From positions 1-64,000 of the IMG/VR virus record IMGVR_UViG_3300005253_000262: a stretch of DNA of 64,000 bases. One strand, given 5' to 3'. The stretch is from a virus. Below the pieces are notes generated by a model. The model was not told the origin of the DNA. It made no database searches and worked only from the letters and a program-made list of their open reading frames with translations. This document shows positions 1 through 64,000 of the stretch, in pieces. The position numbers were made by a program, and so were the translations under genes. Within the stretch, counting starts at the first letter, position 1. Each line of letters starts with the position of its first letter.

Positions 1-1
1 G

Positions 2-331
2 CTGGGGACGGCCCACGTCGGGTACATCCCTAAAGACCGCGTCGTGGGCATATCGAAGCTCTCACGCCTTGTGTATGGGCTCTCTCACGTAATGCCCTCG
101 TTACAAGAGGACATAACTCACTCTGTCACTGCAATACTTGCACATCACCTCGACGCTTTAGGCGTGATGTGTGTCATATCCGCTGAACATGGATGCATGG
201 CTGCTCGTGGTGTCGAGGAAGCTACAGGACAGACGCAGACCTTGACATCTTCCGTTCAGGGGGTGTTCACTGATAAGGTCGAGGCGCGCGAAGAATTTTA
301 TCGGCTCGTTGAGCTAAGGAGAAGATCGTGA
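2..331 (+). CDS. folE: GTP cyclohydrolase I, C-terminal part (cut by window edge)
   Basis: The frame is open from the first bases and ends with TGA at 329-331, so the 5' part lies outside the window. The visible 109 residues match the C-terminal half of the FolE family: the VGYIP strand, a GISKLSRLV helix, and the AEHGCMAARGV segment with the His and Cys that in FolE sit at the active site and bind zinc. FolE converts GTP to dihydroneopterin triphosphate, the first step towards folate and also towards 7-cyano-7-deazaguanine (preQ0). In phages it usually accompanies queD/queE/queC and a DNA transglycosylase; a DpdA-like gene lies 414 bases downstream, so a role in DNA modification is more likely than folate supply. 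The role is inferred from context. Confidence 0.93.
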   Translation: MGTAHVGYIPKDRVVGISKLSRLVYGLSHVMPSLQEDITHSVTAILAHHLDALGVMCVISAEHGCMAARGVEEATGQTQTLTSSVQGVFTDKVEAREEFYRLVELRRRS

Positions 332-654
332 TGGACTTTGTACTGCACATTTTGGAACTACTTGGTTTTGTATTCATCGTAGTGCTGATACTTATCACCC
401 GTGAGGGACCAGGACAAGATCGCACAGCTCGAGGAATCAACGGTATCATCTGCCTCTGGTCGGTCATCAAGCAGAAACGCCGGCTCCACGAATTCATAAG
501 GGTGATGGATGATAACTGGAACGAGATTACGCTCCCCGAAGGAACGCAGTTCCGAGTGGGATCGGAGGGAGGTGGTGAACTATGCACCGTAGTACGTCCC
601 TACATGTTCTTGACACGCGACCTCATGGAGACGGCAAAGTTCCGTAAGGGCTAA
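331..654 (+). CDS. Hypothetical protein with N-terminal membrane segment
   Basis: ATG at 331 overlaps the folE stop; an in-frame GTG sits one codon earlier. The 107-residue product starts with a hydrophobic stretch (about residues 3-22, leucine/valine/isoleucine rich) that looks like one transmembrane helix, followed by a basic, then mixed soluble part. I do not recognise the family. Its overlap with folE suggests translational coupling and the same transcript. It ends before the promoter that serves the DpdA-polymerase operon. Confidence 0.7.
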   Translation: MDFVLHILELLGFVFIVVLILITREGPGQDRTARGINGIICLWSVIKQKRRLHEFIRVMDDNWNEITLPEGTQFRVGSEGGGELCTVVRPYMFLTRDLMETAKFRKG

Positions 655-678
655 TCGGGGCGGATCACTTGACATCAC

Positions 679-708
679 TTGATGACCCCAATAGGGTTCC
701 TATATAAT
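679..708 (+). promoter_or_regulatory. Sigma70-like promoter of the dpdA-polA-nrdJ operon
   Basis: TTGATG at 679-684 and TATAAT at 703-708 are separated by 18 bases. A second TTGACA at 669-674 is too far from the -10 box. The site lies in the only gap between the hypothetical gene and dpdA, and its CCTATATAATAGAGATAATAGA part recurs almost exactly in the promoter at 48,986-49,015. Confidence 0.75.
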
Positions 709-744
709 AGAGATAATAGAATCGCATAAGAAAGGGCCCTAAAG

Positions 745-1518
745 ATGGCTAGATACTCACCGATTGCACCACTTACTTTACTGGAACAGTTGCATGAGAA
801 AGAAATCCTAGGCAACTACCTCCTATTGCTAGCGCACGATGTTCTTGAGTACCCACGAGGATACATCGACTTAATGGACCATATAGGAGTCATGGAGGAC
901 TTCTATCCTGAAGAACGCTTCATCATCATGGACAATAGCGTAGTCGAGCTCTACCAGCCACTTCCACCCGGCAAAGTCATTGAGGCCGCAAATCTGGTAG
1001 AGGCTAACTGCATCATGATACCAGATGTACTAGGTGACTTTCAACTTACGCAGAAACTAGTGATGGAGCACGCGTCGCTTCTGCGTAACTGCGGCTTCCC
1101 CTTAATGAAGGTCCCACAAGGATCTAACGCGGCGGAGCTAGTACAGTGTGTTGACTGGCTTCGCGATTACCTTGAAGTCCCCAATGGTGATGTCGACTAC
1201 TGGGGGATTCCTCGCTGGATAGCTAATCAAGAAGGTTCGCGTATCCCTATCATCCAGTACATTAATGCCAAGTGCGAGGATCCTAAGATGCACCTCCTTG
1301 GTATGTCTGCATATCTCTCGGATGACCTAAGATGCACAAAGCTGCCTGGAGTTATGGGAATCGATTCCGCTAATCCCCTTGTAATGGGGTTTGCTAGAGT
1401 AGATCTATCTACAACCTCTGCATATGTACATATGCATCGTGGTAACTATTGGCAACGCACACACCCCGATGGCCCAGTGATTCGTAACGTGGAGCATATG
1501 CATGAACTCGTCAGCTGA
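745..1518 (+). CDS. dpdA: DpdA-like 7-deazaguanine DNA transglycosylase (TGT superfamily)
   Basis: The 257-residue protein carries motifs arranged as in tRNA-guanine transglycosylases and their phage DpdA relatives: IIMDNSVVE (D63; compare the TGT DSGG motif), IMIPDVLGD (D94), MKVPQGS (Q125), HLLGMS (186) and GIDSANP (D207, the expected nucleophile position). It is shorter than bacterial TGT (about 370) and I see no C-terminal CxCxxC zinc site, as is usual for phage DpdA proteins. DpdA swaps guanine in DNA for a 7-deazaguanine base made from preQ0. The start is supported by AAAGGGCCC upstream. It overlaps the polymerase gene by 17 bases, so both are co-transcribed. Family assignment is by motif reading only; a tRNA-acting TGT is the alternative, less likely in a phage with folE. 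Confidence 0.8.
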   Translation: MARYSPIAPLTLLEQLHEKEILGNYLLLLAHDVLEYPRGYIDLMDHIGVMEDFYPEERFIIMDNSVVELYQPLPPGKVIEAANLVEANCIMIPDVLGDFQLTQKLVMEHASLLRNCGFPLMKVPQGSNAAELVQCVDWLRDYLEVPNGDVDYWGIPRWIANQEGSRIPIIQYINAKCEDPKMHLLGMSAYLSDDLRCTKLPGVMGIDSANPLVMGFARVDLSTTSAYVHMHRGNYWQRTHPDGPVIRNVEHMHELVS

Positions 1519-3913
1519 AGAGCTCCGCTACATATGTGACCATGCTCCTCAAGATGTATGCGATGATTGCCCCTTCGGGGGGCCGAAGGTAGGCTCGAAG
1601 GGGGATCCTGCATCTCCCATTGTCTTCGTTGCTGAGTCACCAGGCTTAGACGAGGTACGTGATGGAGAACCGTTAATAGGCCCCACGGGTAAGGTCTTTC
1701 ATAAGTTCGTTCCCGACGATGGAAGTGTATATGTCCTCAATGCAATGGAGTGTTATCCTGCACGTGTGTTAAAAGAAGGCACAGAAGGGACAAGACGGAT
1801 GCAAGCCGCAGCATATAGCTGCCGTGATCGTCTCCTGCAGAAGATTGAAGCATACCCACACCGGCTCATCGTAGCGATGGGTAACTCCGCAGTACGATCC
1901 CTTACAGGCATCTGGGATCTCAAGATCACAAAGATTCGTGGCCGCCTTATTGAGTCATACCTCGCAGAGCTCGGGATCATGCCAGTGATACATGTAGCTG
2001 CGCTGATGAAGGGGACGGGCTCATTTCGCGAATGGCGCGAGGACATCCAATACGCTATGGAGCTCGGGCTAGGGGGCAGCCCTAGACCCCACTTGAAGGC
2101 AGACGTACGAATTATCCCTGACGATGTAACCCAAGGCTACGTCGATGCCCTCTTTGAATTTCTAACCTGGAGCAGCAATGAGCTTACGGCAGATATTGAA
2201 ACGACTGGTTTCAGTCACATCAACGACCGCATCCTATCGATTGGCATTACCCCCAGGAATGACCTCGGAATCAGTTATTGCTTCTATCCTCATCACCTAC
2301 CGCTTCTTAGGCCTCACTTGGAAGCGTCAACTATACAGTGGTGCTGGCACAACGGAAAGTTTGATGTTAAGTTCCTTAGAGCAGCGGGAATTAAAGCTCA
2401 CGTTGACGACGACACAATGCTCATGTCGTATACCCTGGACGAATTGGGAGGGATTCACGATCTGGAAACAGTGTCATGTGACGTGCTCAGCGCCCCTGAT
2501 TACAAATACATGATCAAACCCTATTTACCTAATAAGGATTCATCCTATGAACTGGTACCACCGCAAATTCTGGCAGAGTATCAAGCGATTGATACCTCGA
2601 ACACCGCTCAAATCAGGCCAATACTACGTAACCGTGTTAGAAGTGACTCAGCACTCGAAAAGCTCTACACCAGAACACTCCTACCTGCGAGTGAGATGCT
2701 CACTGAAGTCGAAGAAGCCGGAATCTGCACCGACCCCGAACGACTAGACGAGAACGAGGTCTACTTCGCAGACATGAAGGCGGAGATTGGGTCAGAAATT
2801 AACGAGCTAGTTGGCTACAACATCAACGCAGGATCACCTAAGCAGGTTAGTGAGCTCCTCTTTAAGCGGATGCGCCTCCCGAATAGGAAGAAGGGATCCA
2901 CAGATAAGTCCGTAATCGCCAAGCTACAGAAACAAACAGAACATCCTATCTTTGCGTTGATCCTGAAGCACCGCAAAGCCGTCAAGATGTACGGCACCTA
3001 CGTTAAGGGGTTTAAGTTATGTGTTGATCCTATTACTAACCGAATACACGCCACGTTTCTTGTACATGGCACTCGAACAGGCAGACTCGCAGCTCGTGAT
3101 CCTAACATGCAGAATCCGCCTCGTGATCCTCAGATTCGAGGGACTTTTGTTGCTGCTGAAGGGTATGAGCTTGTTGAAGTGGATCTCTCTCAGGCGGAGC
3201 TACGTTCTTTGGCGGCACTCTCGGGCGATGAAGCGCTACTCGAAGTATATAGAGGAACTGGAGATCTCCACACCGACCTCGCAAACTTCCTCTTCCCAGG
3301 ATGGGATGTGCGAGACCTCGCCCCAGAAACCCACCAGGAAGCATACGAACAGAGGGTGAGATGCAAGAACGTGAACTTCGGCATTACCTACGGTATCACG
3401 GAATTTGGTCTCCAGGAGCAGATCGGTGGCACACTTACGGAAGCGCGAACGATGATACGCGGGTGGTTCTCGAAATACCCTGGAGCAGCAGCCTTCATCA
3501 ACAAATGTAGGCATGCACCACTAAGCAATCAGGACATTACAACTTGCTTCGGACGCAGGAAGAGAGGTGGGATAGTATCGAGGGAAAACATGCGCTTCTT
3601 ACAAAACGAAGCGGCAAACTTCCCACATCAGTCGATAGCGTCCGACATTACGCTACATGCGGGTATTAGGTGTTGGAGACCATTACAGTCTATGGGGGTT
3701 AGGATCGTGAACCTGATTCATGACGCTCTTCTAATGGAAGTCCCAATCACATCCGATAACCATATCCGCCACGAGGCTATCGTGATGGTAGCGAAGGAAA
3801 TGCGCCAGGTACCTATAGACTGGGGTATTACACAAGTACCATTCATCGCCGAGGGTGAGTATGGTCACCGCTGGGGAACACTCAAAGCATACAAGGAGAA
3901 TATTTATGAGTGA
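1502..3913 (+). CDS. polA: Family A DNA polymerase with N-terminal Fe-S UDG-like domain and 3'-5' exonuclease
   Basis: 803 residues in three blocks. Residues 1-190 resemble family 4/5 uracil-DNA glycosylases: VFVAESPGLDEVRDGEPLIG (41-60), NAMECYP, IVAMGNSA, and cysteines C20, C23, C84, C107 placed like the 4Fe-4S ligands of that family; the usual HPS motif is replaced by HVAALMKG, so glycosylase activity is doubtful. Residues about 225-400 are a proofreading exonuclease (DIETTG 231-236, HNGKFD 283-288). The polymerase domain has motif A DLSQAELR (D561), motif B with K622 and F626 in NFGITYG, and motif C HDA (740-742) in place of the usual HDE. F626 aligns with E. coli Phe762. SPO1-type polymerases are known to carry a similar N-terminal domain. 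It is the replicative polymerase, I infer. Confidence 0.95.
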   Translation: MNSSAEELRYICDHAPQDVCDDCPFGGPKVGSKGDPASPIVFVAESPGLDEVRDGEPLIGPTGKVFHKFVPDDGSVYVLNAMECYPARVLKEGTEGTRRMQAAAYSCRDRLLQKIEAYPHRLIVAMGNSAVRSLTGIWDLKITKIRGRLIESYLAELGIMPVIHVAALMKGTGSFREWREDIQYAMELGLGGSPRPHLKADVRIIPDDVTQGYVDALFEFLTWSSNELTADIETTGFSHINDRILSIGITPRNDLGISYCFYPHHLPLLRPHLEASTIQWCWHNGKFDVKFLRAAGIKAHVDDDTMLMSYTLDELGGIHDLETVSCDVLSAPDYKYMIKPYLPNKDSSYELVPPQILAEYQAIDTSNTAQIRPILRNRVRSDSALEKLYTRTLLPASEMLTEVEEAGICTDPERLDENEVYFADMKAEIGSEINELVGYNINAGSPKQVSELLFKRMRLPNRKKGSTDKSVIAKLQKQTEHPIFALILKHRKAVKMYGTYVKGFKLCVDPITNRIHATFLVHGTRTGRLAARDPNMQNPPRDPQIRGTFVAAEGYELVEVDLSQAELRSLAALSGDEALLEVYRGTGDLHTDLANFLFPGWDVRDLAPETHQEAYEQRVRCKNVNFGITYGITEFGLQEQIGGTLTEARTMIRGWFSKYPGAAAFINKCRHAPLSNQDITTCFGRRKRGGIVSRENMRFLQNEAANFPHQSIASDITLHAGIRCWRPLQSMGVRIVNLIHDALLMEVPITSDNHIRHEAIVMVAKEMRQVPIDWGITQVPFIAEGEYGHRWGTLKAYKENIYE

Positions 3914-4103
3914 CGACACAGTGACATTTCCTGCCGAATTTCGCGTACATTGGCCTGGACAAATGGTTTATGTCTGCGAACACCATAAGGACGCATTACT
4001 ACATCTTAACGGTACTATGGGAGGAGGAGATCTGTCCATCGATAGTTTCGATACCTCTGGGGAATCATGTAGTAACTGCATCAACGAGGCGAAAAAATCG
4101 TGA
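3906..4103 (+). CDS. Small putative zinc-binding protein
   Basis: ATG at 3906 overlaps the polymerase stop (3911-3913), which argues for this start rather than the in-frame ATG at 3855 inside the polymerase gene. The 65-residue product has a CEHH near the middle and a CSNC near the end, a plausible four-ligand zinc site. Family unknown. It is part of the dpdA-polA-nrdJ transcript. Confidence 0.75.
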   Translation: MSDDTVTFPAEFRVHWPGQMVYVCEHHKDALLHLNGTMGGGDLSIDSFDTSGESCSNCINEAKKS

Positions 4104-4354
4104 AGCGGAGACTTGAACTAATTACTGAGAACTACTGGATGGTTAGCCACTCATTGAACCACCCTAGTAGTGATGCACTCTCGTGTGAGAAAGCACTACA
4201 TACGATCAATAGCTCAGATCGCCTGAGACCAGAAGACTGGCGTCTCAACGAACTGATGCATACACTTAGGTACGACATAATTGAAGGAAACACGGAATGG
4301 AGAGGAAACCAACGGGTAGTAGGTTCAGCATTGATCCTGCCCATGAGGGACTAG
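4100..4354 (+). CDS. Hypothetical protein
   Basis: A GTG start at 4100 overlaps the stop of the preceding gene by four bases, the coupling pattern used throughout this genome. The 84-residue product is mixed charged and has no motif I recognise. Its last 58 bases overlap the start of the ribonucleotide reductase gene, which is long for a phage overlap; either both are real or the reductase uses a later start. Confidence 0.6.
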   Translation: MKRRLELITENYWMVSHSLNHPSSDALSCEKALHTINSSDRLRPEDWRLNELMHTLRYDIIEGNTEWRGNQRVVGSALILPMRD

Positions 4355-6672
4355 ATGTCTACGGAGATGCGCAAATCCTCACATACGACGTCTGGAAGGA
4401 TAAGTATCGATATGGCGAGGAGGCTCATCCCTTTGATTCAATGCGTCGAGTCGTCGAGGGTGTATATTCCAAAGATTCCAACGCGGACGCTAAGAGAAAT
4501 GCGCTCGAAGCCATGCAGAAAGGGTTATGGATCCCAGCAGGGCGCATACAGGCGGGAGCGGGAACGCCGAATATAGTCACAATGCTCAATTGCTATATGT
4601 CTCGAGACATCGACGACTCAATGCCAGGAATAATGGAGGCACTGAAGGACGCAGCGCTCACACAACAACAGGGAGGGGGTATAGGAATGAACTTCAGCTC
4701 GCTGCGCCCAAGTGGTGCATTCCTACGTCGTACAGGCGCCGTGGCGAGTGGCCCCCTCCCCTTCATGGATATGTGGGATGGTATGTGTGCCACAATCATG
4801 TCCGCAGGCTCGCGACGTGGAGCAATGATGGCGGTCATGGATTGTGAGCATCCAGATCTGCCTGAGTTCATCACAGCTAAACACGAGGCTGGCAGACTGA
4901 AGAACTTTAATCTATCTGTCCTTATCTCGGATGCCTTCCTTAGCGCTGTGGAAACGGATGAAGAGTGGTTCCTAGGGTTCAACGTCCCCAAAGCGGATGG
5001 GCGACATATCTTCACTGTAGAGCGGGACGATCGCGGTAGGATTGAGCCGTGGTTTGCATATTCCAAATGGAAGGCGCGGGAGTTATGGGATCTAATCCTG
5101 GAGAATACTTATGAGTGGTCGGAACCGGGTGTGGTATTCATTGATCGTATTAATAAACGGAACAACCTCAATTATTGTGAAACGATCACGGGTACTAATC
5201 CTTGTGGTGAACAGCCACTGCCCGCAAATGGTTGTTGCAATCTGGGTGCCGTTAATCTCGCCAAGATGGTCAGAGACCCATTTAGTGACCACGCCCAATT
5301 CGATTATGACCTTCTCGACCAAATTGCCTCTCTCGGAACACGTTTTCTGGACAACGTCATTGATGTCACCCTGTATCCACTGGACGATCAAGCCACGGAG
5401 GAATACGCTAAACGACGAATTGGGGTTGGGATCACCGGCCTTGCAAATGCATTAGCACAACTCCAGGTACGCTATGGTTCACCAGAAGCGTTGAAAGTCA
5501 CCAATATGATTATGCATGCACTCACGAACGCTGTATATAGCGCATCTGCAGATCTTGCAGAGGAACGTGGTGTGTTCCCACTATATGACGGCTCCCAGTG
5601 GGCGGCCCATGAGCGATCTGTACTTCATACTGTGCTTGATCGCGGCACACGTGACAAGCTAAGCAGACACGGGGTTCGTAATGGTGTCCTAATGACTATC
5701 GCGCCTACTGGCACCACTAGCTTGTATGCGGGCAACGTTAGTTCAGGGTTGGAGCCTGTATTCCTTCATAAGGCTCAGCGCAATGTAAGGCAGAAGGACA
5801 ACACATATAAACCTTACACGGTATACGACTATGGATACCTCCTATACTCTGTAGTTCACCACGTTACGCCCACTATGACTACGAAGGGGCTTCCGGACTA
5901 TATGGTCACCCACGAAGCGCTAAGCGTCTGGGAACACATTGCAATGCAGGCAGCGTGTCAGAAGTATGTTGATGCCTCAGTCTCAAAGACAATTAACTGC
6001 CCACAGGATATCACCTTTGAGGACTTCAAGCAGATATATGAAGAGGCACATAAGGCTGGATGTAAAGGGTGCACTACATACCGGTATAGTGAAGTCCGTG
6101 GCAGTATCCTTTCTTCTGGGGCCGCTAAAGACACGCCGACTAGTCAGCCAATACTACTCACACGACCAGACGTGCTCAGTGGGCAAACTTATAAGGTGCG
6201 TTGGCCTAATGTGGACGAGAACTATTACATCACCATCAACGACGTAGGTGGAAAACCCTTCGAGGTGTTCATCCACAGCACTAGTTCGAAGTATACAGAT
6301 TGGACTACGGCACTTAGTTTGATGATCTCGGCAATCATGCGAAAAGGGGACGATATCTCTTTCATGCCTAAGGAACTCGCGAAAGTACGTAGTGCAGACG
6401 ATGTCGGTTATGTGGATGGTGTGTTCTATGGCTCGCTGGTTGCGCTCATCGGGGACACCATAAGAAGACATCTCTCAAGTGGTGATATTAGTAGTGTTGA
6501 ATCGAGTGCCTCAAGACGCCCTGCCTCCAAAAGTGCGAATCCACAGATCAACATAGAGCTTATAGCATCCGGTATTGGGGGCGAGACGTGTCCTAGATGT
6601 AACCAGCCCAGCCTAATCAGACAAGAAGGGTGTGAAGCATGCACTCTCTGCATCTACACAAAGTGCCAATGA
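4297..6672 (+). CDS. nrdJ: Adenosylcobalamin-dependent (class II) ribonucleotide reductase
   Basis: The 791-residue protein reduces ribonucleotides to deoxyribonucleotides for phage DNA synthesis. Family signatures: LNCYM with the first redox cysteine (C99), the QQQGGGIGMNFSSLRPSG loop, NPCGEQPL with active-site N301, C303 and E305, and the APTGTTSLYAGNVSSGLEP segment. GCKGCTTYR and a cysteine cluster at the C terminus (CPRC, CEAC, CIYTKC) are typical of the B12-dependent enzymes, which use C-terminal cysteines for re-reduction. No ATP-cone domain is seen at the N terminus and no small-subunit gene lies nearby, both in line with class II. It implies that the host makes or imports cobalamin. 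No intein or intron interrupts it. Confidence 0.93.
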   Translation: MERKPTGSRFSIDPAHEGLDVYGDAQILTYDVWKDKYRYGEEAHPFDSMRRVVEGVYSKDSNADAKRNALEAMQKGLWIPAGRIQAGAGTPNIVTMLNCYMSRDIDDSMPGIMEALKDAALTQQQGGGIGMNFSSLRPSGAFLRRTGAVASGPLPFMDMWDGMCATIMSAGSRRGAMMAVMDCEHPDLPEFITAKHEAGRLKNFNLSVLISDAFLSAVETDEEWFLGFNVPKADGRHIFTVERDDRGRIEPWFAYSKWKARELWDLILENTYEWSEPGVVFIDRINKRNNLNYCETITGTNPCGEQPLPANGCCNLGAVNLAKMVRDPFSDHAQFDYDLLDQIASLGTRFLDNVIDVTLYPLDDQATEEYAKRRIGVGITGLANALAQLQVRYGSPEALKVTNMIMHALTNAVYSASADLAEERGVFPLYDGSQWAAHERSVLHTVLDRGTRDKLSRHGVRNGVLMTIAPTGTTSLYAGNVSSGLEPVFLHKAQRNVRQKDNTYKPYTVYDYGYLLYSVVHHVTPTMTTKGLPDYMVTHEALSVWEHIAMQAACQKYVDASVSKTINCPQDITFEDFKQIYEEAHKAGCKGCTTYRYSEVRGSILSSGAAKDTPTSQPILLTRPDVLSGQTYKVRWPNVDENYYITINDVGGKPFEVFIHSTSSKYTDWTTALSLMISAIMRKGDDISFMPKELAKVRSADDVGYVDGVFYGSLVALIGDTIRRHLSSGDISSVESSASRRPASKSANPQINIELIASGIGGETCPRCNQPSLIRQEGCEACTLCIYTKCQ

Positions 6673-6683
6673 AAAGACTGCCG

Positions 6684-6711
6684 TTGATTTGCCCATATAT
6701 GGTTCTATAAT
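6684..6711 (+). promoter_or_regulatory. Sigma70-like promoter upstream of small-gene operon
   Basis: TTGATT at 6684-6689 and TATAAT at 6706-6711, 16-base spacer, in the 72-base gap after nrdJ. The spacer end and -10 (GGTTCTATAATAT) resemble the promoters at 41,886 and 42,355. Confidence 0.75.
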
Positions 6712-6744
6712 ATAGAGAAATACGAAATCACAGAGGAAGGGACA

Positions 6745-6987
6745 ATGAGCGACAATAACACACCCACTATGCCTACAACCGTTGATGAAGCAATAGATGT
6801 CTTGAGGCTGCGCTACGGCGATCAGTACGACATTCGAATGGTGCCTAGCGTACGCATAGGCGGCGCCCCTCATTGTTGCAGATGCACGATTCGTGTGCGT
6901 CATGGAGAATTCAGTGCTTCGACGGAGACTAGCTACTTCGAGGCACTCCTAGACGCACTGAAACAAACACTGGAGGCATCTCAGTGA
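6745..6987 (+). CDS. Hypothetical protein
   Basis: First gene behind the 6684 promoter, with GGAAGGG spaced well before ATG 6745. The 80-residue product has a short Pro/Thr-rich start, then a fold that includes CCRC in the middle. No family recognised. It overlaps the next, membrane-protein gene. Confidence 0.75.
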   Translation: MSDNNTPTMPTTVDEAIDVLRLRYGDQYDIRMVPSVRIGGAPHCCRCTIRVRHGEFSASTETSYFEALLDALKQTLEASQ

Positions 6988-7121
6988 GCATGTGGGATTG
7001 GATCTTTGTACTGGGGGTTGCTGTAGCTGTATCGTACCTTACTACCAAGCTATACTGGACCACACGAGCGTGGCGTAGGAAGAAGGAGTTTCTCGACAAG
7101 ATCAAGAGGTATGAATCATGA
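6984..7121 (+). CDS. Small membrane protein
   Basis: A 45-residue frame from GTG 6984 (an ATG follows at 6990) to TGA 7119-7121. It overlaps its upstream neighbour by 4 bases and shares an ATGA with the next gene, so it fills the gap exactly. The product has one hydrophobic helix (WIFVLGVAVAVSYLTT) followed by a strongly basic tail, suggesting a single-pass inner membrane protein with the basic end in the cytoplasm. Function unknown. Confidence 0.7.
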   Translation: MSMWDWIFVLGVAVAVSYLTTKLYWTTRAWRRKKEFLDKIKRYES

Positions 7122-7705
7122 GCGACCCGATTAGCCCAATGCAGGCATTCAAAGACAATCTGGCACGGAATCTCTATGGCATAACAGCTATGGAGGCGGT
7201 CGATAAAGGGGTCTGTATCCAATGCAAGGAGGAGGCGCTTCCCAAGTGCTATTCCGAAGCAGGACGTAAGGAATACAAGATATCAGGCTTGTGTGAGCCC
7301 TGCTTCGATGGCATCACAGAGATCCCGGAGGAGACTGAGGACGAGATAATTGCACAACACGACGACGAGGTGGCCCTTTGCGAGGAAGCGGTGCGGTACG
7401 GTTATCATCCGATATTTGCTCTGCGTGAGAACATGAAGGAAGCGTACGACTACGCCCTCAGCGTTGGCGAGGCGTGTGGTAGCGATAAAGCACATGTCAT
7501 AACGGCGATCCATGTTATGCTGAATACGCATGCGCTCGCAATAGCACGCGACCGTAGGGTAATTCGCCAACTCGAGGAGATGGCGCGTGCTGCTTTGTCG
7601 TACGCCCAAGATGGTTCTCGTAGTGATCGCCGCCGCATGCGGATGATCGAGGGTGCGCAGAAAGCCATCGAGGCAGCAAAACCATACATCGAGGAAGGGA
7701 AATGA
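7118..7705 (+). CDS. Hypothetical phage protein with N-terminal zinc motif
   Basis: 195 residues. Residues about 33-67 carry two CxxC pairs (CIQC, CEPC) around a KISGLCEPCFDG segment that I have seen in many phage hypothetical proteins. The C-terminal half is helical and charged, rich in Ala, Glu and Arg. It is coupled to both neighbours by ATGA-type overlaps. A nucleic-acid or protein-binding role is possible but unsupported. Confidence 0.75.
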   Translation: MSDPISPMQAFKDNLARNLYGITAMEAVDKGVCIQCKEEALPKCYSEAGRKEYKISGLCEPCFDGITEIPEETEDEIIAQHDDEVALCEEAVRYGYHPIFALRENMKEAYDYALSVGEACGSDKAHVITAIHVMLNTHALAIARDRRVIRQLEEMARAALSYAQDGSRSDRRRMRMIEGAQKAIEAAKPYIEEGK

Positions 7706-7827
7706 ACTTCTGGTGCCGCATATTCGGACACAACTACTGGCCGTGGTTTGATCATGAGAACAAGATCTCGGTCCGTAAGTGTAGACGTTGCGGATGTATT
7801 GAATACTACGACACGAAGGCGGACTAA
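7702..7827 (+). CDS. Small zinc-ribbon protein
   Basis: 41 residues, ATG at 7702 overlapping the previous stop and preceded by GAGGAAGGGA. Aromatic N-terminal half (WCRIFGHNYWPWF) and a CRRCGC near the C terminus; with the CxxxxGH upstream this could bind one zinc. Similar tiny phage proteins start with a C-x-F-GH-x-W pattern. Function unknown. Confidence 0.65.
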   Translation: MNFWCRIFGHNYWPWFDHENKISVRKCRRCGCIEYYDTKAD

Positions 7828-7845
7828 TCATCGAGAGGTAACATC

Positions 7846-8076
7846 ATGAGATACGCATCAAGTTTCAAACAGCCCACGAAAGTGGAACAAGCATTAATTC
7901 GCCGACATGTAAAGGCACTAACCAAGAAGTTCGGTAATGTGCGCCAGGCCGCGCTCCATATCGGGGTCAACCCGAAGTACATGTATTCACTGGCACGTGG
8001 TGAGAAGGTCAATCCAGGAGACACAGTTCTTCGTAAGCTAGGCTTGCGTCGCGTGACCTATATCGAGGAGCGGTAG
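7846..8076 (+). CDS. Helix-turn-helix DNA-binding protein
   Basis: 76 basic residues. KKFGNVRQAALHIGVNPKYMYSLARG reads as a Cro/CI-like helix-turn-helix (AALHIGVNPKYMYSLARG). The protein is short enough to be a Cro-like regulator. TAG at 8074-8076 overlaps the GTG of the next gene. What it binds cannot be told from here; the operator-like palindrome at 40,820-40,845 is one candidate. Confidence 0.7.
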   Translation: MRYASSFKQPTKVEQALIRRHVKALTKKFGNVRQAALHIGVNPKYMYSLARGEKVNPGDTVLRKLGLRRVTYIEER

Positions 8077-8342
8077 TGAGGACAATCTGTAAATACGAAC
8101 TCGCACCCTATCCTGAGCCTACAGTGTTAGATCTGCCTAAAGGCAGCGAGCCCATACATGTCGGTGTCCAAAACCATGTAATATACGTTTGGGTAGAGAT
8201 AGCAAACGAGTTGTCCACTAAGCGCTGCAATTGCGTATTCCACGTAGTTGACACCGGAAGCCAAATCAGGAGTAGTTGGAACTACATCGGGACAGTATTC
8301 CAGGGGCCATTTGTTCGGCACATATATTATGACTATGATTAG
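8076..8342 (+). CDS. DUF7352-like phage protein
   Basis: 88 residues from a GTG that overlaps the previous stop. The pattern ICKYEL, LDLPKGSEPIHVGVQ, IYVWVEI and HVVDTGS is typical of a small beta-rich family widespread in phages (DUF7352-like as I recall it). No function is known. Confidence 0.7.
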   Translation: MRTICKYELAPYPEPTVLDLPKGSEPIHVGVQNHVIYVWVEIANELSTKRCNCVFHVVDTGSQIRSSWNYIGTVFQGPFVRHIYYDYD

Positions 8343-8388
8343 GTGCCTCAAGACCTCAGGTTCTGAGCGGGGCACTAGGAGCAATAGG

Positions 8389-9594
8389 ATGGTAGTATTC
8401 CAAAACAAGGGCTTGATAGACCTCAGAGGTATTACTACCTTTGGCGTATGCGTAAAACCGGAAACAACGAACCCGATAGGGTACTTCGGTACAGGCCTGA
8501 AGTATGCAATCGCGGTATGCCTGAGAGAAGGCCAGAAGGTCACACTCTGGCTCGGAACGAAGAAGTGCACCTTCCGAGTGAGGAAGCAGGAGATCCGTGG
8601 AGAAGAGTTCCACATGGTCACGATGAACCATAAAGACCTCCCATTCACTACGAAGCTGGGTAAAGACTGGGAGCTCTGGATGGCGTACAGGGAACTTGCT
8701 GCCAATGCAATGGACGAACCTGAAACAATGATTGGAGGGGGTACCAAAGTTCCTGGAAACCCGCCTAAGGGACGTACCACATTTATCGTGGAAGGTGACG
8801 CTATTGAGGCGGTACATAAGCAGCAGAACAAAATCTTCCTCCAGACAGAGCCTCGGTACAAATTCGCTTCGGTAGAGCTTCATGACCGAACTAGTGAAGA
8901 GAGCTGGATCTACTACCGCGGGATCCGTGTACACAAATTAGACAAGGAGGCGCTATATAACTACAATATCCTCGATGAGACCCGGCTAACAGAAGATCGG
9001 ACACTTGCGTCAGTATACACAGCCTATCATGTAATCGCTGGGGCTATAGTATCGTGCGACAACGCAGGGCTTATTCGCCAGATGCTGGAAGCCCACCAGC
9101 TCTACTTCGAAAGCACAATCGATTATGATCTATGGTCGGCGAGACCAGGCAAGACGTTTAATGAGGTTGTTACCCGATATATTCACACGGGTAGATCCTT
9201 CAGTACGTCTGCAAAGAGTCTCTATGAGAACGCGCACCCAGAGACACCAGCTCCTGCGTTAGTACAATGGGAAACGATTCCGATGGAGAAACGACGTAAG
9301 CTGTGGGCGGCCCTACGGTTCTGGGACAAGTTAGGTATCGAGATCCCACGGAAAGATATACGTGTAACCGACGCTCTTGGGGACAGGAATAAGGGCACAA
9401 CCCATATGGGGACGATATACTTATCGCTGCATGTACTTGATCGAGACATGCGGCAGGTTGCTGGGATCATATATGGGCTGTATGCAAGGAATAAGCATAA
9501 GGCTACCGAGCTCGACTCGATAAGTCTGCTTATCGACACAATCGTGGACTTCGGTGAGCGTCTCCTTGGGCTACAAAGAAAGGACGCTGTCTAA
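8389..9594 (+). CDS. GHKL/Bergerat-fold-like ATPase
   Basis: Start chosen at 8389 because AGGAGCAATAGG precedes it and the MVVFQNKGLIDLR beginning looks native; earlier in-frame ATGs (8326, 8332) lie inside the upstream gene. 401 residues. NPIGYFGTGLKYAIAV (29-43) resembles the G2 box of Hsp90-like ATPases, and YRELAANAMDE (100-110) resembles their N box with Asn and Asp. The order, G2-like before N-like, is the reverse of Hsp90. Proteins like this are annotated as ATP-binding in other phages. The C-terminal half has no motif I know. Function unknown; ATP binding is inferred. Confidence 0.65.
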   Translation: MVVFQNKGLIDLRGITTFGVCVKPETTNPIGYFGTGLKYAIAVCLREGQKVTLWLGTKKCTFRVRKQEIRGEEFHMVTMNHKDLPFTTKLGKDWELWMAYRELAANAMDEPETMIGGGTKVPGNPPKGRTTFIVEGDAIEAVHKQQNKIFLQTEPRYKFASVELHDRTSEESWIYYRGIRVHKLDKEALYNYNILDETRLTEDRTLASVYTAYHVIAGAIVSCDNAGLIRQMLEAHQLYFESTIDYDLWSARPGKTFNEVVTRYIHTGRSFSTSAKSLYENAHPETPAPALVQWETIPMEKRRKLWAALRFWDKLGIEIPRKDIRVTDALGDRNKGTTHMGTIYLSLHVLDRDMRQVAGIIYGLYARNKHKATELDSISLLIDTIVDFGERLLGLQRKDAV

Positions 9595-9595
9595 C

Positions 9596-9889
9596 ATGAA
9601 CGAGGAAGGTAGAATCCTCCTTGCCGAGGCTATGGGTGGCCCGATATGGGAAGCGTATATCAATCCAGGTAAGCATCCGGAGAATGTTAATCTTCCAGAC
9701 CCCTTCACAGACGCTAACGACTGTGAGGCACTGATTAGGTGGCTGAATGAGCGGGGCCACCATCTGGAAATACGTTTTTATGCCAATGGCGATTCAGATG
9801 TGACAATTGGACTGCCAAAAAGGATTTGGGTGGGAGCCAATTGGAAACAAGGCGTCTGCGAACTCGCTCTAACGGCCTCCAGGTTCTGA
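9596..9889 (+). CDS. Small phage protein, ABA-sandwich type
   Basis: 97 residues, ATG 9596 with AAAGAAAGGA upstream. The pattern LPDPFTDANDCEALIRWLNE, then FYANGDSDVTI and a C-terminal GVCELAL matches the small phage ABA-sandwich proteins (PF18066-like), in which a W or PFTD loop precedes a helix. Last gene of the left operon; its stop lies in the loop of a GGCCTC/GAGGCC inverted repeat (9874-9897). Confidence 0.65.
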   Translation: MNEEGRILLAEAMGGPIWEAYINPGKHPENVNLPDPFTDANDCEALIRWLNERGHHLEIRFYANGDSDVTIGLPKRIWVGANWKQGVCELALTASRF

Positions 9890-10018
9890 ACGAGGCCACA
9901 GAACGAGAATGGTGGTTGAGGGATGTGCAATCTCGAGCCAGTGAGCTTCGGCTGACAAAGGCAAGCAGGACACAGAGCCCACCAACCTAAGGGCACAGAG
10001 CCCCCAACCACCAAATTA
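9890..10018. other. Convergent intergenic region with short repeat
   Basis: The plus operon and the long minus operon end here, facing each other. The stretch holds two copies of CACAGAGCCC followed by C-rich CCAACC (near 9970 and 9992), the arm of the 9874-9897 inverted repeat, and a weak GGGC/GCCC hairpin. No U-tract intrinsic terminator is seen for either side. Confidence 0.5.
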
Positions 10019-10273
10019 CTACGATTCCGTTTTCTCCTCACCGTTCCCGTTCGGAGGTGACTTCTCACCTTCGGGGAGTTTCAGATCAGTTGAGGCCTTG
10101 CCAGGCAGTGGTGCTGGGGCAGTATTAATTGCATACTTCCCCGACAGTAATAGCCGTGAGAGCTTCCGCATCTCACCAATCCCCTCAGCGTACGTTATAG
10201 GGATTATGATAGATCTGTCCTCCGTTATCTTTAGGACTGCCTCGAGCCCCCTAACCATTTCGTGTGTTTCCAT
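10019..10273 (-). CDS. Hypothetical protein, last gene of late operon
   Basis: 84 residues. The N-terminal two thirds look folded (METHEMVRGLEAVLKI, then ITYAEGIGEMRKLSR); the C-terminal 30 are Pro, Lys, Glu and Gly rich and probably disordered. The weak AAAGG upstream and the position after virion genes suggest a late product. No family recognised. Confidence 0.6.
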   Translation of the reverse strand: METHEMVRGLEAVLKITEDRSIIIPITYAEGIGEMRKLSRLLLSGKYAINTAPAPLPGKASTDLKLPEGEKSPPNGNGEEKTES

Positions 10274-10302
10274 GATACTATGCCTTTGTTGTGGTGAATG
10301 AA

Positions 10303-10938
10303 CTACGTCATACGACGCAGGGTTGCGATTCGATTTGCTTGAGCAACTGCGACATTGGTTAGTGCCTGATAGAGCTCGTGGACTGCCTGTGCAGTATCCT
10401 TCGCATCGATTACCATGTCGATCTCGTCGCTACTAGCCTGTGTTTCAGGAACCGTATCTGTTGGTACTAGAAGGTCTACAACAGTAATGCTAACGCCATT
10501 TGTATATGTAGATCCTGAAACTGCTACTACGGCGTTTACTATAGATCCGAGTACTACGTCGTATATGATCTGCGCTAGACCATCCCCACCGCCTGCTGTG
10601 GCCACCAGGAGGATACTAAAACCGACACCGTTGGCATAGCCAGTACCGGCATTTATGATAACCGGATTTGACACCACACCGCCAACAATATCGACTTCGA
10701 TGATAGCTGGTATACCTGTTTGCCGTCGTGTCTTATAGACGTCCTTGAAGAGTTGATCTGCGACCTGTTGATCAGTACCTCCTGCAAACTGCCACAGCTC
10801 CAGAAGCTCCTGGTAAATACTTTCGGCCTCAAGCAGCACCGCTAATACCTGTGACACAGATTGCTTTATCATGTTGCCAACACCCTCATCCCCAAATTGG
10901 TTTTGGTCCCATCTTTTCTCGCCTGTATGCCCTGCCAT
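10303..10938 (-). CDS. Putative virion-associated protein
   Basis: 211 residues, GAAGGAGAAGGAA just before the start. Helical ends flank a beta-rich middle (residues about 80-155; many Val, Gly, Asn and repeated VIINAGTGYANGVGF-like and VSGSTYTNGV-like strands), a pattern often seen in small tail-fibre or baseplate decoration proteins. It follows the tip/fibre genes in the same operon. Function unknown. Confidence 0.65.
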   Translation of the reverse strand: MAGHTGEKRWDQNQFGDEGVGNMIKQSVSQVLAVLLEAESIYQELLELWQFAGGTDQQVADQLFKDVYKTRRQTGIPAIIEVDIVGGVVSNPVIINAGTGYANGVGFSILLVATAGGGDGLAQIIYDVVLGSIVNAVVAVSGSTYTNGVSITVVDLLVPTDTVPETQASSDEIDMVIDAKDTAQAVHELYQALTNVAVAQANRIATLRRMT

Positions 10939-10953
10939 TTCCTTCTCCTTCCT

Positions 10954-11532
10954 TTAAGTTTGTACCGCTGTGAGCTTGACAGTAAACTCCGTGAAATTGG
11001 CTGTATCTGCAACTTCACGGACTCGGAACGTAGACTCAACAATAGTTGTACCGGGAGTTCTACCTGGGCCACCCGTTCGTATTCTTTGCCACAGCATGTC
11101 TTGTGTATCAAGTGCGCTATAGACTCCAACGGCGGCATGAGCAACCGAAAAGGTCCCACTCTCTATGCTTACATTGGCAACTTCCCATTCAGACTCTGTT
11201 ACCGTTTCGTCTGTCCATTCCCCGGTATGGTCTACGGGAGGACCAGCATCATCGTTGCCCATGTCGGTGATTACTTCCACGCCACCGGCAAAATGTTTCT
11301 TAGTCAGTATGCGTCCATCATCACTGCCCGATCCTGCACGGTAGTCATGGAATATAATTCCAACACGGGTTTGTCCGGTTCCTCCGGTATGCCATATTTC
11401 AACATCAGTGACTAATGGTGTCAGACTGAGCACCCCCTGTTGTGCAGCATTGGCAAAGGGAGTGACACTAACCGAGCCGCGTTGCCAATACGGCCTTCTA
11501 GTGTATATGTTTCTTCGCGGCACGAAAATCAT
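10954..11532 (-). CDS. Putative minor tail or fibre protein
   Basis: Start at 11532 shares ATGA with the stop of the 1,584-residue tip protein, so the earlier in-frame ATG at 11583 is unlikely. 192 residues, beta rich, with many Thr, Val and Gly and no signal or membrane segment. Position directly after the tip/fibre gene suggests a partner or chaperone of the fibre. Family not recognised. Confidence 0.65.
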   Translation of the reverse strand: MIFVPRRNIYTRRPYWQRGSVSVTPFANAAQQGVLSLTPLVTDVEIWHTGGTGQTRVGIIFHDYRAGSGSDDGRILTKKHFAGGVEVITDMGNDDAGPPVDHTGEWTDETVTESEWEVANVSIESGTFSVAHAAVGVYSALDTQDMLWQRIRTGGPGRTPGTTIVESTFRVREVADTANFTEFTVKLTAVQT

Positions 11533-14500
11533 GGCACTATTCCTGTACCCCAAGCGTAGTATACGGTTGCTGACTCTCTCCAAATGTTTGCCACTCCCCC
11601 TGGCCCAATTGTCAGACCTCCCGCAGTATCGATTCTCGTGGCACCATCCAAATAATATAATGTAGTGCTTGCACCTTCCGTAACTATATAATTACCGGAA
11701 GTGAAGGCGTTAACAACCGTCGTCATTGCATGAATAGGGAAATCTAAATTTCCAGATGCCGCTAATGTAAGGGTCCTTGCAGTACTTGCATCTTTAAATG
11801 CCATCTGGCCGCAATGTTCAGCCTCCAATGTATCACTAACGTTGTCATTGAACACAGGTAAGAAGTTAAACCCGACGTCTCTCCAATTATTGCCGTGATC
11901 TTTTACTTCCGCACCGGAAGTTTGACCAGTTGCTGCATTATTTTGTGTTCTAAGATCGTCTGTACCATTATAGGATAGAGTAACCGAACCATCCTGCAGG
12001 GCTACGATCATATTATCTAATGCTGCTCCACCACGTAAACGAAAGTCAACACCATCCACCATATCAATGTACAGGTCGATTGTGTTGAAATATATACGAG
12101 CATCATTACCTGTACCAAAGCGCAGTTCGGAATTATCTACGATGAGCATGTCGGCCAGCGTATCTAACTCTACCAGGTTATCGGTAAAGGTAAGAATATC
12201 GTTGGCGGCAACCTGGATCTTGAGTGCTTGGCCGCTACCAGTATTTATGCTGCCGAAGCCTCCGCCTGAAGACCAGAGAATTTGTATAGATTGCGTAGAG
12301 CCGAGTTGGATACGGGCATCGTCAACTAACTTGAGTGTAGATCCATTCCAAGTTAGGGCCCCGGCTGTATCTATCCAGTCGCCAGCACTACGATACAATA
12401 GGTCATTATTGACTGCGCCAGTAAGGTTGACATCGGTTAGGTCGTTAAATGCAGAAGCACCTCCCGAAGTTAAATCAAAATCTGTCCCCAGATCATTCGT
12501 AAACATTGGGGTGCCATCTAAGGCAACCCAGTATTGACCATCGCCAGTAACGTCAACCGCGGCGGCCGCTGACTCCTCGATGTAGACACTTGCTCCTGTA
12601 GCCGCTCGAGATACGCGTATGCCGGCATCGAGTGTGATAAGTCTTTCTCCGCCGTTATATGCAAGGAGAGCCCCTGCATCTGGATCAGCAGAAAATACAG
12701 TAGCCAATCCGCCAGCTACCTTAGTCGCGCGCCATCTGATATTTTGGCCGCGGACATTACTCGTCAGTCCGCCAAATGTGCCACTACCTGCATCCAGCGT
12801 CCACCAGGCAACTGTATCGTTACTATTGGTGAAGACAAAGTTGTTAACGCCACTATCGGTATCGACAGGAGGATTGGAACCAACGATGTTGCCCCGAGCT
12901 TCGAGTTGAGACGTGGAGATGGCTACAAGTTTGTCATTACCACCCACAATGAGCCGATCTACTACGACGTTGTCTAATCTATCTGCGTGGATATTCTCTG
13001 CACCAGTAACGGCCCAATCTACGTGTTCTGTAGCGAGGAAGCCGAGAAGGTTATCGTGACTGACAATCGCCTCTATTTCGCCAGCAGTCTGGTCGGCTGC
13101 TGCATTGTCCTCTACGTTTAGGATTGTTCGGGCCGCGCCCGCTGTAATCTCCTCACCATCTCCGGCACCCGCAGTATCACGTCCGAGGAACCTATTCGTA
13201 GCCGTGAAGTCAATATCCGCAGCTACAAGACGCCGACTCTCAAAGTCAACACCATCAGCTACGAGCACATGACGATTAGTAGGCGTGGAGGTATTGACAT
13301 CAGTCAGATCAGATAACTCTGTCGCTCCGCCTCCAGTATTGGCCACCCAGGTACCATCGGCCTGCAGAACTAGATTATCATCAGCTGGTGTAGTCGACTT
13401 AGGCACGTTTCCAGCCTGATAAGTATTACCAACTAAAGTGCCAAACTCTTCTGATATAGCCCTAATGAATACTGAATCGATTCTGGTCCTCTCGAAGTCA
13501 TGGAATCCCTGATTGTATCCAATGCTAAAGTTCCAATACCGAGCCTGTTGAAAGCCAGATGTTGGAACGACAATGCGTATTAATTTCCATACGTTTAGTG
13601 ACTCATCTAGTGTCGTTGTAACCTGGCCGCTCTGTATAGGTTGAGTAGGTTCTTTATCTAGGGGGTTCTTCCATCCAAGCGCGCCAGTTATAAACTGTAG
13701 TGGCACGGAGGCAGTTGCGGCGGTTGTTTGGTACTTAATTATGAATTCCCACGTCTGTGCTTGTGCCTTTATCTTTGGCTCAGAAATGAGGCTTGCCCTG
13801 TCACCCGCACCTCCACCAGAGAAGGTAAAGAAGTCTATAGCATTCGAACCCTCCTCACCGTCGCCGGGGCGCCAATCGACTCGAGCATCGCCTGCTATTA
13901 TACCTATCTGCCAGTATGTGCCAGAGACAAATGCCCCAACTGTGCCCGTACTGAGGTCGAAATCGGGATCGGCTACTTCTTGTATGTCAGAGAATTGCGT
14001 GCGTTGGAATTCAAAAGTGACGGCAGTCCCTGCAGCAGTTGGGATGTTTACAGTAGGATCAGTATCTTGCTGGAATATGTGAACCACACCAACCTTGTAT
14101 GCCTGAGCCGCACCCGTTCCTACAACACCCATTATTTCGTCTATAGAGAACAGGTACCATCGAATGTTACTGACCACGAAGGCAATGCGCTCACCCACAC
14201 GTAGCGTGCCATAGAAGCCGCTTTGAATAGCGCCATCAAAGTCGGCCTTATTAATAAGGATAGCATCCGTATTCTGGAAGTTGTTTTGTGATCCCGAAGT
14301 ATCTGTAGCACGAGCTGTGAGCATAGCGTACCGGGATTGCCCTGCGGCTAACTGTGTAGTGTCTAAGTCGTCATAGGTGAGTGAAACAGCATAGTCTGGA
14401 GGACTTATGATATCTGTGCCGTCGGTACCTGTAGTCTGTGTCGTCGACGCAAATACTCCGACGACTCCCGCTCGTGTGATGTGGCGTGCGCGTATATCGT

Positions 14501-16283
14501 AGGCTGTACCAGGATCGAGTGGCACAATAATAGCAGTCTGTAGATCCACGCGTGTAGCTGGTACAGCGATGTAATCGGTACCCGTCGTCTTCTTGAACTG
14601 TACCTGTGTCTCCACCACAAAGGCACCGGGATCATCCCACGTTACTCTGAGTCCATCTGACGAAGTACCAGCAGATCCAGTAACGGTGGTAACAGCAGCA
14701 GCTAAGCCTGTGACAGCAATCTGCGCGGTAGGATCAAAGCCACCAGGATCGTTGACAGCTACACTAGTGCCTAATGGGGCTGTTGTGTTATAGATGCTGG
14801 AGTCTTCCTCGATCACCTCCATAACCACTGCACCAGACACAGAGAAGGACATGTTGATGATTCGGACTGTTACATTAACATTATTCGTCTCCTGACAATT
14901 CAGTATTGTCACATCGAATGGCTGGAACGTGAGTCCCTTCGGCCCCACTGCGAAACGCCACGTGGCACCAAATCGGCTGCGTCGTACTATCTCACGCGCT
15001 ACACGTTCAGCAATGGACTCGTCTTGAATTAATGAAAAGTCATGTTCCTTAAAACGTACTCCTCCATCCTCTGTAACGGCGGCACTTTCTTCTACCTCCG
15101 GATACGGGCGAGGCTGGTATAAGCTCTCGGGGCCCGGATCCACGTAGCGACCCCGCGCTGTATTGTATAGGAGTCTTAGATCCCCTGAAGGGGTAAAGTC
15201 TACTCCTACCGCACGGAGTAGATCGCCTTCGAGGATATCACTGAATGTTGTTAGGTCATCGTTGGGGGCCCAAATATAGTACATTCCACCCACGGTAGCG
15301 ACTTTACCATTAATGGCACCTTCCAGTTGCTTGATGATGGCCTCGTGGTCATTAGTTACTGGTAGGAGTCCACCAACGCGATATCGAGGTATACCGTCTA
15401 CTGTTGCCTCGCTTACATTGGCTGCGGCCATAGCCTGATCCATATCGATGTCGTCGCCATCGATGCCTACGCCTATCACAAGCTTACCGTTAATCTTCCA
15501 CCCAAGTAGGTAGCGTAACACTACGAGCGCCCAGTTGTCCCCTAAGATGGTACCCCCGTTCTCCCACTGCCAGGTGCTCTGATCGTCCGTACGGTGAGCG
15601 CCTGTACCTCCACGAGTTGAGTCCAAACGCGGATCGTATACGGGCCCGCCTTGGGCTACTTGCGTAATCCGAGTAGGGATACCGCCTTCTACTTTCTCGT
15701 GATCAATCTTAAAGCGCAGACGGTAATGCGCCATACCGAGACCATCAGCTGTAGCAGGCCAGAGCGTATTTGCGAAGTTGTCGTCGCCGTCGATGTCTAT
15801 AAAGGCTGTTTGGGATTCGGTACCAAGTCGTGTTTGACGCCACAGACCATCAGCCCAAGCACCAGTAGCGGCGTCTCCTGAGAACGTGATGATCTCGTCG
15901 TTGATGTATAGGTCCTGGTATGACTCGATAAGGTGCCCAGCACCGGCGATAATATAGGAATAGAAATCGTTGCCAGCGCCGTGTCTTCCTGCCCATACAA
16001 GGTCCGTTGATAATGCTGTGGTTCCGAAGACCCACTTCATTTCTGCCTGGGCATCTACTGAGACGCGAATGCGCATTTGGACGGTGCTTAGGTCTAACGA
16101 AGGGGCTAGTAAAGCAGAGAGACCCCCTGTTATGCCGCCACCAATTGCTGCTGCTAAGAGGGCATTCTTTATGTGGAAGAGTCCGGCGAACGGTGTGGAA
16201 CTAAAGCCTAATAGAGGATAAGCATAGACTGCAATGACGGCAATGATTGCGCCAATAACAATTGCTTTGAAGACTTTACCCAT
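11529..16283 (-). CDS. Tail tip / central fibre protein (lambda J-like, host recognition)
   Basis: 1,584 residues. Residues 1-60 hold two hydrophobic stretches (AIVIGAIIAVIAVYAYPLLG and a Gly/Ala-rich one), as in tail-tip proteins that start with a membrane-like segment. Residues about 60-500 resemble the hub part of J-like proteins (WRQTRLG, ALVVLRYLLGW, ERVAREIVRRSRFG). Near 540-640 a fibronectin III-like domain follows (TWDDPG, YDIRARHITRAG). The C-terminal 600 residues are fibre-like, with repeated LSDLTDVN / FNDLTDVNLTG motifs and short beta repeats. It follows the gene order tube, tape measure, tip proteins. It should set host range. Its C-terminal DNA looks more AT-rich than its 5' part. 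Confidence 0.85.
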   Translation of the reverse strand: MGKVFKAIVIGAIIAVIAVYAYPLLGFSSTPFAGLFHIKNALLAAAIGGGITGGLSALLAPSLDLSTVQMRIRVSVDAQAEMKWVFGTTALSTDLVWAGRHGAGNDFYSYIIAGAGHLIESYQDLYINDEIITFSGDAATGAWADGLWRQTRLGTESQTAFIDIDGDDNFANTLWPATADGLGMAHYRLRFKIDHEKVEGGIPTRITQVAQGGPVYDPRLDSTRGGTGAHRTDDQSTWQWENGGTILGDNWALVVLRYLLGWKINGKLVIGVGIDGDDIDMDQAMAAANVSEATVDGIPRYRVGGLLPVTNDHEAIIKQLEGAINGKVATVGGMYYIWAPNDDLTTFSDILEGDLLRAVGVDFTPSGDLRLLYNTARGRYVDPGPESLYQPRPYPEVEESAAVTEDGGVRFKEHDFSLIQDESIAERVAREIVRRSRFGATWRFAVGPKGLTFQPFDVTILNCQETNNVNVTVRIINMSFSVSGAVVMEVIEEDSSIYNTTAPLGTSVAVNDPGGFDPTAQIAVTGLAAAVTTVTGSAGTSSDGLRVTWDDPGAFVVETQVQFKKTTGTDYIAVPATRVDLQTAIIVPLDPGTAYDIRARHITRAGVVGVFASTTQTTGTDGTDIISPPDYAVSLTYDDLDTTQLAAGQSRYAMLTARATDTSGSQNNFQNTDAILINKADFDGAIQSGFYGTLRVGERIAFVVSNIRWYLFSIDEIMGVVGTGAAQAYKVGVVHIFQQDTDPTVNIPTAAGTAVTFEFQRTQFSDIQEVADPDFDLSTGTVGAFVSGTYWQIGIIAGDARVDWRPGDGEEGSNAIDFFTFSGGGAGDRASLISEPKIKAQAQTWEFIIKYQTTAATASVPLQFITGALGWKNPLDKEPTQPIQSGQVTTTLDESLNVWKLIRIVVPTSGFQQARYWNFSIGYNQGFHDFERTRIDSVFIRAISEEFGTLVGNTYQAGNVPKSTTPADDNLVLQADGTWVANTGGGATELSDLTDVNTSTPTNRHVLVADGVDFESRRLVAADIDFTATNRFLGRDTAGAGDGEEITAGAARTILNVEDNAAADQTAGEIEAIVSHDNLLGFLATEHVDWAVTGAENIHADRLDNVVVDRLIVGGNDKLVAISTSQLEARGNIVGSNPPVDTDSGVNNFVFTNSNDTVAWWTLDAGSGTFGGLTSNVRGQNIRWRATKVAGGLATVFSADPDAGALLAYNGGERLITLDAGIRVSRAATGASVYIEESAAAAVDVTGDGQYWVALDGTPMFTNDLGTDFDLTSGGASAFNDLTDVNLTGAVNNDLLYRSAGDWIDTAGALTWNGSTLKLVDDARIQLGSTQSIQILWSSGGGFGSINTGSGQALKIQVAANDILTFTDNLVELDTLADMLIVDNSELRFGTGNDARIYFNTIDLYIDMVDGVDFRLRGGAALDNMIVALQDGSVTLSYNGTDDLRTQNNAATGQTSGAEVKDHGNNWRDVGFNFLPVFNDNVSDTLEAEHCGQMAFKDASTARTLTLAASGNLDFPIHAMTTVVNAFTSGNYIVTEGASTTLYYLDGATRIDTAGGLTIGPGGVANIWRESATVYYAWGTGIVP

Positions 16284-16699
16284 TAATATGGGATCCTAAA
16301 GGTGTGCTCTAGGTGGCGAAGACGAACATACGCGATACCGTTCTCACCTATGAACATTCCAAAGCGGCTTAGATAGATACCGCAGCAATCTTCATACATG
16401 ACAACGTCCCCTTTGTGTGCGTAGACACCGCGGAGGGGTTCGCCGAACTTATCCTTTAGCGTATCGTATAGTTCCCCTTTTCCAATCTTCTTCAACGCCT
16501 TCAGGGCACTCTTCCATCCATCATACTTGCCACGAAAGTCTGCCATAGGATCGACGCCAGTCATAGCTTCGACTGCACCCGCAGCAAATGTGCAACAGTC
16601 ATGCGTGCCCAAATCAAACTGCTCAGATTGCGCCTTGACAATGTACTCGTTTAGACGAATAGGCCAATCAGGAAGCCTCTTTATCCGCAGACTACTCAT
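16283..16699 (-). CDS. Tail-tip NlpC/P60-like protein (DUF6950-like)
   Basis: 138 residues. FDLGTHDCCTFAAGAVEAM has the Asp-Cys of a papain-like NlpC/P60 fold and the following DPMADFRGKYDGW is typical of DUF6950 proteins found between tip genes of siphoviruses. HKGDVVMYED could supply the later His/Asp region. Overlaps both neighbours by one to four bases. Probable role: tail-tip assembly or local peptidoglycan cutting at entry; activity is inferred. Confidence 0.75.
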   Translation of the reverse strand: MSSLRIKRLPDWPIRLNEYIVKAQSEQFDLGTHDCCTFAAGAVEAMTGVDPMADFRGKYDGWKSALKALKKIGKGELYDTLKDKFGEPLRGVYAHKGDVVMYEDCCGIYLSRFGMFIGENGIAYVRLRHLEHTFRIPY

Positions 16700-17346
16700 A
16701 AGGGCTCTCCTCCTCCTCCAGGAGTTTTAGGTCCTTTAGGTTGTGGGCCACGATGGATGTCAGGATCGCCCAGACCCTCAGGTTTATTTGACAGTTCGAG
16801 GATAAACGAAGACCAGGTATCGGCAGGAAACAGTCTGACATGATCGAGCCAGCGCCATGGGATATCTAGTGCTCGACCAAGGTCCTTATCGATCGTGACA
16901 GCTACAGTAGCGCCCTCAGCATCTCGCTTCACCGTCATTTGCGTCATGACGCCCGTCTTGATCCTCGCGGGGTTGCTTACTACGGTGGCCTCGTCCTCAT
17001 TGAGGAGAGCCAACCAAAGCCATGCGGAACGCCCGCGCCATTGACGCTTATCGTTGACGATCTGCTTGAGTAGTTCAAAGTCAAGATCGTGGCCGCTAAC
17101 TACCATCGTGACCGGCCCACCAATACCTTGATCCTCTACGATATCCGTCATCTCAATGAACGGGGCCATGTTAACGAAGATTTGTCCGTCTAGTGCGGCA
17201 TCACCTGTTGCTGAGGGGGCAAAGGTGCCATGACCTGTCCACGCGATAAGGGGATCTGTCAGAATATCAAATCGACCAAGAAGTGTCTGACGGACTGTCC
17301 CAGCCTCGAGGGCTGTTACCATCCCTGCTGTGATATCGCGTGCCAT
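16696..17346 (-). CDS. Minor tail protein (tail-tip assembly)
   Basis: 216 residues. The start (MARDITAGMVTALEAGTVRQTLLGRFDI) and the middle beta region resemble DUF2163-like tail-tip proteins that precede an NlpC/P60-type gene and a J-like gene. The C terminus is a Pro/Gly-rich tail ending GGGGEPL. The gene order supports a hub or distal tail role. Match is by pattern and position only. Confidence 0.65.
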   Translation of the reverse strand: MARDITAGMVTALEAGTVRQTLLGRFDILTDPLIAWTGHGTFAPSATGDAALDGQIFVNMAPFIEMTDIVEDQGIGGPVTMVVSGHDLDFELLKQIVNDKRQWRGRSAWLWLALLNEDEATVVSNPARIKTGVMTQMTVKRDAEGATVAVTIDKDLGRALDIPWRWLDHVRLFPADTWSSFILELSNKPEGLGDPDIHRGPQPKGPKTPGGGGEPL

Positions 17347-17348
17347 TA

Positions 17349-17945
17349 CTATGGACCGAAGTGCTCTATGGCATCGATGGTGATGTCGAAGAAGTCCGGA
17401 AGCCTTCCAACAACACCAACTTGAGGTGTCAGTAGCCGTAGTGTTATCTCGGGCGTCTTAACATCTACTACTGCATTGTTCACAGGGGAGTCGCGAAGTG
17501 CCGGCTCGAAGTCGAATGTAACTAGCCCGGCACCGTTAGATACAGCATCCTGTATGAGGACTTTAACTTCAGTGTTTACCTCGATAGGGTCACCGGCGAG
17601 TCCTACCGTTTCACTTGAAGCGGCTCCGTCGCAGTCAAGTGATAGGCCAAGCTGGCCTGCGCCAGCTACAAGCGGGTCAGCCCCTGTGTAGCCCGCACCC
17701 TGCTGCCATCCAGGAGGAGTGGCTTTGAATTGGTTTCCCTGCTTGGCTAGTTGCACTAGTGCAGCCCACCAAGCACGTGTATCCACAATACGCTTAGTCA
17801 CTAGCGGGAATGACAAGAGCCATATAGCTTTAGTGCTCTGCATAATGACGGATCCGCCATCAAAGAATTCTAGTGCTTGATCGCCGCGTATGAGCCGCCA
17901 ATCCATGGTGGCGTTTTTAATTGCAGGTATAGTAATGATAGCCAT
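17349..17945 (-). CDS. Minor tail protein
   Basis: Start at 17945, four bases after the tape measure stop; the longer frame to 18080 lies inside the tape measure gene and is not used. 198 residues, beta rich, beginning MAIITIPAIKNATMDWRLIRGDQ. DAIEHFGP ends it. Comparable genes sit between tape measure and tip genes in siphoviruses (distal tail protein position). No motif is specific enough to name it. Confidence 0.65.
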   Translation of the reverse strand: MAIITIPAIKNATMDWRLIRGDQALEFFDGGSVIMQSTKAIWLLSFPLVTKRIVDTRAWWAALVQLAKQGNQFKATPPGWQQGAGYTGADPLVAGAGQLGLSLDCDGAASSETVGLAGDPIEVNTEVKVLIQDAVSNGAGLVTFDFEPALRDSPVNNAVVDVKTPEITLRLLTPQVGVVGRLPDFFDITIDAIEHFGP

Positions 17946-17949
17946 ATCG

Positions 17950-20619
17950 TTATGCGAACTTCGGCCTCCTAACCTGTGTAAGGGTGTTCTGTGTAGCTGC
18001 CTGAATAATCTGTGGAACCATCTCCACGCGTACCATCTCCCGAATCCTTTCAATAGTGCCCACATCTGCTCCTGGCGCATTGATTTGGATAGTTATACCC
18101 CCACCCATACCCCCACCCATTTGATCGGGACGCCGTACAGTAATCTCCTCGCCTGCCTTGCCAAAGATAGTAACAGCCTTATTATCGGCTCCTCCACTTC
18201 CTGGGATTGTGAATGAGGCACCCTTAGCTGCAGGGACACCAGGGACAGCTGGGGCACCCTGTGTACCGACACCACCACCACGGAACATACCTGCGAACCC
18301 GCTGGTTAAACTCTGAATCAGAGGATCTATAAGCGTTGCGCGTAGAAGGACTCGGAATAATTCACGTGCCAGGTTACGTAGGACCTCGCCAAGTTTCTCG
18401 CCCTTGACGATGACATTCTCGAGAGCATTGCCCATTGCGTTAGCCGACTGCACCGCGGCTTGATTTACGTTATCCTGCAATACGAGGATACCCGACAGTA
18501 GCTTTTGACGCGTTATGAGGAGCTTGTTGATCGCGTCCTCACCTACACCAGCACGACGTAGTTGTTCCTCATAACGAGATAAGGGCTCCAGGATCTGTGC
18601 ATAGATTCGAAGGCTCGCTGGACCCTCAGCGAGTGCCTTTGTCTTCTGACGTAACCTATCTGTTTCCGCGCTAGCACGCTCAAGGGCTCGATTTACACGT
18701 TCCTGTATACGTACGCGGTCCCTCTCTTGGCGTATGATTTCCTCGTTAGCTTTTGTTTGTGCTTGGATCTGTGCAAGCAGAACTCGGAACTTGTTCAGCA
18801 TCTGAATTTGCTTCGCCAGTGGGATGTTGGTAGCTGCGAGGCGTTCTCGGTATGCATCAACTACGGATGTGAACTTGTTGAAAACTTCTAGCGATCCTGG
18901 ACCACGCTGTAGCGCTTCAAGACGCGCCCGCATGACATCCATTTCTCTGGGGATTTCCTCAAGCGCGGTTTTTGTCCGGGCTGCACGTGCCACCGCTTTA
19001 TCGAACCATATACTGAGGTTCTGCAGCCCTACCGTCATACGGAAGAACTCTTCTGCAATGCGTTCTATGTCGTTAGGAATCGGTCCAGAACCCATCTCTA
19101 TCAGCTTCTGCGTTAATGCCCCTACCTCGTCTGTGTTCAATTTCAGAACCTGGAAGAGCGTCTTGAAGCGGGTCATGAAGAGTTCTGGTGCCATTATGCC
19201 CGTATCCATCGAACCCATTACTTCCTCAAAGAGGCGTGTCTGGTCAACAATACCATCTATGGACTTATTGAGGTTCTCGAATACCCTAGTCAGGTTCAAT
19301 GGTTCGAACTTGCTAAGCTTCTCAAGTTTGTCATTAAACTTATCTAGATTGTCACCTGACTCGTCAATCACACCGCCCATAGACTGGAGGACAAATGTTG
19401 CACCTTTGAGGGCATCCGTGCCAATCTTCGTAATACCAACGCCTCTATCAACCTTCTGTAGGAAGAGTGTCCATGCAGTTCCTAGGTTGCTTGTGGCGCC
19501 AGCAAGTGAATCTACGTTCTTTAATCCCTTGTCTCCTATGGACTCGCGGAGGGTTTTGGCAAACTTGGGTAGGAAGTCATCACTAATAACCTCGCCTGCT
19601 TTGAGTAGTTTGCCAAGCTCGCGTGTAGTGACCTTCATCGCTTTCGCAGCGAGTCGGAATGCACCTGGGAGTCTCTCACCTAACTGACCCCGAAGCTCCT
19701 CAGCTTGCACTGTGCCCTTGGACATCATCTGTTCAATAGCACGGAAGATACCTTCGACCTCCACACCACTTAGGCGGAGTGCAGCTGCGGCATTAGAGAC
19801 AGAAAGGAAGATGTCTCGTGTCTTCTGCCCCTCGAGGGCGGTGCCACGAGATGCTGCAGCCAGTCTGGAATACGATCGACCTAGGGTGTTAATCTGCAGC
19901 CCTAACTTCTGTGCCGTCTTGAGAACAAAGTTCATCTCACGGCGGCCTCCTGCAACACTACCAGTGGCTAATTCGAAGCGTGCTTGGAACTTCTCGAACT
20001 CCCTAGACGACCTGAGGACAGCAGCACCTAGCTTAGCTACTGCAAGTACCGCAAGTGTTATACCTGCGATCCATGCGCCAAGTACGAGGTTCCCGCGACC
20101 AGCAATGACACTGATAGCCCTGATCCTGGCGCCAATACCACTAAGAGGACCAACAGCGAGTACGGCGGATGTTTCAAGGTCCTTGAAGATCAAGCTCATC
20201 CGCGCTAGCCCTTTACCTCCACGCGATGCTGCTGCTTGTACTTCATTAAGGGCACGACGTGATCGCCCAAGTTTGGCTGTGAATGCATCCTGGGATCGGG
20301 CGAATTGGATGGCAGTAACCTTACCAGAGGTCATCTCCCGAGTCAGCTTTCTAAAGGCGTTGGAGACTCGGGCGATTTGCTCAGCAGGGGCGCCAGCTTT
20401 TCGGAGTTGCTGTTGGAGTGCTAGTGTCTGCTGGAATGCCTTCTTGATGGCAGTTTCCTGCCGCGACATTGCCTTAGCAACGTTCTGTGCGCCCTTAGAC
20501 TGTGAACGGGCAACTTGGTTTGTCTTACGCTGGAATTGATCAAGCTGCTGGATTGCTTTCTTTAGCCCAGCAGTATTGGCATCGACACCAAAATTTAGCG
20601 ATCCTATGTTCAGAGCCAC
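17950..20619 (-). CDS. Tail tape measure protein
   Basis: 889 residues from a GTG start with GGAG upstream. Residues 1-160 are coiled-coil like, Gln/Ala/Lys rich; about 175-205 and 215-225 are hydrophobic Gly/Ala/Leu helices; residues about 230-370 carry the conserved tape-measure domain (TLGRSYSRLAAASRG, ALRLSGVEVEGIFRAIEQ, GTVQAEELRGQLGERLPGAF). More coiled coil follows, then a Gly-rich tail. Length suggests a tail of about 130 nm by the usual 1.5 angstrom per residue rule. It follows the G/GT chaperone gene, the standard siphovirus order. Confidence 0.93.
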   Translation of the reverse strand: MALNIGSLNFGVDANTAGLKKAIQQLDQFQRKTNQVARSQSKGAQNVAKAMSRQETAIKKAFQQTLALQQQLRKAGAPAEQIARVSNAFRKLTREMTSGKVTAIQFARSQDAFTAKLGRSRRALNEVQAAASRGGKGLARMSLIFKDLETSAVLAVGPLSGIGARIRAISVIAGRGNLVLGAWIAGITLAVLAVAKLGAAVLRSSREFEKFQARFELATGSVAGGRREMNFVLKTAQKLGLQINTLGRSYSRLAAASRGTALEGQKTRDIFLSVSNAAAALRLSGVEVEGIFRAIEQMMSKGTVQAEELRGQLGERLPGAFRLAAKAMKVTTRELGKLLKAGEVISDDFLPKFAKTLRESIGDKGLKNVDSLAGATSNLGTAWTLFLQKVDRGVGITKIGTDALKGATFVLQSMGGVIDESGDNLDKFNDKLEKLSKFEPLNLTRVFENLNKSIDGIVDQTRLFEEVMGSMDTGIMAPELFMTRFKTLFQVLKLNTDEVGALTQKLIEMGSGPIPNDIERIAEEFFRMTVGLQNLSIWFDKAVARAARTKTALEEIPREMDVMRARLEALQRGPGSLEVFNKFTSVVDAYRERLAATNIPLAKQIQMLNKFRVLLAQIQAQTKANEEIIRQERDRVRIQERVNRALERASAETDRLRQKTKALAEGPASLRIYAQILEPLSRYEEQLRRAGVGEDAINKLLITRQKLLSGILVLQDNVNQAAVQSANAMGNALENVIVKGEKLGEVLRNLARELFRVLLRATLIDPLIQSLTSGFAGMFRGGGVGTQGAPAVPGVPAAKGASFTIPGSGGADNKAVTIFGKAGEEITVRRPDQMGGGMGGGITIQINAPGADVGTIERIREMVRVEMVPQIIQAATQNTLTQVRRPKFA

Positions 20620-20633
20620 TGATTACTCCATTC

Positions 20634-21205
20634 TCAGAACTTCCCCGCACCTTGTCTAGCTGCAGCTACTCTGCGGGCACGTTCCTGTTCCTTAGCGTCC
20701 AAATTCCGAGCTGCGATGAATAGCATTACGTCTTCTGTCGTAGCGTCCTCGGTAACCTCGTGTATGAACTTACCAATCGCGATGCTGTAGTCTACGACTG
20801 CTCGGATAAAGGGTCTCTCAGTAGTCTCTCCTCTAGTGCCTCGATGTCGATACCAGACAATCGCGCAATGGCGTTTTGAATTTCGAGGACGTCCTCACCG
20901 AAGGGCCAGCCAAGGATCACATCTCGATCTGTATCCTCGAAGATACGCTCGTTAGTACCAGGTACAAACGCGTACTGCACAATCATCTCGATCGTGCGCG
21001 TCTTGGTGTCGGCGATTTCCCGTGCATCCAGCATACTGCCAAATGAGGGTTGCCGTAGCTCGACGTCTTCACCGAACAACGTGACCATCTCGATCTTTGG
21101 CTTAGCCTTCGTGCCTAGGAGGCGCCCACGTAAATCATCGCGAGTTAGGAGTGATGATTCCTCCACGCCCTGCGTTCCTGCTACCTTTGTTGCTGCTTTG
21201 TTCAT
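20634..21205 (-). CDS. Tail assembly chaperone, frameshift fusion product (GT-like)
   Basis: The 137-residue chaperone frame can be continued by a -1 shift at CCCTTTA (20807-20813). After the Leu of TTA the -1 frame reads IRAVVDYSIAIGKF onward for 57 residues and stops with TGA at 20634-20636, giving a 190-residue fusion. The extension is helical and charged, with a Gln/Arg/Ala-rich end (AARNLDAKEQERARR), as in lambda gpGT. The fused form would bind the tape measure protein, encoded 14 bases downstream. Existence of the fusion is inferred from the slippery site and the open -1 frame. Confidence 0.8.
20792..21205 (-). CDS. Tail assembly chaperone (G-like)
   Basis: 137 residues between the tail tube and tape measure genes. 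The MVTLFGEDVELRQPSFGSMLDAR segment and the acidic helical C terminus are typical of phage tail assembly chaperones that keep the tape measure protein soluble during tube polymerisation. AAAGG precedes the start. Ends at TAG just past the slippery heptamer. Confidence 0.85.
   Translation of the reverse strand: MNKAATKVAGTQGVEESSLLTRDDLRGRLLGTKAKPKIEMVTLFGEDVELRQPSFGSMLDAREIADTKTRTIEMIVQYAFVPGTNERIFEDTDRDVILGWPFGEDVLEIQNAIARLSGIDIEALEERLLRDPLSEQS
20807..20813 (-). promoter_or_regulatory. Programmed -1 frameshift slippery heptamer
   Basis: On the minus strand the chaperone frame reads GA-C CCT TTA TCC; C CCT TTA fits X XXY YYZ exactly. Both tRNAs can re-pair with CCC TTT after a one-base slip. 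The 0-frame stop follows five codons later, and the -1 frame stays open for 57 codons. Confidence 0.85.
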
Positions 21206-21235
21206 TTCATTTGCCTTTGTCAGTTACGATATGTA

Positions 21236-21421
21236 TTACCCTGAGTAGTCCCTGTCTGCCGACTTGGTAGCCTTCAGTTGTTCATGTGTGCTGGCGCACT
21301 GCTGAAGTAGCGATTGACACTGCGTTGCACCACGAAAGTCCTCAGCGTTGTTAAGCGCGTCAACCATCGCTCTCAGGTCCTTCTTAATTCCCTCAAACTT
21401 CTGCCCTATGTTCATGCTCAT
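21236..21421 (-). CDS. Small helical hypothetical protein
   Basis: 61 residues, strong AGGAGA six bases before ATG 21421 (second in-frame ATG two codons later). Helical and charged throughout, with paired cysteines (CQSLLQQC). Lies between the tail tube and chaperone genes where small helical tail genes are sometimes found. Function unknown. Confidence 0.65.
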   Translation of the reverse strand: MSMNIGQKFEGIKKDLRAMVDALNNAEDFRGATQCQSLLQQCASTHEQLKATKSADRDYSG

Positions 21422-21444
21422 GTTGTTCTCCTGCTTGCCTAGTG

Positions 21445-22509
21445 TTAGACTGTAGTAAATGCACCTGTCCCCTGCAGTTCTGCAACGAATATGTTCATGT
21501 TACTCAGTCCGCCTGAAAGCGAAATGTCCGTGACCATGAAGTTGCCTTCCTTGGCATCGAGTGGTGACTGCCCAGTTGCACCCTGCGGTAGGTACTGCAC
21601 ATCATAGGTGTTGAGTTCTGTCAACCACGACACCAGTAGATCCTGAATCGCCTGGTTCAGTGTCGTTGCTGTATGCCGCCAGTTGAATGGAAGTGCTACA
21701 GCGGGGTTCGTGGTCTCGTCAGGAACCGTCAGCTGGAAGTTTATTGTCTCTTCCTCGAGTGCGCCAACGGCCCCTCCTTGCCCTGTATTCACCATCTTGA
21801 AGAAGCCTCGAGCTATCGAAGACCCATCACCTGCAGGGTCGATCTCGATAATCAGCTCGGTGCGTGCGATAACATCGGCTGCTGCAGCTTCGGCATCATC
21901 GAAGATGCCTCCCAACTCCAGTGCTACGGTACGCAAACCCGCAGTGAAGATGCGATGTCCCGAGTTAGCCTGAGCTGAGATGAAGTCCGACTCGTCGACA
22001 GCCTCAGTCGTCATCGTAAGGTTATACGTATTTGGCCTTGCTATGGTCACGGTTGGGAAGTATTTGCCCGTTGCTGTTACGGCACCGGTGGGTGTGAACG
22101 ACGCGACGAACGTGACCCTACCAAATAGGTAGTCGATGTTGAGGATGTCTGCCGAGGCTATGGATCCACCCGTGTCGAGGATGTCCATCGTGGCTTCGGA
22201 GCGATCCCAGATTTCTTTTGTAGCGTCGTCGATGGAATATGTCTTACCACTAACAAGCGTCATAGCCTCGGCAGTGAATGTTGTGGCTGTGCCGTGTTTC
22301 TTGATCTCCGCCTTATACCCAGAGAAGCCTTTGAAGATGCCGTTAGCACTTATACCCCAACCGACCATTCCGATATCGGTGGACCCATATGTCTGTCCGA
22401 GGATCGTGTCATCTACTGGCTCTGACTCGGCATTGAAGCTGCCCTCTGAACCTGGCAGGGCAACGTAGACGGAGCCACCATCGGTGGAAATTTGAATTAC
22501 TTTGGCCAT
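21445..22509 (-). CDS. Major tail (tube) protein
   Basis: 354 residues, beta rich with few charged clusters, beginning MAKVIQISTDGGSVYVALPGSEG. Its position just before the chaperone/tape measure genes and after the tail terminator, its size and its Gly/Thr/Ala-rich composition fit a siphovirus tube protein. A C-terminal segment (about residues 270-354) could be an extra surface domain. No sheath gene follows, which argues against a myovirus. Confidence 0.85.
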   Translation of the reverse strand: MAKVIQISTDGGSVYVALPGSEGSFNAESEPVDDTILGQTYGSTDIGMVGWGISANGIFKGFSGYKAEIKKHGTATTFTAEAMTLVSGKTYSIDDATKEIWDRSEATMDILDTGGSIASADILNIDYLFGRVTFVASFTPTGAVTATGKYFPTVTIARPNTYNLTMTTEAVDESDFISAQANSGHRIFTAGLRTVALELGGIFDDAEAAAADVIARTELIIEIDPAGDGSSIARGFFKMVNTGQGGAVGALEEETINFQLTVPDETTNPAVALPFNWRHTATTLNQAIQDLLVSWLTELNTYDVQYLPQGATGQSPLDAKEGNFMVTDISLSGGLSNMNIFVAELQGTGAFTTV

Positions 22510-22520
22510 TACATTTCTCC

Positions 22521-22937
22521 TTAGAGAACAACCCTATTAGATTCAGCGGTTAAGGCGGGCTCGATAATCATTGCTAGGTTCAGCACAAATAGCGGACGAT
22601 TATTCTCATCGCGCCCAATAAACCCCAGATCGCCATTCTGGGTTATAGAGACCATACGGTCCCCACCAATATCCTGCGAGTCGAGCCCCAGCAGCAAATC
22701 CTTCACTGCTTGGCCCTCATCACGCGTGGCTAGATACTCACCGACTTCGCCCCGCACCATTATCTGTGCAGTGGGGAAATCCAGTAGATACCTTGGATTC
22801 GGTTCCACACCAACCGTATCAGTAAGCATAATGACTTTATCAGGCTTCGGGGGCATAGCGCCCGTCTCTAGCTGCCAGCCAGAGACCCCCACGTGTGTAG
22901 TGAGTAGCGAGCGTAAATGTTCTGTTGGGGCTGTCAC
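22521..22937 (-). CDS. Tail terminator protein
   Basis: 138 residues from a GTG overlapping the previous stop (GTGA). The layout, LRSLLTTHVGVSGWQL, IMLTDTVGVEPNPRYLLDFP, IMVRGEVGEY, VKDLLLGLDS, follows the alpha/beta pattern of phage tail terminators. Lies between the gp10-like protein and the tube protein, as usual. It would cap the tail tube at its final length. Confidence 0.75.
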   Translation of the reverse strand: MTAPTEHLRSLLTTHVGVSGWQLETGAMPPKPDKVIMLTDTVGVEPNPRYLLDFPTAQIMVRGEVGEYLATRDEGQAVKDLLLGLDSQDIGGDRMVSITQNGDLGFIGRDENNRPLFVLNLAMIIEPALTAESNRVVL

Positions 22938-23398
22938 TTGCTGAGTCCTGTGTTCTTCTGATAAAACAGTGCCACACGGCGCCGGAAGTCATCAATGTGC
23001 GTATTTATGGCCGTCTCCAGGAACTTAGCCTGTGTTGGCGGTGCATGATGTATATCGAGGCGTTCGTGGACGAATCCAGCGTAGTGAGGCCGTCCATGTC
23101 GTGCATATCCAATAACGGCAGAAGCCCCTGTGGCTGTCTTGCGTACCTCAACGAACCCTGATGCCTTCAGAGTGCCTTCATCTACTGGCACGAGCCGCTG
23201 CGATTCGTCGAAGATAGGCTTCAGGCCAAACCGGATTGCTTCAGGTGTTATGTTGTCGATGTAGTTTATCACCTTTAGGAGGTTCTGCTTAATGACACTC
23301 GCCTGGTCACGGATCGACTTGATGTAGGCCTTCTCCGACGGCGACGCTGCTACAGTACGGCGAACACGCCCTATGTTTAATTGGAGTGGGTCAGCCAT
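22934..23398 (-). CDS. HK97 gp10-like tail completion protein
   Basis: 154 residues. Helical start followed by SQRLVPVDEGTLKASGFVEV and IGYARHGRPHYAGFVHE, the recognisable core of gp10-like neck/tail proteins (two-step: PVDTG-L then Y-A-FVE). Overlaps both neighbours. Probable role: joining tail to head-completion proteins. Confidence 0.8.
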   Translation of the reverse strand: MADPLQLNIGRVRRTVAASPSEKAYIKSIRDQASVIKQNLLKVINYIDNITPEAIRFGLKPIFDESQRLVPVDEGTLKASGFVEVRKTATGASAVIGYARHGRPHYAGFVHERLDIHHAPPTQAKFLETAINTHIDDFRRRVALFYQKNTGLSK

Positions 23399-23733
23399 TA
23401 GAGAAATACCTTCCGTAGTGCCTCTAGGGCACGAAGATCTGTGCTCCTATGATAGTTACGTGACCTGAATGCGTTATCAAGCGTTGTAGGATCGGCTGTT
23501 GCTGTAAGATCGCCTAATCCGAAGTAGTCACCCACATCGATGTCCACTCCGAGGTATACAATCGCGTTGCTAACCACTTCTTCGTTCTCGAGGGTTCGGA
23601 AGAGTACAGCTTTGTCTTCCCAGCGCCCCTTAAGCTTGATAGGCGTACCGAATGTGAATCCGCCGTAACTATCACTGCCTGTAACAGGCCAGTGGGTTAC
23701 GTCTTCTTTCAGGTAGCGTGATGCGAGAGTCAT
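23398..23733 (-). CDS. Head closure (stopper) protein
   Basis: 111 residues, beta rich: VTHWPVTGSDSYGGFTFGTPIKLKGRWEDKA is close to the head-closure pattern in which a GRW-E segment precedes a strand with E..SNA.VY. Overlaps both neighbours by one base. Position between adaptor and gp10-like genes supports the call. Confidence 0.72.
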   Translation of the reverse strand: MTLASRYLKEDVTHWPVTGSDSYGGFTFGTPIKLKGRWEDKAVLFRTLENEEVVSNAIVYLGVDIDVGDYFGLGDLTATADPTTLDNAFRSRNYHRSTDLRALEALRKVFL

Positions 23734-24104
23734 TATATCACCCTGAATTCCGCTTTGGCATTTGTCATACCGAGACTAGCCAGGGTGCCTGAGGTATCGA
23801 GTGTAAGGGCCATCTGACCGTAGCGAGTGGACCTGAAGCCATCTTTATAGACGTTGGCGAGGGACTCACCGGCATCACCCATCTTGGATCGAGTAAGGCC
23901 GCCTCTCTCTTCAGTAAGGGCTACGAGATGGGCTGCTAGGTACAGCTCGATCTTTACAAGGATTGGTTCAGGGTGTCCAGCACTAAGGAGGTGGGTATCT
24001 ACGTAGAGGTTCGCCGTATCGATCATGTGGGCGAGGACATCTTCATCGGACTTACTAGTATCGATGATTGCCTTGACACCCTCTCCCGTAACCCTAGCAC
24101 TCAC
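23733..24104 (-). CDS. Head-tail adaptor protein
   Basis: 123 residues from a GTG start. Four predicted helices with IELYLAAHLVALTEERGGL, a pattern typical of gp6/gp15-like connector proteins in which a helix ending in AAHL is followed by a loop and a TRYGQ segment near the C terminus. Located between the capsid region and head closure gene. It probably binds the portal after packaging. Confidence 0.75.
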   Translation of the reverse strand: MSARVTGEGVKAIIDTSKSDEDVLAHMIDTANLYVDTHLLSAGHPEPILVKIELYLAAHLVALTEERGGLTRSKMGDAGESLANVYKDGFRSTRYGQMALTLDTSGTLASLGMTNAKAEFRVI

Positions 24105-24109
24105 CTAGA

Positions 24110-24448
24110 CTACGACTCGTCCGAGCCGCCTCCAGCGCCTTCATCGGCAGCACCACTGGCGCCATCATCTTCACTGCCACCAGCACTAGCAGCATCACCG
24201 CCTTCACCAGCGGCTTCGTCATCTTTTACTTCGACTTCCGCTTCTGCTGCAGCTAACTCAGCTTGTGCGGTGGCTATGCTAGCGGATTGAAGACGATGTG
24301 TGAATGAATCGGCACACGACTTCGTAACTGTGACTTTAGTTCCGGGCTTGGCAGAGAACCGTTCGCCTGTGTTAGGATTAATCGCGCTGAAGCTTTTGCT
24401 CCCGATAACTACGCGCTCCACCGTCTGCTCTTGTTTTGCCTTTGTCAT
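24110..24448 (-). CDS. Small head-region protein with acidic low-complexity tail
   Basis: 112 residues. Residues 1-60 form a small domain (VVIGSKSFSAINPNTGERF); residues about 68-112 are almost only Ala, Glu, Asp, Gly and Ser. Five bases separate it from the adaptor gene. Such proteins occur between capsid and connector genes, possibly capsid accessory proteins. Function unknown. Confidence 0.65.
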   Translation of the reverse strand: MTKAKQEQTVERVVIGSKSFSAINPNTGERFSAKPGTKVTVTKSCADSFTHRLQSASIATAQAELAAAEAEVEVKDDEAAGEGGDAASAGGSEDDGASGAADEGAGGGSDES

Positions 24449-24473
24449 AATAGTTCTCGCTTGTTAAAGGGCT

Positions 24474-24492
24474 CCCCCTCATAATGAGGGGG
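24474..24492 (-). terminator. Hairpin after the major capsid gene
   Basis: CCCCCTCATAATGAGGGGG is a near-perfect palindrome in the 68-base gap downstream of the capsid gene. No U-tract follows on the minus strand, so it may be a partial terminator or an mRNA-stabilising stem that keeps capsid message abundant. Confidence 0.55.
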
Positions 24493-24516
24493 ATATAACC
24501 TTCAGCACACTACGTA

Positions 24517-25518
24517 TTAGCTGTAGTGTACGATGCCTGACTGACCTGTTACGGTTGAACGTACCCGCGGGATCATGATCGACATGACCTTGAAGTGTAG
24601 CATCATGCCGCCCTGAGTTTCCCACTGAACCGTTGTCGGCTGGAGTCCAACGACCTCGTCGATGACGTCACTTGTCATCTGGAGCATGATCGACTCACTC
24701 GCTGGCACATCCTTCGATGGGATGATGTTGGAGATGTCGGGAATCTCCTTGATGCGCTGCATCGTGGTCTTGTCGCTGGCGGCTTTGAAGTCCTCCATCA
24801 TGTTGTTCCACGAGGGGTAGTTCACCAGGAGCACGTACGGCCCGTACATGTCGTCGCCTTGTGCATCGGCGATCATGGCGAGGACGTCAGTGAGGATTTG
24901 ATCGCCTGTTGCGGCGCTATCCCAGTCGGCTGACTGAGCTCCCGTGCTACGATTGCCCTCCGTAGTCAGCCCGAAGATCTGAGCTGCACCTACACGTGTT
25001 GCGTGACCAAGAATAACCATCGATTCCGTTGTTTCCGCAACTAGACGGCCTGCTAGTGCAGCTTGCGCTGTATCAAGAGGCTGTCCCAGTCTGCGTGAAG
25101 CGTGAAGCTTCCGGACGTTGATGGTGAAGTCCTTGTGGATGATCGGAAGCGGCATGCTCAGGAGGGTGAACTCGAGGATGTCCTGCTCGCCTCGTGATAC
25201 GCCGTCCATTGAGACATCGGCCGGCTCCATGTCACTGACCTGTTCCCACTCGAGGATGGTCGTGCCAAGTCCGTCACTGATGTTAAAAGACAACCCCGCG
25301 GCGATAAGTGCAGTCACCAGTGGTAGGCGTTGCCGCGCTACCTCGATAAGCTTTGTATCGAACTGCAGCCATTCTTCTTTACGAAGGGTGGCATTCGTGC
25401 GGAGTGCATTGACATTGAAGCCATTCCCCAGAAGGACGTTGGCGACATTGCTTGACGCGTGTAGCCCGCCCCGATCCGCATGGATGGTATCAATATGTAC
25501 ACCATTTGCAAGTTGCAT
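24517..25518 (-). CDS. Major capsid protein (HK97 fold, encapsulin-like)
   Basis: 333 residues. KDFTINVRKLHASRRLGQPL, then AALAGRLVAETTESMVILG, matches the central region of encapsulin/linocin-like capsid proteins, in which a conserved helix ends with a G after I/M-I. The N terminus (about 1-35) is flexible; there is no long scaffold-like delta domain, in line with a separate scaffold. A strong AGGAGTAAGAAC precedes it. Located after the decoration and protease genes. Confidence 0.88.
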   Translation of the reverse strand: MQLANGVHIDTIHADRGGLHASSNVANVLLGNGFNVNALRTNATLRKEEWLQFDTKLIEVARQRLPLVTALIAAGLSFNISDGLGTTILEWEQVSDMEPADVSMDGVSRGEQDILEFTLLSMPLPIIHKDFTINVRKLHASRRLGQPLDTAQAALAGRLVAETTESMVILGHATRVGAAQIFGLTTEGNRSTGAQSADWDSAATGDQILTDVLAMIADAQGDDMYGPYVLLVNYPSWNNMMEDFKAASDKTTMQRIKEIPDISNIIPSKDVPASESIMLQMTSDVIDEVVGLQPTTVQWETQGGMMLHFKVMSIMIPRVRSTVTGQSGIVHYS

Positions 25519-25544
25519 GTTCTTACTCCTGTTCGGGGTGTAGG

Positions 25545-25976
25545 TTAGAATACTTCGAGCACGAAGCGGAGACCGACGGTAGCAGTGGTAACTGCTTTAC
25601 CAACCACTGAATGGCGCTCCGTATCGTCGGTTGCGACATCAGTTGCGAGGGTTACCAGCCGGCCATCACCCTCGGATTCAACGATGTCTTCGGCTGTTAC
25701 GCCGCCAGTGCCAGCGATCGCGTAGACCTTAGAGCCGGCAGGGAAGACGCCATACAGCAACGTATCGTTGTCTGCATAGTCATCGTCGATACCGTTGCCG
25801 ACGATGTCGTTCTCCACCGCGAATTTGGGTACCATGGTACCGCCAGCTACGGCATGTACGATTAGGTCCGTATCGGGGCCCTGAAGCAAGTGACCCGGGG
25901 TTACCACGCCAGCAGCAAGACCTTCCCTGCGAACGACAAGGTCATTACCCAGGACGGTAATTGTTTTGATAGCCAT
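25545..25976 (-). CDS. Putative capsid decoration protein
   Basis: 143 residues, beta rich, Gly/Val/Thr/Asp rich and without a clear helix, immediately upstream of the capsid gene and downstream of the protease/scaffold, the usual place of a head decoration protein. TLLYGVFPAGSKVYAIAGTGG resembles the core of such proteins. Assignment rests mainly on position. Confidence 0.65.
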   Translation of the reverse strand: MAIKTITVLGNDLVVRREGLAAGVVTPGHLLQGPDTDLIVHAVAGGTMVPKFAVENDIVGNGIDDDYADNDTLLYGVFPAGSKVYAIAGTGGVTAEDIVESEGDGRLVTLATDVATDDTERHSVVGKAVTTATVGLRFVLEVF

Positions 25977-26003
25977 CAGTACTACTCCTGTTAAAGGCTG
26001 GCG

Positions 26004-26537
26004 TTATGCTGCGTCAGCTTCTTGGGTTGGGTTGAGGTCGAAGAGCTTCGGCGCCGGCGGAATTTCGTCGTCGTTGACGCGCAGTGTGGATATGTTCGCA
26101 CCGCCCCCTTCGAAGGAAATATCGGTTGATAGCGCGGCGATGCTCTCTAATTCACCAAGAGGCTTCGCTTCCAGCTGCGCCTCGGTAAATGTGTTACGAG
26201 CGTTTGCCCTGATAGCAGTGACGAGCGCATCCTTACGCTGCTTATGCATCTGTACACCCGAGTTGAGGACTTCTTGGACTTCCGCGGGAGCCTCGGCGAT
26301 ATAGGCCTCAGTGGTAACCGGAGGCGTGTCGCCAGCTTCGATTGCAGCAAGCCGGGCAGTTTCCGCTTCCTCGGCGACACGAGTTGCTTCAGCTTCAGCT
26401 TCAGCGTCGGCATTTACGACTGGCGACATCTTCTTCAGCTGTTCCTCGTCGAGGCCGTTAAGCCATTCTTTGTCGTCATCGGTGTACTGAGTTGCTTCGT
26501 TGGCAATCAGGCCGTTCACGAATTCCTCTTTGTTCAT
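26004..26537 (-). CDS. Nested scaffold protein (internal start)
   Basis: Inside the protease gene, in the same frame, ATG 26537 (MNKEEFVNGLIANEATQY) is preceded by CCAGGAGAACGCT, as good a ribosome site as any in the operon. It would give a 177-residue protein rich in Ala and Glu with a coiled-coil stretch (AEAEATRVAEEAETARLAA) and a basic helical C-terminal part, typical of scaffolds. Lambda C/Nu3 is the known parallel. Expression is inferred. Confidence 0.65.
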   Translation of the reverse strand: MNKEEFVNGLIANEATQYTDDDKEWLNGLDEEQLKKMSPVVNADAEAEAEATRVAEEAETARLAAIEAGDTPPVTTEAYIAEAPAEVQEVLNSGVQMHKQRKDALVTAIRANARNTFTEAQLEAKPLGELESIAALSTDISFEGGGANISTLRVNDDEIPPAPKLFDLNPTQEADAA

Positions 26538-27572
26538 AGCGTTCTCCTGGATAGTGCTATCGGCTTCGTTGTCGGTGATTACCTCAACCGGTACGAATTT
26601 TGTTACGGGCCTCACTCTTACTGCGTCAGCCCCGATCGTAATGTTTCCGTCGTTTATTGCAAATGTGCGTTCGAAAAGTGCCTCGCCGAAGCCCACTTCG
26701 TATACGAAGCTGCCAGAATCGTCCGAACCTCCGAACACCCCAATGATGAAGGTGAACCTATCTTCCACTGCATCCAATGCATTGTTTAGCGCAGCACGTG
26801 TATCACTATCGCTAAGGTTCTCTGAGCTGTCGCGGAAGCTAAACCAGGCAGCGCCTTTCTCCATAAGTGTCTGGAATATGCTCTTCTGGCCATCCTCATC
26901 GGTGTCGCTGTTAATAATGACCGTCTGGCTTTCGCAATTGGCATTGAGCTGGCATGCACGCATTACTGGGTGCATCTTGTTCGTTCGCGGCGCGCCACAA
27001 CCATCTTCGATACTGCATGCTCCTGGTACACCTTCGGGAAGTACTGCGAGGTGATCTGGTACGATGTTGCGCCAGATCGCTTCGAAGTGCTCACCGTCGA
27101 AGTCGCCATCCACTATCTCGTTCATCGTGAACATGCCTGTCGAGACTTCGATAACCTCGTCACCGGACTTCAGCTTCTCAACAGTTTTCTGTGCTTCCTC
27201 GCTGAGGTTGGTCACAAGGGCATTGTCGATCCAAATCTCGGTCTTGAGCTTGATGCCATCGAGCTTGGTGTTGAACAGCTGTCCGAAGGAGTTACCCTCC
27301 AGAACATCAGGGGAGCTAGCAGATACGGGTACGCCGTCAATCTTTGGGTGACCGAATACAACCGGACGACCATTCCATCCTTGAGGAAAGCGCCCAAATT
27401 CTTCGGCGAGTGCAAGTTCTGGTGCTGCAGCATTAGCTGGCCATAGTACACCCTCCACGAGTGCGACACAAGGAATCACAGTATGTTCAGCACCACGAAA
27501 TTCCGCTGTGCGAATGCCTGCCACGTCCGGAGTAGCCTGGACGGATAACATCACGCGTTTTGCCTGCGGCAT
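26004..27572 (-). CDS. Prohead protease / scaffold fusion (DUF2213-like)
   Basis: Start chosen at 27572: GAGGTCAG precedes it and the -10 box at 27598-27603 lies inside the longer frame from 27626. 522 residues. The N-terminal part (FPQGWNGRPVVFGHPKI, STGMFTMNEI, IVPDHLAVLPEGVPGACSIEDG) resembles DUF2213 head-maturation proteases, with conserved His and Asp in GHP and PDHLAVL. A CQLNANCES-containing insert and an extra domain (about 225-340) follow. The last 177 residues are Ala/Glu rich and scaffold-like. First gene behind its own promoter. Confidence 0.8.
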   Translation of the reverse strand: MPQAKRVMLSVQATPDVAGIRTAEFRGAEHTVIPCVALVEGVLWPANAAAPELALAEEFGRFPQGWNGRPVVFGHPKIDGVPVSASSPDVLEGNSFGQLFNTKLDGIKLKTEIWIDNALVTNLSEEAQKTVEKLKSGDEVIEVSTGMFTMNEIVDGDFDGEHFEAIWRNIVPDHLAVLPEGVPGACSIEDGCGAPRTNKMHPVMRACQLNANCESQTVIINSDTDEDGQKSIFQTLMEKGAAWFSFRDSSENLSDSDTRAALNNALDAVEDRFTFIIGVFGGSDDSGSFVYEVGFGEALFERTFAINDGNITIGADAVRVRPVTKFVPVEVITDNEADSTIQENAMNKEEFVNGLIANEATQYTDDDKEWLNGLDEEQLKKMSPVVNADAEAEAEATRVAEEAETARLAAIEAGDTPPVTTEAYIAEAPAEVQEVLNSGVQMHKQRKDALVTAIRANARNTFTEAQLEAKPLGELESIAALSTDISFEGGGANISTLRVNDDEIPPAPKLFDLNPTQEADAA

Positions 27573-27597
27573 AATACTGACCTCTGCTAGTATCTTT

Positions 27598-27626
27598 ATT
27601 ATAACTGTTCGTCGAGTAAAAATCAA
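27598..27626 (-). promoter_or_regulatory. Late promoter for head morphogenesis operon
   Basis: On the minus strand TTGATT (27621-27626) and TATAAT (27598-27603) with a 17-base spacer. The sequence closely matches the promoter at 35,457-35,485, including the AGTTGATTTT start. The expected start point leaves a leader of about 19 bases before the protease gene. Confidence 0.8.
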
Positions 27627-27648
27627 CTGGTCTTAAGAGTACCTCGGT

Positions 27649-27879
27649 CTAAGCAAGCTTTGCTTCGATCTGAGTGACATGTTTGCTGATGCCATCAACC
27701 TTGTCACTCAGCTTAGTATGGCTTTTCTCTATTCGGGTTGTGTTGCCGTCTACGTGTTTCACAGCCATTTCACACTTGGCTACGGCAACCTTAAGCTTCA
27801 CGAACGCTGCAACTCCTGCGCCTAGGAGTACAATTGATTGGCCAAGAAAGAACAGTCCAACTTCCATTAATGGAGTCAC
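27649..27879 (-). CDS. Small membrane protein with coiled coil, lysis cassette
   Basis: 76 residues from GTG 27879 (GTGA overlap with the lipoprotein stop; ATG five codons later is an alternative). One transmembrane helix at about 7-28, then a polar helix with heptads (VDGNTTRIEKSHTKLSDKVDGISKHVTQIEAK). Resembles hemolysin XhlA-like or holin-accessory proteins. It could be a second holin, an antiholin or a spanin-associated protein. Confidence 0.65.
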   Translation of the reverse strand: MTPLMEVGLFFLGQSIVLLGAGVAAFVKLKVAVAKCEMAVKHVDGNTTRIEKSHTKLSDKVDGISKHVTQIEAKLA

Positions 27880-28286
27880 AATACAGCTCCTAGTAGTAGG
27901 CCAACACCGATAACAACCTTATGCATCACGTTGTCCCAGAAGTGATCCTTACGTTCCTCGTCGAGCTGGTCGCGGTACAACTCGCTAACCTGCTGTTGTA
28001 TCTCGCCCCCTGAGATCGCCGCGTTGTAGGCGTCCTCCATCTTGTTCAGTGCACTGGCATTGAGGTTCGCTTTGTCATAGTTGGCTTCGGAGACTTCCTC
28101 GTACTGCTCGATAGCAGCCCAGCATTCTCCAGTGGCCCAAGGAAGTTCGCACAGGAGTGGAAGCTCCTTGGCGTATACGGGTGCGCTAAAGTCCTGACGC
28201 GCCTCAGCCCAGTTGGGGAGGGGTTCGCGACTACTTGCGCACGCGCTTAGAGTTAAACCTATTAGCAATATCGTCAATAGTTTCAC
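27876..28286 (-). CDS. Outer-membrane spanin-like lipoprotein
   Basis: 136 residues from GTG 28286. MKLLTILLIGLTLSAC gives a clear lipobox (LSAC, Cys 16), so the mature N terminus should be a lipid-anchored outer membrane end. The middle is helical and charged, and the C terminus (HKVVIGVGLLLGAVL) is hydrophobic enough to enter the inner membrane, which is the plan of a one-protein u-spanin. Its 5' end overlaps the i-spanin-like gene by 56 bases, which is the plan of a two-component Rz/Rz1 pair. Which plan applies is open. Confidence 0.7.
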   Translation of the reverse strand: MKLLTILLIGLTLSACASSREPLPNWAEARQDFSAPVYAKELPLLCELPWATGECWAAIEQYEEVSEANYDKANLNASALNKMEDAYNAAISGGEIQQQVSELYRDQLDEERKDHFWDNVMHKVVIGVGLLLGAVL

Positions 28287-28557
28287 TGTTCTTTCCCATC
28301 AATGCCAGATTGGCTTCCATCCGCTCATGTACTTTGACGGCCTCGTCCTTGTCAAGTTGGGCAGACTCAGCAAGTTTCTTACCCTTATGGATATAGGTAC
28401 TGACTTCGGTATTCTTTAGGCTAACAGCGTGTTTGTCCTTCTTCTTAGCCCGCTTCTGCAAACGGATGACCTTACCACTCTGTAGTGCTAGCACGATAGC
28501 GACAGCCACCATTCCAGCTGTCGCTATCCAAGGGAGTGCTTTGAACTTAGACCACAT
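28231..28557 (-). CDS. Inner-membrane spanin (Rz-like)
   Basis: 108 residues: an N-terminal transmembrane helix (about 8-26, WIATAGMVAVAIVLAL) and then a long charged helix with Lys/Glu heptads, the form of an i-spanin. It overlaps the lipoprotein gene, as spanin pairs do, and follows the holin-like gene. It would link inner membrane to outer membrane partner and disrupt the outer membrane at lysis. Confidence 0.7.
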   Translation of the reverse strand: MWSKFKALPWIATAGMVAVAIVLALQSGKVIRLQKRAKKKDKHAVSLKNTEVSTYIHKGKKLAESAQLDKDEAVKVHERMEANLALMGKNSETIDDIANRFNSKRVRK

Positions 28558-28735
28558 TCAGCACGTTCTCTTTCTTGAGATATCCCATTACAGCTGACAC
28601 GAGCGCTACGGAGCCCGCGATCAGCGCAGGACGTACTGGCCCTATGAGATTAAACTGCATTACGAGCTCCCACAACACGGTCATACCCATGCCGTAGAGT
28701 GCTGCAGCTGTGATCGTACTCGATGGTTGTTTCAT
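28547..28735 (-). CDS. Holin-like protein
   Basis: 62 residues with two hydrophobic helices (about 8-28 and 36-52) and a basic C-terminal end, the layout of a class II holin. A strong AGGAGA site is five bases before ATG. It lies between the structured leader and the spanin genes, downstream of the endolysin gene. No motif proves the function; context and topology support it. Confidence 0.7.
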   Translation of the reverse strand: MKQPSSTITAAALYGMGMTVLWELVMQFNLIGPVRPALIAGSVALVSAVMGYLKKENVLNVV

Positions 28736-28753
28736 GTCGTTCTCCTGTTAAAA

Positions 28754-28849
28754 CTATCTGCCGAGGGCTATAGGTCGCGCATAGCCCTGAGAGCGCCCTT
28801 TACTGGTACACTTACGGTGCGCATGCCACCATACCTTCTCGGCAGATAG
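28754..28849 (-). ncRNA. Structured leader RNA upstream of the holin gene
   Basis: The 153-base gap before the holin gene contains a 12-base inverted repeat (CTATCTGCCGAG at 28754-28765 and CTCGGCAGATAG at 28838-28849) that encloses two further hairpins: AGGGCTAT/ATAGCCCT (28764-28788) and GGTA/TACC with inner GGTG/CACC (28805-28835). On the minus strand this makes a closed three-way junction, followed by TTTT and the holin ribosome site. It could control translation or termination ahead of lysis genes. It does not fit a tRNA. Class unknown. Confidence 0.55.
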
Positions 28850-28888
28850 GCTACCTTGTGCACCCTGATCCTCGTCGCCCTGGTGGAT

Positions 28889-29287
28889 CTATTGGAGGGT
28901 CAGGTCGGTCGGGGGCCTTGGGACAAATCCCAGATCGACCGGGAGGACAGAAAAATTTACTTCGTTCGAGAACCCACTCGTCGAAATATACTGTAGAGAG
29001 TCAACCGTGGACACGCAATAGTAAGTACCAGGGGTTCCTTGAACGACAAAGTCCATATCGTCAATAGAAGGGGGACTCTGAGCCGAAAATGCCTTTGCCT
29101 CTGGATACGGGCCACCTACCGCTGTACCGCAGTGCAATTCGTAGTTTGCGAGATCGCCAGCGGGGATCGCTTCGCCATTCTCGTACAGGGCCGGTTCAGC
29201 CCAACTCCACGTTTTTTCTGGCGCTGCTTGAATAGTCAGTGTCCCCAGCAGGAATACCGCTATTAATAGTTGGAATAGTCTTTTCAT
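28889..29287 (-). CDS. Secreted beta-domain protein
   Basis: 132 residues with a signal peptide (KRLFQLLIAVFLLGTLTIQA, cut probably after QA). The rest is one Ig/fibronectin-like domain: WSWAEPALYENGE, two cysteines (LHCGTA, YYCVST) in strands that may form a disulfide, and GFSNEVNFSV near the end. Located between endolysin and holin. Periplasmic or surface role inferred; it may act in lysis or alter the host surface. Confidence 0.7.
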   Translation of the reverse strand: MKRLFQLLIAVFLLGTLTIQAAPEKTWSWAEPALYENGEAIPAGDLANYELHCGTAVGGPYPEAKAFSAQSPPSIDDMDFVVQGTPGTYYCVSTVDSLQYISTSGFSNEVNFSVLPVDLGFVPRPPTDLTLQ

Positions 29288-29296
29288 GCTTGTCTC

Positions 29297-29740
29297 CTAT
29301 GTCATTCTTTCGAAGTGACCCCAGTCCATAAGCGTCTGGTCTGTAGTTAGCCCGTCCATGTCCCAATCACCACCGTACGTGGCTTCGTGCCCTAGCTGCA
29401 TCGATGCGGCGAGCAAGATGCCACCGATGACAGCGAATGCATGTGTATCGTCCCAGGGAATCCCCATCTTACCTAACTTAGGTACGTAGCACCATGGGCC
29501 ATAATCAACGGCGTCACTTAGGGGCTTACCATCGGGGCCAAGGATGTTGTGTTTGGAGTCAGGCCACTCCTTTGTGGAGTTCCCGTCGAGAAAGGCCTGG
29601 TTCTGAATCTCTTCCCCGCGCCATCCATAGATAATGACAATATCATAGATCTGCCAGCTCAAGGCAAGTTCGAATGTCTCCTGTAGCTCATGATGAGCCG
29701 TTAGAAGCTTGGCCGAACTCGATGTACCATACGCGTACAT
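29297..29740 (-). CDS. Endolysin, M15-family L-Ala-D-Glu peptidase
   Basis: 147 residues. GWRGEEIQNQAFLDGNS, then PDSKHN (H64), SDAVDYGPW (D79) and a C-terminal DWGHFE (H142, E144) form the zinc-binding and catalytic set of the VanY/M15C peptidases, as in T5 endolysin. It cuts peptide cross-links in peptidoglycan. No signal peptide or SAR helix is seen, so it needs the holin for release. Its promoter is immediately upstream, with almost no leader. Confidence 0.9.
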   Translation of the reverse strand: MYAYGTSSSAKLLTAHHELQETFELALSWQIYDIVIIYGWRGEEIQNQAFLDGNSTKEWPDSKHNILGPDGKPLSDAVDYGPWCYVPKLGKMGIPWDDTHAFAVIGGILLAASMQLGHEATYGGDWDMDGLTTDQTLMDWGHFERMT

Positions 29741-29750
29741 GATACTCTAT

Positions 29751-29779
29751 ATTATCACTCACTTATAGAGGACTTTCAA
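29751..29779 (-). promoter_or_regulatory. Promoter for endolysin and lysis cassette
   Basis: Minus strand TTGAAA (29774-29779) and GATAAT (29751-29756) with a 17-base spacer, directly before the endolysin. The -10 box ends 10 bases before the ATG, so the leader would be only a few bases. Confidence 0.7.
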
Positions 29780-29781
29780 GT

Positions 29782-30111
29782 CTAAGGACCTGTAGGTCCA
29801 GAGAGGTTCAGTACGTCGTATGCGAATTCCGTATGAGCTTCTCCTGCTAGACCCTCGTCTACGCGTACACCGAAGATTTGTAGCTCCTTCACGTTCGCGT
29901 CGTCCTCAATGGTGTTATTGTCCCCTGGAATTACGACGACCATAGTAGCTGCGGGGCTTGGGAGAACGGTCCAACCCACAACCTCGGCATCATTTGTCTT
30001 GTCATCGAGGCGCCATTCGACCGTAGTCGGGATTAATGGATCCCCGTCGAAGTCGGTGAACACCATCGTCATACGTAGTGGGCTTTTTTCATTTACTATT
30101 AACATTGCCAT
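29782..30111 (-). CDS. Hypothetical virion-type protein
   Basis: 109 residues, beginning MAMLIVNEKSPLRMTMVFTDFDG, beta rich; the pattern (KT..VGWT.., ..V.I....N.I..) resembles small immunoglobulin-like or fibre-adaptor proteins found next to tail fibre genes. It follows the repeat-rich fibre gene by 12 bases. Function unknown. Confidence 0.65.
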   Translation of the reverse strand: MAMLIVNEKSPLRMTMVFTDFDGDPLIPTTVEWRLDDKTNDAEVVGWTVLPSPAATMVVVIPGDNNTIEDDANVKELQIFGVRVDEGLAGEAHTEFAYDVLNLSGPTGP

Positions 30112-30123
30112 GTGTTTAGTCCT

Positions 30124-33100
30124 TTAGTTTATTCGTCCAGCTTTGCCTGTGAATGCTGCCATGATTTTATCGGCTGCAATAGCTATGCCTGCAGCATCGG
30201 CTGTAATATCAATTCCTGGGGCTGCCGCTGTAATATCAATCCCCAAAGTGTCACCTGTGATAGCAATTTGTGCAATTGCGGCTGTGATCGCGATCTCAAT
30301 GTGCTCTTCTTGTGTGGCATTGATCAAGTCCGCTATCTGGGTGAAGATTAATAATGCTGTTGCATCGAGTTTACCGTCACCCCTGAGGTCTGCTGTGGCC
30401 GAGAAAGTTAGTGGTGCTATTGCACTCATTGCCGCAACAGGTTGGAGATCTGCTGTGCCCCCAAATATCATTGCGGGACTGGCTGAGAGTGCCCCAGCAC
30501 CCTCAAGATTCGCCGCGCCAGCAAAGGCCAGTGCGGGGGAAGCAGATATCTGATTTATGCTAGTGAGATCTGCTGCAGCGCCAGATATTAGTGCGGAGGT
30601 AGCGTCAAGCTTGCCATTAGCCTTTAAGTCCGCAGCAGTACTAAATACTAAGGTGGGTCCAGCGTCGAGTCTTCCCACCCCTTCAAGATCGGCTGTGGCA
30701 CTAAATACCATAGCGGCTGTGGCATCTAACTTTCCTCGGCCCCTGAGACCTGCGGCCTGAGTAAAGGTTAAGGCTGCAGCAGCATCTAGCTTACCTATAG
30801 CATCGAGGGCTGCTGCGCCACCGAATACCATGGCCGGTGTTGCTGATATAGCGCCTCCAGTGACATCCCGAAGATCGGCAGCGGCGCTGAATACTAGAGC
30901 AGCTGTAGCATCTAACTTACCTATAGCATCGAGATCCGCAGTGGTTGAGAAGGTCAACGCGGCTGTAGCATCTAGCTCACCCTGAGCATCTAAGTTAGCT
31001 GCAGCTGTGAAGGCTAGTAATGGACTAGCGTCGAGTTTACCCCCAGCTTCCAGATTGGCTGTAGCACTAAATATCAATGCACTAGTAGCGTCTAACTTGC
31101 CCTGTGCATCTAAATTGGCCGTTGCTGTGAATGCTAATATGGATGTAGCATCCAACTTACCTGTTGACGTTAAATCGGCCGCAGCATCGAAGACTAGTAC
31201 GGCAGTCGCAGATATTGGACCTGATCCGTCTTGAAGATCAGCTGCTCCACCAAAGACTAGAGCACTAGTAGCGTCAAGTTTGCCAGCGGCTTCGAGATCC
31301 GCAGCCGCGGAGAAGACTAAGGCTGAGCTAGCAGATATTGGACCTGCCGCGTTCTGGAGATCAGAAGTACCACTAAAGACAAGAGCAGCTGTGGCATCTA
31401 ATTTCCCAGCAGCGTCGAGATTAGCTACACCCGAGAAGACAAGAGTAGCTGTAGCGTCAAGCTTCCCGAGAGCATCAAGGTTCGCAGTGCCCCCAAATAC
31501 CATGGATGCTGTGGCATCTAATTTACCAAGAGCATCAAGGTCCGCCGCGGTAGAGAAGACTAGCGCGGGGGATGCATCTAGTTTACCAGTACCTGTGAGG
31601 TCCGCTGCCGCAGAGAATACTAGGGCAGCAGTAGCATCAATTGCGCCAACTAGTGATCCGTCCTTGAGGTCTGCAGCGGCACTGAAGACCAGAACAGATG
31701 TGGCATCTAGCTTCCCAATGTTTATAAGGTCTGCAGTAGTACTAAAGACTAAGGCGGGTGATGCATCCAGTTTGCCTCGGGATTTGAGGTCTGCAGCAGC
31801 ACTGAATACTAAGGCTGCTGTGGCATCTAACTTACCATCTGCCTTGAGAGCTGCGGTGGCACTAATTACTAGAGCAGGTGTAGCAGTTATTTGTGATGGT
31901 GCTAGAGTGAGATCAGCTGCAGCCGAAAATGCCAGTGCAGCTGTAGCCCCCAGGAGCCCAGTAGCCTTCAGCGCCGCGGTAGCAGCAGAGAAGATTAGGG
32001 ATGCTGCAGCATCTAACTTACCTACGGCTTTGAGATCGGCGGCCCCACCAAATAGTAACGCTGGTGATGCATCAAGTTTACCGGTGGCCTTGAGGTCGGC
32101 CGTCTGGCTGAACACTAGGGCCGCAGTAGCATCGAGCTTCCCCTGCCCAATAAGATCCACTGCGGCACTGAAGGCTAGTGCTGCAGTAGCATCTAACTTA
32201 CCTTGTCCTGTCAGATCTGCGGTGGCGGTAAATGCTAGTGCAGCTGTTGCTGTTATCGCACCAGTGTCCCCAGGGATGAGCACCTTTTCGTTGTACCTCT
32301 GCGTTCCGCCATCGTCATAGACGTAAGCCAGCACGGTATCAGCGCCACGCACGTAAATATTAGCAGATATGAAGTTGACGGTGATGGCATCTATTTCTTC
32401 TGCTGTCGTAGTCCAATTCTCACCATTATCAGTGCTTTTAATGTAATAAAGATCCTGATCCACACCAGAAGAGCCACCGCCGCCATATAGCAAATGAAGA
32501 TCGCCGCTAAGCGCTACAAAAGAGCCCACCCCAACGTTGCCATTAGCATCCACTGCTGCCGCCAAGGTTTCGTTAAAGGAAGTGGAGACTATAATCTCGT
32601 CATTTGCATCTTCTATACACGACACCGTGGACAAAGTAAGACCTGATCCACCCCCCATATAATTAACAGATATGCGTTGCGTGCCGCCATCATCGTAAGT
32701 CGCTAAATTGGGCAAGCAGAGCAAGGCGGAGCCGTTTTGTAAATCTGTATCAAGTGTGCTAAGGGTATTATCAGCGGGGTCCACAGACCGCATTCCCGTA
32801 TCGGTCCATGTTGTCGGGGGATCGGCAGTATTAGTTGTTGACAGCCAAACACAATGCACAAAATCATTCGTGCCTAAAATGCAATTCGGATTTCCGTAAT
32901 GAACATCCCCACCAGCATCTAATGCAACAGGGCCGCCCCAAGTACCGCCTGTTCTTATATTGACATCAACACGCTCTTTAGTGCTGCCCATGACGGTATC
33001 AGTATCACCAGCATAGACAACAACTACATCACCGTCTGAGCGTACTGCTATTGAGATCCAAGGGAAAGTAGGATTATTTCCAGGAACGTCTATTAATTCA

Positions 33101-33423
33101 TTAGCAACAGACCAAGTATCTGCTGACATACTAAATTCTTGATAGTGATAGCGAAGCGTACCAGCAACGCCCGGTTCCAGCGTGGCTATATAAAGAACAT
33201 CACCTTTCTTTGTAACAGATAACGCCTGATAATCACCGACGCTATTGGTTGGATTATTTGTTGCATCCTGTACCGTGAATGAACTTGTTGGATCAGTGGC
33301 CTTATAAACATCAATAGCCAAACCATCAGCAACAACAATATAGAAATTTCCACCACTTGACTTCCAAGATGGCGAATGGCCTTTGATGCCATTGTTACTA
33401 ACAATTGTAGTTGGCAGCGCCAT
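30124..33423 (-). CDS. Giant repeat-rich fibre-like / sialidase-like virion protein
   Basis: 1,099 residues. The N-terminal part (about 1-380) has propeller-like strands with Asp-box-like segments (IKSTDNGENWTTTAEE; SWKSSGGNFYIVV), as in BNR/sialidase-type domains. Residues 388-1040 are 32 tandem repeats of about 20 residues with consensus GKLDATAALVFSAAADL plus three variable residues. The last 59 residues are a short Ile/Ala/Asp repeat tail (IDITAAAPG). No signal peptide. The methyltransferase-like gene upstream overlaps its start. Likely a receptor-binding or glycan-binding fibre; the function is inferred. Confidence 0.75.
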   Translation of the reverse strand: MALPTTIVSNNGIKGHSPSWKSSGGNFYIVVADGLAIDVYKATDPTSSFTVQDATNNPTNSVGDYQALSVTKKGDVLYIATLEPGVAGTLRYHYQEFSMSADTWSVANELIDVPGNNPTFPWISIAVRSDGDVVVVYAGDTDTVMGSTKERVDVNIRTGGTWGGPVALDAGGDVHYGNPNCILGTNDFVHCVWLSTTNTADPPTTWTDTGMRSVDPADNTLSTLDTDLQNGSALLCLPNLATYDDGGTQRISVNYMGGGSGLTLSTVSCIEDANDEIIVSTSFNETLAAAVDANGNVGVGSFVALSGDLHLLYGGGGSSGVDQDLYYIKSTDNGENWTTTAEEIDAITVNFISANIYVRGADTVLAYVYDDGGTQRYNEKVLIPGDTGAITATAALAFTATADLTGQGKLDATAALAFSAAVDLIGQGKLDATAALVFSQTADLKATGKLDASPALLFGGAADLKAVGKLDAAASLIFSAATAALKATGLLGATAALAFSAAADLTLAPSQITATPALVISATAALKADGKLDATAALVFSAAADLKSRGKLDASPALVFSTTADLINIGKLDATSVLVFSAAADLKDGSLVGAIDATAALVFSAAADLTGTGKLDASPALVFSTAADLDALGKLDATASMVFGGTANLDALGKLDATATLVFSGVANLDAAGKLDATAALVFSGTSDLQNAAGPISASSALVFSAAADLEAAGKLDATSALVFGGAADLQDGSGPISATAVLVFDAAADLTSTGKLDATSILAFTATANLDAQGKLDATSALIFSATANLEAGGKLDASPLLAFTAAANLDAQGELDATAALTFSTTADLDAIGKLDATAALVFSAAADLRDVTGGAISATPAMVFGGAAALDAIGKLDAAAALTFTQAAGLRGRGKLDATAAMVFSATADLEGVGRLDAGPTLVFSTAADLKANGKLDATSALISGAAADLTSINQISASPALAFAGAANLEGAGALSASPAMIFGGTADLQPVAAMSAIAPLTFSATADLRGDGKLDATALLIFTQIADLINATQEEHIEIAITAAIAQIAITGDTLGIDITAAAPGIDITADAAGIAIAADKIMAAFTGKAGRIN
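30304..32262 (-). repeat. 32 tandem coding repeats of about 60 bp
   Basis: The DNA behind residues 388-1040 of the fibre-like protein. Most units are exactly 60 bp; units 5, 6, 7, 10, 15, 17, 23, 30, 31 and 32 differ by one to four codons. Codon choice varies between units, so the array is old or selected rather than freshly duplicated; the same array leaves long false frames open on the other strand. Confidence 0.9.
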
Positions 33424-34142
33424 TAGCTTAGATACACCAAGCCGTCTGTCGAGATTACTTCTTTCGTTCCCGGCAGAAGATCAAAAAGGTCTTGATGAGT
33501 GCGGGCGGCTGTGCCTTTGTAAACGAAAATCAATCTCTGCTGGCCGCCAAACCCGTTCATCGAGTTGCGCAGGTTTTCTATATCTGTGTCAGTCCAACTG
33601 TCGTCGATAATATTTTCTGAAATCACCACGCTCGGCCAATTACCACCAAGTGCCTGACGGATTGCCTGCCTCTGCGGTCCACTTGCCGCATCATTGTTTA
33701 AGACAATGACGTTCGATCTTGGTAAACCGTCAGAAGCAAAGGCTAAAATATCAGCACCACGACCAATATCAGGATCAAGGCCAACGGCAGATATTTCTGC
33801 ACGTATTTCCGCTTCCTCGGTATTGCCTTGTTCATCTGCGATATATTGAGAGATATCTATTCCGACTACATTGACGGCGCCAGTTTCAACAATGATTGCA
33901 TCTACGCCCCAACCAAACCCTGCGCCAACTACGCAAACCTCGTCGGTTGAACTGATATTAGGAGCTAGAATGGGGGCTAGAGTCGCCCACATCGATGCCA
34001 AGATAGGCTGCATGAGCAATTTGTGGTAACGAAGTCTTACAGGTGATCGACCCTCTGCGGGAGGCGGGCCACCACCGGGCATACGTCGCTCTACCTGGAA
34101 GCGATAGTTAGCATCATAATCTGCCTTTGTCCATCCAGCCAC
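33423..34142 (-). CDS. Class I SAM-methyltransferase-like protein
   Basis: 239 residues. STDEVCVVGAGFGWGVDAII followed by VNVVGIDISQY is a good motif I and post I of the SAM-binding Rossmann fold (GxGxG with an acidic residue at the end of strand 2). Later VIVLNN and RLIFVYKG could be strands 4 and 5. The N terminus (NYRFQVERRMPGGGPPP) is unlike DNA methyltransferases, and no NPPY/DPPY motif is seen, so the substrate is probably not a DNA amine. Sits in the virion module, overlapping the fibre gene by one base. Role unknown. Confidence 0.65.
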   Translation of the reverse strand: MAGWTKADYDANYRFQVERRMPGGGPPPAEGRSPVRLRYHKLLMQPILASMWATLAPILAPNISSTDEVCVVGAGFGWGVDAIIVETGAVNVVGIDISQYIADEQGNTEEAEIRAEISAVGLDPDIGRGADILAFASDGLPRSNVIVLNNDAASGPQRQAIRQALGGNWPSVVISENIIDDSWTDTDIENLRNSMNGFGGQQRLIFVYKGTAARTHQDLFDLLPGTKEVISTDGLVYLS

Positions 34143-34161
34143 AGCACGCTCCTATCCATCA

Positions 34162-34641
34162 TTACACGTACAGGACTTTATCGTCTGCCTCGGCATCGGT
34201 AAGTCTGGCAAACGTGCTAAACATTCTGCCACGATCGCCAGCCCACCGTTTTGCTTCCTTGGCTGCCTTCCTTAGCCATGCATATAGCAAGATGCCATCA
34301 GAGTAGTGCATCATGTAGTACGCGTCGTTGAAGGTGAGCTTAACGAGGGATCCCTCGAATCCAACATCCCACTTGTCGACATTGGTCATAAGCCCTGATC
34401 GACGGTACTCATGATGGATAGGATTCGTAAAGTTGGTGCGGTCATACGTGTTGAGTTGTTCAAAGAGTCCCGGACGCACACCTTCGTTACGCATGGCAAA
34501 CTTGATCGAGCCCATGAGTCCGACGCAGATCTTGAACGTGGTCTGATAGTACAGCCGAATTCGGTCCGATTCAAACCGCACCTGTACCAAATCCATTCCT
34601 TGCTGCACATTCATCTGCGCCGGCTTGAGGATGACCGTCAT
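34162..34641 (-). CDS. Hypothetical protein in virion module
   Basis: 159 residues starting MTVILKPAQMNVQQGMDLVQVRFESDRI. Alpha/beta, with a long Arg/Lys-containing C-terminal helix (LRKAAKEAKRWAGDRGRM). No family recognised. Three bases separate it from the next upstream gene, so it belongs to the portal-proximal late operon. Confidence 0.65.
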   Translation of the reverse strand: MTVILKPAQMNVQQGMDLVQVRFESDRIRLYYQTTFKICVGLMGSIKFAMRNEGVRPGLFEQLNTYDRTNFTNPIHHEYRRSGLMTNVDKWDVGFEGSLVKLTFNDAYYMMHYSDGILLYAWLRKAAKEAKRWAGDRGRMFSTFARLTDAEADDKVLYV

Positions 34642-34644
34642 GGC

Positions 34645-35082
34645 TTAGTCCAGTGAGATTGCCAATGCTGAGATCGCAAACTCTGGAGTTACACCGTTGT
34701 TGACGACGAGATCCGCATCCAGCGTGGAGAAGATCTGCATTACGCCCGCGAATCCGCCCAGTGATACGTCGGTTTCCGTCTCGGGACCAGTCGAGGAGAG
34801 GCCGAACGAGATAATCGCGTCATTAGTGGCTGAACCCGACGCAACAGTCCATCCCGACACACTACGTACGACGGTCTGGTTGGAATAGCCCGTATAGGCC
34901 GCTACGCCCTGCGTCTGTACCGTTGAGGTATCATCGATGACATTGCCGGTATGTAACGCAACAGTTAGGCTACCTGCTGTTGCGGACGGTAGGAGCCCAC
35001 CGGCGTCGCCCATATTCGGTGCGGCTACGTTCGTGAACATCAGGTCGAGGACGTCGTCTTCCCATAAGTTAGTGGCACTCAT
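34645..35082 (-). CDS. Fibre- or head-associated protein
   Basis: 145 residues. MSATNLWEDDVLDLMFTN, then GSLTVALHTGNV and GVAAYTGYSNQTVVRS, is a pattern common in virion proteins of phages that carry an ALHT-x-(D/P) strand after an N-terminal helix. It has no catalytic residues I can see. Overlaps the next gene by one base. Confidence 0.65.
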   Translation of the reverse strand: MSATNLWEDDVLDLMFTNVAAPNMGDAGGLLPSATAGSLTVALHTGNVIDDTSTVQTQGVAAYTGYSNQTVVRSVSGWTVASGSATNDAIISFGLSSTGPETETDVSLGGFAGVMQIFSTLDADLVVNNGVTPEFAISALAISLD

Positions 35083-35408
35083 TACAGACCCCCAGCGGCG
35101 CCAAGGCCAGCACCAGTTATACCACGACGTGGTGGTGAGGACATTTCGACAACCTTCGCTGCGATTGCCTGGGCTTCCCGTGCACCTTCAAGCCCTTCAC
35201 CGGTGATGATGGCAATCTCGAGGGCCTCATTAGCATCGCGCAGGACTTGCTTGTTGTCCTTGTAAATCTTGCTTACGCGGGCACGTTCGACTTGAGTGGG
35301 TTGGTTGGCGTAGTATTCGGGGTAATTGTCGAGATCGTTCTCTTTTACCTCGAGTCTGGCAAGCTGCATCTTCTTCTTCGCAGCCTGTACGGCAGGTGAT
35401 GGACTCAT
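35082..35408 (-). CDS. Hypothetical helical protein
   Basis: 108 residues, almost wholly helical and charged (AAKKKMQLARLEVKENDLDN, VLRDANEALEIAIITGEG), with a Gly-rich end. Its promoter (35,457-35,485) lies in the gap upstream, so it is the first gene of the fibre operon. Function unknown. Confidence 0.65.
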   Translation of the reverse strand: MSPSPAVQAAKKKMQLARLEVKENDLDNYPEYYANQPTQVERARVSKIYKDNKQVLRDANEALEIAIITGEGLEGAREAQAIAAKVVEMSSPPRRGITGAGLGAAGGL

Positions 35409-35456
35409 GATGCGTTCTCCATGTGGGAGCGAGTTGAAGTAAACTTCATGTACTAT

Positions 35457-35485
35457 ATTATAACGACTATCTCGATGAAAATCAA
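35457..35485 (-). promoter_or_regulatory. Late promoter after the portal gene
   Basis: Minus strand TTGATT (35480-35485) and TATAAT (35457-35462), 17-base spacer. It begins right after the portal stop codon. Same layout as 27,598-27,626. Confidence 0.8.
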
Positions 35486-36964
35486 CTAGTCCTCTGTTTC
35501 TCCTTCTGAACCCTCAGAACGAGGCACTACGGATTCATCGTCCTCAGTCTCTATAACCTCACTCTCGGGCAGATCTCCTTCAAGCCCTACCATCTCACGT
35601 GCCTCTTCGCGTGAGGTAATCTGCATCGGCTCTTTGTTGCCTGTCTGACGCGAGAGGTTACCGACTGCTCGGGCATGTTGCGCTGAGGTCTGACCTTTCT
35701 CGAGAGGTGAGAGGATGAATGCACTTGGCCATTCCCACTTCACAACACCCTCCGGTAGGAGCTTAGCACTCTGTAGGAGCTCGGTCGTAGGTTTCAGTAC
35801 GAGAGGCTGCGCGAAGAGTACACGACGTTCCGAGATCCTCTCTGCCCAGTTAGCTCTGTCTTGCTCCGACGCTAACTGCCCTGCTTCCGACCCAAGGAGG
35901 ATCCGCCGAGGAATCCCTGTGGTACCGGAGAGCAGTGCCATAAGCATCTCGAAGACTTCCTTCGGTGCGGGTGTCGTTGAATCGAGGACATCGAGTTTAA
36001 CACCCCTTGTGCGGATGAATCGGCGTAGCTGATGCTGATATTCCTCGATTTCATCACTTAGGGCCGCAGCATCCGCGGGGTCGAGCTGCCTATCTGGCTC
36101 TACATCCGCTTGTATCCCGCGGTTCGCTGTGAGCCAGTAGGTCTCTGGCGTGCCCCCGGCAACCTTTAGGAGGTCATCGAGGAGGTTGTACACCTTCTCC
36201 ATGATCGGGATACCAATCACCGTATCCTCCAGTGGGTTCTCTACGATATGCACTACTCGCGACGCATGTACAGTTAAATTGCGTAGACCCGTGACTTTTG
36301 TGGTGCCAGAGGATACAGTCCTAGTATTTGGGTCATCAAACTCGATCTTGTACATCTCCGGCTGCCCAAACTTAGGGCTACCGGGTTCAGCATTGAATTT
36401 GAGCTCCGTAACCTGTCTGCTTCCGATAGCACGCACATACAGGAGCTCCTTGACATCTCTACCCTGGCCAAGAGGCGTTTGGAGGTTCGTGCCGTCGTCA
36501 AAGCCGAAGAGCAGGATGGAGAAGTGGTTTAGGCGGGCTAGACGATCAGCACGATTCATCGTACCCCACAAGTTGTGTTTCTCGACCAACTCCTCCCACT
36601 TAGTCTTGATTGCATCGTTCTCCACGATCGCAGGAGGATTCGCCCATATAGCGTTGGGTGGAGCGTCAATAACCCGACTAGCGATATCCTGACGCACATA
36701 TTTGGCAAGGAAGAGTTCAGCAGTGAGCTGCCTCTCATATCCAAAGACCTTCCACAGATCCCGCTTGCCCCCAAACGACTTACCAGCGAGGTTGGCTAGT
36801 TGCATTCGGCTGATCAAGCCACTCAATACCCGTAATGAAAGTTCTTTGTCGGTATCTATCCCATTGCCCTGTTTCCGGATCCTCACTGAGCGCTCTGAGC
36901 TAGACACTAGAGACGCCTTAACGCCTCTGCCTGTATTAGTTATCGTGACACCTTTGTTCGTCAT
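35486..36964 (-). CDS. Portal protein (DUF1073-like)
   Basis: 492 residues. LAKYVRQDIASRVIDAPPNAIWANPP is the clear start of DUF1073-type portals, followed by RLARLNHFSILLFGFDDG, HASRVVHI and GTTGIPRRILLGSEAGQLASEQDRANWAERI. The last 40 residues are acidic and disordered. It forms the ring through which DNA is packaged and to which the connector proteins bind. It follows the large terminase gene by seven bases. Confidence 0.92.
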   Translation of the reverse strand: MTNKGVTITNTGRGVKASLVSSSERSVRIRKQGNGIDTDKELSLRVLSGLISRMQLANLAGKSFGGKRDLWKVFGYERQLTAELFLAKYVRQDIASRVIDAPPNAIWANPPAIVENDAIKTKWEELVEKHNLWGTMNRADRLARLNHFSILLFGFDDGTNLQTPLGQGRDVKELLYVRAIGSRQVTELKFNAEPGSPKFGQPEMYKIEFDDPNTRTVSSGTTKVTGLRNLTVHASRVVHIVENPLEDTVIGIPIMEKVYNLLDDLLKVAGGTPETYWLTANRGIQADVEPDRQLDPADAAALSDEIEEYQHQLRRFIRTRGVKLDVLDSTTPAPKEVFEMLMALLSGTTGIPRRILLGSEAGQLASEQDRANWAERISERRVLFAQPLVLKPTTELLQSAKLLPEGVVKWEWPSAFILSPLEKGQTSAQHARAVGNLSRQTGNKEPMQITSREEAREMVGLEGDLPESEVIETEDDESVVPRSEGSEGETED

Positions 36965-36971
36965 ATTGCTT

Positions 36972-38519
36972 CTACCAGGTTAGCCCAGCTCGAGGTGTGT
37001 CCTTCGACATAGAATGTCCAGGATTCCCCCGAATTGGGATTACGTTGCTTTCAGTCTCCCGACCCCATGTTAGCGACCCTTTGAGTCCGAAGACAAGTTT
37101 GTTGTACCCAAGTGCACATGCTATAATCTGGTCGTCGAATTCCGCATCCGCATCGAATCCATCCAATTCCTCCTCGAAGTCATCGTTCCAGTCAGCTTCG
37201 ACCTCAAACACGTCGCCAGCCTCTATTGCTGCTAGGAATGGGCTTGCACGCACCTCCATTGGGCCTGTAGCTTTCTCGCCCTCGAAGTCGTATGCCTTTA
37301 GAAGGTCCTTGTAGTCCTCGATCACTGTCTTGCCAGAAGATCCGGGCTCCTGCTCCATCCATATCTGGACTCCATGCCCATCGCCTGTAGCTGTACCATA
37401 CACCAGCAGCTTAACCTTACCTGAGGACTTCTGGACATGTTTCATGTCGCGGAGATAAATCTTGCCAGTCTCTTTGTGCCTGGATATCTTGGGGCCCGCA
37501 GTGAAGTCCCCGCCGTCCTCTGTTGCTGCTAGATCCCATGCACGGATAGTCTTAAGATCGGCGTTACTGGGTACCTCACTCTCGGGAATCTTCTTGAGGT
37601 ACTCGGAAAGATCCAGTCCAGCCATGGATGCCCGCGGATTCTGCTGGAACATAGCATCCCACCAGTATGTACCCAGCGTTTTCTTGATCTGCAGCAACCT
37701 TTCACGTGAATAACGCTCTGGCCAGAGAGCTTCGCCCTCTGCACGCCCTAGAGGGTCATTAATCTCAGCCAATGCAGGGAAATTAATCAACCTCCAGTTC
37801 TCATGAGCAAGCTCTGTCATACACATCCCGATGAGATCCTTCTGATTCCACCGGGTTGCGATGATAATTAGACTAGCATCGGGCTCAAGGCGCGTATATG
37901 CGGTACTCTTGAACCACTCCCACGTTTTCTTGCGCTTCGTCACTGACAGGCTGTCTTCATCGTTCTTGATGTAGTCGTCGATGAGCATCAGGTCAGCACC
38001 ACGGCCTACGAGTGGCCCACCAATGCCAGCCGCAGTAAGACCACCGCCTTGTGGAGTCAGCCACCTATCTACTCGTTTCTTGTCGGCGCGGATCCTGGTG
38101 TGCAGTAGATGGTGTAAGTCCTCGTTCTGGAACGTGTCACGGACCTTGAGTGAGAAGTCAGTTGCGAGCTCAGCACCGTACGTGATGGTCATGACGAACT
38201 TACTAGGCCACTTCTCAAGGAACCAGATAGGTGTGTTGACGCTTAGGAACTCACTTTTTCCATGCCGAGCAGGAAATGTGAAGATGAGACGCGCGTTACC
38301 TTTAGCTACCTCAGTAGCAACGATCGTGCTGATGTAAAGGAGATGACGCGCAGCTATCCACCGCCCTTGAGTGATCTTGACTGCCATTGTTGCGGGAGTG
38401 AGACGCCATCCCTCTTTTAGGGCAGTTTGGAGCTTCAGCTGATCACTATGGCTCAGTGCACTCAGATTAAGTGCCTCATGCTCATGTTCTGACGCGCTTC
38501 TGTCAATGTCCAACGTCAT
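36972..38519 (-). CDS. terL: Terminase large subunit
   Basis: 515 residues. ATPase domain with Walker A FPARHGKSE (82-90), Walker B LMLIDD (177-182), an IIATRWNQKDL coupling motif, and the C-terminal nuclease with AWDLAATE (D329) and a DDQIIA segment near the end. It packages the genome into proheads and cuts the concatemer. Overlaps the upstream small gene by four bases. No intein. Confidence 0.95.
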   Translation of the reverse strand: MTLDIDRSASEHEHEALNLSALSHSDQLKLQTALKEGWRLTPATMAVKITQGRWIAARHLLYISTIVATEVAKGNARLIFTFPARHGKSEFLSVNTPIWFLEKWPSKFVMTITYGAELATDFSLKVRDTFQNEDLHHLLHTRIRADKKRVDRWLTPQGGGLTAAGIGGPLVGRGADLMLIDDYIKNDEDSLSVTKRKKTWEWFKSTAYTRLEPDASLIIIATRWNQKDLIGMCMTELAHENWRLINFPALAEINDPLGRAEGEALWPERYSRERLLQIKKTLGTYWWDAMFQQNPRASMAGLDLSEYLKKIPESEVPSNADLKTIRAWDLAATEDGGDFTAGPKISRHKETGKIYLRDMKHVQKSSGKVKLLVYGTATGDGHGVQIWMEQEPGSSGKTVIEDYKDLLKAYDFEGEKATGPMEVRASPFLAAIEAGDVFEVEADWNDDFEEELDGFDADAEFDDQIIACALGYNKLVFGLKGSLTWGRETESNVIPIRGNPGHSMSKDTPRAGLTW

Positions 38520-38836
38520 GCGTTAGTAACCTCACCATTCTTAATCCACCCATGCCAGCTACAGTCGTCTGGATCTACCGGAACGTGTCGAATCGACGGA
38601 CTCAGGGTCAGAGTCTCGAAATCAGTGCCAGTACGCTCCCAGGCTGGGTTCTCACTCTTCAGAGGCCCTTGACCGTCCTCAGGATTCGCAAATGGTACAT
38701 ATCGACGATCTCCACAGCCACAAGGACAATCATATCCAAGACCAACACGTTTACGTTCCGATACCGGTTTACCCCCATGGGTTATGCCCCCACCACCGTG
38801 TCTTACCCATTGAGGGTTCAGATCTATAAGCCTCAT
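38516..38836 (-). CDS. DUF6527-like small protein
   Basis: 106 residues. YDCPCGCGDRRYVPF, then TLSPSIRH and a C-terminal CSWHGWIKNGEV, match DUF6527 proteins, which bind a metal through CPCGC and C-x-x-H. These are often next to terminase or HNH genes in phages. Function unknown. Confidence 0.7.
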   Translation of the reverse strand: MRLIDLNPQWVRHGGGGITHGGKPVSERKRVGLGYDCPCGCGDRRYVPFANPEDGQGPLKSENPAWERTGTDFETLTLSPSIRHVPVDPDDCSWHGWIKNGEVTNA

Positions 38837-38863
38837 TTCTGGATCCTCAGGACGGCTTCCTTG

Positions 38864-39517
38864 TTAGGGTGAATCTGCGGAGATACTGATATTCACTTCC
38901 TTGGACGCTTCTTCACCGGCTTGCGTTTCTTCGGTAGAGTCTTCGGCATCTTGTTTCGCTCCTTTAGCTAGATTGTCCGCAGCGGGGATTGCTCGGAGGT
39001 TTGTCATCGCCCAACATTCCCTAAATGCTACCCAGTCTACACGTCCCGATAGTGCGTTCCCCTCGAGGATGACCTGGAAGCTGCTGAGAGGCACTTTGTG
39101 ATCGATGTGGTAGCCCTCGTTCAGTGCATCCCGCAGTGACCGCTTCGGACCCTCACGATCCTTGAGATCCTTGCGGAGGTACTTGACGAGGTGGCGAATC
39201 TTGTAGCCGAGGTACTTTTCGAGGTTCTTTACGAATTCGTCAGGAGCAGCTTCACCTAACTGCGTAAGACACCGTGTACCTGTGTGATGGCGGACTCTGT
39301 ACGCGACATTCTTCTTACGCGCAGACGTATTGGCTTGGCCTTTGCATTGGTAGCAGATAACCTGATACCCATCAGCGTTATCGTCATGCGGGCCAAATGC
39401 TTTCTTCCATTCGCGGCCGTTCTCGTCTGTGTGAGCCTCTTTTGCCTTCCACTGGCGGCATTTGATGCACTTCTTGTATATCGCCCTGTCGTAGTTTATA
39501 ACTATGGGTCCAGCCAT
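38864..39517 (-). CDS. HNH endonuclease next to terminase
   Basis: 217 residues. An N-terminal CIKCRQWK and a VICYQCKG give two zinc pairs; YHIDHKVPLSSF and WAMTNLRAIPAADNLAKG form the HNH core (HIDH, Asn, Asn). HNH proteins placed next to TerL (HK97 gp74 is the known case) assist specific genome cutting at packaging. A Glu/Asp-rich tail follows. No intron or homing context is visible, so a packaging role is more likely than homing. Confidence 0.82.
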   Translation of the reverse strand: MAGPIVINYDRAIYKKCIKCRQWKAKEAHTDENGREWKKAFGPHDDNADGYQVICYQCKGQANTSARKKNVAYRVRHHTGTRCLTQLGEAAPDEFVKNLEKYLGYKIRHLVKYLRKDLKDREGPKRSLRDALNEGYHIDHKVPLSSFQVILEGNALSGRVDWVAFRECWAMTNLRAIPAADNLAKGAKQDAEDSTEETQAGEEASKEVNISISADSP

Positions 39518-39521
39518 GTTA

Positions 39522-40574
39522 TCACCTCTTCCTGATAATCAGTCTTTGCAGAATCTCAACAGCCACCGGATCCTCAAGGGCCCTATCAAGGAGTTCGCCT
39601 TCTTCATCGACGACGGTGCCTTCGGACGAGGCTCGGTTGGACTGTGCAATAGTGCGGAAGGTGAGTTCCAGTGATTCTCCACTTCGATCCTCGCTACCAG
39701 CAGCCGCAGGACCAGCAGCTGGGAGCCCTGCTGAGATACGCTCCAGCGAGGTTGTCTGCTTCAGAAGGTCGATTGCCACTTTCGGCGTCATCAACTCCCA
39801 GAACTCCTCGTCACCGTTTATGTACTGCATTATCTTGTGACGTATACGCTTGGCATCGATGTAATGTTCATCCTGCGTCTCGATTGCGCGGATTTCCTGA
39901 CGACGCCTATGTTGTGCAACACGAAATAGATCATATGCACGTGCCCGTAGTCCCCAGTAGTATACATGGTAGGCACGTTTATAGTGTTCGATGATGGAGA
40001 GTAACTCAATATCGTTCGCAGCTGGGTGAAGCATAGCCACGAGAGAGGAGATACTACGTGTACCGGCAGCAGCCTTGCCAGGGTCTCCCTCGTCTTCTGG
40101 ATCCTCAGGATCCCCCGAGACGCCAGCACGTCCGCACGCCATCTGAAGGTACGTCTCAAATGCACGGAAGATATCACTGGGTTCACTGTCCAGCTGATAC
40201 CAGAAAGCTTGGCCATTCTCGAATGCGGGGAACCCCTCATCATACTGCAGTGGTACGAACGCATTAGGGAGACTCGCAGCGAGGAAGCCCGCAACTCGGT
40301 ATTCCACAGGAAGCGAAGGGTCGCCCCGAGCCTCATCCTCGGGGGAGAGAGATGACGGAGATTCACTTGGCTCGGGGGACCCCACTTCGCTTGGGCGTGG
40401 TAGTGCGTGTCCGTTGGTGTGTGTAGGCTTGTAATTGTGGAAAGGCAACAGGTCGACGCGGTAGATACCGGTGGGGAGACCGAAATCGTTCAACGGCAGC
40501 TCTCCGGCTAGCGCTTTGATCGCCTGAACCTGGAGGACCTCCGCCTCCGCACCTACATTTACTTCGATGTCCAT
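39522..40574 (-). CDS. First gene of the packaging operon, unknown (possible small terminase)
   Basis: Start taken as ATG 40574 (MDIEVNVGAEAEVLQVQAIKA); the earlier in-frame ATG at 40610 lies inside the promoter. 350 residues: a Pro/Ser-rich acidic linker (about 60-95), then a helical domain with AMLHPAANDIELLSI and AQHRRRQEIRAIETQDEHYIDAKRIRHKI, and a helical C-terminal part. Position before HNH and TerL fits a small terminase, but I see no helix-turn-helix to prove it. Confidence 0.65.
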   Translation of the reverse strand: MDIEVNVGAEAEVLQVQAIKALAGELPLNDFGLPTGIYRVDLLPFHNYKPTHTNGHALPRPSEVGSPEPSESPSSLSPEDEARGDPSLPVEYRVAGFLAASLPNAFVPLQYDEGFPAFENGQAFWYQLDSEPSDIFRAFETYLQMACGRAGVSGDPEDPEDEGDPGKAAAGTRSISSLVAMLHPAANDIELLSIIEHYKRAYHVYYWGLRARAYDLFRVAQHRRRQEIRAIETQDEHYIDAKRIRHKIMQYINGDEEFWELMTPKVAIDLLKQTTSLERISAGLPAAGPAAAGSEDRSGESLELTFRTIAQSNRASSEGTVVDEEGELLDRALEDPVAVEILQRLIIRKR

Positions 40575-40580
40575 ACATCT

Positions 40581-40610
40581 ATTATATAACACTATTTGTC
40601 GGCATGTCAA
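40581..40610 (-). promoter_or_regulatory. Promoter of the late/packaging operon
   Basis: Minus strand consensus TTGACA (40605-40610) and TATAAT (40581-40586) with an 18-base spacer, the best promoter in the window. The -10 box ends only six bases before ATG 40574, so the transcript would be nearly leaderless. Confidence 0.82.
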
Positions 40611-40627
40611 GTATTAGGCAACTACAC

Positions 40628-40723
40628 CCTGTGCCTCAAGGTTCTAGGCTACGGATAAAAATATTTTTAAGGACATACCTGGGCCTCAAGGTTCTAGTCC
40701 GGAATAAAGAATATTTTTGAGTT
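40628..40723. repeat. Pair of 46-bp direct repeats, 50-bp period
   Basis: Copy 1 is 40628-40673 and copy 2 is 40678-40723. Both contain GCCTCAAGGTTCTAG followed by a GGA(A)TAAA-A-ATATTTTT tract. They lie between the late promoter and the early side, where cos/pac sites, operators or origins are common. Confidence 0.75.
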
Positions 40724-40786
40724 CCTGATGTCACATAACTACATGATTTCATTACGTAAACTAAAATTATGAGTGAGTGTGAAACG

Positions 40787-40845
40787 TTGACATTCATTTC
40801 ATAATGAACGATGATTATGAATGTTAAGTAATAGTACTTAACATT
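40787..40845 (+). promoter_or_regulatory. Operator-like palindromes upstream of the 65-residue HTH gene
   Basis: AATGTTAAGTA (40820-40830) and TACTTAACATT (40835-40845) form an 11-bp perfect inverted repeat with a 4-base loop. ACATTCAT (40790-40797) and ATGAATGT (40817-40824) form a second pair that overlaps it and a TTGACA (40787-40792). This looks like a regulator site over a promoter whose -10 box is weak (GATTAT at 40813). Confidence 0.6.
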
Positions 40846-40861
40846 TAATGAGGTTTAGACT

Positions 40862-41059
40862 ATGTCTCAAACTAAAAAACTTACCAAGTCTCAGAAGTTC
40901 AACGTAGACTCATTCTCAACGAAGTCAGCAAAGATTCGTTACCTAACTAATCTTGATTGGACTCGATCTGAGATTTCGAAATATCTGAACATTCTTTACC
41001 AACACGTTCGGAATGTTCAGATCACACCAGTGAAGAATCCGACTGAACAAAAGAAGTAA
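40862..41059 (+). CDS. Small basic HTH-like protein, family member 1
   Basis: 65 residues, ATGAGGT before ATG 40862. TKSAKIRYLTNLDWTRSEISKYLNILYQHVRNVQITPV: a short helix-turn-helix-like segment (RSEISKYLN) and the YQHVRNV signature shared with the protein at 46,483. Such proteins are common in proteobacteria and phages, without known function. It lies alone between operator-like repeats and a strong terminator, so it is a separate transcript. Confidence 0.75.
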   Translation: MSQTKKLTKSQKFNVDSFSTKSAKIRYLTNLDWTRSEISKYLNILYQHVRNVQITPVKNPTEQKK

Positions 41060-41068
41060 AGTAAGACT

Positions 41069-41102
41069 GAGACTCACTCTAAGTTAGAGTGAGTCTCTTT
41101 TT
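41069..41102 (+). terminator. Strong intrinsic terminator
   Basis: GAGACTCACTCT (41069-41080), AAGTT loop, AGAGTGAGTCTC (41086-41097), then TTTTT. A 12-bp perfect stem directly after the 65-residue gene. Confidence 0.95.
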
Positions 41103-41157
41103 GTGTTTATGATTCGAGTAGTCCTAGGGGCGGACCGGTCGACTACTACAACCCTCC

Positions 41158-41170
41158 CAAGTGTCAAATT
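41158..41170 (+). repeat. CAAGTGTCAAA dispersed repeat, copy 1
   Basis: CAAGTGTCAAATT preceded by a CTACTACAACCCTCC tract; the same CTAC-CAAGTGTCAAA combination recurs at 45,236-45,280. Confidence 0.65.
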
Positions 41171-41335
41171 TGAAACCTACTAGTCTCTCCACATAGGACA
41201 TGTCGAGTGTGAGTGTGGAGGTGGAGGTGGAGGTGGAGTGAGATGTGACATGTAGGGTGGAGTGAGGTGATGACTAGTTAGGTGATGTGAAGTTAACTAG
41301 GCCTATGGTCGACCCGTCTACTGCTACTAACACCC

Positions 41336-41348
41336 CAAGTGTCAAATT
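41336..41348 (+). repeat. CAAGTGTCAAA dispersed repeat, copy 2
   Basis: CAAGTGTCAAATT, flanked like copy 1 by GGTCGAC-CTACT before it and ACTAGT-TCCAC after it, so the duplicated unit is longer than the core. Confidence 0.65.
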
Positions 41349-41885
41349 CAACCGCCCGGACTAGTAGGTCCACACGTAACTATCGACCACCCGCGCTAGC
41401 GGTAGACCCCCTCCCGGCCCTGTCTACTAGTACGCCTGAGGAAAAGTTTTGGACATTTAGGCACTGGGCACCGTCAAAAACGTACAGGTCCATGAACATC
41501 GAACGTGGATCGAGACTTAGCATAGCAGTCCTCAAATAGGAAACTAATTAAACTAATTGATACCAGTTCCAGGTCTTCTCGTTACAAATCAACGAGTTAA
41601 GTAGTTTATTAAATTAATTAGTTTTTGCTTATTCTACATATACTACTGTTTAATATGTATATATTATTCCTACTACTTATACGGTCATTATTCCTTTATA
41701 TACATTTCTATCTTGACTCTTCTAAACAAAAGAAATCGTAATTAAGTTAATAAGGCCAACTAATCGTCGTGTCCGGTCGCCGTCCTGAGGGGTCTGATCA
41801 AGAAACATGTCTCTACGGCGGGTCCTACGAGTTGACTCAAAACCCATCGATTAAATGCATAGGCGTAATTAATATAAAATGACTC

Positions 41886-41915
41886 TTGATACTAATCCCT
41901 CTGGTTCTATATAAT
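41886..41915 (+). promoter_or_regulatory. Early promoter, duplicated cassette copy 1
   Basis: TTGATA (41886-41891), 18-base spacer, TATAAT (41910-41915), with an A/T-rich AATTAATATAAAAT just upstream that could be an UP element. The block 41867-41892 recurs at 42336-42361. Confidence 0.85.
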
Positions 41916-41991
41916 ATATACTATGAAAGAATATCTTTAACCAGCCAACAGGAGAACGATCATCAACAGGTTACATAATCGCACAGCAGAC

Positions 41992-42249
41992 ATGCAAGCC
42001 TCGTCAATACGGGTAACACCGGAAGCACGGGCAGCTTTGGATAGGCTACCAGCATACGTAATGGTAAGCCGTTTCCTTCAACACTTCGACCTCATCCCAT
42101 GCGACCTTGGAAACGTCGCAATCATGGTCTCCGAGTCTACGCGTCCTCAGAATAGGATGCACACTCGCTCGATCCGCATTATCAACCTAGTCAACGCGTA
42201 CATCGAACAGCTCGAAGTTGTCGAAGCGTACGACATCGCTAACCTATAG
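41992..42249 (+). CDS. Small hypothetical early protein
   Basis: First gene behind the 41,886 promoter. ATG 41992 gives 85 residues (MQASSIRVTPEARAALDRLPAY), but no ribosome site precedes it. AGGAGAACGATC ends just before ATC at 41962, which is in frame, so the real start may be the rare codon ATC and the product 95 residues. The sequence is helical with a basic patch (RMHTRSIRI). No family recognised. A terminator follows. Confidence 0.65.
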   Translation: MQASSIRVTPEARAALDRLPAYVMVSRFLQHFDLIPCDLGNVAIMVSESTRPQNRMHTRSIRIINLVNAYIEQLEVVEAYDIANL

Positions 42250-42268
42250 CTAGGTACACAGTCGAATG

Positions 42269-42300
42269 AAAGCCCATTCTTCGGATCGGGCTTTTATTTT
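42269..42300 (+). terminator. Intrinsic terminator
   Basis: AAAGCCC (42269-42275) and GGGCTTT (42288-42294) with a 12-base loop, then TTATTTT. It ends the short transcript from 41,886. Confidence 0.9.
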
Positions 42301-42354
42301 GCGTGTCGTCGGGTCCCTATGGAGGGCCCTGTCACAATTAATATAAAATGACTC

Positions 42355-42384
42355 TTGATACCGGCCCCCTAGGTTCTATATAAT
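42355..42384 (+). promoter_or_regulatory. Early promoter, duplicated cassette copy 2
   Basis: TTGATA (42355-42360), 18-base spacer, TATAAT (42379-42384) with the same AT-rich upstream block as at 41,867. An ATG at 42392 just after it is too close to be the start of translation. Confidence 0.85.
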
Positions 42385-42442
42385 ATATATTATGAACAAA
42401 TATTATATATATATACCAAGCGGTACAACTAGGAGAACTGTA

Positions 42443-42604
42443 ATGAGCAGTAATGATAAATGTTGGAAACGTCGACCGCACGATTGGAACGAACATGATG
42501 AGACCAGGACACATCTGATCAAGAAGTGTTCGGTCTGTAAAGGTCTGCGATGGGTCGCACGTCGAACCATCGTGGTCACGTTAACAGCTCGACAAAGCAA
42601 CTAG
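42443..42604 (+). CDS. Small zinc-type early protein
   Basis: Start at 42443 because AGGAGAACTGTA precedes it; the ATG at 42392 in the same frame falls at the transcription start. 53 basic residues with WNEHDETRTHLIKKCSVCKGLRW, which could bind zinc through H and CxxC. Similar tiny proteins with a CSVC-G-W pattern occur in many phages. Function unknown. Confidence 0.7.
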   Translation: MSSNDKCWKRRPHDWNEHDETRTHLIKKCSVCKGLRWVARRTIVVTLTARQSN

Positions 42605-42614
42605 GAGAACAGAT

Positions 42615-42887
42615 ATGAAGTTTGACGATGAAACAGGTACGCTAACGATCAACGAGTTTGAACTACACGACATGGTCGCAGACATGAACGTGAACATTAA
42701 CCCAGGCCGAAAGGACGCCGAAGCGACCGGATCGCTACTTGAACGTATCAAGATCATTCCTAAGGAACCAAACGACTTTACGCCCGGCTTGGTAAACAAG
42801 TACGAGGTCCTATTGAACAATCTGATCCTTATGACCATGATGATCGATAGTGACATTCATGACGACGCGGAATATACCTGTAGCTAA
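42615..42887 (+). CDS. Small acidic early protein
   Basis: 90 residues, ATG preceded by CTAGGAGAACAGAT. Acidic (about 17 Asp/Glu), beginning MKFDDETGTLTINEFELHDM and ending in a helix. No family recognised. The repeated ribosome-site cassette AACTAGGAGAACAGAT links it to the neighbouring genes. Confidence 0.7.
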   Translation: MKFDDETGTLTINEFELHDMVADMNVNINPGRKDAEATGSLLERIKIIPKEPNDFTPGLVNKYEVLLNNLILMTMMIDSDIHDDAEYTCS

Positions 42888-42909
42888 CTAGCGGGTCAAC
42901 TAGGAGAAT

Positions 42910-43083
42910 ATGATGAATGAACCAACAGTCTACCTGCAGGGACCTGACGGGGAAGAGTTTACATTGAAAGTTACATCGCCGGATCCTGACGATGGAACAT
43001 TCTGTGCGCATCTTCCAAAGAGCGAGGTCGCACTGGCCGAGGAATGGTGGATCAGGATCGTACCAAACGAGAGCGGGCGCTAG
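42910..43083 (+). CDS. Small acidic early protein
   Basis: 57 residues between 42910 (ATG ATG) and TAG 43081. CTAGGAGAAT sits right before the start. Sequence begins MMNEPTVYLQGPDGEEFTL and ends AEEWWIRIVPNESGR; beta rich and acidic. Fills the gap between two coded neighbours. Function unknown. Confidence 0.65.
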   Translation: MMNEPTVYLQGPDGEEFTLKVTSPDPDDGTFCAHLPKSEVALAEEWWIRIVPNESGR

Positions 43084-43115
43084 CGCGGGCCCATCGGTAG
43101 AATAGGAGAACAGAT

Positions 43116-43541
43116 ATGACAACGCAACGTACATTTTATTGCCCATGCTGTGGTCAACCAGCAGACGCTATCCAGGTAGACGTACAACATGGCGACGTAG
43201 GAGATGAAGACGTGACATGGAAACGTGTTCATCTGGAATGTTTAGGTAAATGTCCAGTTCTTTGGTCATGTGTCGACATTCCTAACGAATGTTTGAACGA
43301 CAAGACCCCAACAATTCCACTAGATGTAAGAGTCGACACGGTAGATAACCGGGATAGTCGTACAACATGGCTCTGGGTCAACGGCGACAAGGACTACGTT
43401 GAGATCGATCCCGTCGACCTGATCGAGAACATGATCGAAAACTGTGTCCACGTCATAACGGACACGGGGCTTTGTCATACCGAGAACCAGGTGACCGCAG
43501 ACGAGTTACAGACCGCTTTATCAATCCTACAGCGCGTCTAG
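43116..43541 (+). CDS. Zinc-ribbon early protein
   Basis: 141 residues, TAGGAGAACAGAT before ATG. CPCCGQPADAIQVD at residues 9-22 is a zinc knuckle, with further cysteines (HLECLGKCP, SCVDIP) that could complete a second site. The rest is acidic, with VDTVDNRDSRTTWLW. No family recognised. Confidence 0.7.
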   Translation: MTTQRTFYCPCCGQPADAIQVDVQHGDVGDEDVTWKRVHLECLGKCPVLWSCVDIPNECLNDKTPTIPLDVRVDTVDNRDSRTTWLWVNGDKDYVEIDPVDLIENMIENCVHVITDTGLCHTENQVTADELQTALSILQRV

Positions 43542-43571
43542 TCGCTGTGGGCGACCCGAGGAGGAGTCAAC

Positions 43572-43745
43572 ATGGCATATTATAATGTAGTCGTAACGAT
43601 CGTGGCCGACGATGAAGAAGAGGCTGAAGGAGTAGTCGAACGAGGCATCGATAAACAAGGCTATGCGGTCTTGGATATAGTGGCAAGTCGTATTAAGGAC
43701 GATGACTTGATTAAAGAACTGGACGCCCAGGATGTAGCGTTCTAA
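43572..43745 (+). CDS. Small acidic early protein
   Basis: 57 residues from ATG 43572 (GAGGAGTCAAC before it) to TAA 43743-43745. VVVTIVADDEEEAEGVVERG and a C-terminal DDDLIKELDAQD make it strongly acidic. The pattern looks like a small alpha/beta domain. Could be a DNA mimic or an inhibitor; no evidence beyond charge. Confidence 0.65.
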   Translation: MAYYNVVVTIVADDEEEAEGVVERGIDKQGYAVLDIVASRIKDDDLIKELDAQDVAF

Positions 43746-43760
43746 CCGGGAGGAACAACT

Positions 43761-44240
43761 ATGAAATACGTACATATAGACAGTAATGGGTCAATGAAGA
43801 TTCGTGACCACCAACTACCAGACTGGAAATACGGATGGGTCTATAAGGTACCAGACGACTTCCAGTTCGAACTAGGCTCGGCCAATGCAGAGAACCGTTT
43901 GTACTTTTGCGAACTACTCGAGAATGATCCTCGGGCGGAGCTAATATTCGACGGCGAGGTAGAAAGAACAACCACGAACTACAGTGATATAAAAGGACCC
44001 AACACGTTGGCCGAGTTCTTAATGAAGGACTTGAGTACCGAAACGTTGTTCAAGATCTACCAGGACAAGAACAAAAACGACTTGGGCGAGTTGGACGCTA
44101 TGACTAATGACCCAGCGGAGCTGTTAAGAGAACACATCAGCTACCTGTTCTATACGGCCAGTTACAATCTGGTCATGAACATCCACTACAAATTAGGGCT
44201 CTTGGACGAGGAGACTGTTGAACAGATCATCAACGAGTAG
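43761..44240 (+). CDS. Hypothetical early protein
   Basis: 159 residues, GGGAGGAACAACT before ATG. Mixed alpha/beta, slightly acidic; starts MKYVHIDSNGSMKIRDHQL, with a GW-rich segment (WKYGWVYKVPDDF). The C-terminal 70 residues are helical and end GLLDEETVEQIINE. No family recognised. Confidence 0.68.
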   Translation: MKYVHIDSNGSMKIRDHQLPDWKYGWVYKVPDDFQFELGSANAENRLYFCELLENDPRAELIFDGEVERTTTNYSDIKGPNTLAEFLMKDLSTETLFKIYQDKNKNDLGELDAMTNDPAELLREHISYLFYTASYNLVMNIHYKLGLLDEETVEQIINE

Positions 44241-44251
44241 GAGGAACAACC

Positions 44252-44500
44252 ATGAATAAGACTATCACAGAGATATACAACGAGTTAAGTACTGACGAGG
44301 AGGTCGGAGACAGGGTGAATAATCTCGTAAGTGAGATCGTTACTCGAATCGTCAGCGTTCCTGAGATTCGTCAAGCGGTCCTGTTGGCGGCCCTGAGAGT
44401 CGACGCGTATATCAAAGAGGACAATCCAGACACAATAGGCGACGTCCCGTTCTATATGGTCTGGAACCATATCATGTCCGAGAAGGACACATTGGATTAG
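44252..44500 (+). CDS. Hypothetical early protein
   Basis: 82 residues, TAGGAGGAACAACC before ATG 44252. Almost wholly helical and acidic (ITEIYNELSTDEEVGDRVNN). No family recognised. Confidence 0.65.
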   Translation: MNKTITEIYNELSTDEEVGDRVNNLVSEIVTRIVSVPEIRQAVLLAALRVDAYIKEDNPDTIGDVPFYMVWNHIMSEKDTLD

Positions 44501-44514
44501 GAGGAGGAACGAAC

Positions 44515-44703
44515 ATGAGTAACGATCAACCATACTTCAATCTAGTGATCTGTACCATCGATGGCACTGTTGAAATTACAATCGAACCGATCGCCTTACA
44601 TGACGAGGACGGAGGAGACTCGTACATGATAAGAGTGACCAATGAGGAACAGACAATCGTTCAAGAAATGGTCGTCAATGCGGACAAGATTAATTTCGGT
44701 TAA
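44515..44703 (+). CDS. Small acidic early protein
   Basis: 62 residues, GGAGGAGGAACGAAC before ATG. Beta rich with IEPIALHDEDGGDSYMIRV, close to half of its charged residues acidic. No family recognised. Confidence 0.65.
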   Translation: MSNDQPYFNLVICTIDGTVEITIEPIALHDEDGGDSYMIRVTNEEQTIVQEMVVNADKINFG

Positions 44704-44718
44704 CCGGGAGGAGTAGTA

Positions 44719-44907
44719 ATGGATTTTGATAAGTACTATGACGAAGACGCGACAGATTGCGATGTTATACGTGAAGTGTACAAAGGTCTTCGACCTGAAG
44801 TCAAGGATCGTGCCCATAGGGATATTCGACATGCACTCTATCGAGAGGTCATGTCGAAACGGGCACAAATGGCCCAGCTACTAGGCTGGTACGGACAGAC
44901 AATGTAA
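44719..44907 (+). CDS. Small helical early protein
   Basis: 62 residues; CCGGGAGGAGTAGTA before ATG 44719. Acidic N-terminal 15 residues (DFDKYYDEDATDCDV) then a basic helical part (KDRAHRDIRHALYREVMSKR). No family recognised. Confidence 0.65.
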   Translation: MDFDKYYDEDATDCDVIREVYKGLRPEVKDRAHRDIRHALYREVMSKRAQMAQLLGWYGQTM

Positions 44908-44918
44908 GAGGAACAATC

Positions 44919-45149
44919 ATGACAATTAGAAGATGCATAGTCCTTGACTGGACTACAGATGAACAGATTGAAGCGATAGGTAGACTCTTAGACAAGGAAT
45001 GTAAAAAGATCTATCCACTCTTCAGTGCCGACCAAGACAAAGGGTTCGACAATCCCGAACATGTACCTGACAAGGAGTTAGAACTCTTAGGTAATGGTCT
45101 TACGAATTTATGTTGTGACCTGGGAGTCGACGGATACGAGATGTCATAA
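44919..45149 (+). CDS. Small early protein
   Basis: 76 residues, GAGGAACAATC before ATG 44919. Starts MTIRRCIVLDWTTDEQIEAIG and is helical afterwards, with DKECKKIYPLF. No family recognised. Confidence 0.65.
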   Translation: MTIRRCIVLDWTTDEQIEAIGRLLDKECKKIYPLFSADQDKGFDNPEHVPDKELELLGNGLTNLCCDLGVDGYEMS

Positions 45150-45235
45150 GAACATGGACAACAGAATTACAACTGGGCGCTACAACTATGCACATGAACG
45201 GTGCTAAAGGCGGCCCCGGAATGCTACAAACCGCG

Positions 45236-45280
45236 CAAGTGTCAAAAATGAAACACTACAACCCTACCAAGTGTCAAAAA
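45236..45280 (+). repeat. CAAGTGTCAAA dispersed repeat, tandem pair
   Basis: Copy 3 at 45236-45246 and copy 4 at 45268-45278 are 32 bases apart, each led by CTACAA(A/C)CC. The second runs straight into the AGGAGAACGATC ribosome site of the next gene, so the repeat is in its leader. Confidence 0.7.
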
Positions 45281-45292
45281 AGGAGAACGATC

Positions 45293-45451
45293 ATGAACGA
45301 AGAGGAATTTGCAAAGTATCTACATGGTCTTATCGAGCAGTACATCGAGGACCTTTGTCTACTTGATGGAGAGACGGTCGTACTCTGCGTAAGGGGCGAA
45401 GAGACTATGCTAGATGGTCTCGATAGTGGGTGGTACTCTGCTCCTAAGTAG
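45293..45451 (+). CDS. Small acidic early protein
   Basis: 52 residues; start at 45293 because AGGAGAACGATC precedes it. Earlier in-frame starts would translate the repeat. Begins MNEEEFAKYLHGLIEQYIED and ends in a beta part with ETVVLCVRGEET. Acidic. Function unknown. Confidence 0.65.
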   Translation: MNEEEFAKYLHGLIEQYIEDLCLLDGETVVLCVRGEETMLDGLDSGWYSAPK

Positions 45452-45464
45452 TGAGCGTGCAAAC

Positions 45465-45653
45465 ATGAACATTCCAGACAACTTAATGGAACGTATGGTA
45501 CAGATGTACCGAATGTCTGTTTGGGACCACTGTGGACGTATGTACATGCCTATCTATGATTACGATGGACAGATCTGTGCATACGCTCGGGCCGAAGAGG
45601 CGCTAGAGATCTGGTGTGATGATCTGGCGCTTCGGACGGCCCTAGAACACTAA
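45465..45653 (+). CDS. Small early protein
   Basis: 62 residues starting at ATG 45465, after the previous stop. The ribosome site is weak (GAGCGTG), so translational coupling is likely. Sequence begins MNIPDNLMERMVQMYRMSVWDHCGRM; helical end with CDDLALRT. No family recognised. Confidence 0.6.
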   Translation: MNIPDNLMERMVQMYRMSVWDHCGRMYMPIYDYDGQICAYARAEEALEIWCDDLALRTALEH

Positions 45654-45661
45654 GGATCGCG

Positions 45662-45674
45662 CAAGTGTCAAAAT
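45662..45674 (+). repeat. CAAGTGTCAAA dispersed repeat, copy 5
   Basis: CAAGTGTCAAAAT; its GTG is the apparent start codon of the next gene. Preceded by GGATCGCG, which recurs in part at 48,948 (ATCGCGCACAGGTCAAA), a sixth, decayed copy. Confidence 0.6.
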
Positions 45675-45859
45675 TCATAAACGAACGAGTGCCCTTCAGA
45701 ATATTTCATATGGAGTGTTGTGGTCACATGCTCTGTTGGGTCAACCCAAGATTCCCTACACACTGTCCAGAATGTGGTCAAACAGTATACCCCACGATCA
45801 AGTCCTGGGTAACATTATCCGATCCTAATGCTCACCTACGATTCAAAAACGGACCCTAA
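45665..45859 (+). CDS. Zinc-ribbon early protein
   Basis: 64 residues from GTG 45665 (AAGGA ten bases before). MECCGHMLCWVNPRFPTHCPECGQTVYPT has a CCxxxxC and a CPEC, most likely one zinc ribbon. Alternative starts: GTG 45689 or ATG 45710. The repeat copy overlaps the start region. Function unknown. Confidence 0.65.
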   Translation: MSKFINERVPFRIFHMECCGHMLCWVNPRFPTHCPECGQTVYPTIKSWVTLSDPNAHLRFKNGP

Positions 45860-45878
45860 AGTGACTACGAAATGACAC

Positions 45879-45908
45879 TTGCTATGACACTAGATGGTTC
45901 GCTATAAT
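45879..45908 (+). promoter_or_regulatory. Sigma70-like promoter
   Basis: TTGCTA (45879-45884), 18-base spacer, TATAAT (45903-45908), within AAATGACACTTGC...GGTTCGCTATAATATAT, a variant of the 41,886/42,355 cassette. Confidence 0.78.
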
Positions 45909-45945
45909 ATATCATACTGAATAGATATCTACAAGAGGACAAAGC

Positions 45946-46236
45946 ATGAGACTATCGGATAAGGAAATCTTCGCACTAGGCAACTGCTATACAGCATTTG
46001 GATATGGCGACATAGATGGAGCAGTGCATTGTATTCTGCCTAGTGTCGATTCTGACACCGACGTATGGTCAAATGGCGTATTTCAATTGCTCGCGGACAG
46101 ATTTCTCAATCTATCTGACGACCTAAGCGTGGATAATTCAGATATACAAGACATTGCCGAAACGTACAGATTAGTAATCGAGCAGTGGCTTAAGGAGATG
46201 GACATTGATCTTGGACTAAACGAATTGGAGTACTAA
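45946..46236 (+). CDS. Hypothetical early protein
   Basis: 96 residues, GAGGACAAAGC before ATG. Helical and acidic (ISDKEIFALGNCYTAFGYGDIDGAV and LSDDLSVDNSDIQDIAETY). First gene behind the 45,879 promoter. No family recognised. Confidence 0.68.
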   Translation: MRLSDKEIFALGNCYTAFGYGDIDGAVHCILPSVDSDTDVWSNGVFQLLADRFLNLSDDLSVDNSDIQDIAETYRLVIEQWLKEMDIDLGLNELEY

Positions 46237-46252
46237 ACGAAGAGGACAAAGC

Positions 46253-46444
46253 ATGAAAACGATCAGCAAAGCACTAATGACGATGACACGCCAGACGAAA
46301 GGCGCTGTCGTATACGACAATGTCAAACCGAACAACGGTGGTCAAGCAATTACCACCTTGTACCTTCGAAAGGATGGGCTCACAGAGCCGTATCCTGGCA
46401 GTATCGAAGTCACAGTCGCTGTGGACGACCCCGACGAGGGCTAG
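46253..46444 (+). CDS. Small hypothetical protein
   Basis: 63 residues, GAGGACAAAGC before ATG 46253 (the same site as the previous gene). GAVVYDNVKPNNGGQAITTLYLRKDGL with a beta pattern. Resembles small phage proteins with an IxTLYLRK segment. Function unknown. Confidence 0.65.
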   Translation: MKTISKALMTMTRQTKGAVVYDNVKPNNGGQAITTLYLRKDGLTEPYPGSIEVTVAVDDPDEG

Positions 46445-46482
46445 AAGCAGCATAATCCATGGGCCTATAAGGAGGCACAATC

Positions 46483-46752
46483 ATGGGCAAGCAAGCAACA
46501 GCGCAGAAGCAAGACCCTGCGGCAACGCAGAGCACGAAAGAGTCAACCGACAAGACTGTCGAGTTGTCAAAGGCACAGCAAGCGGCAGTCGCGAAGCTGG
46601 ATACGGTCAGCGCCAGGATCCGATATCTGGACGCGGAAGGCTACAGCCGTTCGGACATCACGAAAGCGATCCCGAACGCCAAGGGCAACAAGCTCTTGTA
46701 TCAGCACGTCCGTAACGTGTTGATAACCCCAGTCGGCAAAGCGTCAAGCTGA
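46483..46752 (+). CDS. Small basic HTH-like protein, family member 2
   Basis: 89 residues, AAGGAGGCACAATC before ATG. After a Gln/Thr/Lys-rich start, SARIRYLDAEGYSRSDITKAI then LLYQHVRNVLITPV aligns with the protein at 40,862. The SRSDITKAI helix pair looks like a short helix-turn-helix. Its own strong terminator follows. Role unknown; nucleic acid binding is likely. Confidence 0.78.
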   Translation: MGKQATAQKQDPAATQSTKESTDKTVELSKAQQAAVAKLDTVSARIRYLDAEGYSRSDITKAIPNAKGNKLLYQHVRNVLITPVGKASS

Positions 46753-46762
46753 GCCAACGGTT

Positions 46763-46806
46763 GGAACCCATTCGGACTCGGGTGAGGCGGGTGGGTTCCT
46801 TCTTTT
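46763..46806 (+). terminator. Intrinsic terminator
   Basis: GGAACCCA (46763-46770) and TGGGTTCC (46792-46799), then TTCTTTT. The loop contains a second C/G-rich hairpin. Confidence 0.88.
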
Positions 46807-46826
46807 AACCAGTAACGGAGAAGAAC

Positions 46827-47075
46827 ATGCAAATCAAACGTACCTTTGCGGTCGTACCATTATCAAAGGCGAGTGGGCACGGCGTGGTCCGCGACGTCGA
46901 GCTATTTGGTACAGAGGAGCGTGCCATAGCACATGCCAGACGCTCTCTGGGCCTTGACACAACGCGCACTGGATTTGTCGTCTACCAAGCGACAACACTC
47001 GTTCAGTGGGCGACACAGCCAATCGACGTGTGCACGATTGGCGACGACGGGGAGATACTACCATGCGGCGACTGA
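46827..47075 (+). CDS. Small protein, tandem paralog A
   Basis: 82 residues, AACGGAGAAGAAC before ATG 46827. FVVYQATTLVQW and QPIDVCTIGDDGEILP align with the next gene (VIYKAHVLV and PVEVLSISHDGETIP), so the two are tandem copies that have diverged. Function unknown. Confidence 0.68.
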   Translation: MQIKRTFAVVPLSKASGHGVVRDVELFGTEERAIAHARRSLGLDTTRTGFVVYQATTLVQWATQPIDVCTIGDDGEILPCGD

Positions 47076-47311
47076 GACTGATGTACAAGATCCACGGCCT
47101 TAATACGGCTCGGGGCATGGCCCGTAGCGCGGGCAACGACACCTTCTACGAAACAGAAGAGCAGGCGCTAACGGCGGCCCGGAGCTATGTATCACTACCG
47201 AGTTGCCATGATGCAATGGTCATCTACAAAGCACATGTACTTGTGCGGCGTTCCCACCCACCAGTCGAGGTCCTTTCGATCTCACACGACGGAGAGACTA
47301 TCCCGTTGTGA
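47063..47311 (+). CDS. Small protein, tandem paralog B
   Basis: 82 residues from ATG 47063, which overlaps the end of paralog A by 13 bases; the preceding GGGGAGAT is a good ribosome site. Same length as A and similar in the second half. Earlier in-frame starts lie inside A. Confidence 0.65.
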   Translation: MRRLRLMYKIHGLNTARGMARSAGNDTFYETEEQALTAARSYVSLPSCHDAMVIYKAHVLVRRSHPPVEVLSISHDGETIPL

Positions 47312-47412
47312 GATGACACAACATAGTCCATTAGGATCCTCACGGAATGCACTGCGTCTAAACAGGATCACAGAGTGGTGGACTATTTTATGTCAACCAA
47401 GTGGAGGAGAAC

Positions 47413-47628
47413 ATGAACGCAAAACACACGTACAGAGTCACGCACAGGAATGATCTACGGGGGATCAACGTGAGGGAGCTGATCATGCTACACCCCTCAC
47501 CTGTAGAGACCAACGAAGAGCGGATCGCAAGACAAGCACGTAAGGAACCGCATCCGAAGGTTATTGCTGCTCAGGAGAGGTTCGAGGAACTTCTCCAGAA
47601 GCGGACGAGAAGGAGTCACAAGAAATGA
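47413..47628 (+). CDS. Small basic protein
   Basis: 71 residues from ATG 47413 with GTGGAGGAGAAC upstream. Basic, Arg/Lys rich (ERIARQARKEPHPK, KRTRRSHKK), with a coiled part. Overlaps the next gene by four bases. Nucleic-acid binding possible; no family recognised. The 100 bases before it hold no feature I can see. Confidence 0.65.
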   Translation: MNAKHTYRVTHRNDLRGINVRELIMLHPSPVETNEERIARQARKEPHPKVIAAQERFEELLQKRTRRSHKK

Positions 47629-47951
47629 CGTACAAACTTCATAAACTGAATCAGAACGGTACGAACGCTCAAGGGGTCCCACTAGGGCTCGTCAACTGGA
47701 TGTGTCTCAACCGTCTGCACACGATGCCTAAGAGGGACAAGTTGCGCGATAAGCACTTTACTGTACCCACAGAGGCACCTAAGGTACTGAGTATACCACA
47801 ACGTCGACTTCGTGAACGCGAACCTGCGATGTTCTATAAGATGTACCACTACTACATGCTGTGGGCAGACCTAGCACTAGCTAAACGCGGAGAGTTCAAG
47901 AACGAGGGCCTTATCACGTTCAATACGCGCGAGTGGAGGAGACACCAATGA
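47625..47951 (+). CDS. Hypothetical basic protein
   Basis: 108 residues. Starts MTYKLHKLNQNGTNAQGVPLGLVNWMC; basic throughout. Helical end with FYKMYHYYMLWADLALAKRGE. Coupled to both neighbours by overlaps. Function unknown. Confidence 0.65.
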   Translation: MTYKLHKLNQNGTNAQGVPLGLVNWMCLNRLHTMPKRDKLRDKHFTVPTEAPKVLSIPQRRLREREPAMFYKMYHYYMLWADLALAKRGEFKNEGLITFNTREWRRHQ

Positions 47952-48265
47952 ACTACCACATCTGGCATAAGGGTATAGTCATAGAGTCATTCTCAGCGGA
48001 CAATGACGACAAAGCTCGTGCATACGCTCGACAACGCTATACCCATTTCGCCAAATGCACCGACGACGATGACAAAGTCATATATACAAAGACACCAATG
48101 ACTGAGGATCGACAATGGTTGTTGGACCACTGCATTGAATGTGATGGTGCAGAGATACCGCAAGCATGGTGGGAAGACGCCGAGGCTCACAAGAGCCTGG
48201 GCCATGTGACCATCTCCGGGCCGCGAGGGCCAAATGGCTCCTTCAAGCGCATAACTCCGACATGA
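47948..48265 (+). CDS. Hypothetical protein
   Basis: 105 residues from ATG 47948 (GAGGAGACACC before it). A first domain with MNYHIWHKGIVIESFSADNDDKARAYARQ, typical of small phage proteins that start with a strand followed by a charged helix, then a Pro/Gly part. Function unknown. Confidence 0.65.
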   Translation: MNYHIWHKGIVIESFSADNDDKARAYARQRYTHFAKCTDDDDKVIYTKTPMTEDRQWLLDHCIECDGAEIPQAWWEDAEAHKSLGHVTISGPRGPNGSFKRITPT

Positions 48266-48354
48266 ACGTTAGCGGCGATGACATTGTACTAATCGTAGGG
48301 GTCCTATACTGGGGCTACTTTCAATTGGCCCCGCTCTGGAGGAAACGGCAATGA
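48262..48354 (+). CDS. Micro membrane protein
   Basis: 30 residues from ATG 48262 to TGA 48352-48354, overlapping both neighbours by four bases. A hydrophobic helix (IVLIVGVLYWGYFQLAPLW) with a basic end. Too short to compare with families; the coupling on both sides supports it. Confidence 0.5.
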   Translation: MNVSGDDIVLIVGVLYWGYFQLAPLWRKRQ

Positions 48355-48536
48355 ACAGAATCTCGAACAAACTAGCAGGGCGACTGCTAGATACGGATCT
48401 AGCGAACTCTTCCTGGCGAGAGACCTACCCAAAGGCGTATGAAGACTTGTTAGAGTATCGTCAGGACATCGAACAATCATTTCGACAGATCCTGAGTGAC
48501 CACTTTGACAGGGTACGAAAGGAACTGCTTGAATAA
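48351..48536 (+). CDS. Small helical protein
   Basis: 61 residues, GGAGGAAACGGC before ATG. Helical, charged; YPKAYEDLLEYRQDIEQSFRQ. Stop is near the next ribosome site. Function unknown. Confidence 0.65.
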   Translation: MNRISNKLAGRLLDTDLANSSWRETYPKAYEDLLEYRQDIEQSFRQILSDHFDRVRKELLE

Positions 48537-48552
48537 CCTGGAGGAAGCGGTA

Positions 48553-48786
48553 ATGGAGAAACGTGAAGTAAGACAGCTTCGCATAGGTGATCGCGTATCA
48601 CTCAAATACAGCCTAGGCATAGGTAAGATCACTCGGATCGTGTGGTCCTATCGCGAATATCGTTACGGTAACCTACCTAAGGATGGTATGTACCCGATGA
48701 TTGAGTTTCGGGACATAATGACTAAGGGGAAACGTTGGGCGACATACCTTGCTATTGCGGAGTGGACGCACGTGAAGCACTGGTAA
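48553..48786 (+). CDS. Small beta-rich protein
   Basis: 77 residues from ATG 48553 (CTGGAGGAAGCGGTA upstream). LRIGDRVSLKYSLGIGKITRIVW looks like an SH3-like barrel start; then YPMIEFRDIMTKGKRWATY. Last gene before a terminator. Function unknown. Confidence 0.65.
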   Translation: MEKREVRQLRIGDRVSLKYSLGIGKITRIVWSYREYRYGNLPKDGMYPMIEFRDIMTKGKRWATYLAIAEWTHVKHW

Positions 48787-48845
48787 GCGATCAAGCGCAG
48801 GCCCGTAGTACATAACGATAAAGGCCCACATAATGCGTCAGCTTA

Positions 48846-48881
48846 GGTCAAGAGAATCCTCCCTCTCTTGGCCTTCTTTTT
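48846..48881 (+). terminator. Intrinsic terminator
   Basis: GGTCAAGAGA (48846-48855) pairs with TCTCTTGGCC (48864-48873) and is followed by TTCTTTTT. It closes the early small-gene block. Confidence 0.92.
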
Positions 48882-48985
48882 GCCGTTCAGAACCTCAGGC
48901 CTCGTTATGAAGCTGCTAGTCACAATGGCCAGCCCCCCAATGCTACAGATCGCGCACAGGTCAAAAATTTACCCCAAAATGCATC
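48882..48985. other. Intergenic region with inverted motif
   Basis: Between terminator and promoter. It contains CGTTCAGAACCTCAGG at about 48887 (the reverse of the motif seen at 8355, 9877 and 40,633) and a decayed copy of the CAAGTGTCAAA repeat near 48,955. No gene is seen. Confidence 0.4.
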
Positions 48986-49015
48986 TTGAAATGCCCATAT
49001 GTGATCCTATATAAT
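48986..49015 (+). promoter_or_regulatory. Sigma70-like promoter of the replication-side operon
   Basis: TTGAAA (48986-48991), 18-base spacer, TATAAT (49010-49015). The stretch CCTATATAATAGAGATAATAGA is identical to that of the dpdA promoter (700-721). Confidence 0.82.
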
Positions 49016-49049
49016 AGAGATAATAGAAAAGTGATGAGAGGAGACTGTT

Positions 49050-49454
49050 ATGGTAAAGTTCGTCGACATTGACCCTAAAGACATCGATACATCGCGTATT
49101 GGTCGTCGCGGGCGGGTATCGTACCCGATTCTTAAGGCATTCCTGGAACGCAACACTAAGGTCAGTAAGCTTGACCTCACAGGGTTGGATAAGAACCCTA
49201 CGTACCTGCGTTCTGTTCTTGATGCATATGCCAAGAGTCACAAGATGCCCATCAAGGTGTTCTCTGCTAATGGAGAGATCCACCTGATGCGTCTTGACCT
49301 CGACAACGAATGCAAGCCTATCAAGAACTGGGAAGAGGCGTTGCAGACTACAGAGGGAGCTGCTGGACTCGAGCGCGATCTGGAACCCGTCCCCGTCAGT
49401 GCTGCAGAGGTACGGCGTCGCGGCAAGCAAGAGAAGGGTAAGACTACGAAGTGA
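49050..49454 (+). CDS. Phage hypothetical protein (regulatory-type)
   Basis: 134 residues, GAGAGGAGACTGTT before ATG. Begins MVKFVDIDPKDIDTSRIGRRGRVSYPILKAF; RGRVSYPILKAFLE and a following KNPTYLRSVLDAYAKSHKMPIKVF segment are found in many phage proteins of unknown function. C-terminal 40 residues are charged and disordered. First gene of a long, tightly packed operon. Confidence 0.72.
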   Translation: MVKFVDIDPKDIDTSRIGRRGRVSYPILKAFLERNTKVSKLDLTGLDKNPTYLRSVLDAYAKSHKMPIKVFSANGEIHLMRLDLDNECKPIKNWEEALQTTEGAAGLERDLEPVPVSAAEVRRRGKQEKGKTTK

Positions 49455-50107
49455 GCAAACTCCTTGTCATATGCGCCAAGCGCTACAACGGTCACGAGTT
49501 GTGGACTCTCCTGGATGTTGTAGTCCATCGCGGGCATTCCTTCGAAGTAGTGTCGCAGGAGCTACTCATACGCGACGAACTAACTCTACGGCCAAATACG
49601 ACCGAACGCACAGTCTACACCTTAGACGACCATAACGTAGCCAGAAACTTTGATGCTATATGCATCGTATCAGGTAATATGGCAGACACGGAAGCTTATT
49701 GGGATGATGCTCATGTAGCCGGGCTACTGGGGGCATTCAAAGGTGCAGACAAGGTCATAGCAGCTATTTGCTGCTCAGTCCCTACATTAGGGCCTATTGT
49801 CAAGGGAATCAAGGTCAGCTATTACCCTCTTATCCGCTCACGCCACAGACTACAATACTATGGCGCGATCCTGCAAACAACCAGCCTCACTGTCGATGGA
49901 AGGTTCGTAACGGCAGAGAATCAGATGATGACAGAGATGTGGGCCGAAGAAATATGTAACGTGCTCAAAGGCCGGCCCCCTCAATACAAGATGCACGATA
50001 GTGGCTTTGTCCCCAAGGGCTTAGAACGCAAGATGAGTCCAGAGGTCAGAGCGGCTATCGACGAAGACCGAGGCTACGAAATGGTAATGCGTAAGGACGA
50101 ACCATGA
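49451..50107 (+). CDS. DJ-1/PfpI family protein
   Basis: 218 residues from GTG 49451 (GTGA overlap). KLLVICAKRYNGHELWTLLDVVVHRGHSFEVVS is a typical first strand-helix with a Glu at 16, DAICIVSGN follows, and AAICCSV holds the likely nucleophile Cys 107; NQMMTEMWAEEICN gives the last helix. DJ-1/PfpI proteins include proteases, glyoxalases, deglycases and amidotransferase-like enzymes; a His near 131-132 (RSRHRLQ) could help. Substrate unknown. The 45 C-terminal residues form an extra tail. Confidence 0.75.
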   Translation: MSKLLVICAKRYNGHELWTLLDVVVHRGHSFEVVSQELLIRDELTLRPNTTERTVYTLDDHNVARNFDAICIVSGNMADTEAYWDDAHVAGLLGAFKGADKVIAAICCSVPTLGPIVKGIKVSYYPLIRSRHRLQYYGAILQTTSLTVDGRFVTAENQMMTEMWAEEICNVLKGRPPQYKMHDSGFVPKGLERKMSPEVRAAIDEDRGYEMVMRKDEP

Positions 50108-50385
50108 GCTATGACAGAGCGTTGATAATCCAGATCATCAATGACAAGCAGGATACAGACACTATGCTTGACAGGGTCGTTCATGTACTGGTGCCTGGTG
50201 CGTCAGAAGGTGAACATGCCCACAAGGAAGGAGTGTGGGATGATGCACGTAGATCGGCACACCTAGTCGTTGAGACGCTATTCGACAACGGCCGCGTTAA
50301 ATGCCCAAGATGTGGTGCCGATGCCGAGAACGCTGAGAATAGGTGCCTCGCTGATGGTGATTGTCCTGTGACGGTGGGGGGTTAA
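50104..50385 (+). CDS. Zinc-knuckle small protein
   Basis: 93 residues, ATGA overlap. Helical start, VKCPRCGADAENAENRCLADGDCP near the end gives four cysteines for one zinc. Function unknown. Confidence 0.68.
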   Translation: MSYDRALIIQIINDKQDTDTMLDRVVHVLVPGASEGEHAHKEGVWDDARRSAHLVVETLFDNGRVKCPRCGADAENAENRCLADGDCPVTVGG

Positions 50386-50676
50386 ATGAACAGAACCTAT
50401 TACGCAAACAGGAAAATAAGTACCGATGAGTACCTTCCAGACACTCCAGGACGCGGAAAGACACATGTTGAACCATCTAAGCAGTTGCCTCCACGCCTCT
50501 TTATATCGGCACACGATGCACAAGTGGCATTAACCTGGTGGTTGAAAGGTATTACAAGTGTACATCGAGGTACAGACTGGGATGGTGAGTACGACGAAGT
50601 CTGGAACACAGAGTCTATCTCAGGGCGTAATGAGGATGATATGGAAGTTGTCCCAGTCACATTGGGGCTACCATGA
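50386..50676 (+). CDS. Hypothetical protein
   Basis: 96 residues; ATG right after the previous stop (GGGGGGTTAA as ribosome site). Starts MNRTYYANRKISTDEYLPDTPG and contains HDAQVALTWWLKGITSVHRGTDWDGEYD. Acidic. No family recognised. Confidence 0.65.
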   Translation: MNRTYYANRKISTDEYLPDTPGRGKTHVEPSKQLPPRLFISAHDAQVALTWWLKGITSVHRGTDWDGEYDEVWNTESISGRNEDDMEVVPVTLGLP

Positions 50677-50882
50677 TTAAAGAACAGATATGCTTCAGGT
50701 ACCCCAATACTAGTACAGTAATCGTGGCGCCACGTGTTGTAGATGTACCAGACAGTTATAGTGGTGTTATACTTGCCCAAGAGGGTATGTTTCTCAATAA
50801 GGACCTCGAGTTGGGCGATGTTGCTGCTAATACTGTGTGGTTCATCCCGCCATCGCAGATCCTCTGGGTAAAACGGCTATGA
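50673..50882 (+). CDS. Hypothetical protein
   Basis: 69 residues, four-base overlap. Beta rich: NTSTVIVAPRVVDVPDSYSG and GMFLNKDLELGDVAANTVWFIPPS. Function unknown. Confidence 0.65.
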   Translation: MIKEQICFRYPNTSTVIVAPRVVDVPDSYSGVILAQEGMFLNKDLELGDVAANTVWFIPPSQILWVKRL

Positions 50883-51061
50883 CTGAAGACGAGGCGACGG
50901 CTATTGCACTGGCAGCAAATCCCGATTGCAGCTACGCCGATTGGGATAATGGTTTAGACGTACTCCTCCGAGTAACAATTGTCGTCAACTTGTGGCGAAA
51001 CGAGGAATGCTTCCTCGCAGGTGATCCACCCAGAAAGGTGGTCGAGGGTTTCTACAGATGA
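50879..51061 (+). CDS. Small hypothetical protein
   Basis: 60 residues from ATG 50879 overlapping the previous stop. MTEDEATAIALAANPDCSYADW is a helix-loop start, DVLLRVTIVVNLWRNEECF follows. The longer frame from 50837 lies in the upstream gene. Function unknown. Confidence 0.6.
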   Translation: MTEDEATAIALAANPDCSYADWDNGLDVLLRVTIVVNLWRNEECFLAGDPPRKVVEGFYR

Positions 51062-51393
51062 ACGATGACGAGAAACGGGAATACATTACATATCGGATTT
51101 GTAAGGAATTCGGACCCAGGTCAAACGTGTACCGGATTGACAAGATTGTAGCCTGTGTCGAGATGGAATGCTACCACGTCACGATCAATCCTATTAACGA
51201 CTCAGGTGTAGGCACCCTGTGGTGTGATTGCCCAGGCTTCAGAAGGCAGACGTATGATAAGACTAAGCACAAACATGTTGTCCTAGCATTCGACTTCCGA
51301 AAACGTGGGGAGCCTGAAGGTGCTTTGTACACGATCGAGGGCACTGGGCGGACCGCAGAGGTCATATTCTTAAGGAGCGACGATGATGCATAG
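51058..51393 (+). CDS. Zinc-binding SWIM-like protein
   Basis: 111 residues, ATGA overlap. CYHVTINPINDSGVGTLWCDCPGF followed by KTKHKHVVLAFDF resembles the SWIM zinc motif (C-x-C ... x-H), with a His replacing the usual third Cys. SWIM modules bind DNA or proteins. Function unknown. Confidence 0.62.
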   Translation: MNDDEKREYITYRICKEFGPRSNVYRIDKIVACVEMECYHVTINPINDSGVGTLWCDCPGFRRQTYDKTKHKHVVLAFDFRKRGEPEGALYTIEGTGRTAEVIFLRSDDDA

Positions 51394-51568
51394 ATTCGAC
51401 ATAGTAGAAGAGAAAGGCAAGTGGTTTTGGTACGCGAGAGACGTGATGGGACGGATCTGCGGCAAATCGTGGAAAGGTTTCAGCAAACGTAGCGTATGTG
51501 AACATAACGCATCCGTCGTACAAGCAGGACTAACACAAGGACTACGTAGCCTGGGGTACAGCAGATGA
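51383..51568 (+). CDS. Small hypothetical protein
   Basis: 61 residues from ATG 51383 (a second ATG follows directly). FDIVEEKGKWFWYARDVMGRICG and SVCEHNASVVQ resemble DUF1508/YegP-like domains that end in a helix after KS-W. Coupled to the next gene by four bases. Confidence 0.6.
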   Translation: MMHRFDIVEEKGKWFWYARDVMGRICGKSWKGFSKRSVCEHNASVVQAGLTQGLRSLGYSR

Positions 51569-51756
51569 AACGGGGTAACTGGAAGTCACGTAAGGCACGA
51601 CAACGAGACATGGCGCGGCGCAAATATACCTTGTACTCTTACAGTAGCGTCCCCAATATGGTCCTACCCCTATCTACCCCAGGAAGCTTACAAGCTGCGG
51701 TAGCACAACTATTGGCATTAAGGATGTCGTCACGGCGACCTAGAGGAGATTTATGA
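51565..51756 (+). CDS. Small basic protein
   Basis: 63 residues, ATGA overlap. Strongly basic N terminus (KRGNWKSRKARQRDMARRKY), then a Leu/Ser/Pro-rich end. Function unknown; nucleic-acid binding possible. Confidence 0.55.
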   Translation: MKRGNWKSRKARQRDMARRKYTLYSYSSVPNMVLPLSTPGSLQAAVAQLLALRMSSRRPRGDL

Positions 51757-51971
51757 TGGCCTATCCAACAATGGAGCAGGTCGAACAAGCAAATCAAATA
51801 CAGCTTGCTCGGTGGTATCGATTTCTCGAGTCGCCTGGCACCGAGGCCATCGATAAGTCGAACTTCGACGAAGTCCTACGGGAGCAGGTTAAAATTCAGG
51901 CGCGTCTGCTGGAACGATTTGAATCATTTGGCGGATGGAACCCCACACTTAGCAAACAGGTAGGATGGTAA
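51753..51971 (+). CDS. Hypothetical helical protein
   Basis: 72 residues. PTMEQVEQANQIQLARWYRFLESPGTEAID reads like a phage family with the pattern MxxxNRxQIxRWYRFLxSP, here followed by a charged helix. It occurs in many phages; function unknown. Confidence 0.68.
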   Translation: MMAYPTMEQVEQANQIQLARWYRFLESPGTEAIDKSNFDEVLREQVKIQARLLERFESFGGWNPTLSKQVGW

Positions 51972-51972
51972 C

Positions 51973-52335
51973 ATGAAAAGGTACATATCACCAATTACTA
52001 AAGAACTAACACCCACGGACTGGAAAGATAAGATCAATCTGTCCGATATGTCTCTGGACGAGATGACAGAGCTCCTAGCTGACCTCAAGGTTATGGAAGC
52101 TATGGGCAAGAAGGTTGGCGGCTACATGAAGGAAGCTGTCAAGGCCCGAATGCCTGAGGGCGAAATGGAATACATTGGAGCACGTTTCATTGTGACACTC
52201 AATGATCGATTACGCTCTGGCGGACTCGATGGAGACAAGATCCTCGAGGAGATGGGCGAAGATTGGTGCGAAGAGCGTATGAAACCGGACATCGAGTACA
52301 CTGAACTACGTCTCTCAGTAGTCACCCCGGAGTAG
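51973..52335 (+). CDS. Hypothetical helical protein
   Basis: 120 residues; ribosome site AGGATGGTAAC. LDEMTELLADLKVMEAMGKKVGGYMKEAVKARMPEGE is a charged helix followed by a beta part (IGARFIVTLNDRLRS). The pattern occurs in phage proteins next to single-strand binding genes, but I cannot support a function. Confidence 0.65.
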   Translation: MKRYISPITKELTPTDWKDKINLSDMSLDEMTELLADLKVMEAMGKKVGGYMKEAVKARMPEGEMEYIGARFIVTLNDRLRSGGLDGDKILEEMGEDWCEERMKPDIEYTELRLSVVTPE

Positions 52336-52339
52336 TAAC

Positions 52340-52624
52340 ATGAATTGGCAGCCAGGTGACTTAGCTATCACATGCAATTTATCCACTACAACTCGTAATG
52401 GGCTCATAGTGGAGATAGTTAAAGTCAGTCCGGAATGGGATAACGGAGACTATATCATCAAGTGCCCAGGGATACTTTCTTACAAACAGGATGGCTGTTG
52501 GTCTATTCATCACTACCAATTGAGGCCGCTACCTGATGACGATGAAGATAACGTCAATCAGGTAACCAAGTGGAAGGCGCTAGAGGATATTTATCAACCT
52601 AAAGAGCTGGAGAAGGTAACATGA
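52340..52624 (+). CDS. Hypothetical protein
   Basis: 94 residues. MNWQPGDLAITCNLSTTTRNGLIVEIVKV and YIIKCPGILSYKQDGCW suggest a beta barrel; the last third is acidic. Overlaps the next gene by four bases. Confidence 0.65.
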   Translation: MNWQPGDLAITCNLSTTTRNGLIVEIVKVSPEWDNGDYIIKCPGILSYKQDGCWSIHHYQLRPLPDDDEDNVNQVTKWKALEDIYQPKELEKVT

Positions 52625-52800
52625 CTGAAGAAAAGAAACCGTTGAGACCCGAATACATGCGCAGAAACGCCATGATAACGAATCTCACAACAGGCGTGGT
52701 TGAACAGTTTAGTAGTATCAGCCGAGCTAAACGTGCATCGCACAAGATCCAGATAGACAACGACAAGGCCTTAGGGCTCGGAATCCTTAGGAAATATTAG
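52621..52800 (+). CDS. Small basic protein
   Basis: 59 residues, ATG 52621 to TAG 52798-52800. FSSISRAKRASHKIQIDNDKALG is typical of a phage protein family that has a SISKAKRxS segment and binds nothing known. AAGGTA before the start and a 4-base overlap support it. Confidence 0.65.
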   Translation: MTEEKKPLRPEYMRRNAMITNLTTGVVEQFSSISRAKRASHKIQIDNDKALGLGILRKY

Positions 52801-52811
52801 AGGCGATAATC

Positions 52812-53234
52812 ATGTGGGCAAGATTCAGAAAATATGTTGCAGCCTTACCAACGGCTGCAGAGGTTGCCATGGCTTTTACATTAGGCTTCGTACTCACGAT
52901 AGTGGCTGTAGGGGTGCTATTTACAGTTATCGGGGCAGCACTGGCTCAGGAGTCTGTGCGTACGTATCCTGCGCGTCTTGGCGAGCAAGATCGCCGACTC
53001 GTAACAGAACAACCAGACTATGGCACGCCCCACCACGTTAATCAGTACATCGTGTCCATAATAGAGGACGATATAGAGCGCACAGCCTCCAGCAAGATGG
53101 CCTGTAGGCAGCAGAACCTGTACCTACACTACCTGCTAGTGGACCTCGCGAAGTATCTTGGGCGGAACCCTCACCAAGGCGAGCTGTTCAAGCCCGCGAT
53201 CCAGTCCATCCACGACGCCTGGTGTCGACAATGA
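52812..53234 (+). CDS. Membrane-anchored hypothetical protein
   Basis: 140 residues. AMAFTLGFVLTIVAVGVLFTVIG (about 20-44) is one transmembrane helix, followed by ALAQES that resembles a signal-peptidase site, so the product may be exported or anchored. The rest is helical, with two cysteines (MACRQQN, AWCRQ). Function unknown. Confidence 0.68.
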   Translation: MWARFRKYVAALPTAAEVAMAFTLGFVLTIVAVGVLFTVIGAALAQESVRTYPARLGEQDRRLVTEQPDYGTPHHVNQYIVSIIEDDIERTASSKMACRQQNLYLHYLLVDLAKYLGRNPHQGELFKPAIQSIHDAWCRQ

Positions 53235-53347
53235 AGTGCATACACTGTAAGGCTGGGCAGATACTGCCGAGATACCGCAAAGGGAAGAAACCTACATACC
53301 GATGCTGCACCTGCAGGCGTGTATACATACCAAGGGCAGAACGATGA
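53231..53347 (+). CDS. Tiny zinc-ribbon protein
   Basis: 38 residues from ATG 53231 to TGA 53345-53347, overlapping both neighbours by four bases. MKCIHCKAGQILPRYRKGKKPTYRCCTCRR has two CxxC pairs in a basic chain, a zinc ribbon similar to ones in transcription proteins. Function unknown. Confidence 0.68.
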   Translation: MKCIHCKAGQILPRYRKGKKPTYRCCTCRRVYIPRAER

Positions 53348-53586
53348 GCACATTCTATATATCATTTGGGCAAGTACACAGGCACGTAATAAATGACGTG
53401 GTGCTAGATAAGGATGTGCTACTGAGAATCGAGGCTCCATCTGAGGGTGAAGCTAGACAACGAGTCTTCGATACCATTGGCAACAAGTGGTTTACATCGT
53501 ATGACGAGGAGACTGTAGAATTCGAATACTTCCCAGGAGGAGCCGTAGAGGTGCCGGGGATAACTGAGGTAGCGAATAATGAATAA
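53344..53586 (+). CDS. Hypothetical protein
   Basis: 80 residues from ATG 53344; earlier in-frame start is inside the zinc-ribbon gene. Starts MSTFYISFGQVHRHVINDVVLD, beta strand then a helix (GEARQRVFDTIGNKWF). Acidic end. Function unknown. Confidence 0.65.
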   Translation: MSTFYISFGQVHRHVINDVVLDKDVLLRIEAPSEGEARQRVFDTIGNKWFTSYDEETVEFEYFPGGAVEVPGITEVANNE

Positions 53587-53779
53587 ATGGACAAAAAAAC
53601 AGCCGACTGATACCGGGTGGTATTGGTTTCGTGTTATGGAGTTTTTTGAACCAACACCAATCTATGTGACGAAGTTAGAAGGCGGAATGCGTGCACGGCT
53701 TGGCCAAGACTGTTGGGTACACACAGCGAGGTGGAAGGGTGAGTGGTGGTCCGAACAAATACAGAGTCCAACGAAATGA
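53579..53779 (+). CDS. Trp-rich small protein (DUF551-like)
   Basis: 66 residues. TDTGWYWFRVMEFFEPTPIYVTKL and a W-rich end (RWKGEWW) follow the GWYW pattern of small phage proteins of unknown function. The protein at 62,097 has the same plan. Overlaps the next gene by four bases. Confidence 0.65.
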   Translation: MNKWTKKQPTDTGWYWFRVMEFFEPTPIYVTKLEGGMRARLGQDCWVHTARWKGEWWSEQIQSPTK

Positions 53780-54171
53780 TCACCAGACGTGAGCTTATAG
53801 CTATGCTTGGGGCAGGTGCCGTAATAACTGCCGAAGGATTGTACTGGCCCGGAGCTAAGTTGGTCTCGATCCCTAAGCGACATCTCATCCTGAAGCGCGA
53901 CGCGATTAGTCTCGTTGCTTGGGACACTGGACGTGTAATATGCTCCATACCACGAGGGCGTGAATCGGTAGACATATGTGGTGGTGAAGCTAGAATTAGC
54001 TTTCCGCTAATTCCTCCAGGTGTATCAGGGATGATTACTAACATGTACGTAGGCAGAACGAATATGTTCAAATTCACAGTTCCCCTCACTGTGAAGCCAC
54101 GTACGATTATTACAGCCACAGTCACTGCGAGGGATCATCAGCTAGAGGCCCTTATGAGCGCACTGCGATGA
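53776..54171 (+). CDS. Twin-arginine-signal-like exported protein
   Basis: 131 residues from ATG 53776. MITRRELIAMLGAGAVITAEGLYWPGAK has the form of a Tat signal: RR near the start, a mildly hydrophobic stretch, then a small helix. The rest is beta rich. Its start resembles that of the protein at 59,324 (RRE(L/I)(x)n AGE-W-PG-K), so both may be related. Export is inferred from the motif. Confidence 0.6.
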   Translation: MITRRELIAMLGAGAVITAEGLYWPGAKLVSIPKRHLILKRDAISLVAWDTGRVICSIPRGRESVDICGGEARISFPLIPPGVSGMITNMYVGRTNMFKFTVPLTVKPRTIITATVTARDHQLEALMSALR

Positions 54172-55097
54172 TCACTAGACCCATGAAGGCCGAGAAGGTC
54201 AAATATGAGCACCTAGAAGGGCTTGAGTGGCCATTACTAGTGAGTCCGAAGATCGATGGGATCCGATCCCTTATGCATCCAGAGATAGGGCCAGCTACGA
54301 CCTCATTCATTCAAGTACCCAACACGCACATATACGAGACACTAAAACGTGTGGCGGGTAACTGTCGGTTAGATGGTGAGCTTGTTGCAGTACATGAAGA
54401 CGGGGACATACGCACATTCAACGAAACCCAATCAGCCGTTATGTCGCACGGCGGCCGGCCCCTATTCATGTATCTAGTGTTTGACTGCTTCCGACAACCA
54501 GACGAGAAGTTCCTAGAACGGTATACGGACGCAACTTTCATAGTAGAGTCTATGAACCACCCAAGTATTCGTATAGTGAACCATAAATGGGTTGCTAATG
54601 TTGATGAGTTCCTTAGAGTGGCCCAGACTCACATAAGTCAGGGATTCGAAGGTACAATGATCCGCTCTTTCGATGGACCATACAAGAGCGGCCGATCAAC
54701 ACTGAAGCAGGGATGGCTTCTCAAATATAAGGCGTGGGCTGATGCTGAAGGCACTGTGGTGGGTTTTGAGGAACGGATGCACAACGCGAACGAGGATATC
54801 AAGGATAATTTTGGGCATGCCAAGCGATCCTCCCATAAAGAAAACATGGTTCCGATGGGAACGTTGGGAGCCCTCATTCTGGATACAGCGTGGGGAGAGC
54901 TCAGAGTGGGAACAGGTTTCGATGACGCCTTAAGACAGGAAATCTGGAATCGCAACATGGACATGAGTGAGCGTTATCGTAACAAGGATTCCGAGCCGCC
55001 TGACGTTGGACGTAAGGTGACATTTAAGTACCAAGAGTACGGGATGCAAGACAAACCACGCTTCCCTGTGTTCAAGGGGTTCAGAGAGGATGAGTGA
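54168..55097 (+). CDS. ATP-dependent DNA ligase
   Basis: 309 residues. SPKIDGIR has the nucleophile Lys 28 (motif I, KxDGxR), then LDGELV (68-73, motif III), EGTMIRSF (161-168, motif IV) and GWLLKYK (182-188, motif V). The C-terminal part is an OB domain. It seals nicks in replicated DNA. Overlaps the previous gene by four bases. Length is usual for small phage ligases (T7 359). Confidence 0.92.
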   Translation: MITRPMKAEKVKYEHLEGLEWPLLVSPKIDGIRSLMHPEIGPATTSFIQVPNTHIYETLKRVAGNCRLDGELVAVHEDGDIRTFNETQSAVMSHGGRPLFMYLVFDCFRQPDEKFLERYTDATFIVESMNHPSIRIVNHKWVANVDEFLRVAQTHISQGFEGTMIRSFDGPYKSGRSTLKQGWLLKYKAWADAEGTVVGFEERMHNANEDIKDNFGHAKRSSHKENMVPMGTLGALILDTAWGELRVGTGFDDALRQEIWNRNMDMSERYRNKDSEPPDVGRKVTFKYQEYGMQDKPRFPVFKGFREDE

Positions 55098-55330
55098 TGC
55101 CTGAGAAATACAAAATACAACTCCCGCTGGAGACAAATGCTCCCATACCTATGGCACTTGTGTACAATAGAGACCGCAACCGTATGGGTGAGATCCCCAT
55201 TACCAAAGAAATACGCGATCTATTTCCGCCCGGTGTGGTCAAGATATTCATCGAGGGGAGTTTCAATCCCAAAGATGGTACACTGGACGTGAAAGTAATA
55301 CATCCAGATCCCAACGCGTTCGATTGGTAA
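55097..55330 (+). CDS. Hypothetical protein
   Basis: 77 residues from ATG 55097 (overlaps the ligase stop); a GTG is just before it. PEKYKIQLPLETNAPIPM is a beta start; Pro rich. Function unknown; coupled to ligase. Confidence 0.6.
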   Translation: MPEKYKIQLPLETNAPIPMALVYNRDRNRMGEIPITKEIRDLFPPGVVKIFIEGSFNPKDGTLDVKVIHPDPNAFDW

Positions 55331-55331
55331 C

Positions 55332-55655
55332 ATGGCGAAGAGACGTAAACGGCCTACGTGGAAGACTAGGTGGATGACCGCCGAAGGCGAAGTCATCAAG
55401 ATCGTGAACATGGACGATAGGCACCTATACAATACGATCCGGATGCTAGATAGATGGGCGGACGCTGAAATAGGACGGGATCTAGATGCGGCATTTCGAT
55501 GCTCTACAATGTTCAGCGGTAATATGGCAGAGGACATGATCGAGCAGGAAATAGACAATTTAATGGATATGCGTCCGCAAGACTACGCGTATGACAACTA
55601 CAAGGTGTATCCACGCATGATACAGGAAGCAGCAAAGAGAGGACTGTCAGTATGA
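55332..55655 (+). CDS. Hypothetical helical protein
   Basis: 107 residues. WKTRWMTAEGEVIKIVNMDDRHLYNTIRMLDRWA follows the start of a phage protein family with WxT.DG..I.I..MxxxHLxNxIxML, common in phages and without known function. Overlaps the next gene by four bases. Confidence 0.7.
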   Translation: MAKRRKRPTWKTRWMTAEGEVIKIVNMDDRHLYNTIRMLDRWADAEIGRDLDAAFRCSTMFSGNMAEDMIEQEIDNLMDMRPQDYAYDNYKVYPRMIQEAAKRGLSV

Positions 55656-56032
55656 GCATAATTGAGGAAATTACCGAGATAATAGGGACGACGTTAAAAG
55701 AGGAGCACCAAATAGACTTGTTCAGATACAAGTTAGCAGCCCTAATAGACAAGTTCCAATCCTCTAGCCCGCAAATGCAGGAACGTCTCGTCTCGAGTAT
55801 GGTGCCCTTCGCAAGTCTATGCCTTGCAAGAATTGCCATGTGGCACGTGGAGGATCATGAAGGAACTAGTTGTGCACAGGAAGCGATTAAAGCGGCCACT
55901 CTATCGTTTGCTGAGTTGGCCATTACACGCTGTAAGGAGATTGCTGAGGCGGAAGGACTCGCAGATCCTTTCGCAACATCCGATGCAAACGCAGACCTAG
56001 TGAAGGAAATGCTCAGCGAAATCAACAGTTGA
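55652..56032 (+). CDS. Hypothetical helical protein
   Basis: 126 residues, ATGA overlap with previous gene. All helical, with AIMWHVEDHEG in the middle. The stop overlaps the -35 box of the next promoter. Function unknown. Confidence 0.65.
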   Translation: MSIIEEITEIIGTTLKEEHQIDLFRYKLAALIDKFQSSSPQMQERLVSSMVPFASLCLARIAMWHVEDHEGTSCAQEAIKAATLSFAELAITRCKEIAEAEGLADPFATSDANADLVKEMLSEINS

Positions 56033-56058
56033 TTGGCCCATCGATTCTAAGTTATAAT
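56029..56058 (+). promoter_or_regulatory. Promoter of the primase-helicase operon
   Basis: TTGATT (56029-56034), 18-base spacer, TATAAT (56053-56058). The -35 box sits over the TGA stop of the previous gene. Confidence 0.8.
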
Positions 56059-56093
56059 AGAGTTAACATAGATGTAAGCAGAACAGGTAACCA

Positions 56094-56384
56094 ATGAGGA
56101 CGATGAATACGCAAACAAAAAAACAGGAGGTCATAGACCCCAGTATCATAAGGGATAAGGTCCTGCATATACTGAGCCTCTATCCAATCATTTCACCTAC
56201 CATGTTGCAGGGTGGTCTCGGCCCATATATGAAACCAGTTCAATGGCGGCCGGTACTTGAAGACCTCATTGCCGCGGGGCTAGTAAAGGAATCACAGCGG
56301 TCCATGCGGACACATCAGGAACGCTATAACACGTATACGTTCCTACATCTCCCCAAAACGGAGTTAGACCACCTTGACAGCTGA
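56094..56384 (+). CDS. Winged-helix-like small protein
   Basis: 96 residues. SLYPIISPTMLQGGLGPYMKPVQWRPVLEDLIAAGLVKES reads like a winged helix with a KPVQWRPVLEDL recognition helix and a beta wing (YNTYTFLHL). Its end overlaps the primase-helicase start. Could regulate or load the helicase. Inferred from pattern. Confidence 0.65.
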   Translation: MRTMNTQTKKQEVIDPSIIRDKVLHILSLYPIISPTMLQGGLGPYMKPVQWRPVLEDLIAAGLVKESQRSMRTHQERYNTYTFLHLPKTELDHLDS

Positions 56385-58830
56385 TGCTCGCATTGGCCTG
56401 AGTCAGGGTGCAATAGAGGACCTTCAAAAATCTGGGATCGGGCCACGCGATATAGCGGCACGAATCCTCACGGGGGCAGAAGTAGCAGCTACTTCTGCCG
56501 GTGGTAGCTCCTACATTCCTGATGGCTACGTAATTCCCTATTTCGACTTCCAAGGCGAGATAGCTCCATACTATCGAGTTAAGATCCTTGATCCCCTTGG
56601 AGGCCCCAAATACCGTGCACTAGCAGGGTACCCTAACCATATTTACTTCCCTCCCGATCTTAGGAAAGTACTTAAGAGCTCTCAGGCTGACTACATAATC
56701 ATTACCGAAGGCGAGAAGAAGGCTGTATGCGCGGTTAAATGTGGCTTCCCCTGTGTTGCGCTATCAGGAATAGACTGTTGGCGTAACAAGCAGATTACGT
56801 TTCCTAAAGACACAAAGCTTAAGGCTGTCAAGGTGGGTGCAGGGAGTGTCATGAAAGCTATAATCCCATCAGGGGATTCCAACGCCACGGTTCTGCAAGA
56901 CTCCGGCATTGTAGCAGTAGGACTCCACGATCTCTTGGACCACATGGTAGCCAATAGCATGGAGGCCATTATCATCTTTGATAGCAACAAGGGCGGTGTG
57001 AAGAGTCAAGTACAGCGAGCTGCCGCACAACTGGGCTATGAGCTCCGATATCGCGGACTACCAATTATTAACATCCGCCAATTGATTCTGCCTACTACTG
57101 CAAAGGACCCCAAGATGGGGCTGGATGACTACCTAGTAACACAAGGAGTCAAAAGCTTTGCTGGGATCCTCCGCACTTGCCGTAGGAAGCGTATTGCGTT
57201 TCCTCGTCACCCGAATCCTAAGGCGTTCATCGCTGGACGCCTACAGAAAGCGCGCCTCTCACGGAAGGAGACTCAGGACGTATCCCTCTCAATACTGATG
57301 GAGCTCGAAACCCGTGGGAGGCGTCTCCGCAATACTAATACCCACGACATGTTCTTCTTTAATGACAAGACCCATATGCTTATGGATGTAGCACTAGGTA
57401 ATCCACGTATAATGCTACACGATACAGCATTTGGGTCGTACCTGTATCAGGAGTTCAACCTCGCTGCGATAGATCAGCGTATAGTGGGGTGGTTGGCTGC
57501 ACAGTTTCATGGCGAGCCCGGGATCAAGGAAGCTGTGACACATCGTGTGCTTGCGCAACCCGCAAACATGCCAGGATGTATAGCATACCAGCTATCGGAC
57601 TCACACTTTATTATCATGACACCGGATCCCTCGAAGCCGTACATCATCTGCGAGAACGGGATGCACGGCGTGTTGTTCGAGCAGGGACATGTGGAACCTA
57701 TAAGCCACGTGAATATCGTAGCTAGCTTGGAGATGAAGCTTGACGACTCTGCTGTATTGTGGCACGAAGTACTGAAGAGCTTTAACTTCCTACCTAGTGC
57801 TGTACCTACTGAAGGCATACCTCAAGAGCAACTCCTAACAGAAGGGAGGTTGCTAGCTACACTGTTATACTACTTAAGTCCGTGGTTCCTTAGGTGGCGC
57901 GGGACTCAGCTGCCTATCGAACTCATTATAGGGGAGCCCGGTTGTGGGAAGTCCTCCTTATACGCCCTACGGCAAAGCGTCATTACCGGGTATCCCCGCC
58001 TTACAAACATGACCAATGACATAAAGGATTGGTACGCTGGTATCACATCCTCAGGAGGACTCTACGTCCTTGACAATATACACTTCACCGCTGCCAATAA
58101 GGATTATCAACAACGCCTCAGCGATGAAATGTGCCGCTTGGTTACCGAACCCAGCCCCCACATTGAGTTGCGCAAACTGTACACGACCTCTGATATACTG
58201 CGTCTGCCAGTAAACTCGACGTTTGCCTTGACTGCACTTGAGCAGCCCTTCATCACTCCGGATCTAATTCAACGTTCGGCTATTTTTGAGCTTCAGGTTA
58301 TACAGTCTGGGCATGATGCTATGTGGGTAGAGAAACAGATTGCTAGGGGGCCTGGGCGTGAGGGCTGGATAGCACATCAGCTCATTGTCATCCACCGGTT
58401 CCTAAGGCGGGCCCTACACGACAAAGAATGGGACAATAACTTCCGTGCTGGGCATCGTCTAGCTAATTACGAGCAGGCACTTATTATGATGGCTAAAGTC
58501 CTCGATCTGCCGTTCGATTGGATTCCCGAAGCCCTTGCACGTCAGATGGCCCTGAAGCTCTCTGAGACAGACTGGGTAATGGCGGGGATTGCTGACTTCA
58601 TCGAGGCATTCAGATCAAAACACGGCGAGGAATACACAGCGAAAAGGTTTGCAATAAGCGAAATCGTTGATTGGGCCGAGCAGGACGAAACATACTGCAA
58701 GAATCGGAAGCTAACTAACTCGTGGTCGTTGGGTAAGTACGTACGAGGCCACAAAGGTACTCTAGAGAAGAACCTATTCATGCATCAAGATGGGACAAAG
58801 AACAACAAAGCAATGTACAGGATTAACTAA
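56374..58830 (+). CDS. Primase-helicase (DUF3854/Toprim plus AAA+ helicase)
   Basis: 818 residues from TTG 56374 (GGAG upstream; overlaps previous gene). Residues about 45-210 are a Toprim-like DUF3854 domain: IITEGEKKAVCA (Glu at 112-114), ALSGIDCW and IIIFDSNKGG. Residues about 500-650 are an AAA+/SF3-like helicase: Walker A GEPGCGKSS (520-528), Walker B GLYVLDN (D567). A Zn-finger as in T7 gp4 is not seen. The C-terminal part (about 760-818) may bind DNA. It should make primers and open the fork. The Toprim type is known from phage and plasmid primases. Confidence 0.82.
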   Translation: MTADARIGLSQGAIEDLQKSGIGPRDIAARILTGAEVAATSAGGSSYIPDGYVIPYFDFQGEIAPYYRVKILDPLGGPKYRALAGYPNHIYFPPDLRKVLKSSQADYIIITEGEKKAVCAVKCGFPCVALSGIDCWRNKQITFPKDTKLKAVKVGAGSVMKAIIPSGDSNATVLQDSGIVAVGLHDLLDHMVANSMEAIIIFDSNKGGVKSQVQRAAAQLGYELRYRGLPIINIRQLILPTTAKDPKMGLDDYLVTQGVKSFAGILRTCRRKRIAFPRHPNPKAFIAGRLQKARLSRKETQDVSLSILMELETRGRRLRNTNTHDMFFFNDKTHMLMDVALGNPRIMLHDTAFGSYLYQEFNLAAIDQRIVGWLAAQFHGEPGIKEAVTHRVLAQPANMPGCIAYQLSDSHFIIMTPDPSKPYIICENGMHGVLFEQGHVEPISHVNIVASLEMKLDDSAVLWHEVLKSFNFLPSAVPTEGIPQEQLLTEGRLLATLLYYLSPWFLRWRGTQLPIELIIGEPGCGKSSLYALRQSVITGYPRLTNMTNDIKDWYAGITSSGGLYVLDNIHFTAANKDYQQRLSDEMCRLVTEPSPHIELRKLYTTSDILRLPVNSTFALTALEQPFITPDLIQRSAIFELQVIQSGHDAMWVEKQIARGPGREGWIAHQLIVIHRFLRRALHDKEWDNNFRAGHRLANYEQALIMMAKVLDLPFDWIPEALARQMALKLSETDWVMAGIADFIEAFRSKHGEEYTAKRFAISEIVDWAEQDETYCKNRKLTNSWSLGKYVRGHKGTLEKNLFMHQDGTKNNKAMYRIN

Positions 58831-58831
58831 C

Positions 58832-59131
58832 ATGATCGCCGCCGAAGAACCATCAGAAGTGACCAATTGGCCTGAAGGTGTTTCAGATGGACTCATTCTG
58901 CCCTGTGCAGTTTGCGGAAACAAAGTATCGTTTGACTACACAGTCAGTGATGAAGCATGGGACCTTGTCGTTTCGCGAGAACAGAGGTTGGGTGTTATAT
59001 GTCTTTCGTGCTTTGATCAAATAGCCGCAAGCAAGGGTATCGACACCGTTGAACATCTAAAGCTGGTCCAGTTCGTTGGAGTTAACAAAACAATTGGGCT
59101 GCGATCAATTTGGGAGCACGATCGTGACTGA
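58832..59131 (+). CDS. Zinc-ribbon small protein
   Basis: 99 residues from ATG 58832, just after the primase-helicase stop. ILPCAVCGNKVSFDY and GVICLSCFDQIA have two CxxC, a rubredoxin-like zinc ribbon. Function unknown. Confidence 0.7.
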   Translation: MIAAEEPSEVTNWPEGVSDGLILPCAVCGNKVSFDYTVSDEAWDLVVSREQRLGVICLSCFDQIAASKGIDTVEHLKLVQFVGVNKTIGLRSIWEHDRD

Positions 59132-59327
59132 CAAGATGACGGCAATTGAAGAAGCGCGGATGCATCGGTATAATATCGAGCAGGAGATATGCAAGCGTCT
59201 TACGGAGTTCACTAATGAAACAGGGCTACGCGTCACGACGCTGGACTTGAGTTGCATAGATTGTCGGACTGTAGGCGATAAACGTGATCTAACCGCCTAC
59301 AGCCTACGCATAGAGGTAACAATATGA
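59124..59327 (+). CDS. Small hypothetical protein
   Basis: 67 residues; GTG 59124 overlaps the previous stop (GTGACTGA); ATG 59136 is a second choice. HRYNIEQEICKRLTEFTNETGLRVTTLDLSCIDCR and an end with LTAYSLRIEVTI. Function unknown. Confidence 0.62.
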   Translation: MTDKMTAIEEARMHRYNIEQEICKRLTEFTNETGLRVTTLDLSCIDCRTVGDKRDLTAYSLRIEVTI

Positions 59328-59581
59328 CCAGACAATTTAGCAGACGCGAGATACTACGTGCTGCTGCACTAGGTGGTGTGTTTATAGCGGGCGAGTTCTG
59401 GTTCCCCGGACAAAAAGCTAATCTCAATCCCCCGACGTGGAACACGTGTGCGACTACTGGATGGGAGCATGATCATCTTCGACGACTGGTTGGCCTTCAC
59501 AGAAAGGAATATGTGGATACCCCTCGACGATCAGTTGTTCATAAGCCTCCATACGGGATGCTACGGCGTGAAGGTGGATGA
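59324..59581 (+). CDS. Twin-arginine-signal-like small protein
   Basis: 85 residues. MTRQFSRREILRAAALGGVFIAGEFWFPGQK has RR at 7-8, a hydrophobic core and a WFPGQK end, which is close in form to the protein at 53,776. It ends with a basic stretch. The mature part is only about 50 residues. Tat export is inferred. ATGA overlap with the previous gene. Confidence 0.58.
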   Translation: MTRQFSRREILRAAALGGVFIAGEFWFPGQKANLNPPTWNTCATTGWEHDHLRRLVGLHRKEYVDTPRRSVVHKPPYGMLRREGG

Positions 59582-59597
59582 CGTTTGAAATTGGTCG

Positions 59598-59626
59598 TTG
59601 ATTTCACCTTATGAGTATTATATAAT
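59598..59626 (+). promoter_or_regulatory. Promoter of HTH-like gene member 3
   Basis: TTGATT (59598-59603), 17-base spacer, TATAAT (59621-59626), with a 60-base leader before the gene. Confidence 0.8.
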
Positions 59627-59692
59627 AAATATACACGCTAAGATAAATGACGTGTAACATGTTACATAAACCTGATGGACAGGAGAAAGACA

Positions 59693-60037
59693 ATGGCAGG
59701 CAAGAACGCACAAACCGACAAAGACAAAGGCAAGGAAGAAGTCAAGGGCCAAGGGCGCGCGGTAGTACTTCCGAACGGTGAGCGACGTATCGACTACATC
59801 CGCAACGGGTATTACAACGCCAAGACGGGCCTTCACGGCGAAGCACAGAAGTCCCGTGTGGACATCAAGAACGCGATCAACGACATGCTGAAGAAGGCAG
59901 GGCCTGAATTCGGCGAGATCATGTACCAGATCGTATTCTCCGCCACCAAGACGGACAAGGATCCGCGTGTCACGGCGAAGGAAAAACTCGCCGCATCTGC
60001 GAAAGCAGGCGATGACAAAGGCGCGGAAACCAAGTAA
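59693..60037 (+). CDS. Small basic protein, HTH-like family member 3
   Basis: 114 residues from ATG 59693 (AGGAGAAAGACA before it; an in-frame ATG at 59675 lies inside the site). After a Lys/Gln-rich start, ERRIDYIRNGYY and SRVDIKNAIN then MYQIVFS follow the same order as RIRYLDAEGY, SRSDITKAI and LYQHVRN in the protein at 46,483. A Lys/Ala-rich tail ends it. Own promoter and terminator, so strong separate expression is likely. Confidence 0.7.
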   Translation: MAGKNAQTDKDKGKEEVKGQGRAVVLPNGERRIDYIRNGYYNAKTGLHGEAQKSRVDIKNAINDMLKKAGPEFGEIMYQIVFSATKTDKDPRVTAKEKLAASAKAGDDKGAETK

Positions 60038-60065
60038 GGCTCAACAGTCGAGTCGTTGAGTAGGA

Positions 60066-60103
60066 GGGTCTCCGGGTTGTCCGATGCGGAGACCCTTCTT
60101 TCT
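60066..60103 (+). terminator. Intrinsic terminator
   Basis: GGGTCTCC (60066-60073) and GGAGACCC (60088-60095), 14-base loop, then TTCTTTCT. Confidence 0.92.
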
Positions 60104-60120
60104 ACCTACAGGAAACAGGT

Positions 60121-60618
60121 GTGGATTTCAAAGAACTATCAAGCGGAATAGGGCACGAGGATCCTCTAGCCCTCCTAGCCTTCGATCCTGGCCACACCAC
60201 AGGATGGGCATTCTTCGAGGAAATGGAGCTTAAGTTCTGCGGAGAGGTAGATACCGATGACATAGAGACAGCCGTCGGAACACTAAGCAAACTATTCGAG
60301 CTATATGAGCCAGGCAGAGTAGTCATAGAGGACTATCGCGTGTACAAGTGGCGTGCTAAGCACCATGTAGGCAGTCAGATGATGACAACACGAGTCATTG
60401 GCTGCATCGAGACCCTATGCATCCAGCAGGGGATCTACGAAATCACTAAACAACCAGCCCACATTGCTAAAGGCTTCTGTACCAACAAGAAGCTAAAGGA
60501 TTGGGGGTTCTATCAAGCCAGCCAGAAGCATGCCAACGATGCAATTCGTCATGGGTGTTACTACTTATTGTTCGGGCCAATCAAACACAAGGACCGTCAA
60601 GGAAGTACAGTAGGATGA
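60121..60618 (+). CDS. RuvC-like Holliday junction resolvase
   Basis: 165 residues from GTG 60121 (AGGAAACAGGT upstream). LLAFDPGHTTGWAFF (D22) starts the RNase H fold, RVVIEDYRV (E70, D71) is the second acid and QKHANDAIRHG (D140) the last. The three positions are as in phage RuvC-like nucleases. It resolves branched DNA before packaging. A neighbouring helicase at 62,630 fits this role. Confidence 0.85.
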   Translation: MDFKELSSGIGHEDPLALLAFDPGHTTGWAFFEEMELKFCGEVDTDDIETAVGTLSKLFELYEPGRVVIEDYRVYKWRAKHHVGSQMMTTRVIGCIETLCIQQGIYEITKQPAHIAKGFCTNKKLKDWGFYQASQKHANDAIRHGCYYLLFGPIKHKDRQGSTVG

Positions 60619-61034
60619 CACGCGGTGATAGGGAAAATAGTCTAATGATGACAATAAAAACATCCGAGCATGATTGCTATGTGCTGTGCGCGAAAGCCCC
60701 AAAAGGGAACGTGGGCGCATTCAAGTCACAATTAGGCTCTGATCCTATCTGGATAGAACAGGACATTTGCAACGCACCAAAAATTCCGACGATAGTCGGT
60801 GAATGTTTTCTGGACGCCAGCCTTATTCATTGTGCGGGATGGAATCTTGAGAAGTCGATTTATCTACACCACGCATTCGATACCGAAAAGGACAAATGGG
60901 AAGCCATTGATGAGGAAATTGCTGATATTCCCGACCTTGAATATGTCTGGCTTTCGATCAGGGTCTTGCACAATGGAGATTTGCTGGCTGTTTATCCAGG
61001 CGCCCGCATAACTAAAGAGTCTGGGTTTATTTAA
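60615..61034 (+). CDS. Hypothetical protein
   Basis: 139 residues from ATG 60615 (ATGA overlap); ATG 60645 is an alternative. VLCAKAPKGNVGAFKSQL and HHAFDTEKDKWEAIDEEIADIPD; acidic, alpha/beta. Codon use is richer in AT than the genes around it, so it may be a recent gain. Function unknown. Confidence 0.62.
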   Translation: MTRGDRENSLMMTIKTSEHDCYVLCAKAPKGNVGAFKSQLGSDPIWIEQDICNAPKIPTIVGECFLDASLIHCAGWNLEKSIYLHHAFDTEKDKWEAIDEEIADIPDLEYVWLSIRVLHNGDLLAVYPGARITKESGFI

Positions 61035-61056
61035 CCCAGCCCCGACAGGAGCAAAG

Positions 61057-61329
61057 ATGAGCGACATAAATCCAAGTCATTATGACCTAGAAGTCAAAGG
61101 GCACAGGTTCGAAGTAGCTGACTTGATGGAAGCACGCTTCGACAGTGACGCGCACTTAGCACAAGCATTGAAGTACATGATGCGCGCTGGGCGCAAACCT
61201 AATGTATCGTACATTAAGGATGTGAATAAGTGCTTGTGGTGGTGTGCTAAGGCTATTCTATTCCACAAAGGCACAGTGGAGCTACCAGAAGAAGCAATCC
61301 GTCAAATACGATCAAGGAAGAAGGCATGA
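61057..61329 (+). CDS. DUF3310-like protein
   Basis: 90 residues, CAGGAGCAAAG before ATG. HYDLEVKGHRFEVADLMEARFDSD, then LAQALKYMMRAGRK and IKDVNKCLWWCAKAIL, is the DUF3310 order (HY, D-E, ALKY-RAG-K, D..K). These small proteins accompany phage nucleotide kinases; role unknown. Confidence 0.85.
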   Translation: MSDINPSHYDLEVKGHRFEVADLMEARFDSDAHLAQALKYMMRAGRKPNVSYIKDVNKCLWWCAKAILFHKGTVELPEEAIRQIRSRKKA

Positions 61330-61724
61330 CGGATAAGCAATGCGTCGGTTGTGGTAACTATAAGAAGCGGGCACAGTTCTACAAGAGCAAAAGTACCTAT
61401 GATGGACTAAACCGATATTGCAAGGGGTGCTGTAAGGTAAACAGGGCACTAGAGGCGGTCCGTAAGCGGGACAAGAAGTCTAAGGTTAGCATGCGACAGA
61501 TTCATCGTGCACAACACCTAGGCGTAGAGTGTGATCATAGCGTCAAGCTCGTAGAGGTATTTAAGAAGTATTTCGGGATATGTGGCATCTGTGAGAAGTG
61601 GGTACAACCGAAACAAGCATCAATGGATCATATATACCCCCTTAGTAAGGGTGGTGGTCATATATATGACAACATCCAGCTATCACATCTGCTATGTAAC
61701 CTCAGGAAGGGTAATAGAACATGA
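61326..61724 (+). CDS. HNH endonuclease
   Basis: 132 residues, ATGA overlap. CVGCGNYKKRAQFYKSK and YCKGCCK form a zinc pair; ICGICEKW and SMDHIYPLSKGGGHIYDNIQLSHLLCN form the HNH core. It may be a free-standing homing nuclease or a DNA processing enzyme; no intron is seen around it. Confidence 0.88.
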   Translation: MTDKQCVGCGNYKKRAQFYKSKSTYDGLNRYCKGCCKVNRALEAVRKRDKKSKVSMRQIHRAQHLGVECDHSVKLVEVFKKYFGICGICEKWVQPKQASMDHIYPLSKGGGHIYDNIQLSHLLCNLRKGNRT

Positions 61725-61975
61725 GTGACTTTCCATACATCCAAGAACCGGAATCTCTGCGCCTCGAATTGAATCAAGTTCGTGCTGCACTGAAACAGGC
61801 GCAGGAACGGACTCAAAAAGCTGAGGAACAAGGCATCGCAGAAGGCAGAATTGTCCACAAGTGCAACCTACGCATCGAGCAGCTTGAGGTGGCGCTAGAA
61901 CATGCGCAAACAATCATCAAAGAACACCTGCGACGCATCAGTGAGCTTGAGGCCGTCTCGGACATGGACAAATGA
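61721..61975 (+). CDS. Coiled-coil small protein
   Basis: 84 residues. LRLELNQVRAALKQAQERTQKAEEQ and IEQLEVALEHAQTIIKEHLRRISELE are heptad-rich helices. Codon use and AT-rich triplets differ from neighbours. ATGA overlap with next gene. Function unknown. Confidence 0.6.
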   Translation: MSDFPYIQEPESLRLELNQVRAALKQAQERTQKAEEQGIAEGRIVHKCNLRIEQLEVALEHAQTIIKEHLRRISELEAVSDMDK

Positions 61976-62094
61976 GCGTCTCGCTATGGTTTGTTCTCGG
62001 TTATGGGGTCCTTGCCGGGCTACCGCTTTTAGTAGTTTGGATCAGGGTCACACGCGCCATAAAGAAAGCGGAAGCCGAGACCGCGGAGGGCTGA
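61972..62094 (+). CDS. Micro membrane protein
   Basis: 40 residues, ATG 61972 to TGA 62092-62094. One transmembrane helix (LWFVLGYGVLAGLPLLVVWI) and a charged tail. Fills the gap between coded neighbours. Function unknown. Confidence 0.6.
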   Translation: MSVSLWFVLGYGVLAGLPLLVVWIRVTRAIKKAEAETAEG

Positions 62095-62096
62095 AC

Positions 62097-62270
62097 ATGA
62101 TTTGGACGAGAGAAATACCCTCTGGGCCAGGATGGTACTGGTGGAGACGTAGTCGTCGAGGCAATATCGAACCTATTCACCTCCCAAAAAGAGGCATGTG
62201 GTACTTTGGCGGTGAATGGTTTACTACACCTATAGAGGAACCCCATGAACAAGTTCATACTGCTGATTAG
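62097..62270 (+). CDS. Trp-rich small protein, relative of 53,579
   Basis: 57 residues. MIWTREIPSGPGWYWWRRSR, EPIHLP and W-F-G-G-EW are in the same order as GWYWF, EPTPIYV and W-GEWW of the protein at 53,579. Overlaps the lipoprotein gene. Function unknown. Confidence 0.62.
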   Translation: MIWTREIPSGPGWYWWRRSRRGNIEPIHLPKRGMWYFGGEWFTTPIEEPHEQVHTAD

Positions 62271-62637
62271 CATCCTACTTCTTACAGGATGCGCAAGCCA
62301 AGATCCCTGGACCAAAGGCGACACAATATTGGAGGTTATCTACGTAGGGACGGTAATCGCTGATGGCCTGATGACATCCAAGATTCAGGATCACCCGAAT
62401 ATCGTAGAGGTTGGGCCCATCGCTAGACATGCTCTGGGGCAGAACCCGAGTACAACGGGGACGTGGTTGTATATGGGAACGGCTGCACTTTCGCACTACC
62501 TGGTAGCGAAGATTCTACCGCGTGGTTGGCGTACGTTTTGGCAGATAGGAGGAATCTATACGCATGGCTCTGCAGTTATTGATGGACAGCAACTAGGGAT
62601 ATTTAGCGAACCCTGCACAGTGCACGCTTGTGAGTAA
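62245..62637 (+). CDS. Lipoprotein of unknown function
   Basis: 130 residues. MNKFILLISILLLTGCAS is a lipoprotein signal with LTGC (Cys 16). Then IYVGTVIADGLMTSKIQDH, MGTAALSHYLVAKILPRGW; two more weak hydrophobic parts. Phage lipoproteins of this size include superinfection-exclusion proteins, so a role in blocking secondary infection is possible but only a guess. GAGGAACCCC before ATG. Confidence 0.68.
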   Translation: MNKFILLISILLLTGCASQDPWTKGDTILEVIYVGTVIADGLMTSKIQDHPNIVEVGPIARHALGQNPSTTGTWLYMGTAALSHYLVAKILPRGWRTFWQIGGIYTHGSAVIDGQQLGIFSEPCTVHACE

Positions 62638-64000
62638 CCTACCTGAAGAGTTTGGCTATCAAGGCTACATCCGAGAGAAGATCGTCAAGCTGCTACGGAC
62701 GGGTGTGCTTGCAAAGCCGGGTAGTGGTAAAACACGGCCCATCATCGATGCGTTAGTCGAACTTGGGAGGATATATCCTCCCGCAGAGGATCAATACAAG
62801 TTCCCTTATGGCCCTATTTTGGTGGTCTTCACAGGATCGGCAGTAGGTACATGGAAACGGCAACTACCTCTCTGGACTGAGGATCCTACACTTGGGGACT
62901 GGATCATTCACGTCAGTGGTTCAAAGCATCAGCGGTGTATACAGTGGGCTGGAGCTGAAACATCCAATGCAGGCATCTACATAATAAACCACAGCATCTT
63001 CTGGCGTGACTATGCAATGATCAAGCGGGTGAAGTGGGCTGTCGTTATCGCGGATGAATATCACAAGTTTATGTTACGCCGTAAGCCTGGGAAGACTTTC
63101 AAACTATTCCGCAGCCTCACTAGGCATACAGAAGTAGTTGTACTAGCTTCGGGGTCCTCACTGAGGAAAAATCCCTCTTCGATGTGGACGCTATTTACCA
63201 TCGTTGCACCAGGGAAGCTCTTCGGAAGCTATTGGAAGTTCATCAAGACGTGGTGTATCGTAGACGATGATGGCTTCGGTCAGGTGATTCTAGGACCTAA
63301 GAACGTTGAGGAGTTCAAGAAGCTTGTCGATAAACACCACGCATATGTCCCCGCTGCAGTAGTTGCAGAACAAGTCCCTGAGGGTAGACGGCAGGCACTC
63401 TATGTCGAGATGACCAAAACACAAGGGCGGGTGTACAACGATCTCAATGCGGAGATGATCGCAATCCTGGAGGACACCATAGTCGTAGTCAAGAACCCTC
63501 TTGCGAAGACCCTGAAGCTCCGACAACTGCTTTGCTGTCCCAAGATTATTGACCCTAGCTTGGATATGGGTGGGGGGTTCGAGGCAATCGTGGACCAGTT
63601 GGATGTGACACCACACTGTATAATCTTCGTGCCTTTCCGTCCAGCATGTGTACTTGTCCAGGATGAGTTAATCCGCCGCGGCTGTAGAAACGTATACATG
63701 ATGCGTGGAGGAATCACCCCCGAGCAGCAGACGTGGGAAATAAACGCATTCAAGGAGATGCGCGGTATCATGATCTGTACTATCGCGTATGCTGAGTCCT
63801 TTGATCTCGAGACTTGTGCTACAAGCTACTTCCTCGGGTATGATTACAGCTTGGATGTGAACCAACAGGCCGAGGGGCGGACCCAGCGAGCGATCTCCGA
63901 TCACGAATTCGTAACCTGGAACTATTTAAGGTACAATAACACAATTGATGAACACTTCCTAACTATCCTAAGTGCAGATCTTCGTAACGTCGGCAGAGTC
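62630..64000 (+). CDS. SNF2/DEAD-like helicase, N-terminal part (cut by window edge)
   Basis: 457 codons from GTG 62630 (overlaps the lipoprotein stop) to the edge. LAKPGSGKTRP (28-38, Walker A), VVFTGSAVGTWKRQ (Ia), VIADEYHKF (DEYH 142-145, motif II), VVVLASGSS (III) and NQQAEGRTQRA (VI, QxxGRxxR) are in the SF2 order. SNF2-type helicases in phages assist replication start or DNA remodelling. The rest lies beyond 64,000. Confidence 0.88.
   Translation, partial: MSNLPEEFGYQGYIREKIVKLLRTGVLAKPGSGKTRPIIDALVELGRIYPPAEDQYKFPYGPILVVFTGSAVGTWKRQLPLWTEDPTLGDWIIHVSGSKHQRCIQWAGAETSNAGIYIINHSIFWRDYAMIKRVKWAVVIADEYHKFMLRRKPGKTFKLFRSLTRHTEVVVLASGSSLRKNPSSMWTLFTIVAPGKLFGSYWKFIKTWCIVDDDGFGQVILGPKNVEEFKKLVDKHHAYVPAAVVAEQVPEGRRQALYVEMTKTQGRVYNDLNAEMIAILEDTIVVVKNPLAKTLKLRQLLCCPKIIDPSLDMGGGFEAIVDQLDVTPHCIIFVPFRPACVLVQDELIRRGCRNVYMMRGGITPEQQTWEINAFKEMRGIMICTIAYAESFDLETCATSYFLGYDYSLDVNQQAEGRTQRAISDHEFVTWNYLRYNNTIDEHFLTILSADLRNVGRV

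Follow-up and report, generated by a model that had tools for sequence, protein, structure and literature searches.

Base exchange in DNA has been described for the 9g-type DpdA (PMC6884629), and DpdA1 proteins of this kind (9g, CAjan, and Rosebush-type), which are related to the tRNA-guanine transglycosylases (TGTs), are 306–346 residues long as against 257 residues for the protein described here; as in the present system, they are encoded alongside folE, queC, queD, and queE. In the Campylobacter phages CP220 and CPt10, 100% of dG is reported to be replaced by dADG (PMC8306585), and Hutinet et al. (2019) counted the Campylobacter phages with those that lack a DpdA (PMC6884629). TGT folds can use other acceptors, such as a protein in the case of CBASS Cap10 (PMC11996544). 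The genomes of CP220/CPt10 and immuto carry genes for preQ0 (7-cyano-7-deazaguanine) and encode a short DpdA of about 258–265 residues with DNS, PD, QG, HLLG, and D motifs, all of which are likenesses to the present locus. Such a short enzyme was reportedly named DpdA3 by Cui et al. in 2023, with complete replacement.

The DNA analyzed here, referred to as the window, comes from an uncultured phage and consists of positions 1–64,000 of the 72,474-nt virus record IMGVR_UViG_3300005253_000262. The record breaks inside folE, so the start of the window is an arbitrary cut and its folE is incomplete. At the far end of the record (L002), the N-terminal part of folE is followed by 28 nt starting with the Nextera adapter CTGTCTCTTATACACATCT; this segment (L002:10448-10475) is adapter and not phage DNA, and the record represents a circular or permuted genome whose trimming was incomplete. 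An independent IMG/VR contig, L005, is 100% identical to the record on both sides of the break and runs through it, from which it follows that the genome is circular or circularly permuted. No close phage was found in a nucleotide search. The features of the locus, from the window, the record, and L005, are as follows.

L005 5191-5880 (record ~68374-69063): queC (PF06508, 3.9e-53; TIGR00364, 5.4e-47, above cut-off)
L005:5877-6323: mazG, a MazG-type nucleotide pyrophosphohydrolase gene between queC and queD
L005:6211-6822: queD ORF (PF01242, 5e-18)
L005, between queD and queE: two small ORFs
L005:7262-8974 (record 70445-72157): queE (TIGR03365, 8.3e-47, in two parts)
L005:8937-9587: intact folE, 216 residues (PF01227, 1.8e-42)
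Record 72120-72446, far end (L002): N-terminal part of folE
Window 2-331, + strand: C-terminal 109 codons of folE, GTP cyclohydrolase I (PF01227, E = 1.2e-28, profile positions 80-178)
Window 328-654, + strand: 108-residue ORF between folE and the transglycosylase gene, an ORF only, with no function assigned
Window 745-1518 (L005 10001-10774), + strand: short DpdA-like transglycosylase gene, 257 residues
Window 1502-3913 (L005 10758 onward), + strand: polA, family A DNA polymerase carrying a UDG-like domain at its N terminus (PF00476, 2.8e-76; PF03167, 4.1e-14)

In L005 these genes form a single operon in the order queC-mazG-queD-x-x-queE-folE-x-dpdA-polA, in which Pfam and NCBIfam models identify all four preQ0 enzymes, FolE, QueD, QueE, and QueC. 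The first-pass annotation, made from the window, had reported that queC, queD, and queE are not in it; they are indeed outside the window, yet they are not missing, being part of the same operon near the opposite terminus of the record, and the upstream search that it had proposed locates all three there. Both zinc motifs of FolE, CAHH and HGC, are present. The zinc motif of QueD reads HGY where HGH is usual, a variant that is also seen in StAshley, immuto, and several other loci. The 108-residue ORF has no Pfam, PHROG, or NCBIfam match and no homologue in the other loci surveyed. The end of the dpdA-like ORF (1518) overlaps the start of polA (1502), and examination of the DNA upstream of dpdA for an RNA element gave no Rfam match and a folding z-score of −0.12. 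The large subunit of a ribonucleotide reductase, with a TSCPD domain, is encoded 3′ of polA at window positions 4297-6672, after two small ORFs.

QueE is a single 570-residue frame in which the alignments with database QueE sequences are interrupted at residues 43 and 362, and residues 43–361 match intein and LAGLIDADG models (PF14528, 1e-10; TIGR01443, 4.7e-6; NF038136, 1.1e-17). The 319-residue intein, flanked by CGLRCTW and CDSMHAV, interrupts the radical-SAM CX3CX2C motif precisely at its third cysteine, and its predicted splicing would rebuild this motif with C362 as the third cysteine. Because the intein sits at a [4Fe-4S] cysteine, an active [4Fe-4S] site would need splicing. No other locus of the survey has a QueE intein, and the intein-bearing enzyme is an unusual feature within a standard phage preQ0 operon.

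A search with the single sequence of the 257-residue protein gave no useful match in Pfam, PHROGs, or NCBIfam; a Pfam match to ox_reductase_C (E = 0.2) was dismissed as chance. The AlphaFold2 model of the protein (pLDDT 93.1, pTM 0.91) gave 89 Foldseek matches in the PDB at E ≤ 0.001; the best 50 of these 89 are all TGTs, with E values of ~1e-7 to 1e-6, prob 1.00, and query-normalized TM scores of 0.53–0.64. The first PDB match of a family profile built from 32 sequences is the bacterial DpdA 7ui4, a DNA-guanine transglycosylase (E = 0.0065), a profile from only 4 sequences being too weak (7ui4 at E = 0.27). A PADLOC DpdA model matches one family member at 3.7e-4. When the family was aligned with four TGTs by hhalign (Prob 90.5, E 1.4e-6), Q125, HLLG, and D207 were paired with Q187, YLMG, and D264 of E. 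coli TGT, where, following established TGT enzymology, we take D264 to be the nucleophile and Q187 the substrate glutamine. The aspartates of the TGT DSGGFQ and FDEC motifs lie outside this local alignment and, by motif position, would correspond to D63 and D94.

The four residues D63, D94, Q125, and D207, which had been picked out at first reading as TGT-like motifs, hold up in an alignment of 32 homologues: D63 and D207 are invariant, together with N64, E68, R166, H183, and G186, and D94 and Q125 are conserved in at least 90%. One A2 member has no equivalent of D94, and BSP7 is without the glutamine. It is proposed that D207 is the nucleophile, that D94 and Q125 function in base recognition, and that D63 acts as a general acid/base. 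The protein had also been described as short and devoid of the TGT zinc site, and this is borne out by its length of 257 residues and by an alignment in which the E. coli ligands C302, C304, and C307 have no counterparts and the CxCx2C...H site of PF01702 is missing; the C-terminal region of the TGTs is missing as well. PF01702 has no match above the Pfam cut-off anywhere in the record, in a search whose control was positive in 14 genomes, and no other member of the TGT family was found in the record or in any of 28 further viral records that were examined.

Two profile steps gave 40 IMG/VR loci, the contig L005 being counted among them. The earlier observation that folE and a TGT-like gene lie together ahead of a DNA polymerase, which is evident in the window from the ORFs and the PF01227 match, extends to these loci as a conserved synteny: folE is nearby in 38 of the 40, the gene that follows encodes a family A DNA polymerase in 36, and all four preQ0 genes are present in 29 within the available DNA of each locus, several of the exceptions being contigs that end early. 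Because the synteny is conserved in 40 loci and the fold matches, chance is excluded. The same cluster is found in the cultured Brevundimonas phages StAshley and MaInes, Bacillus phage BSP7, and Weizmannia phage Youna2, where the gene is labeled hypothetical or given unrelated names, and four MAG loci also carry the family. The MAG contigs with short-enzyme homologues (L050-L053) are labeled Sulfurovum, Patescibacteria, and Cloacimonadota. The matches of the family in PHROGs are nameless, and there is no clear match in Pfam and NCBIfam. A few relatives (L034, L035, L043) likewise have a MazG gene close to folE or queD, and a phosphoribosyltransferase gene recurs beside folE in both branches of the family (L003:14620-15775, L027, L030, L031, L045, L046); it might salvage guanine freed by base exchange. 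QueF matches in the relatives are mostly cross-matches of FolE, and among the relatives surveyed genuine QueF neighbors are present only in immuto and L041.

The overall identity of the protein to characterized enzymes is low, and its kinship was assessed through profiles. The relative in L045 matches an immuto protein annotated as a DNA guanine transglycosylase (DpdA) and also a protein, labeled hypothetical, from the Campylobacter CP220 group. The comparison with DpdA subfamilies and TGT that the first-pass annotation had recommended gives, for a profile of the window clade against the CP220/immuto group, a full-length hhalign match over 231 columns (Prob 99.5, E 7e-23), with 7ui4 the best PDB match of the family profile, whereas the window-clade profile does not match DpdA1 (9g, CAjan, and Godines) significantly (Prob ≤0.5). 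VH7D gp012, from the relatives of phage nt-1, may represent DpdA2, to judge from its position between folE and a QueF-like gene, and has no profile match with the family (Prob 6.5); gp69 of the archaeal virus HVTV-1, a DpdA4 candidate by guess, gave Prob 24.8 over 125 columns with one sequence only. In a maximum-likelihood tree, rooted at the midpoint only, a clade of 23 rows that includes the window protein and StAshley and a clade of 14 rows that includes CP220, immuto, and BSP7 are sister clades joined by a long branch.

The operon, the TGT fold, and the kinship with CP220 and immuto suggest that the route to 7-deazaguanine in phage DNA through FolE and a DpdA-type enzyme, as originally put forward, is the best reading of the locus. 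We consider it probable, at roughly 85%, that preQ0 made by the phage is exchanged for guanine in its DNA by the short TGT-fold enzyme, with evasion of restriction as the likely benefit. FolE, QueD, QueE, and QueC of the phage would convert GTP to preQ0; D207 would then attack C1′ of deoxyguanosine with departure of guanine, as in the covalent Asp mechanism, and the 7-deazaguanine, positioned by D94 and Q125, would take its place in the DNA, which, so modified, would be likely to evade host restriction. The exchange probably follows replication, because the gene overlaps polA. The most likely final base is dPreQ0, with dADG the second candidate, because no QueF was found in the record and QueC is not fused to an amidotransferase. 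Replacement is reported to be complete in CP220, and by analogy a high level of replacement is plausible here. The paper on StAshley (PMC10070969) has no biochemical or mass-spectrometry data, and none were found for the clade. Further points that weigh against this reading are the low identity to characterized enzymes, the long branch between the window clade and the CP220 clade, the other acceptors that TGT folds can use, and the departures at D94 in one A2 member and at the glutamine in BSP7.

The intimate association with the polymerase gene, which the transglycosylase gene overlaps or abuts in 36 of the 40 loci, also invites an explanation at the level of the nucleotide pool, in which the enzyme puts preQ0 in place of the guanine of dGMP or dGTP, and the product is then built into DNA by the polymerase encoded next to it. 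Phages handle 2-aminoadenine in much the same way. Such a route would easily explain complete replacement in CP220, and it would fit the loss of the zinc and C-terminal regions of TGT and the nucleotide enzymes near some members of the family, namely MazG here, a kinase and a phosphoribosyltransferase in StAshley, and an HD-domain protein and a kinase in CP220. However, no obligate pool partner is seen: of 27 viral records with the short family, just 6 have MazG, and the phosphoribosyltransferase is present in only a few, a minority, so that neither is supported as an obligate partner, and expression of the 9g DpdA in E. coli led to preQ0 and G+ in plasmid DNA (PMC6884629). Exchange in the pool is thus improbable. 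A broader proposal is that the window clade forms a class of its own among short transglycosylases and, coupled to the neighboring UDG-polymerase, puts preQ0 or a derivative in place of nearly all guanine in the genome, whether on DNA leaving the fork or at the nucleotide level, with the supply of preQ0 further dependent on splicing of the QueE intein; this is speculative and rather doubtful.

The fold, and the fact that preQ0 is also a precursor of queuosine, are also compatible with a TGT that acts on host or phage tRNA, the operon serving to raise queuosine-type tRNA modification, but the record has no QueF, the window has no tRNA gene, the zinc and C-terminal parts used by tRNA TGTs are missing, and the closest kin are from phages with modified DNA; a role in tRNA modification is accordingly very unlikely. 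The very low sequence identity, and the example of Cap10, which shows that the fold can be remodeled (PMC11996544), could alternatively indicate a TGT-fold relative that acts on another acceptor, such as a protein, or a non-catalytic helper. The invariance of D63 and D207 and near-invariance of D94 and Q125 argue against this, and no second transglycosylase that might do the job was recognized; such a role is very improbable. Exchange in phage DNA is preferred.

The homologues, which come from 40 viral contigs, a number of cultured phages, and four MAGs, reveal that the phage DNA-guanine transglycosylases include a large branch that has gone unannotated and escapes the standard libraries. Annotation of the family predicts modified and possibly restriction-resistant DNA in culturable phages of Brevundimonas and Bacillus. 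If replacement of guanine is as complete throughout the group as in CP220, this bears on how a base-exchange enzyme might reach every G in double-stranded DNA.

Among known systems, the bacterial DpdA (7ui4) and the tRNA TGTs share with the window protein the fold and the matching Gln and Asp, but they are larger (375–436 residues versus 257), and the window protein has no zinc site and falls below all family cut-offs. The unannotated proteins of StAshley and MaInes belong to its own clade, with 33% identity, and are likewise encoded between preQ0 genes and DNA polymerase A; these phages differ from the present one in having folE downstream with a phosphoribosyltransferase gene, a QueE free of an intein, and no mazG beside queC. 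Compared with the CP220/immuto enzymes, the window protein is without the insertion that precedes the conserved Arg and reads GIDS where they have (L/V)DTSNP, and its locus has no QueF or formyltransferase partner. As judged from sequence, the window enzyme is a deeply branching, so far unannotated short DpdA, and the modification system in which it would function is of a known kind.
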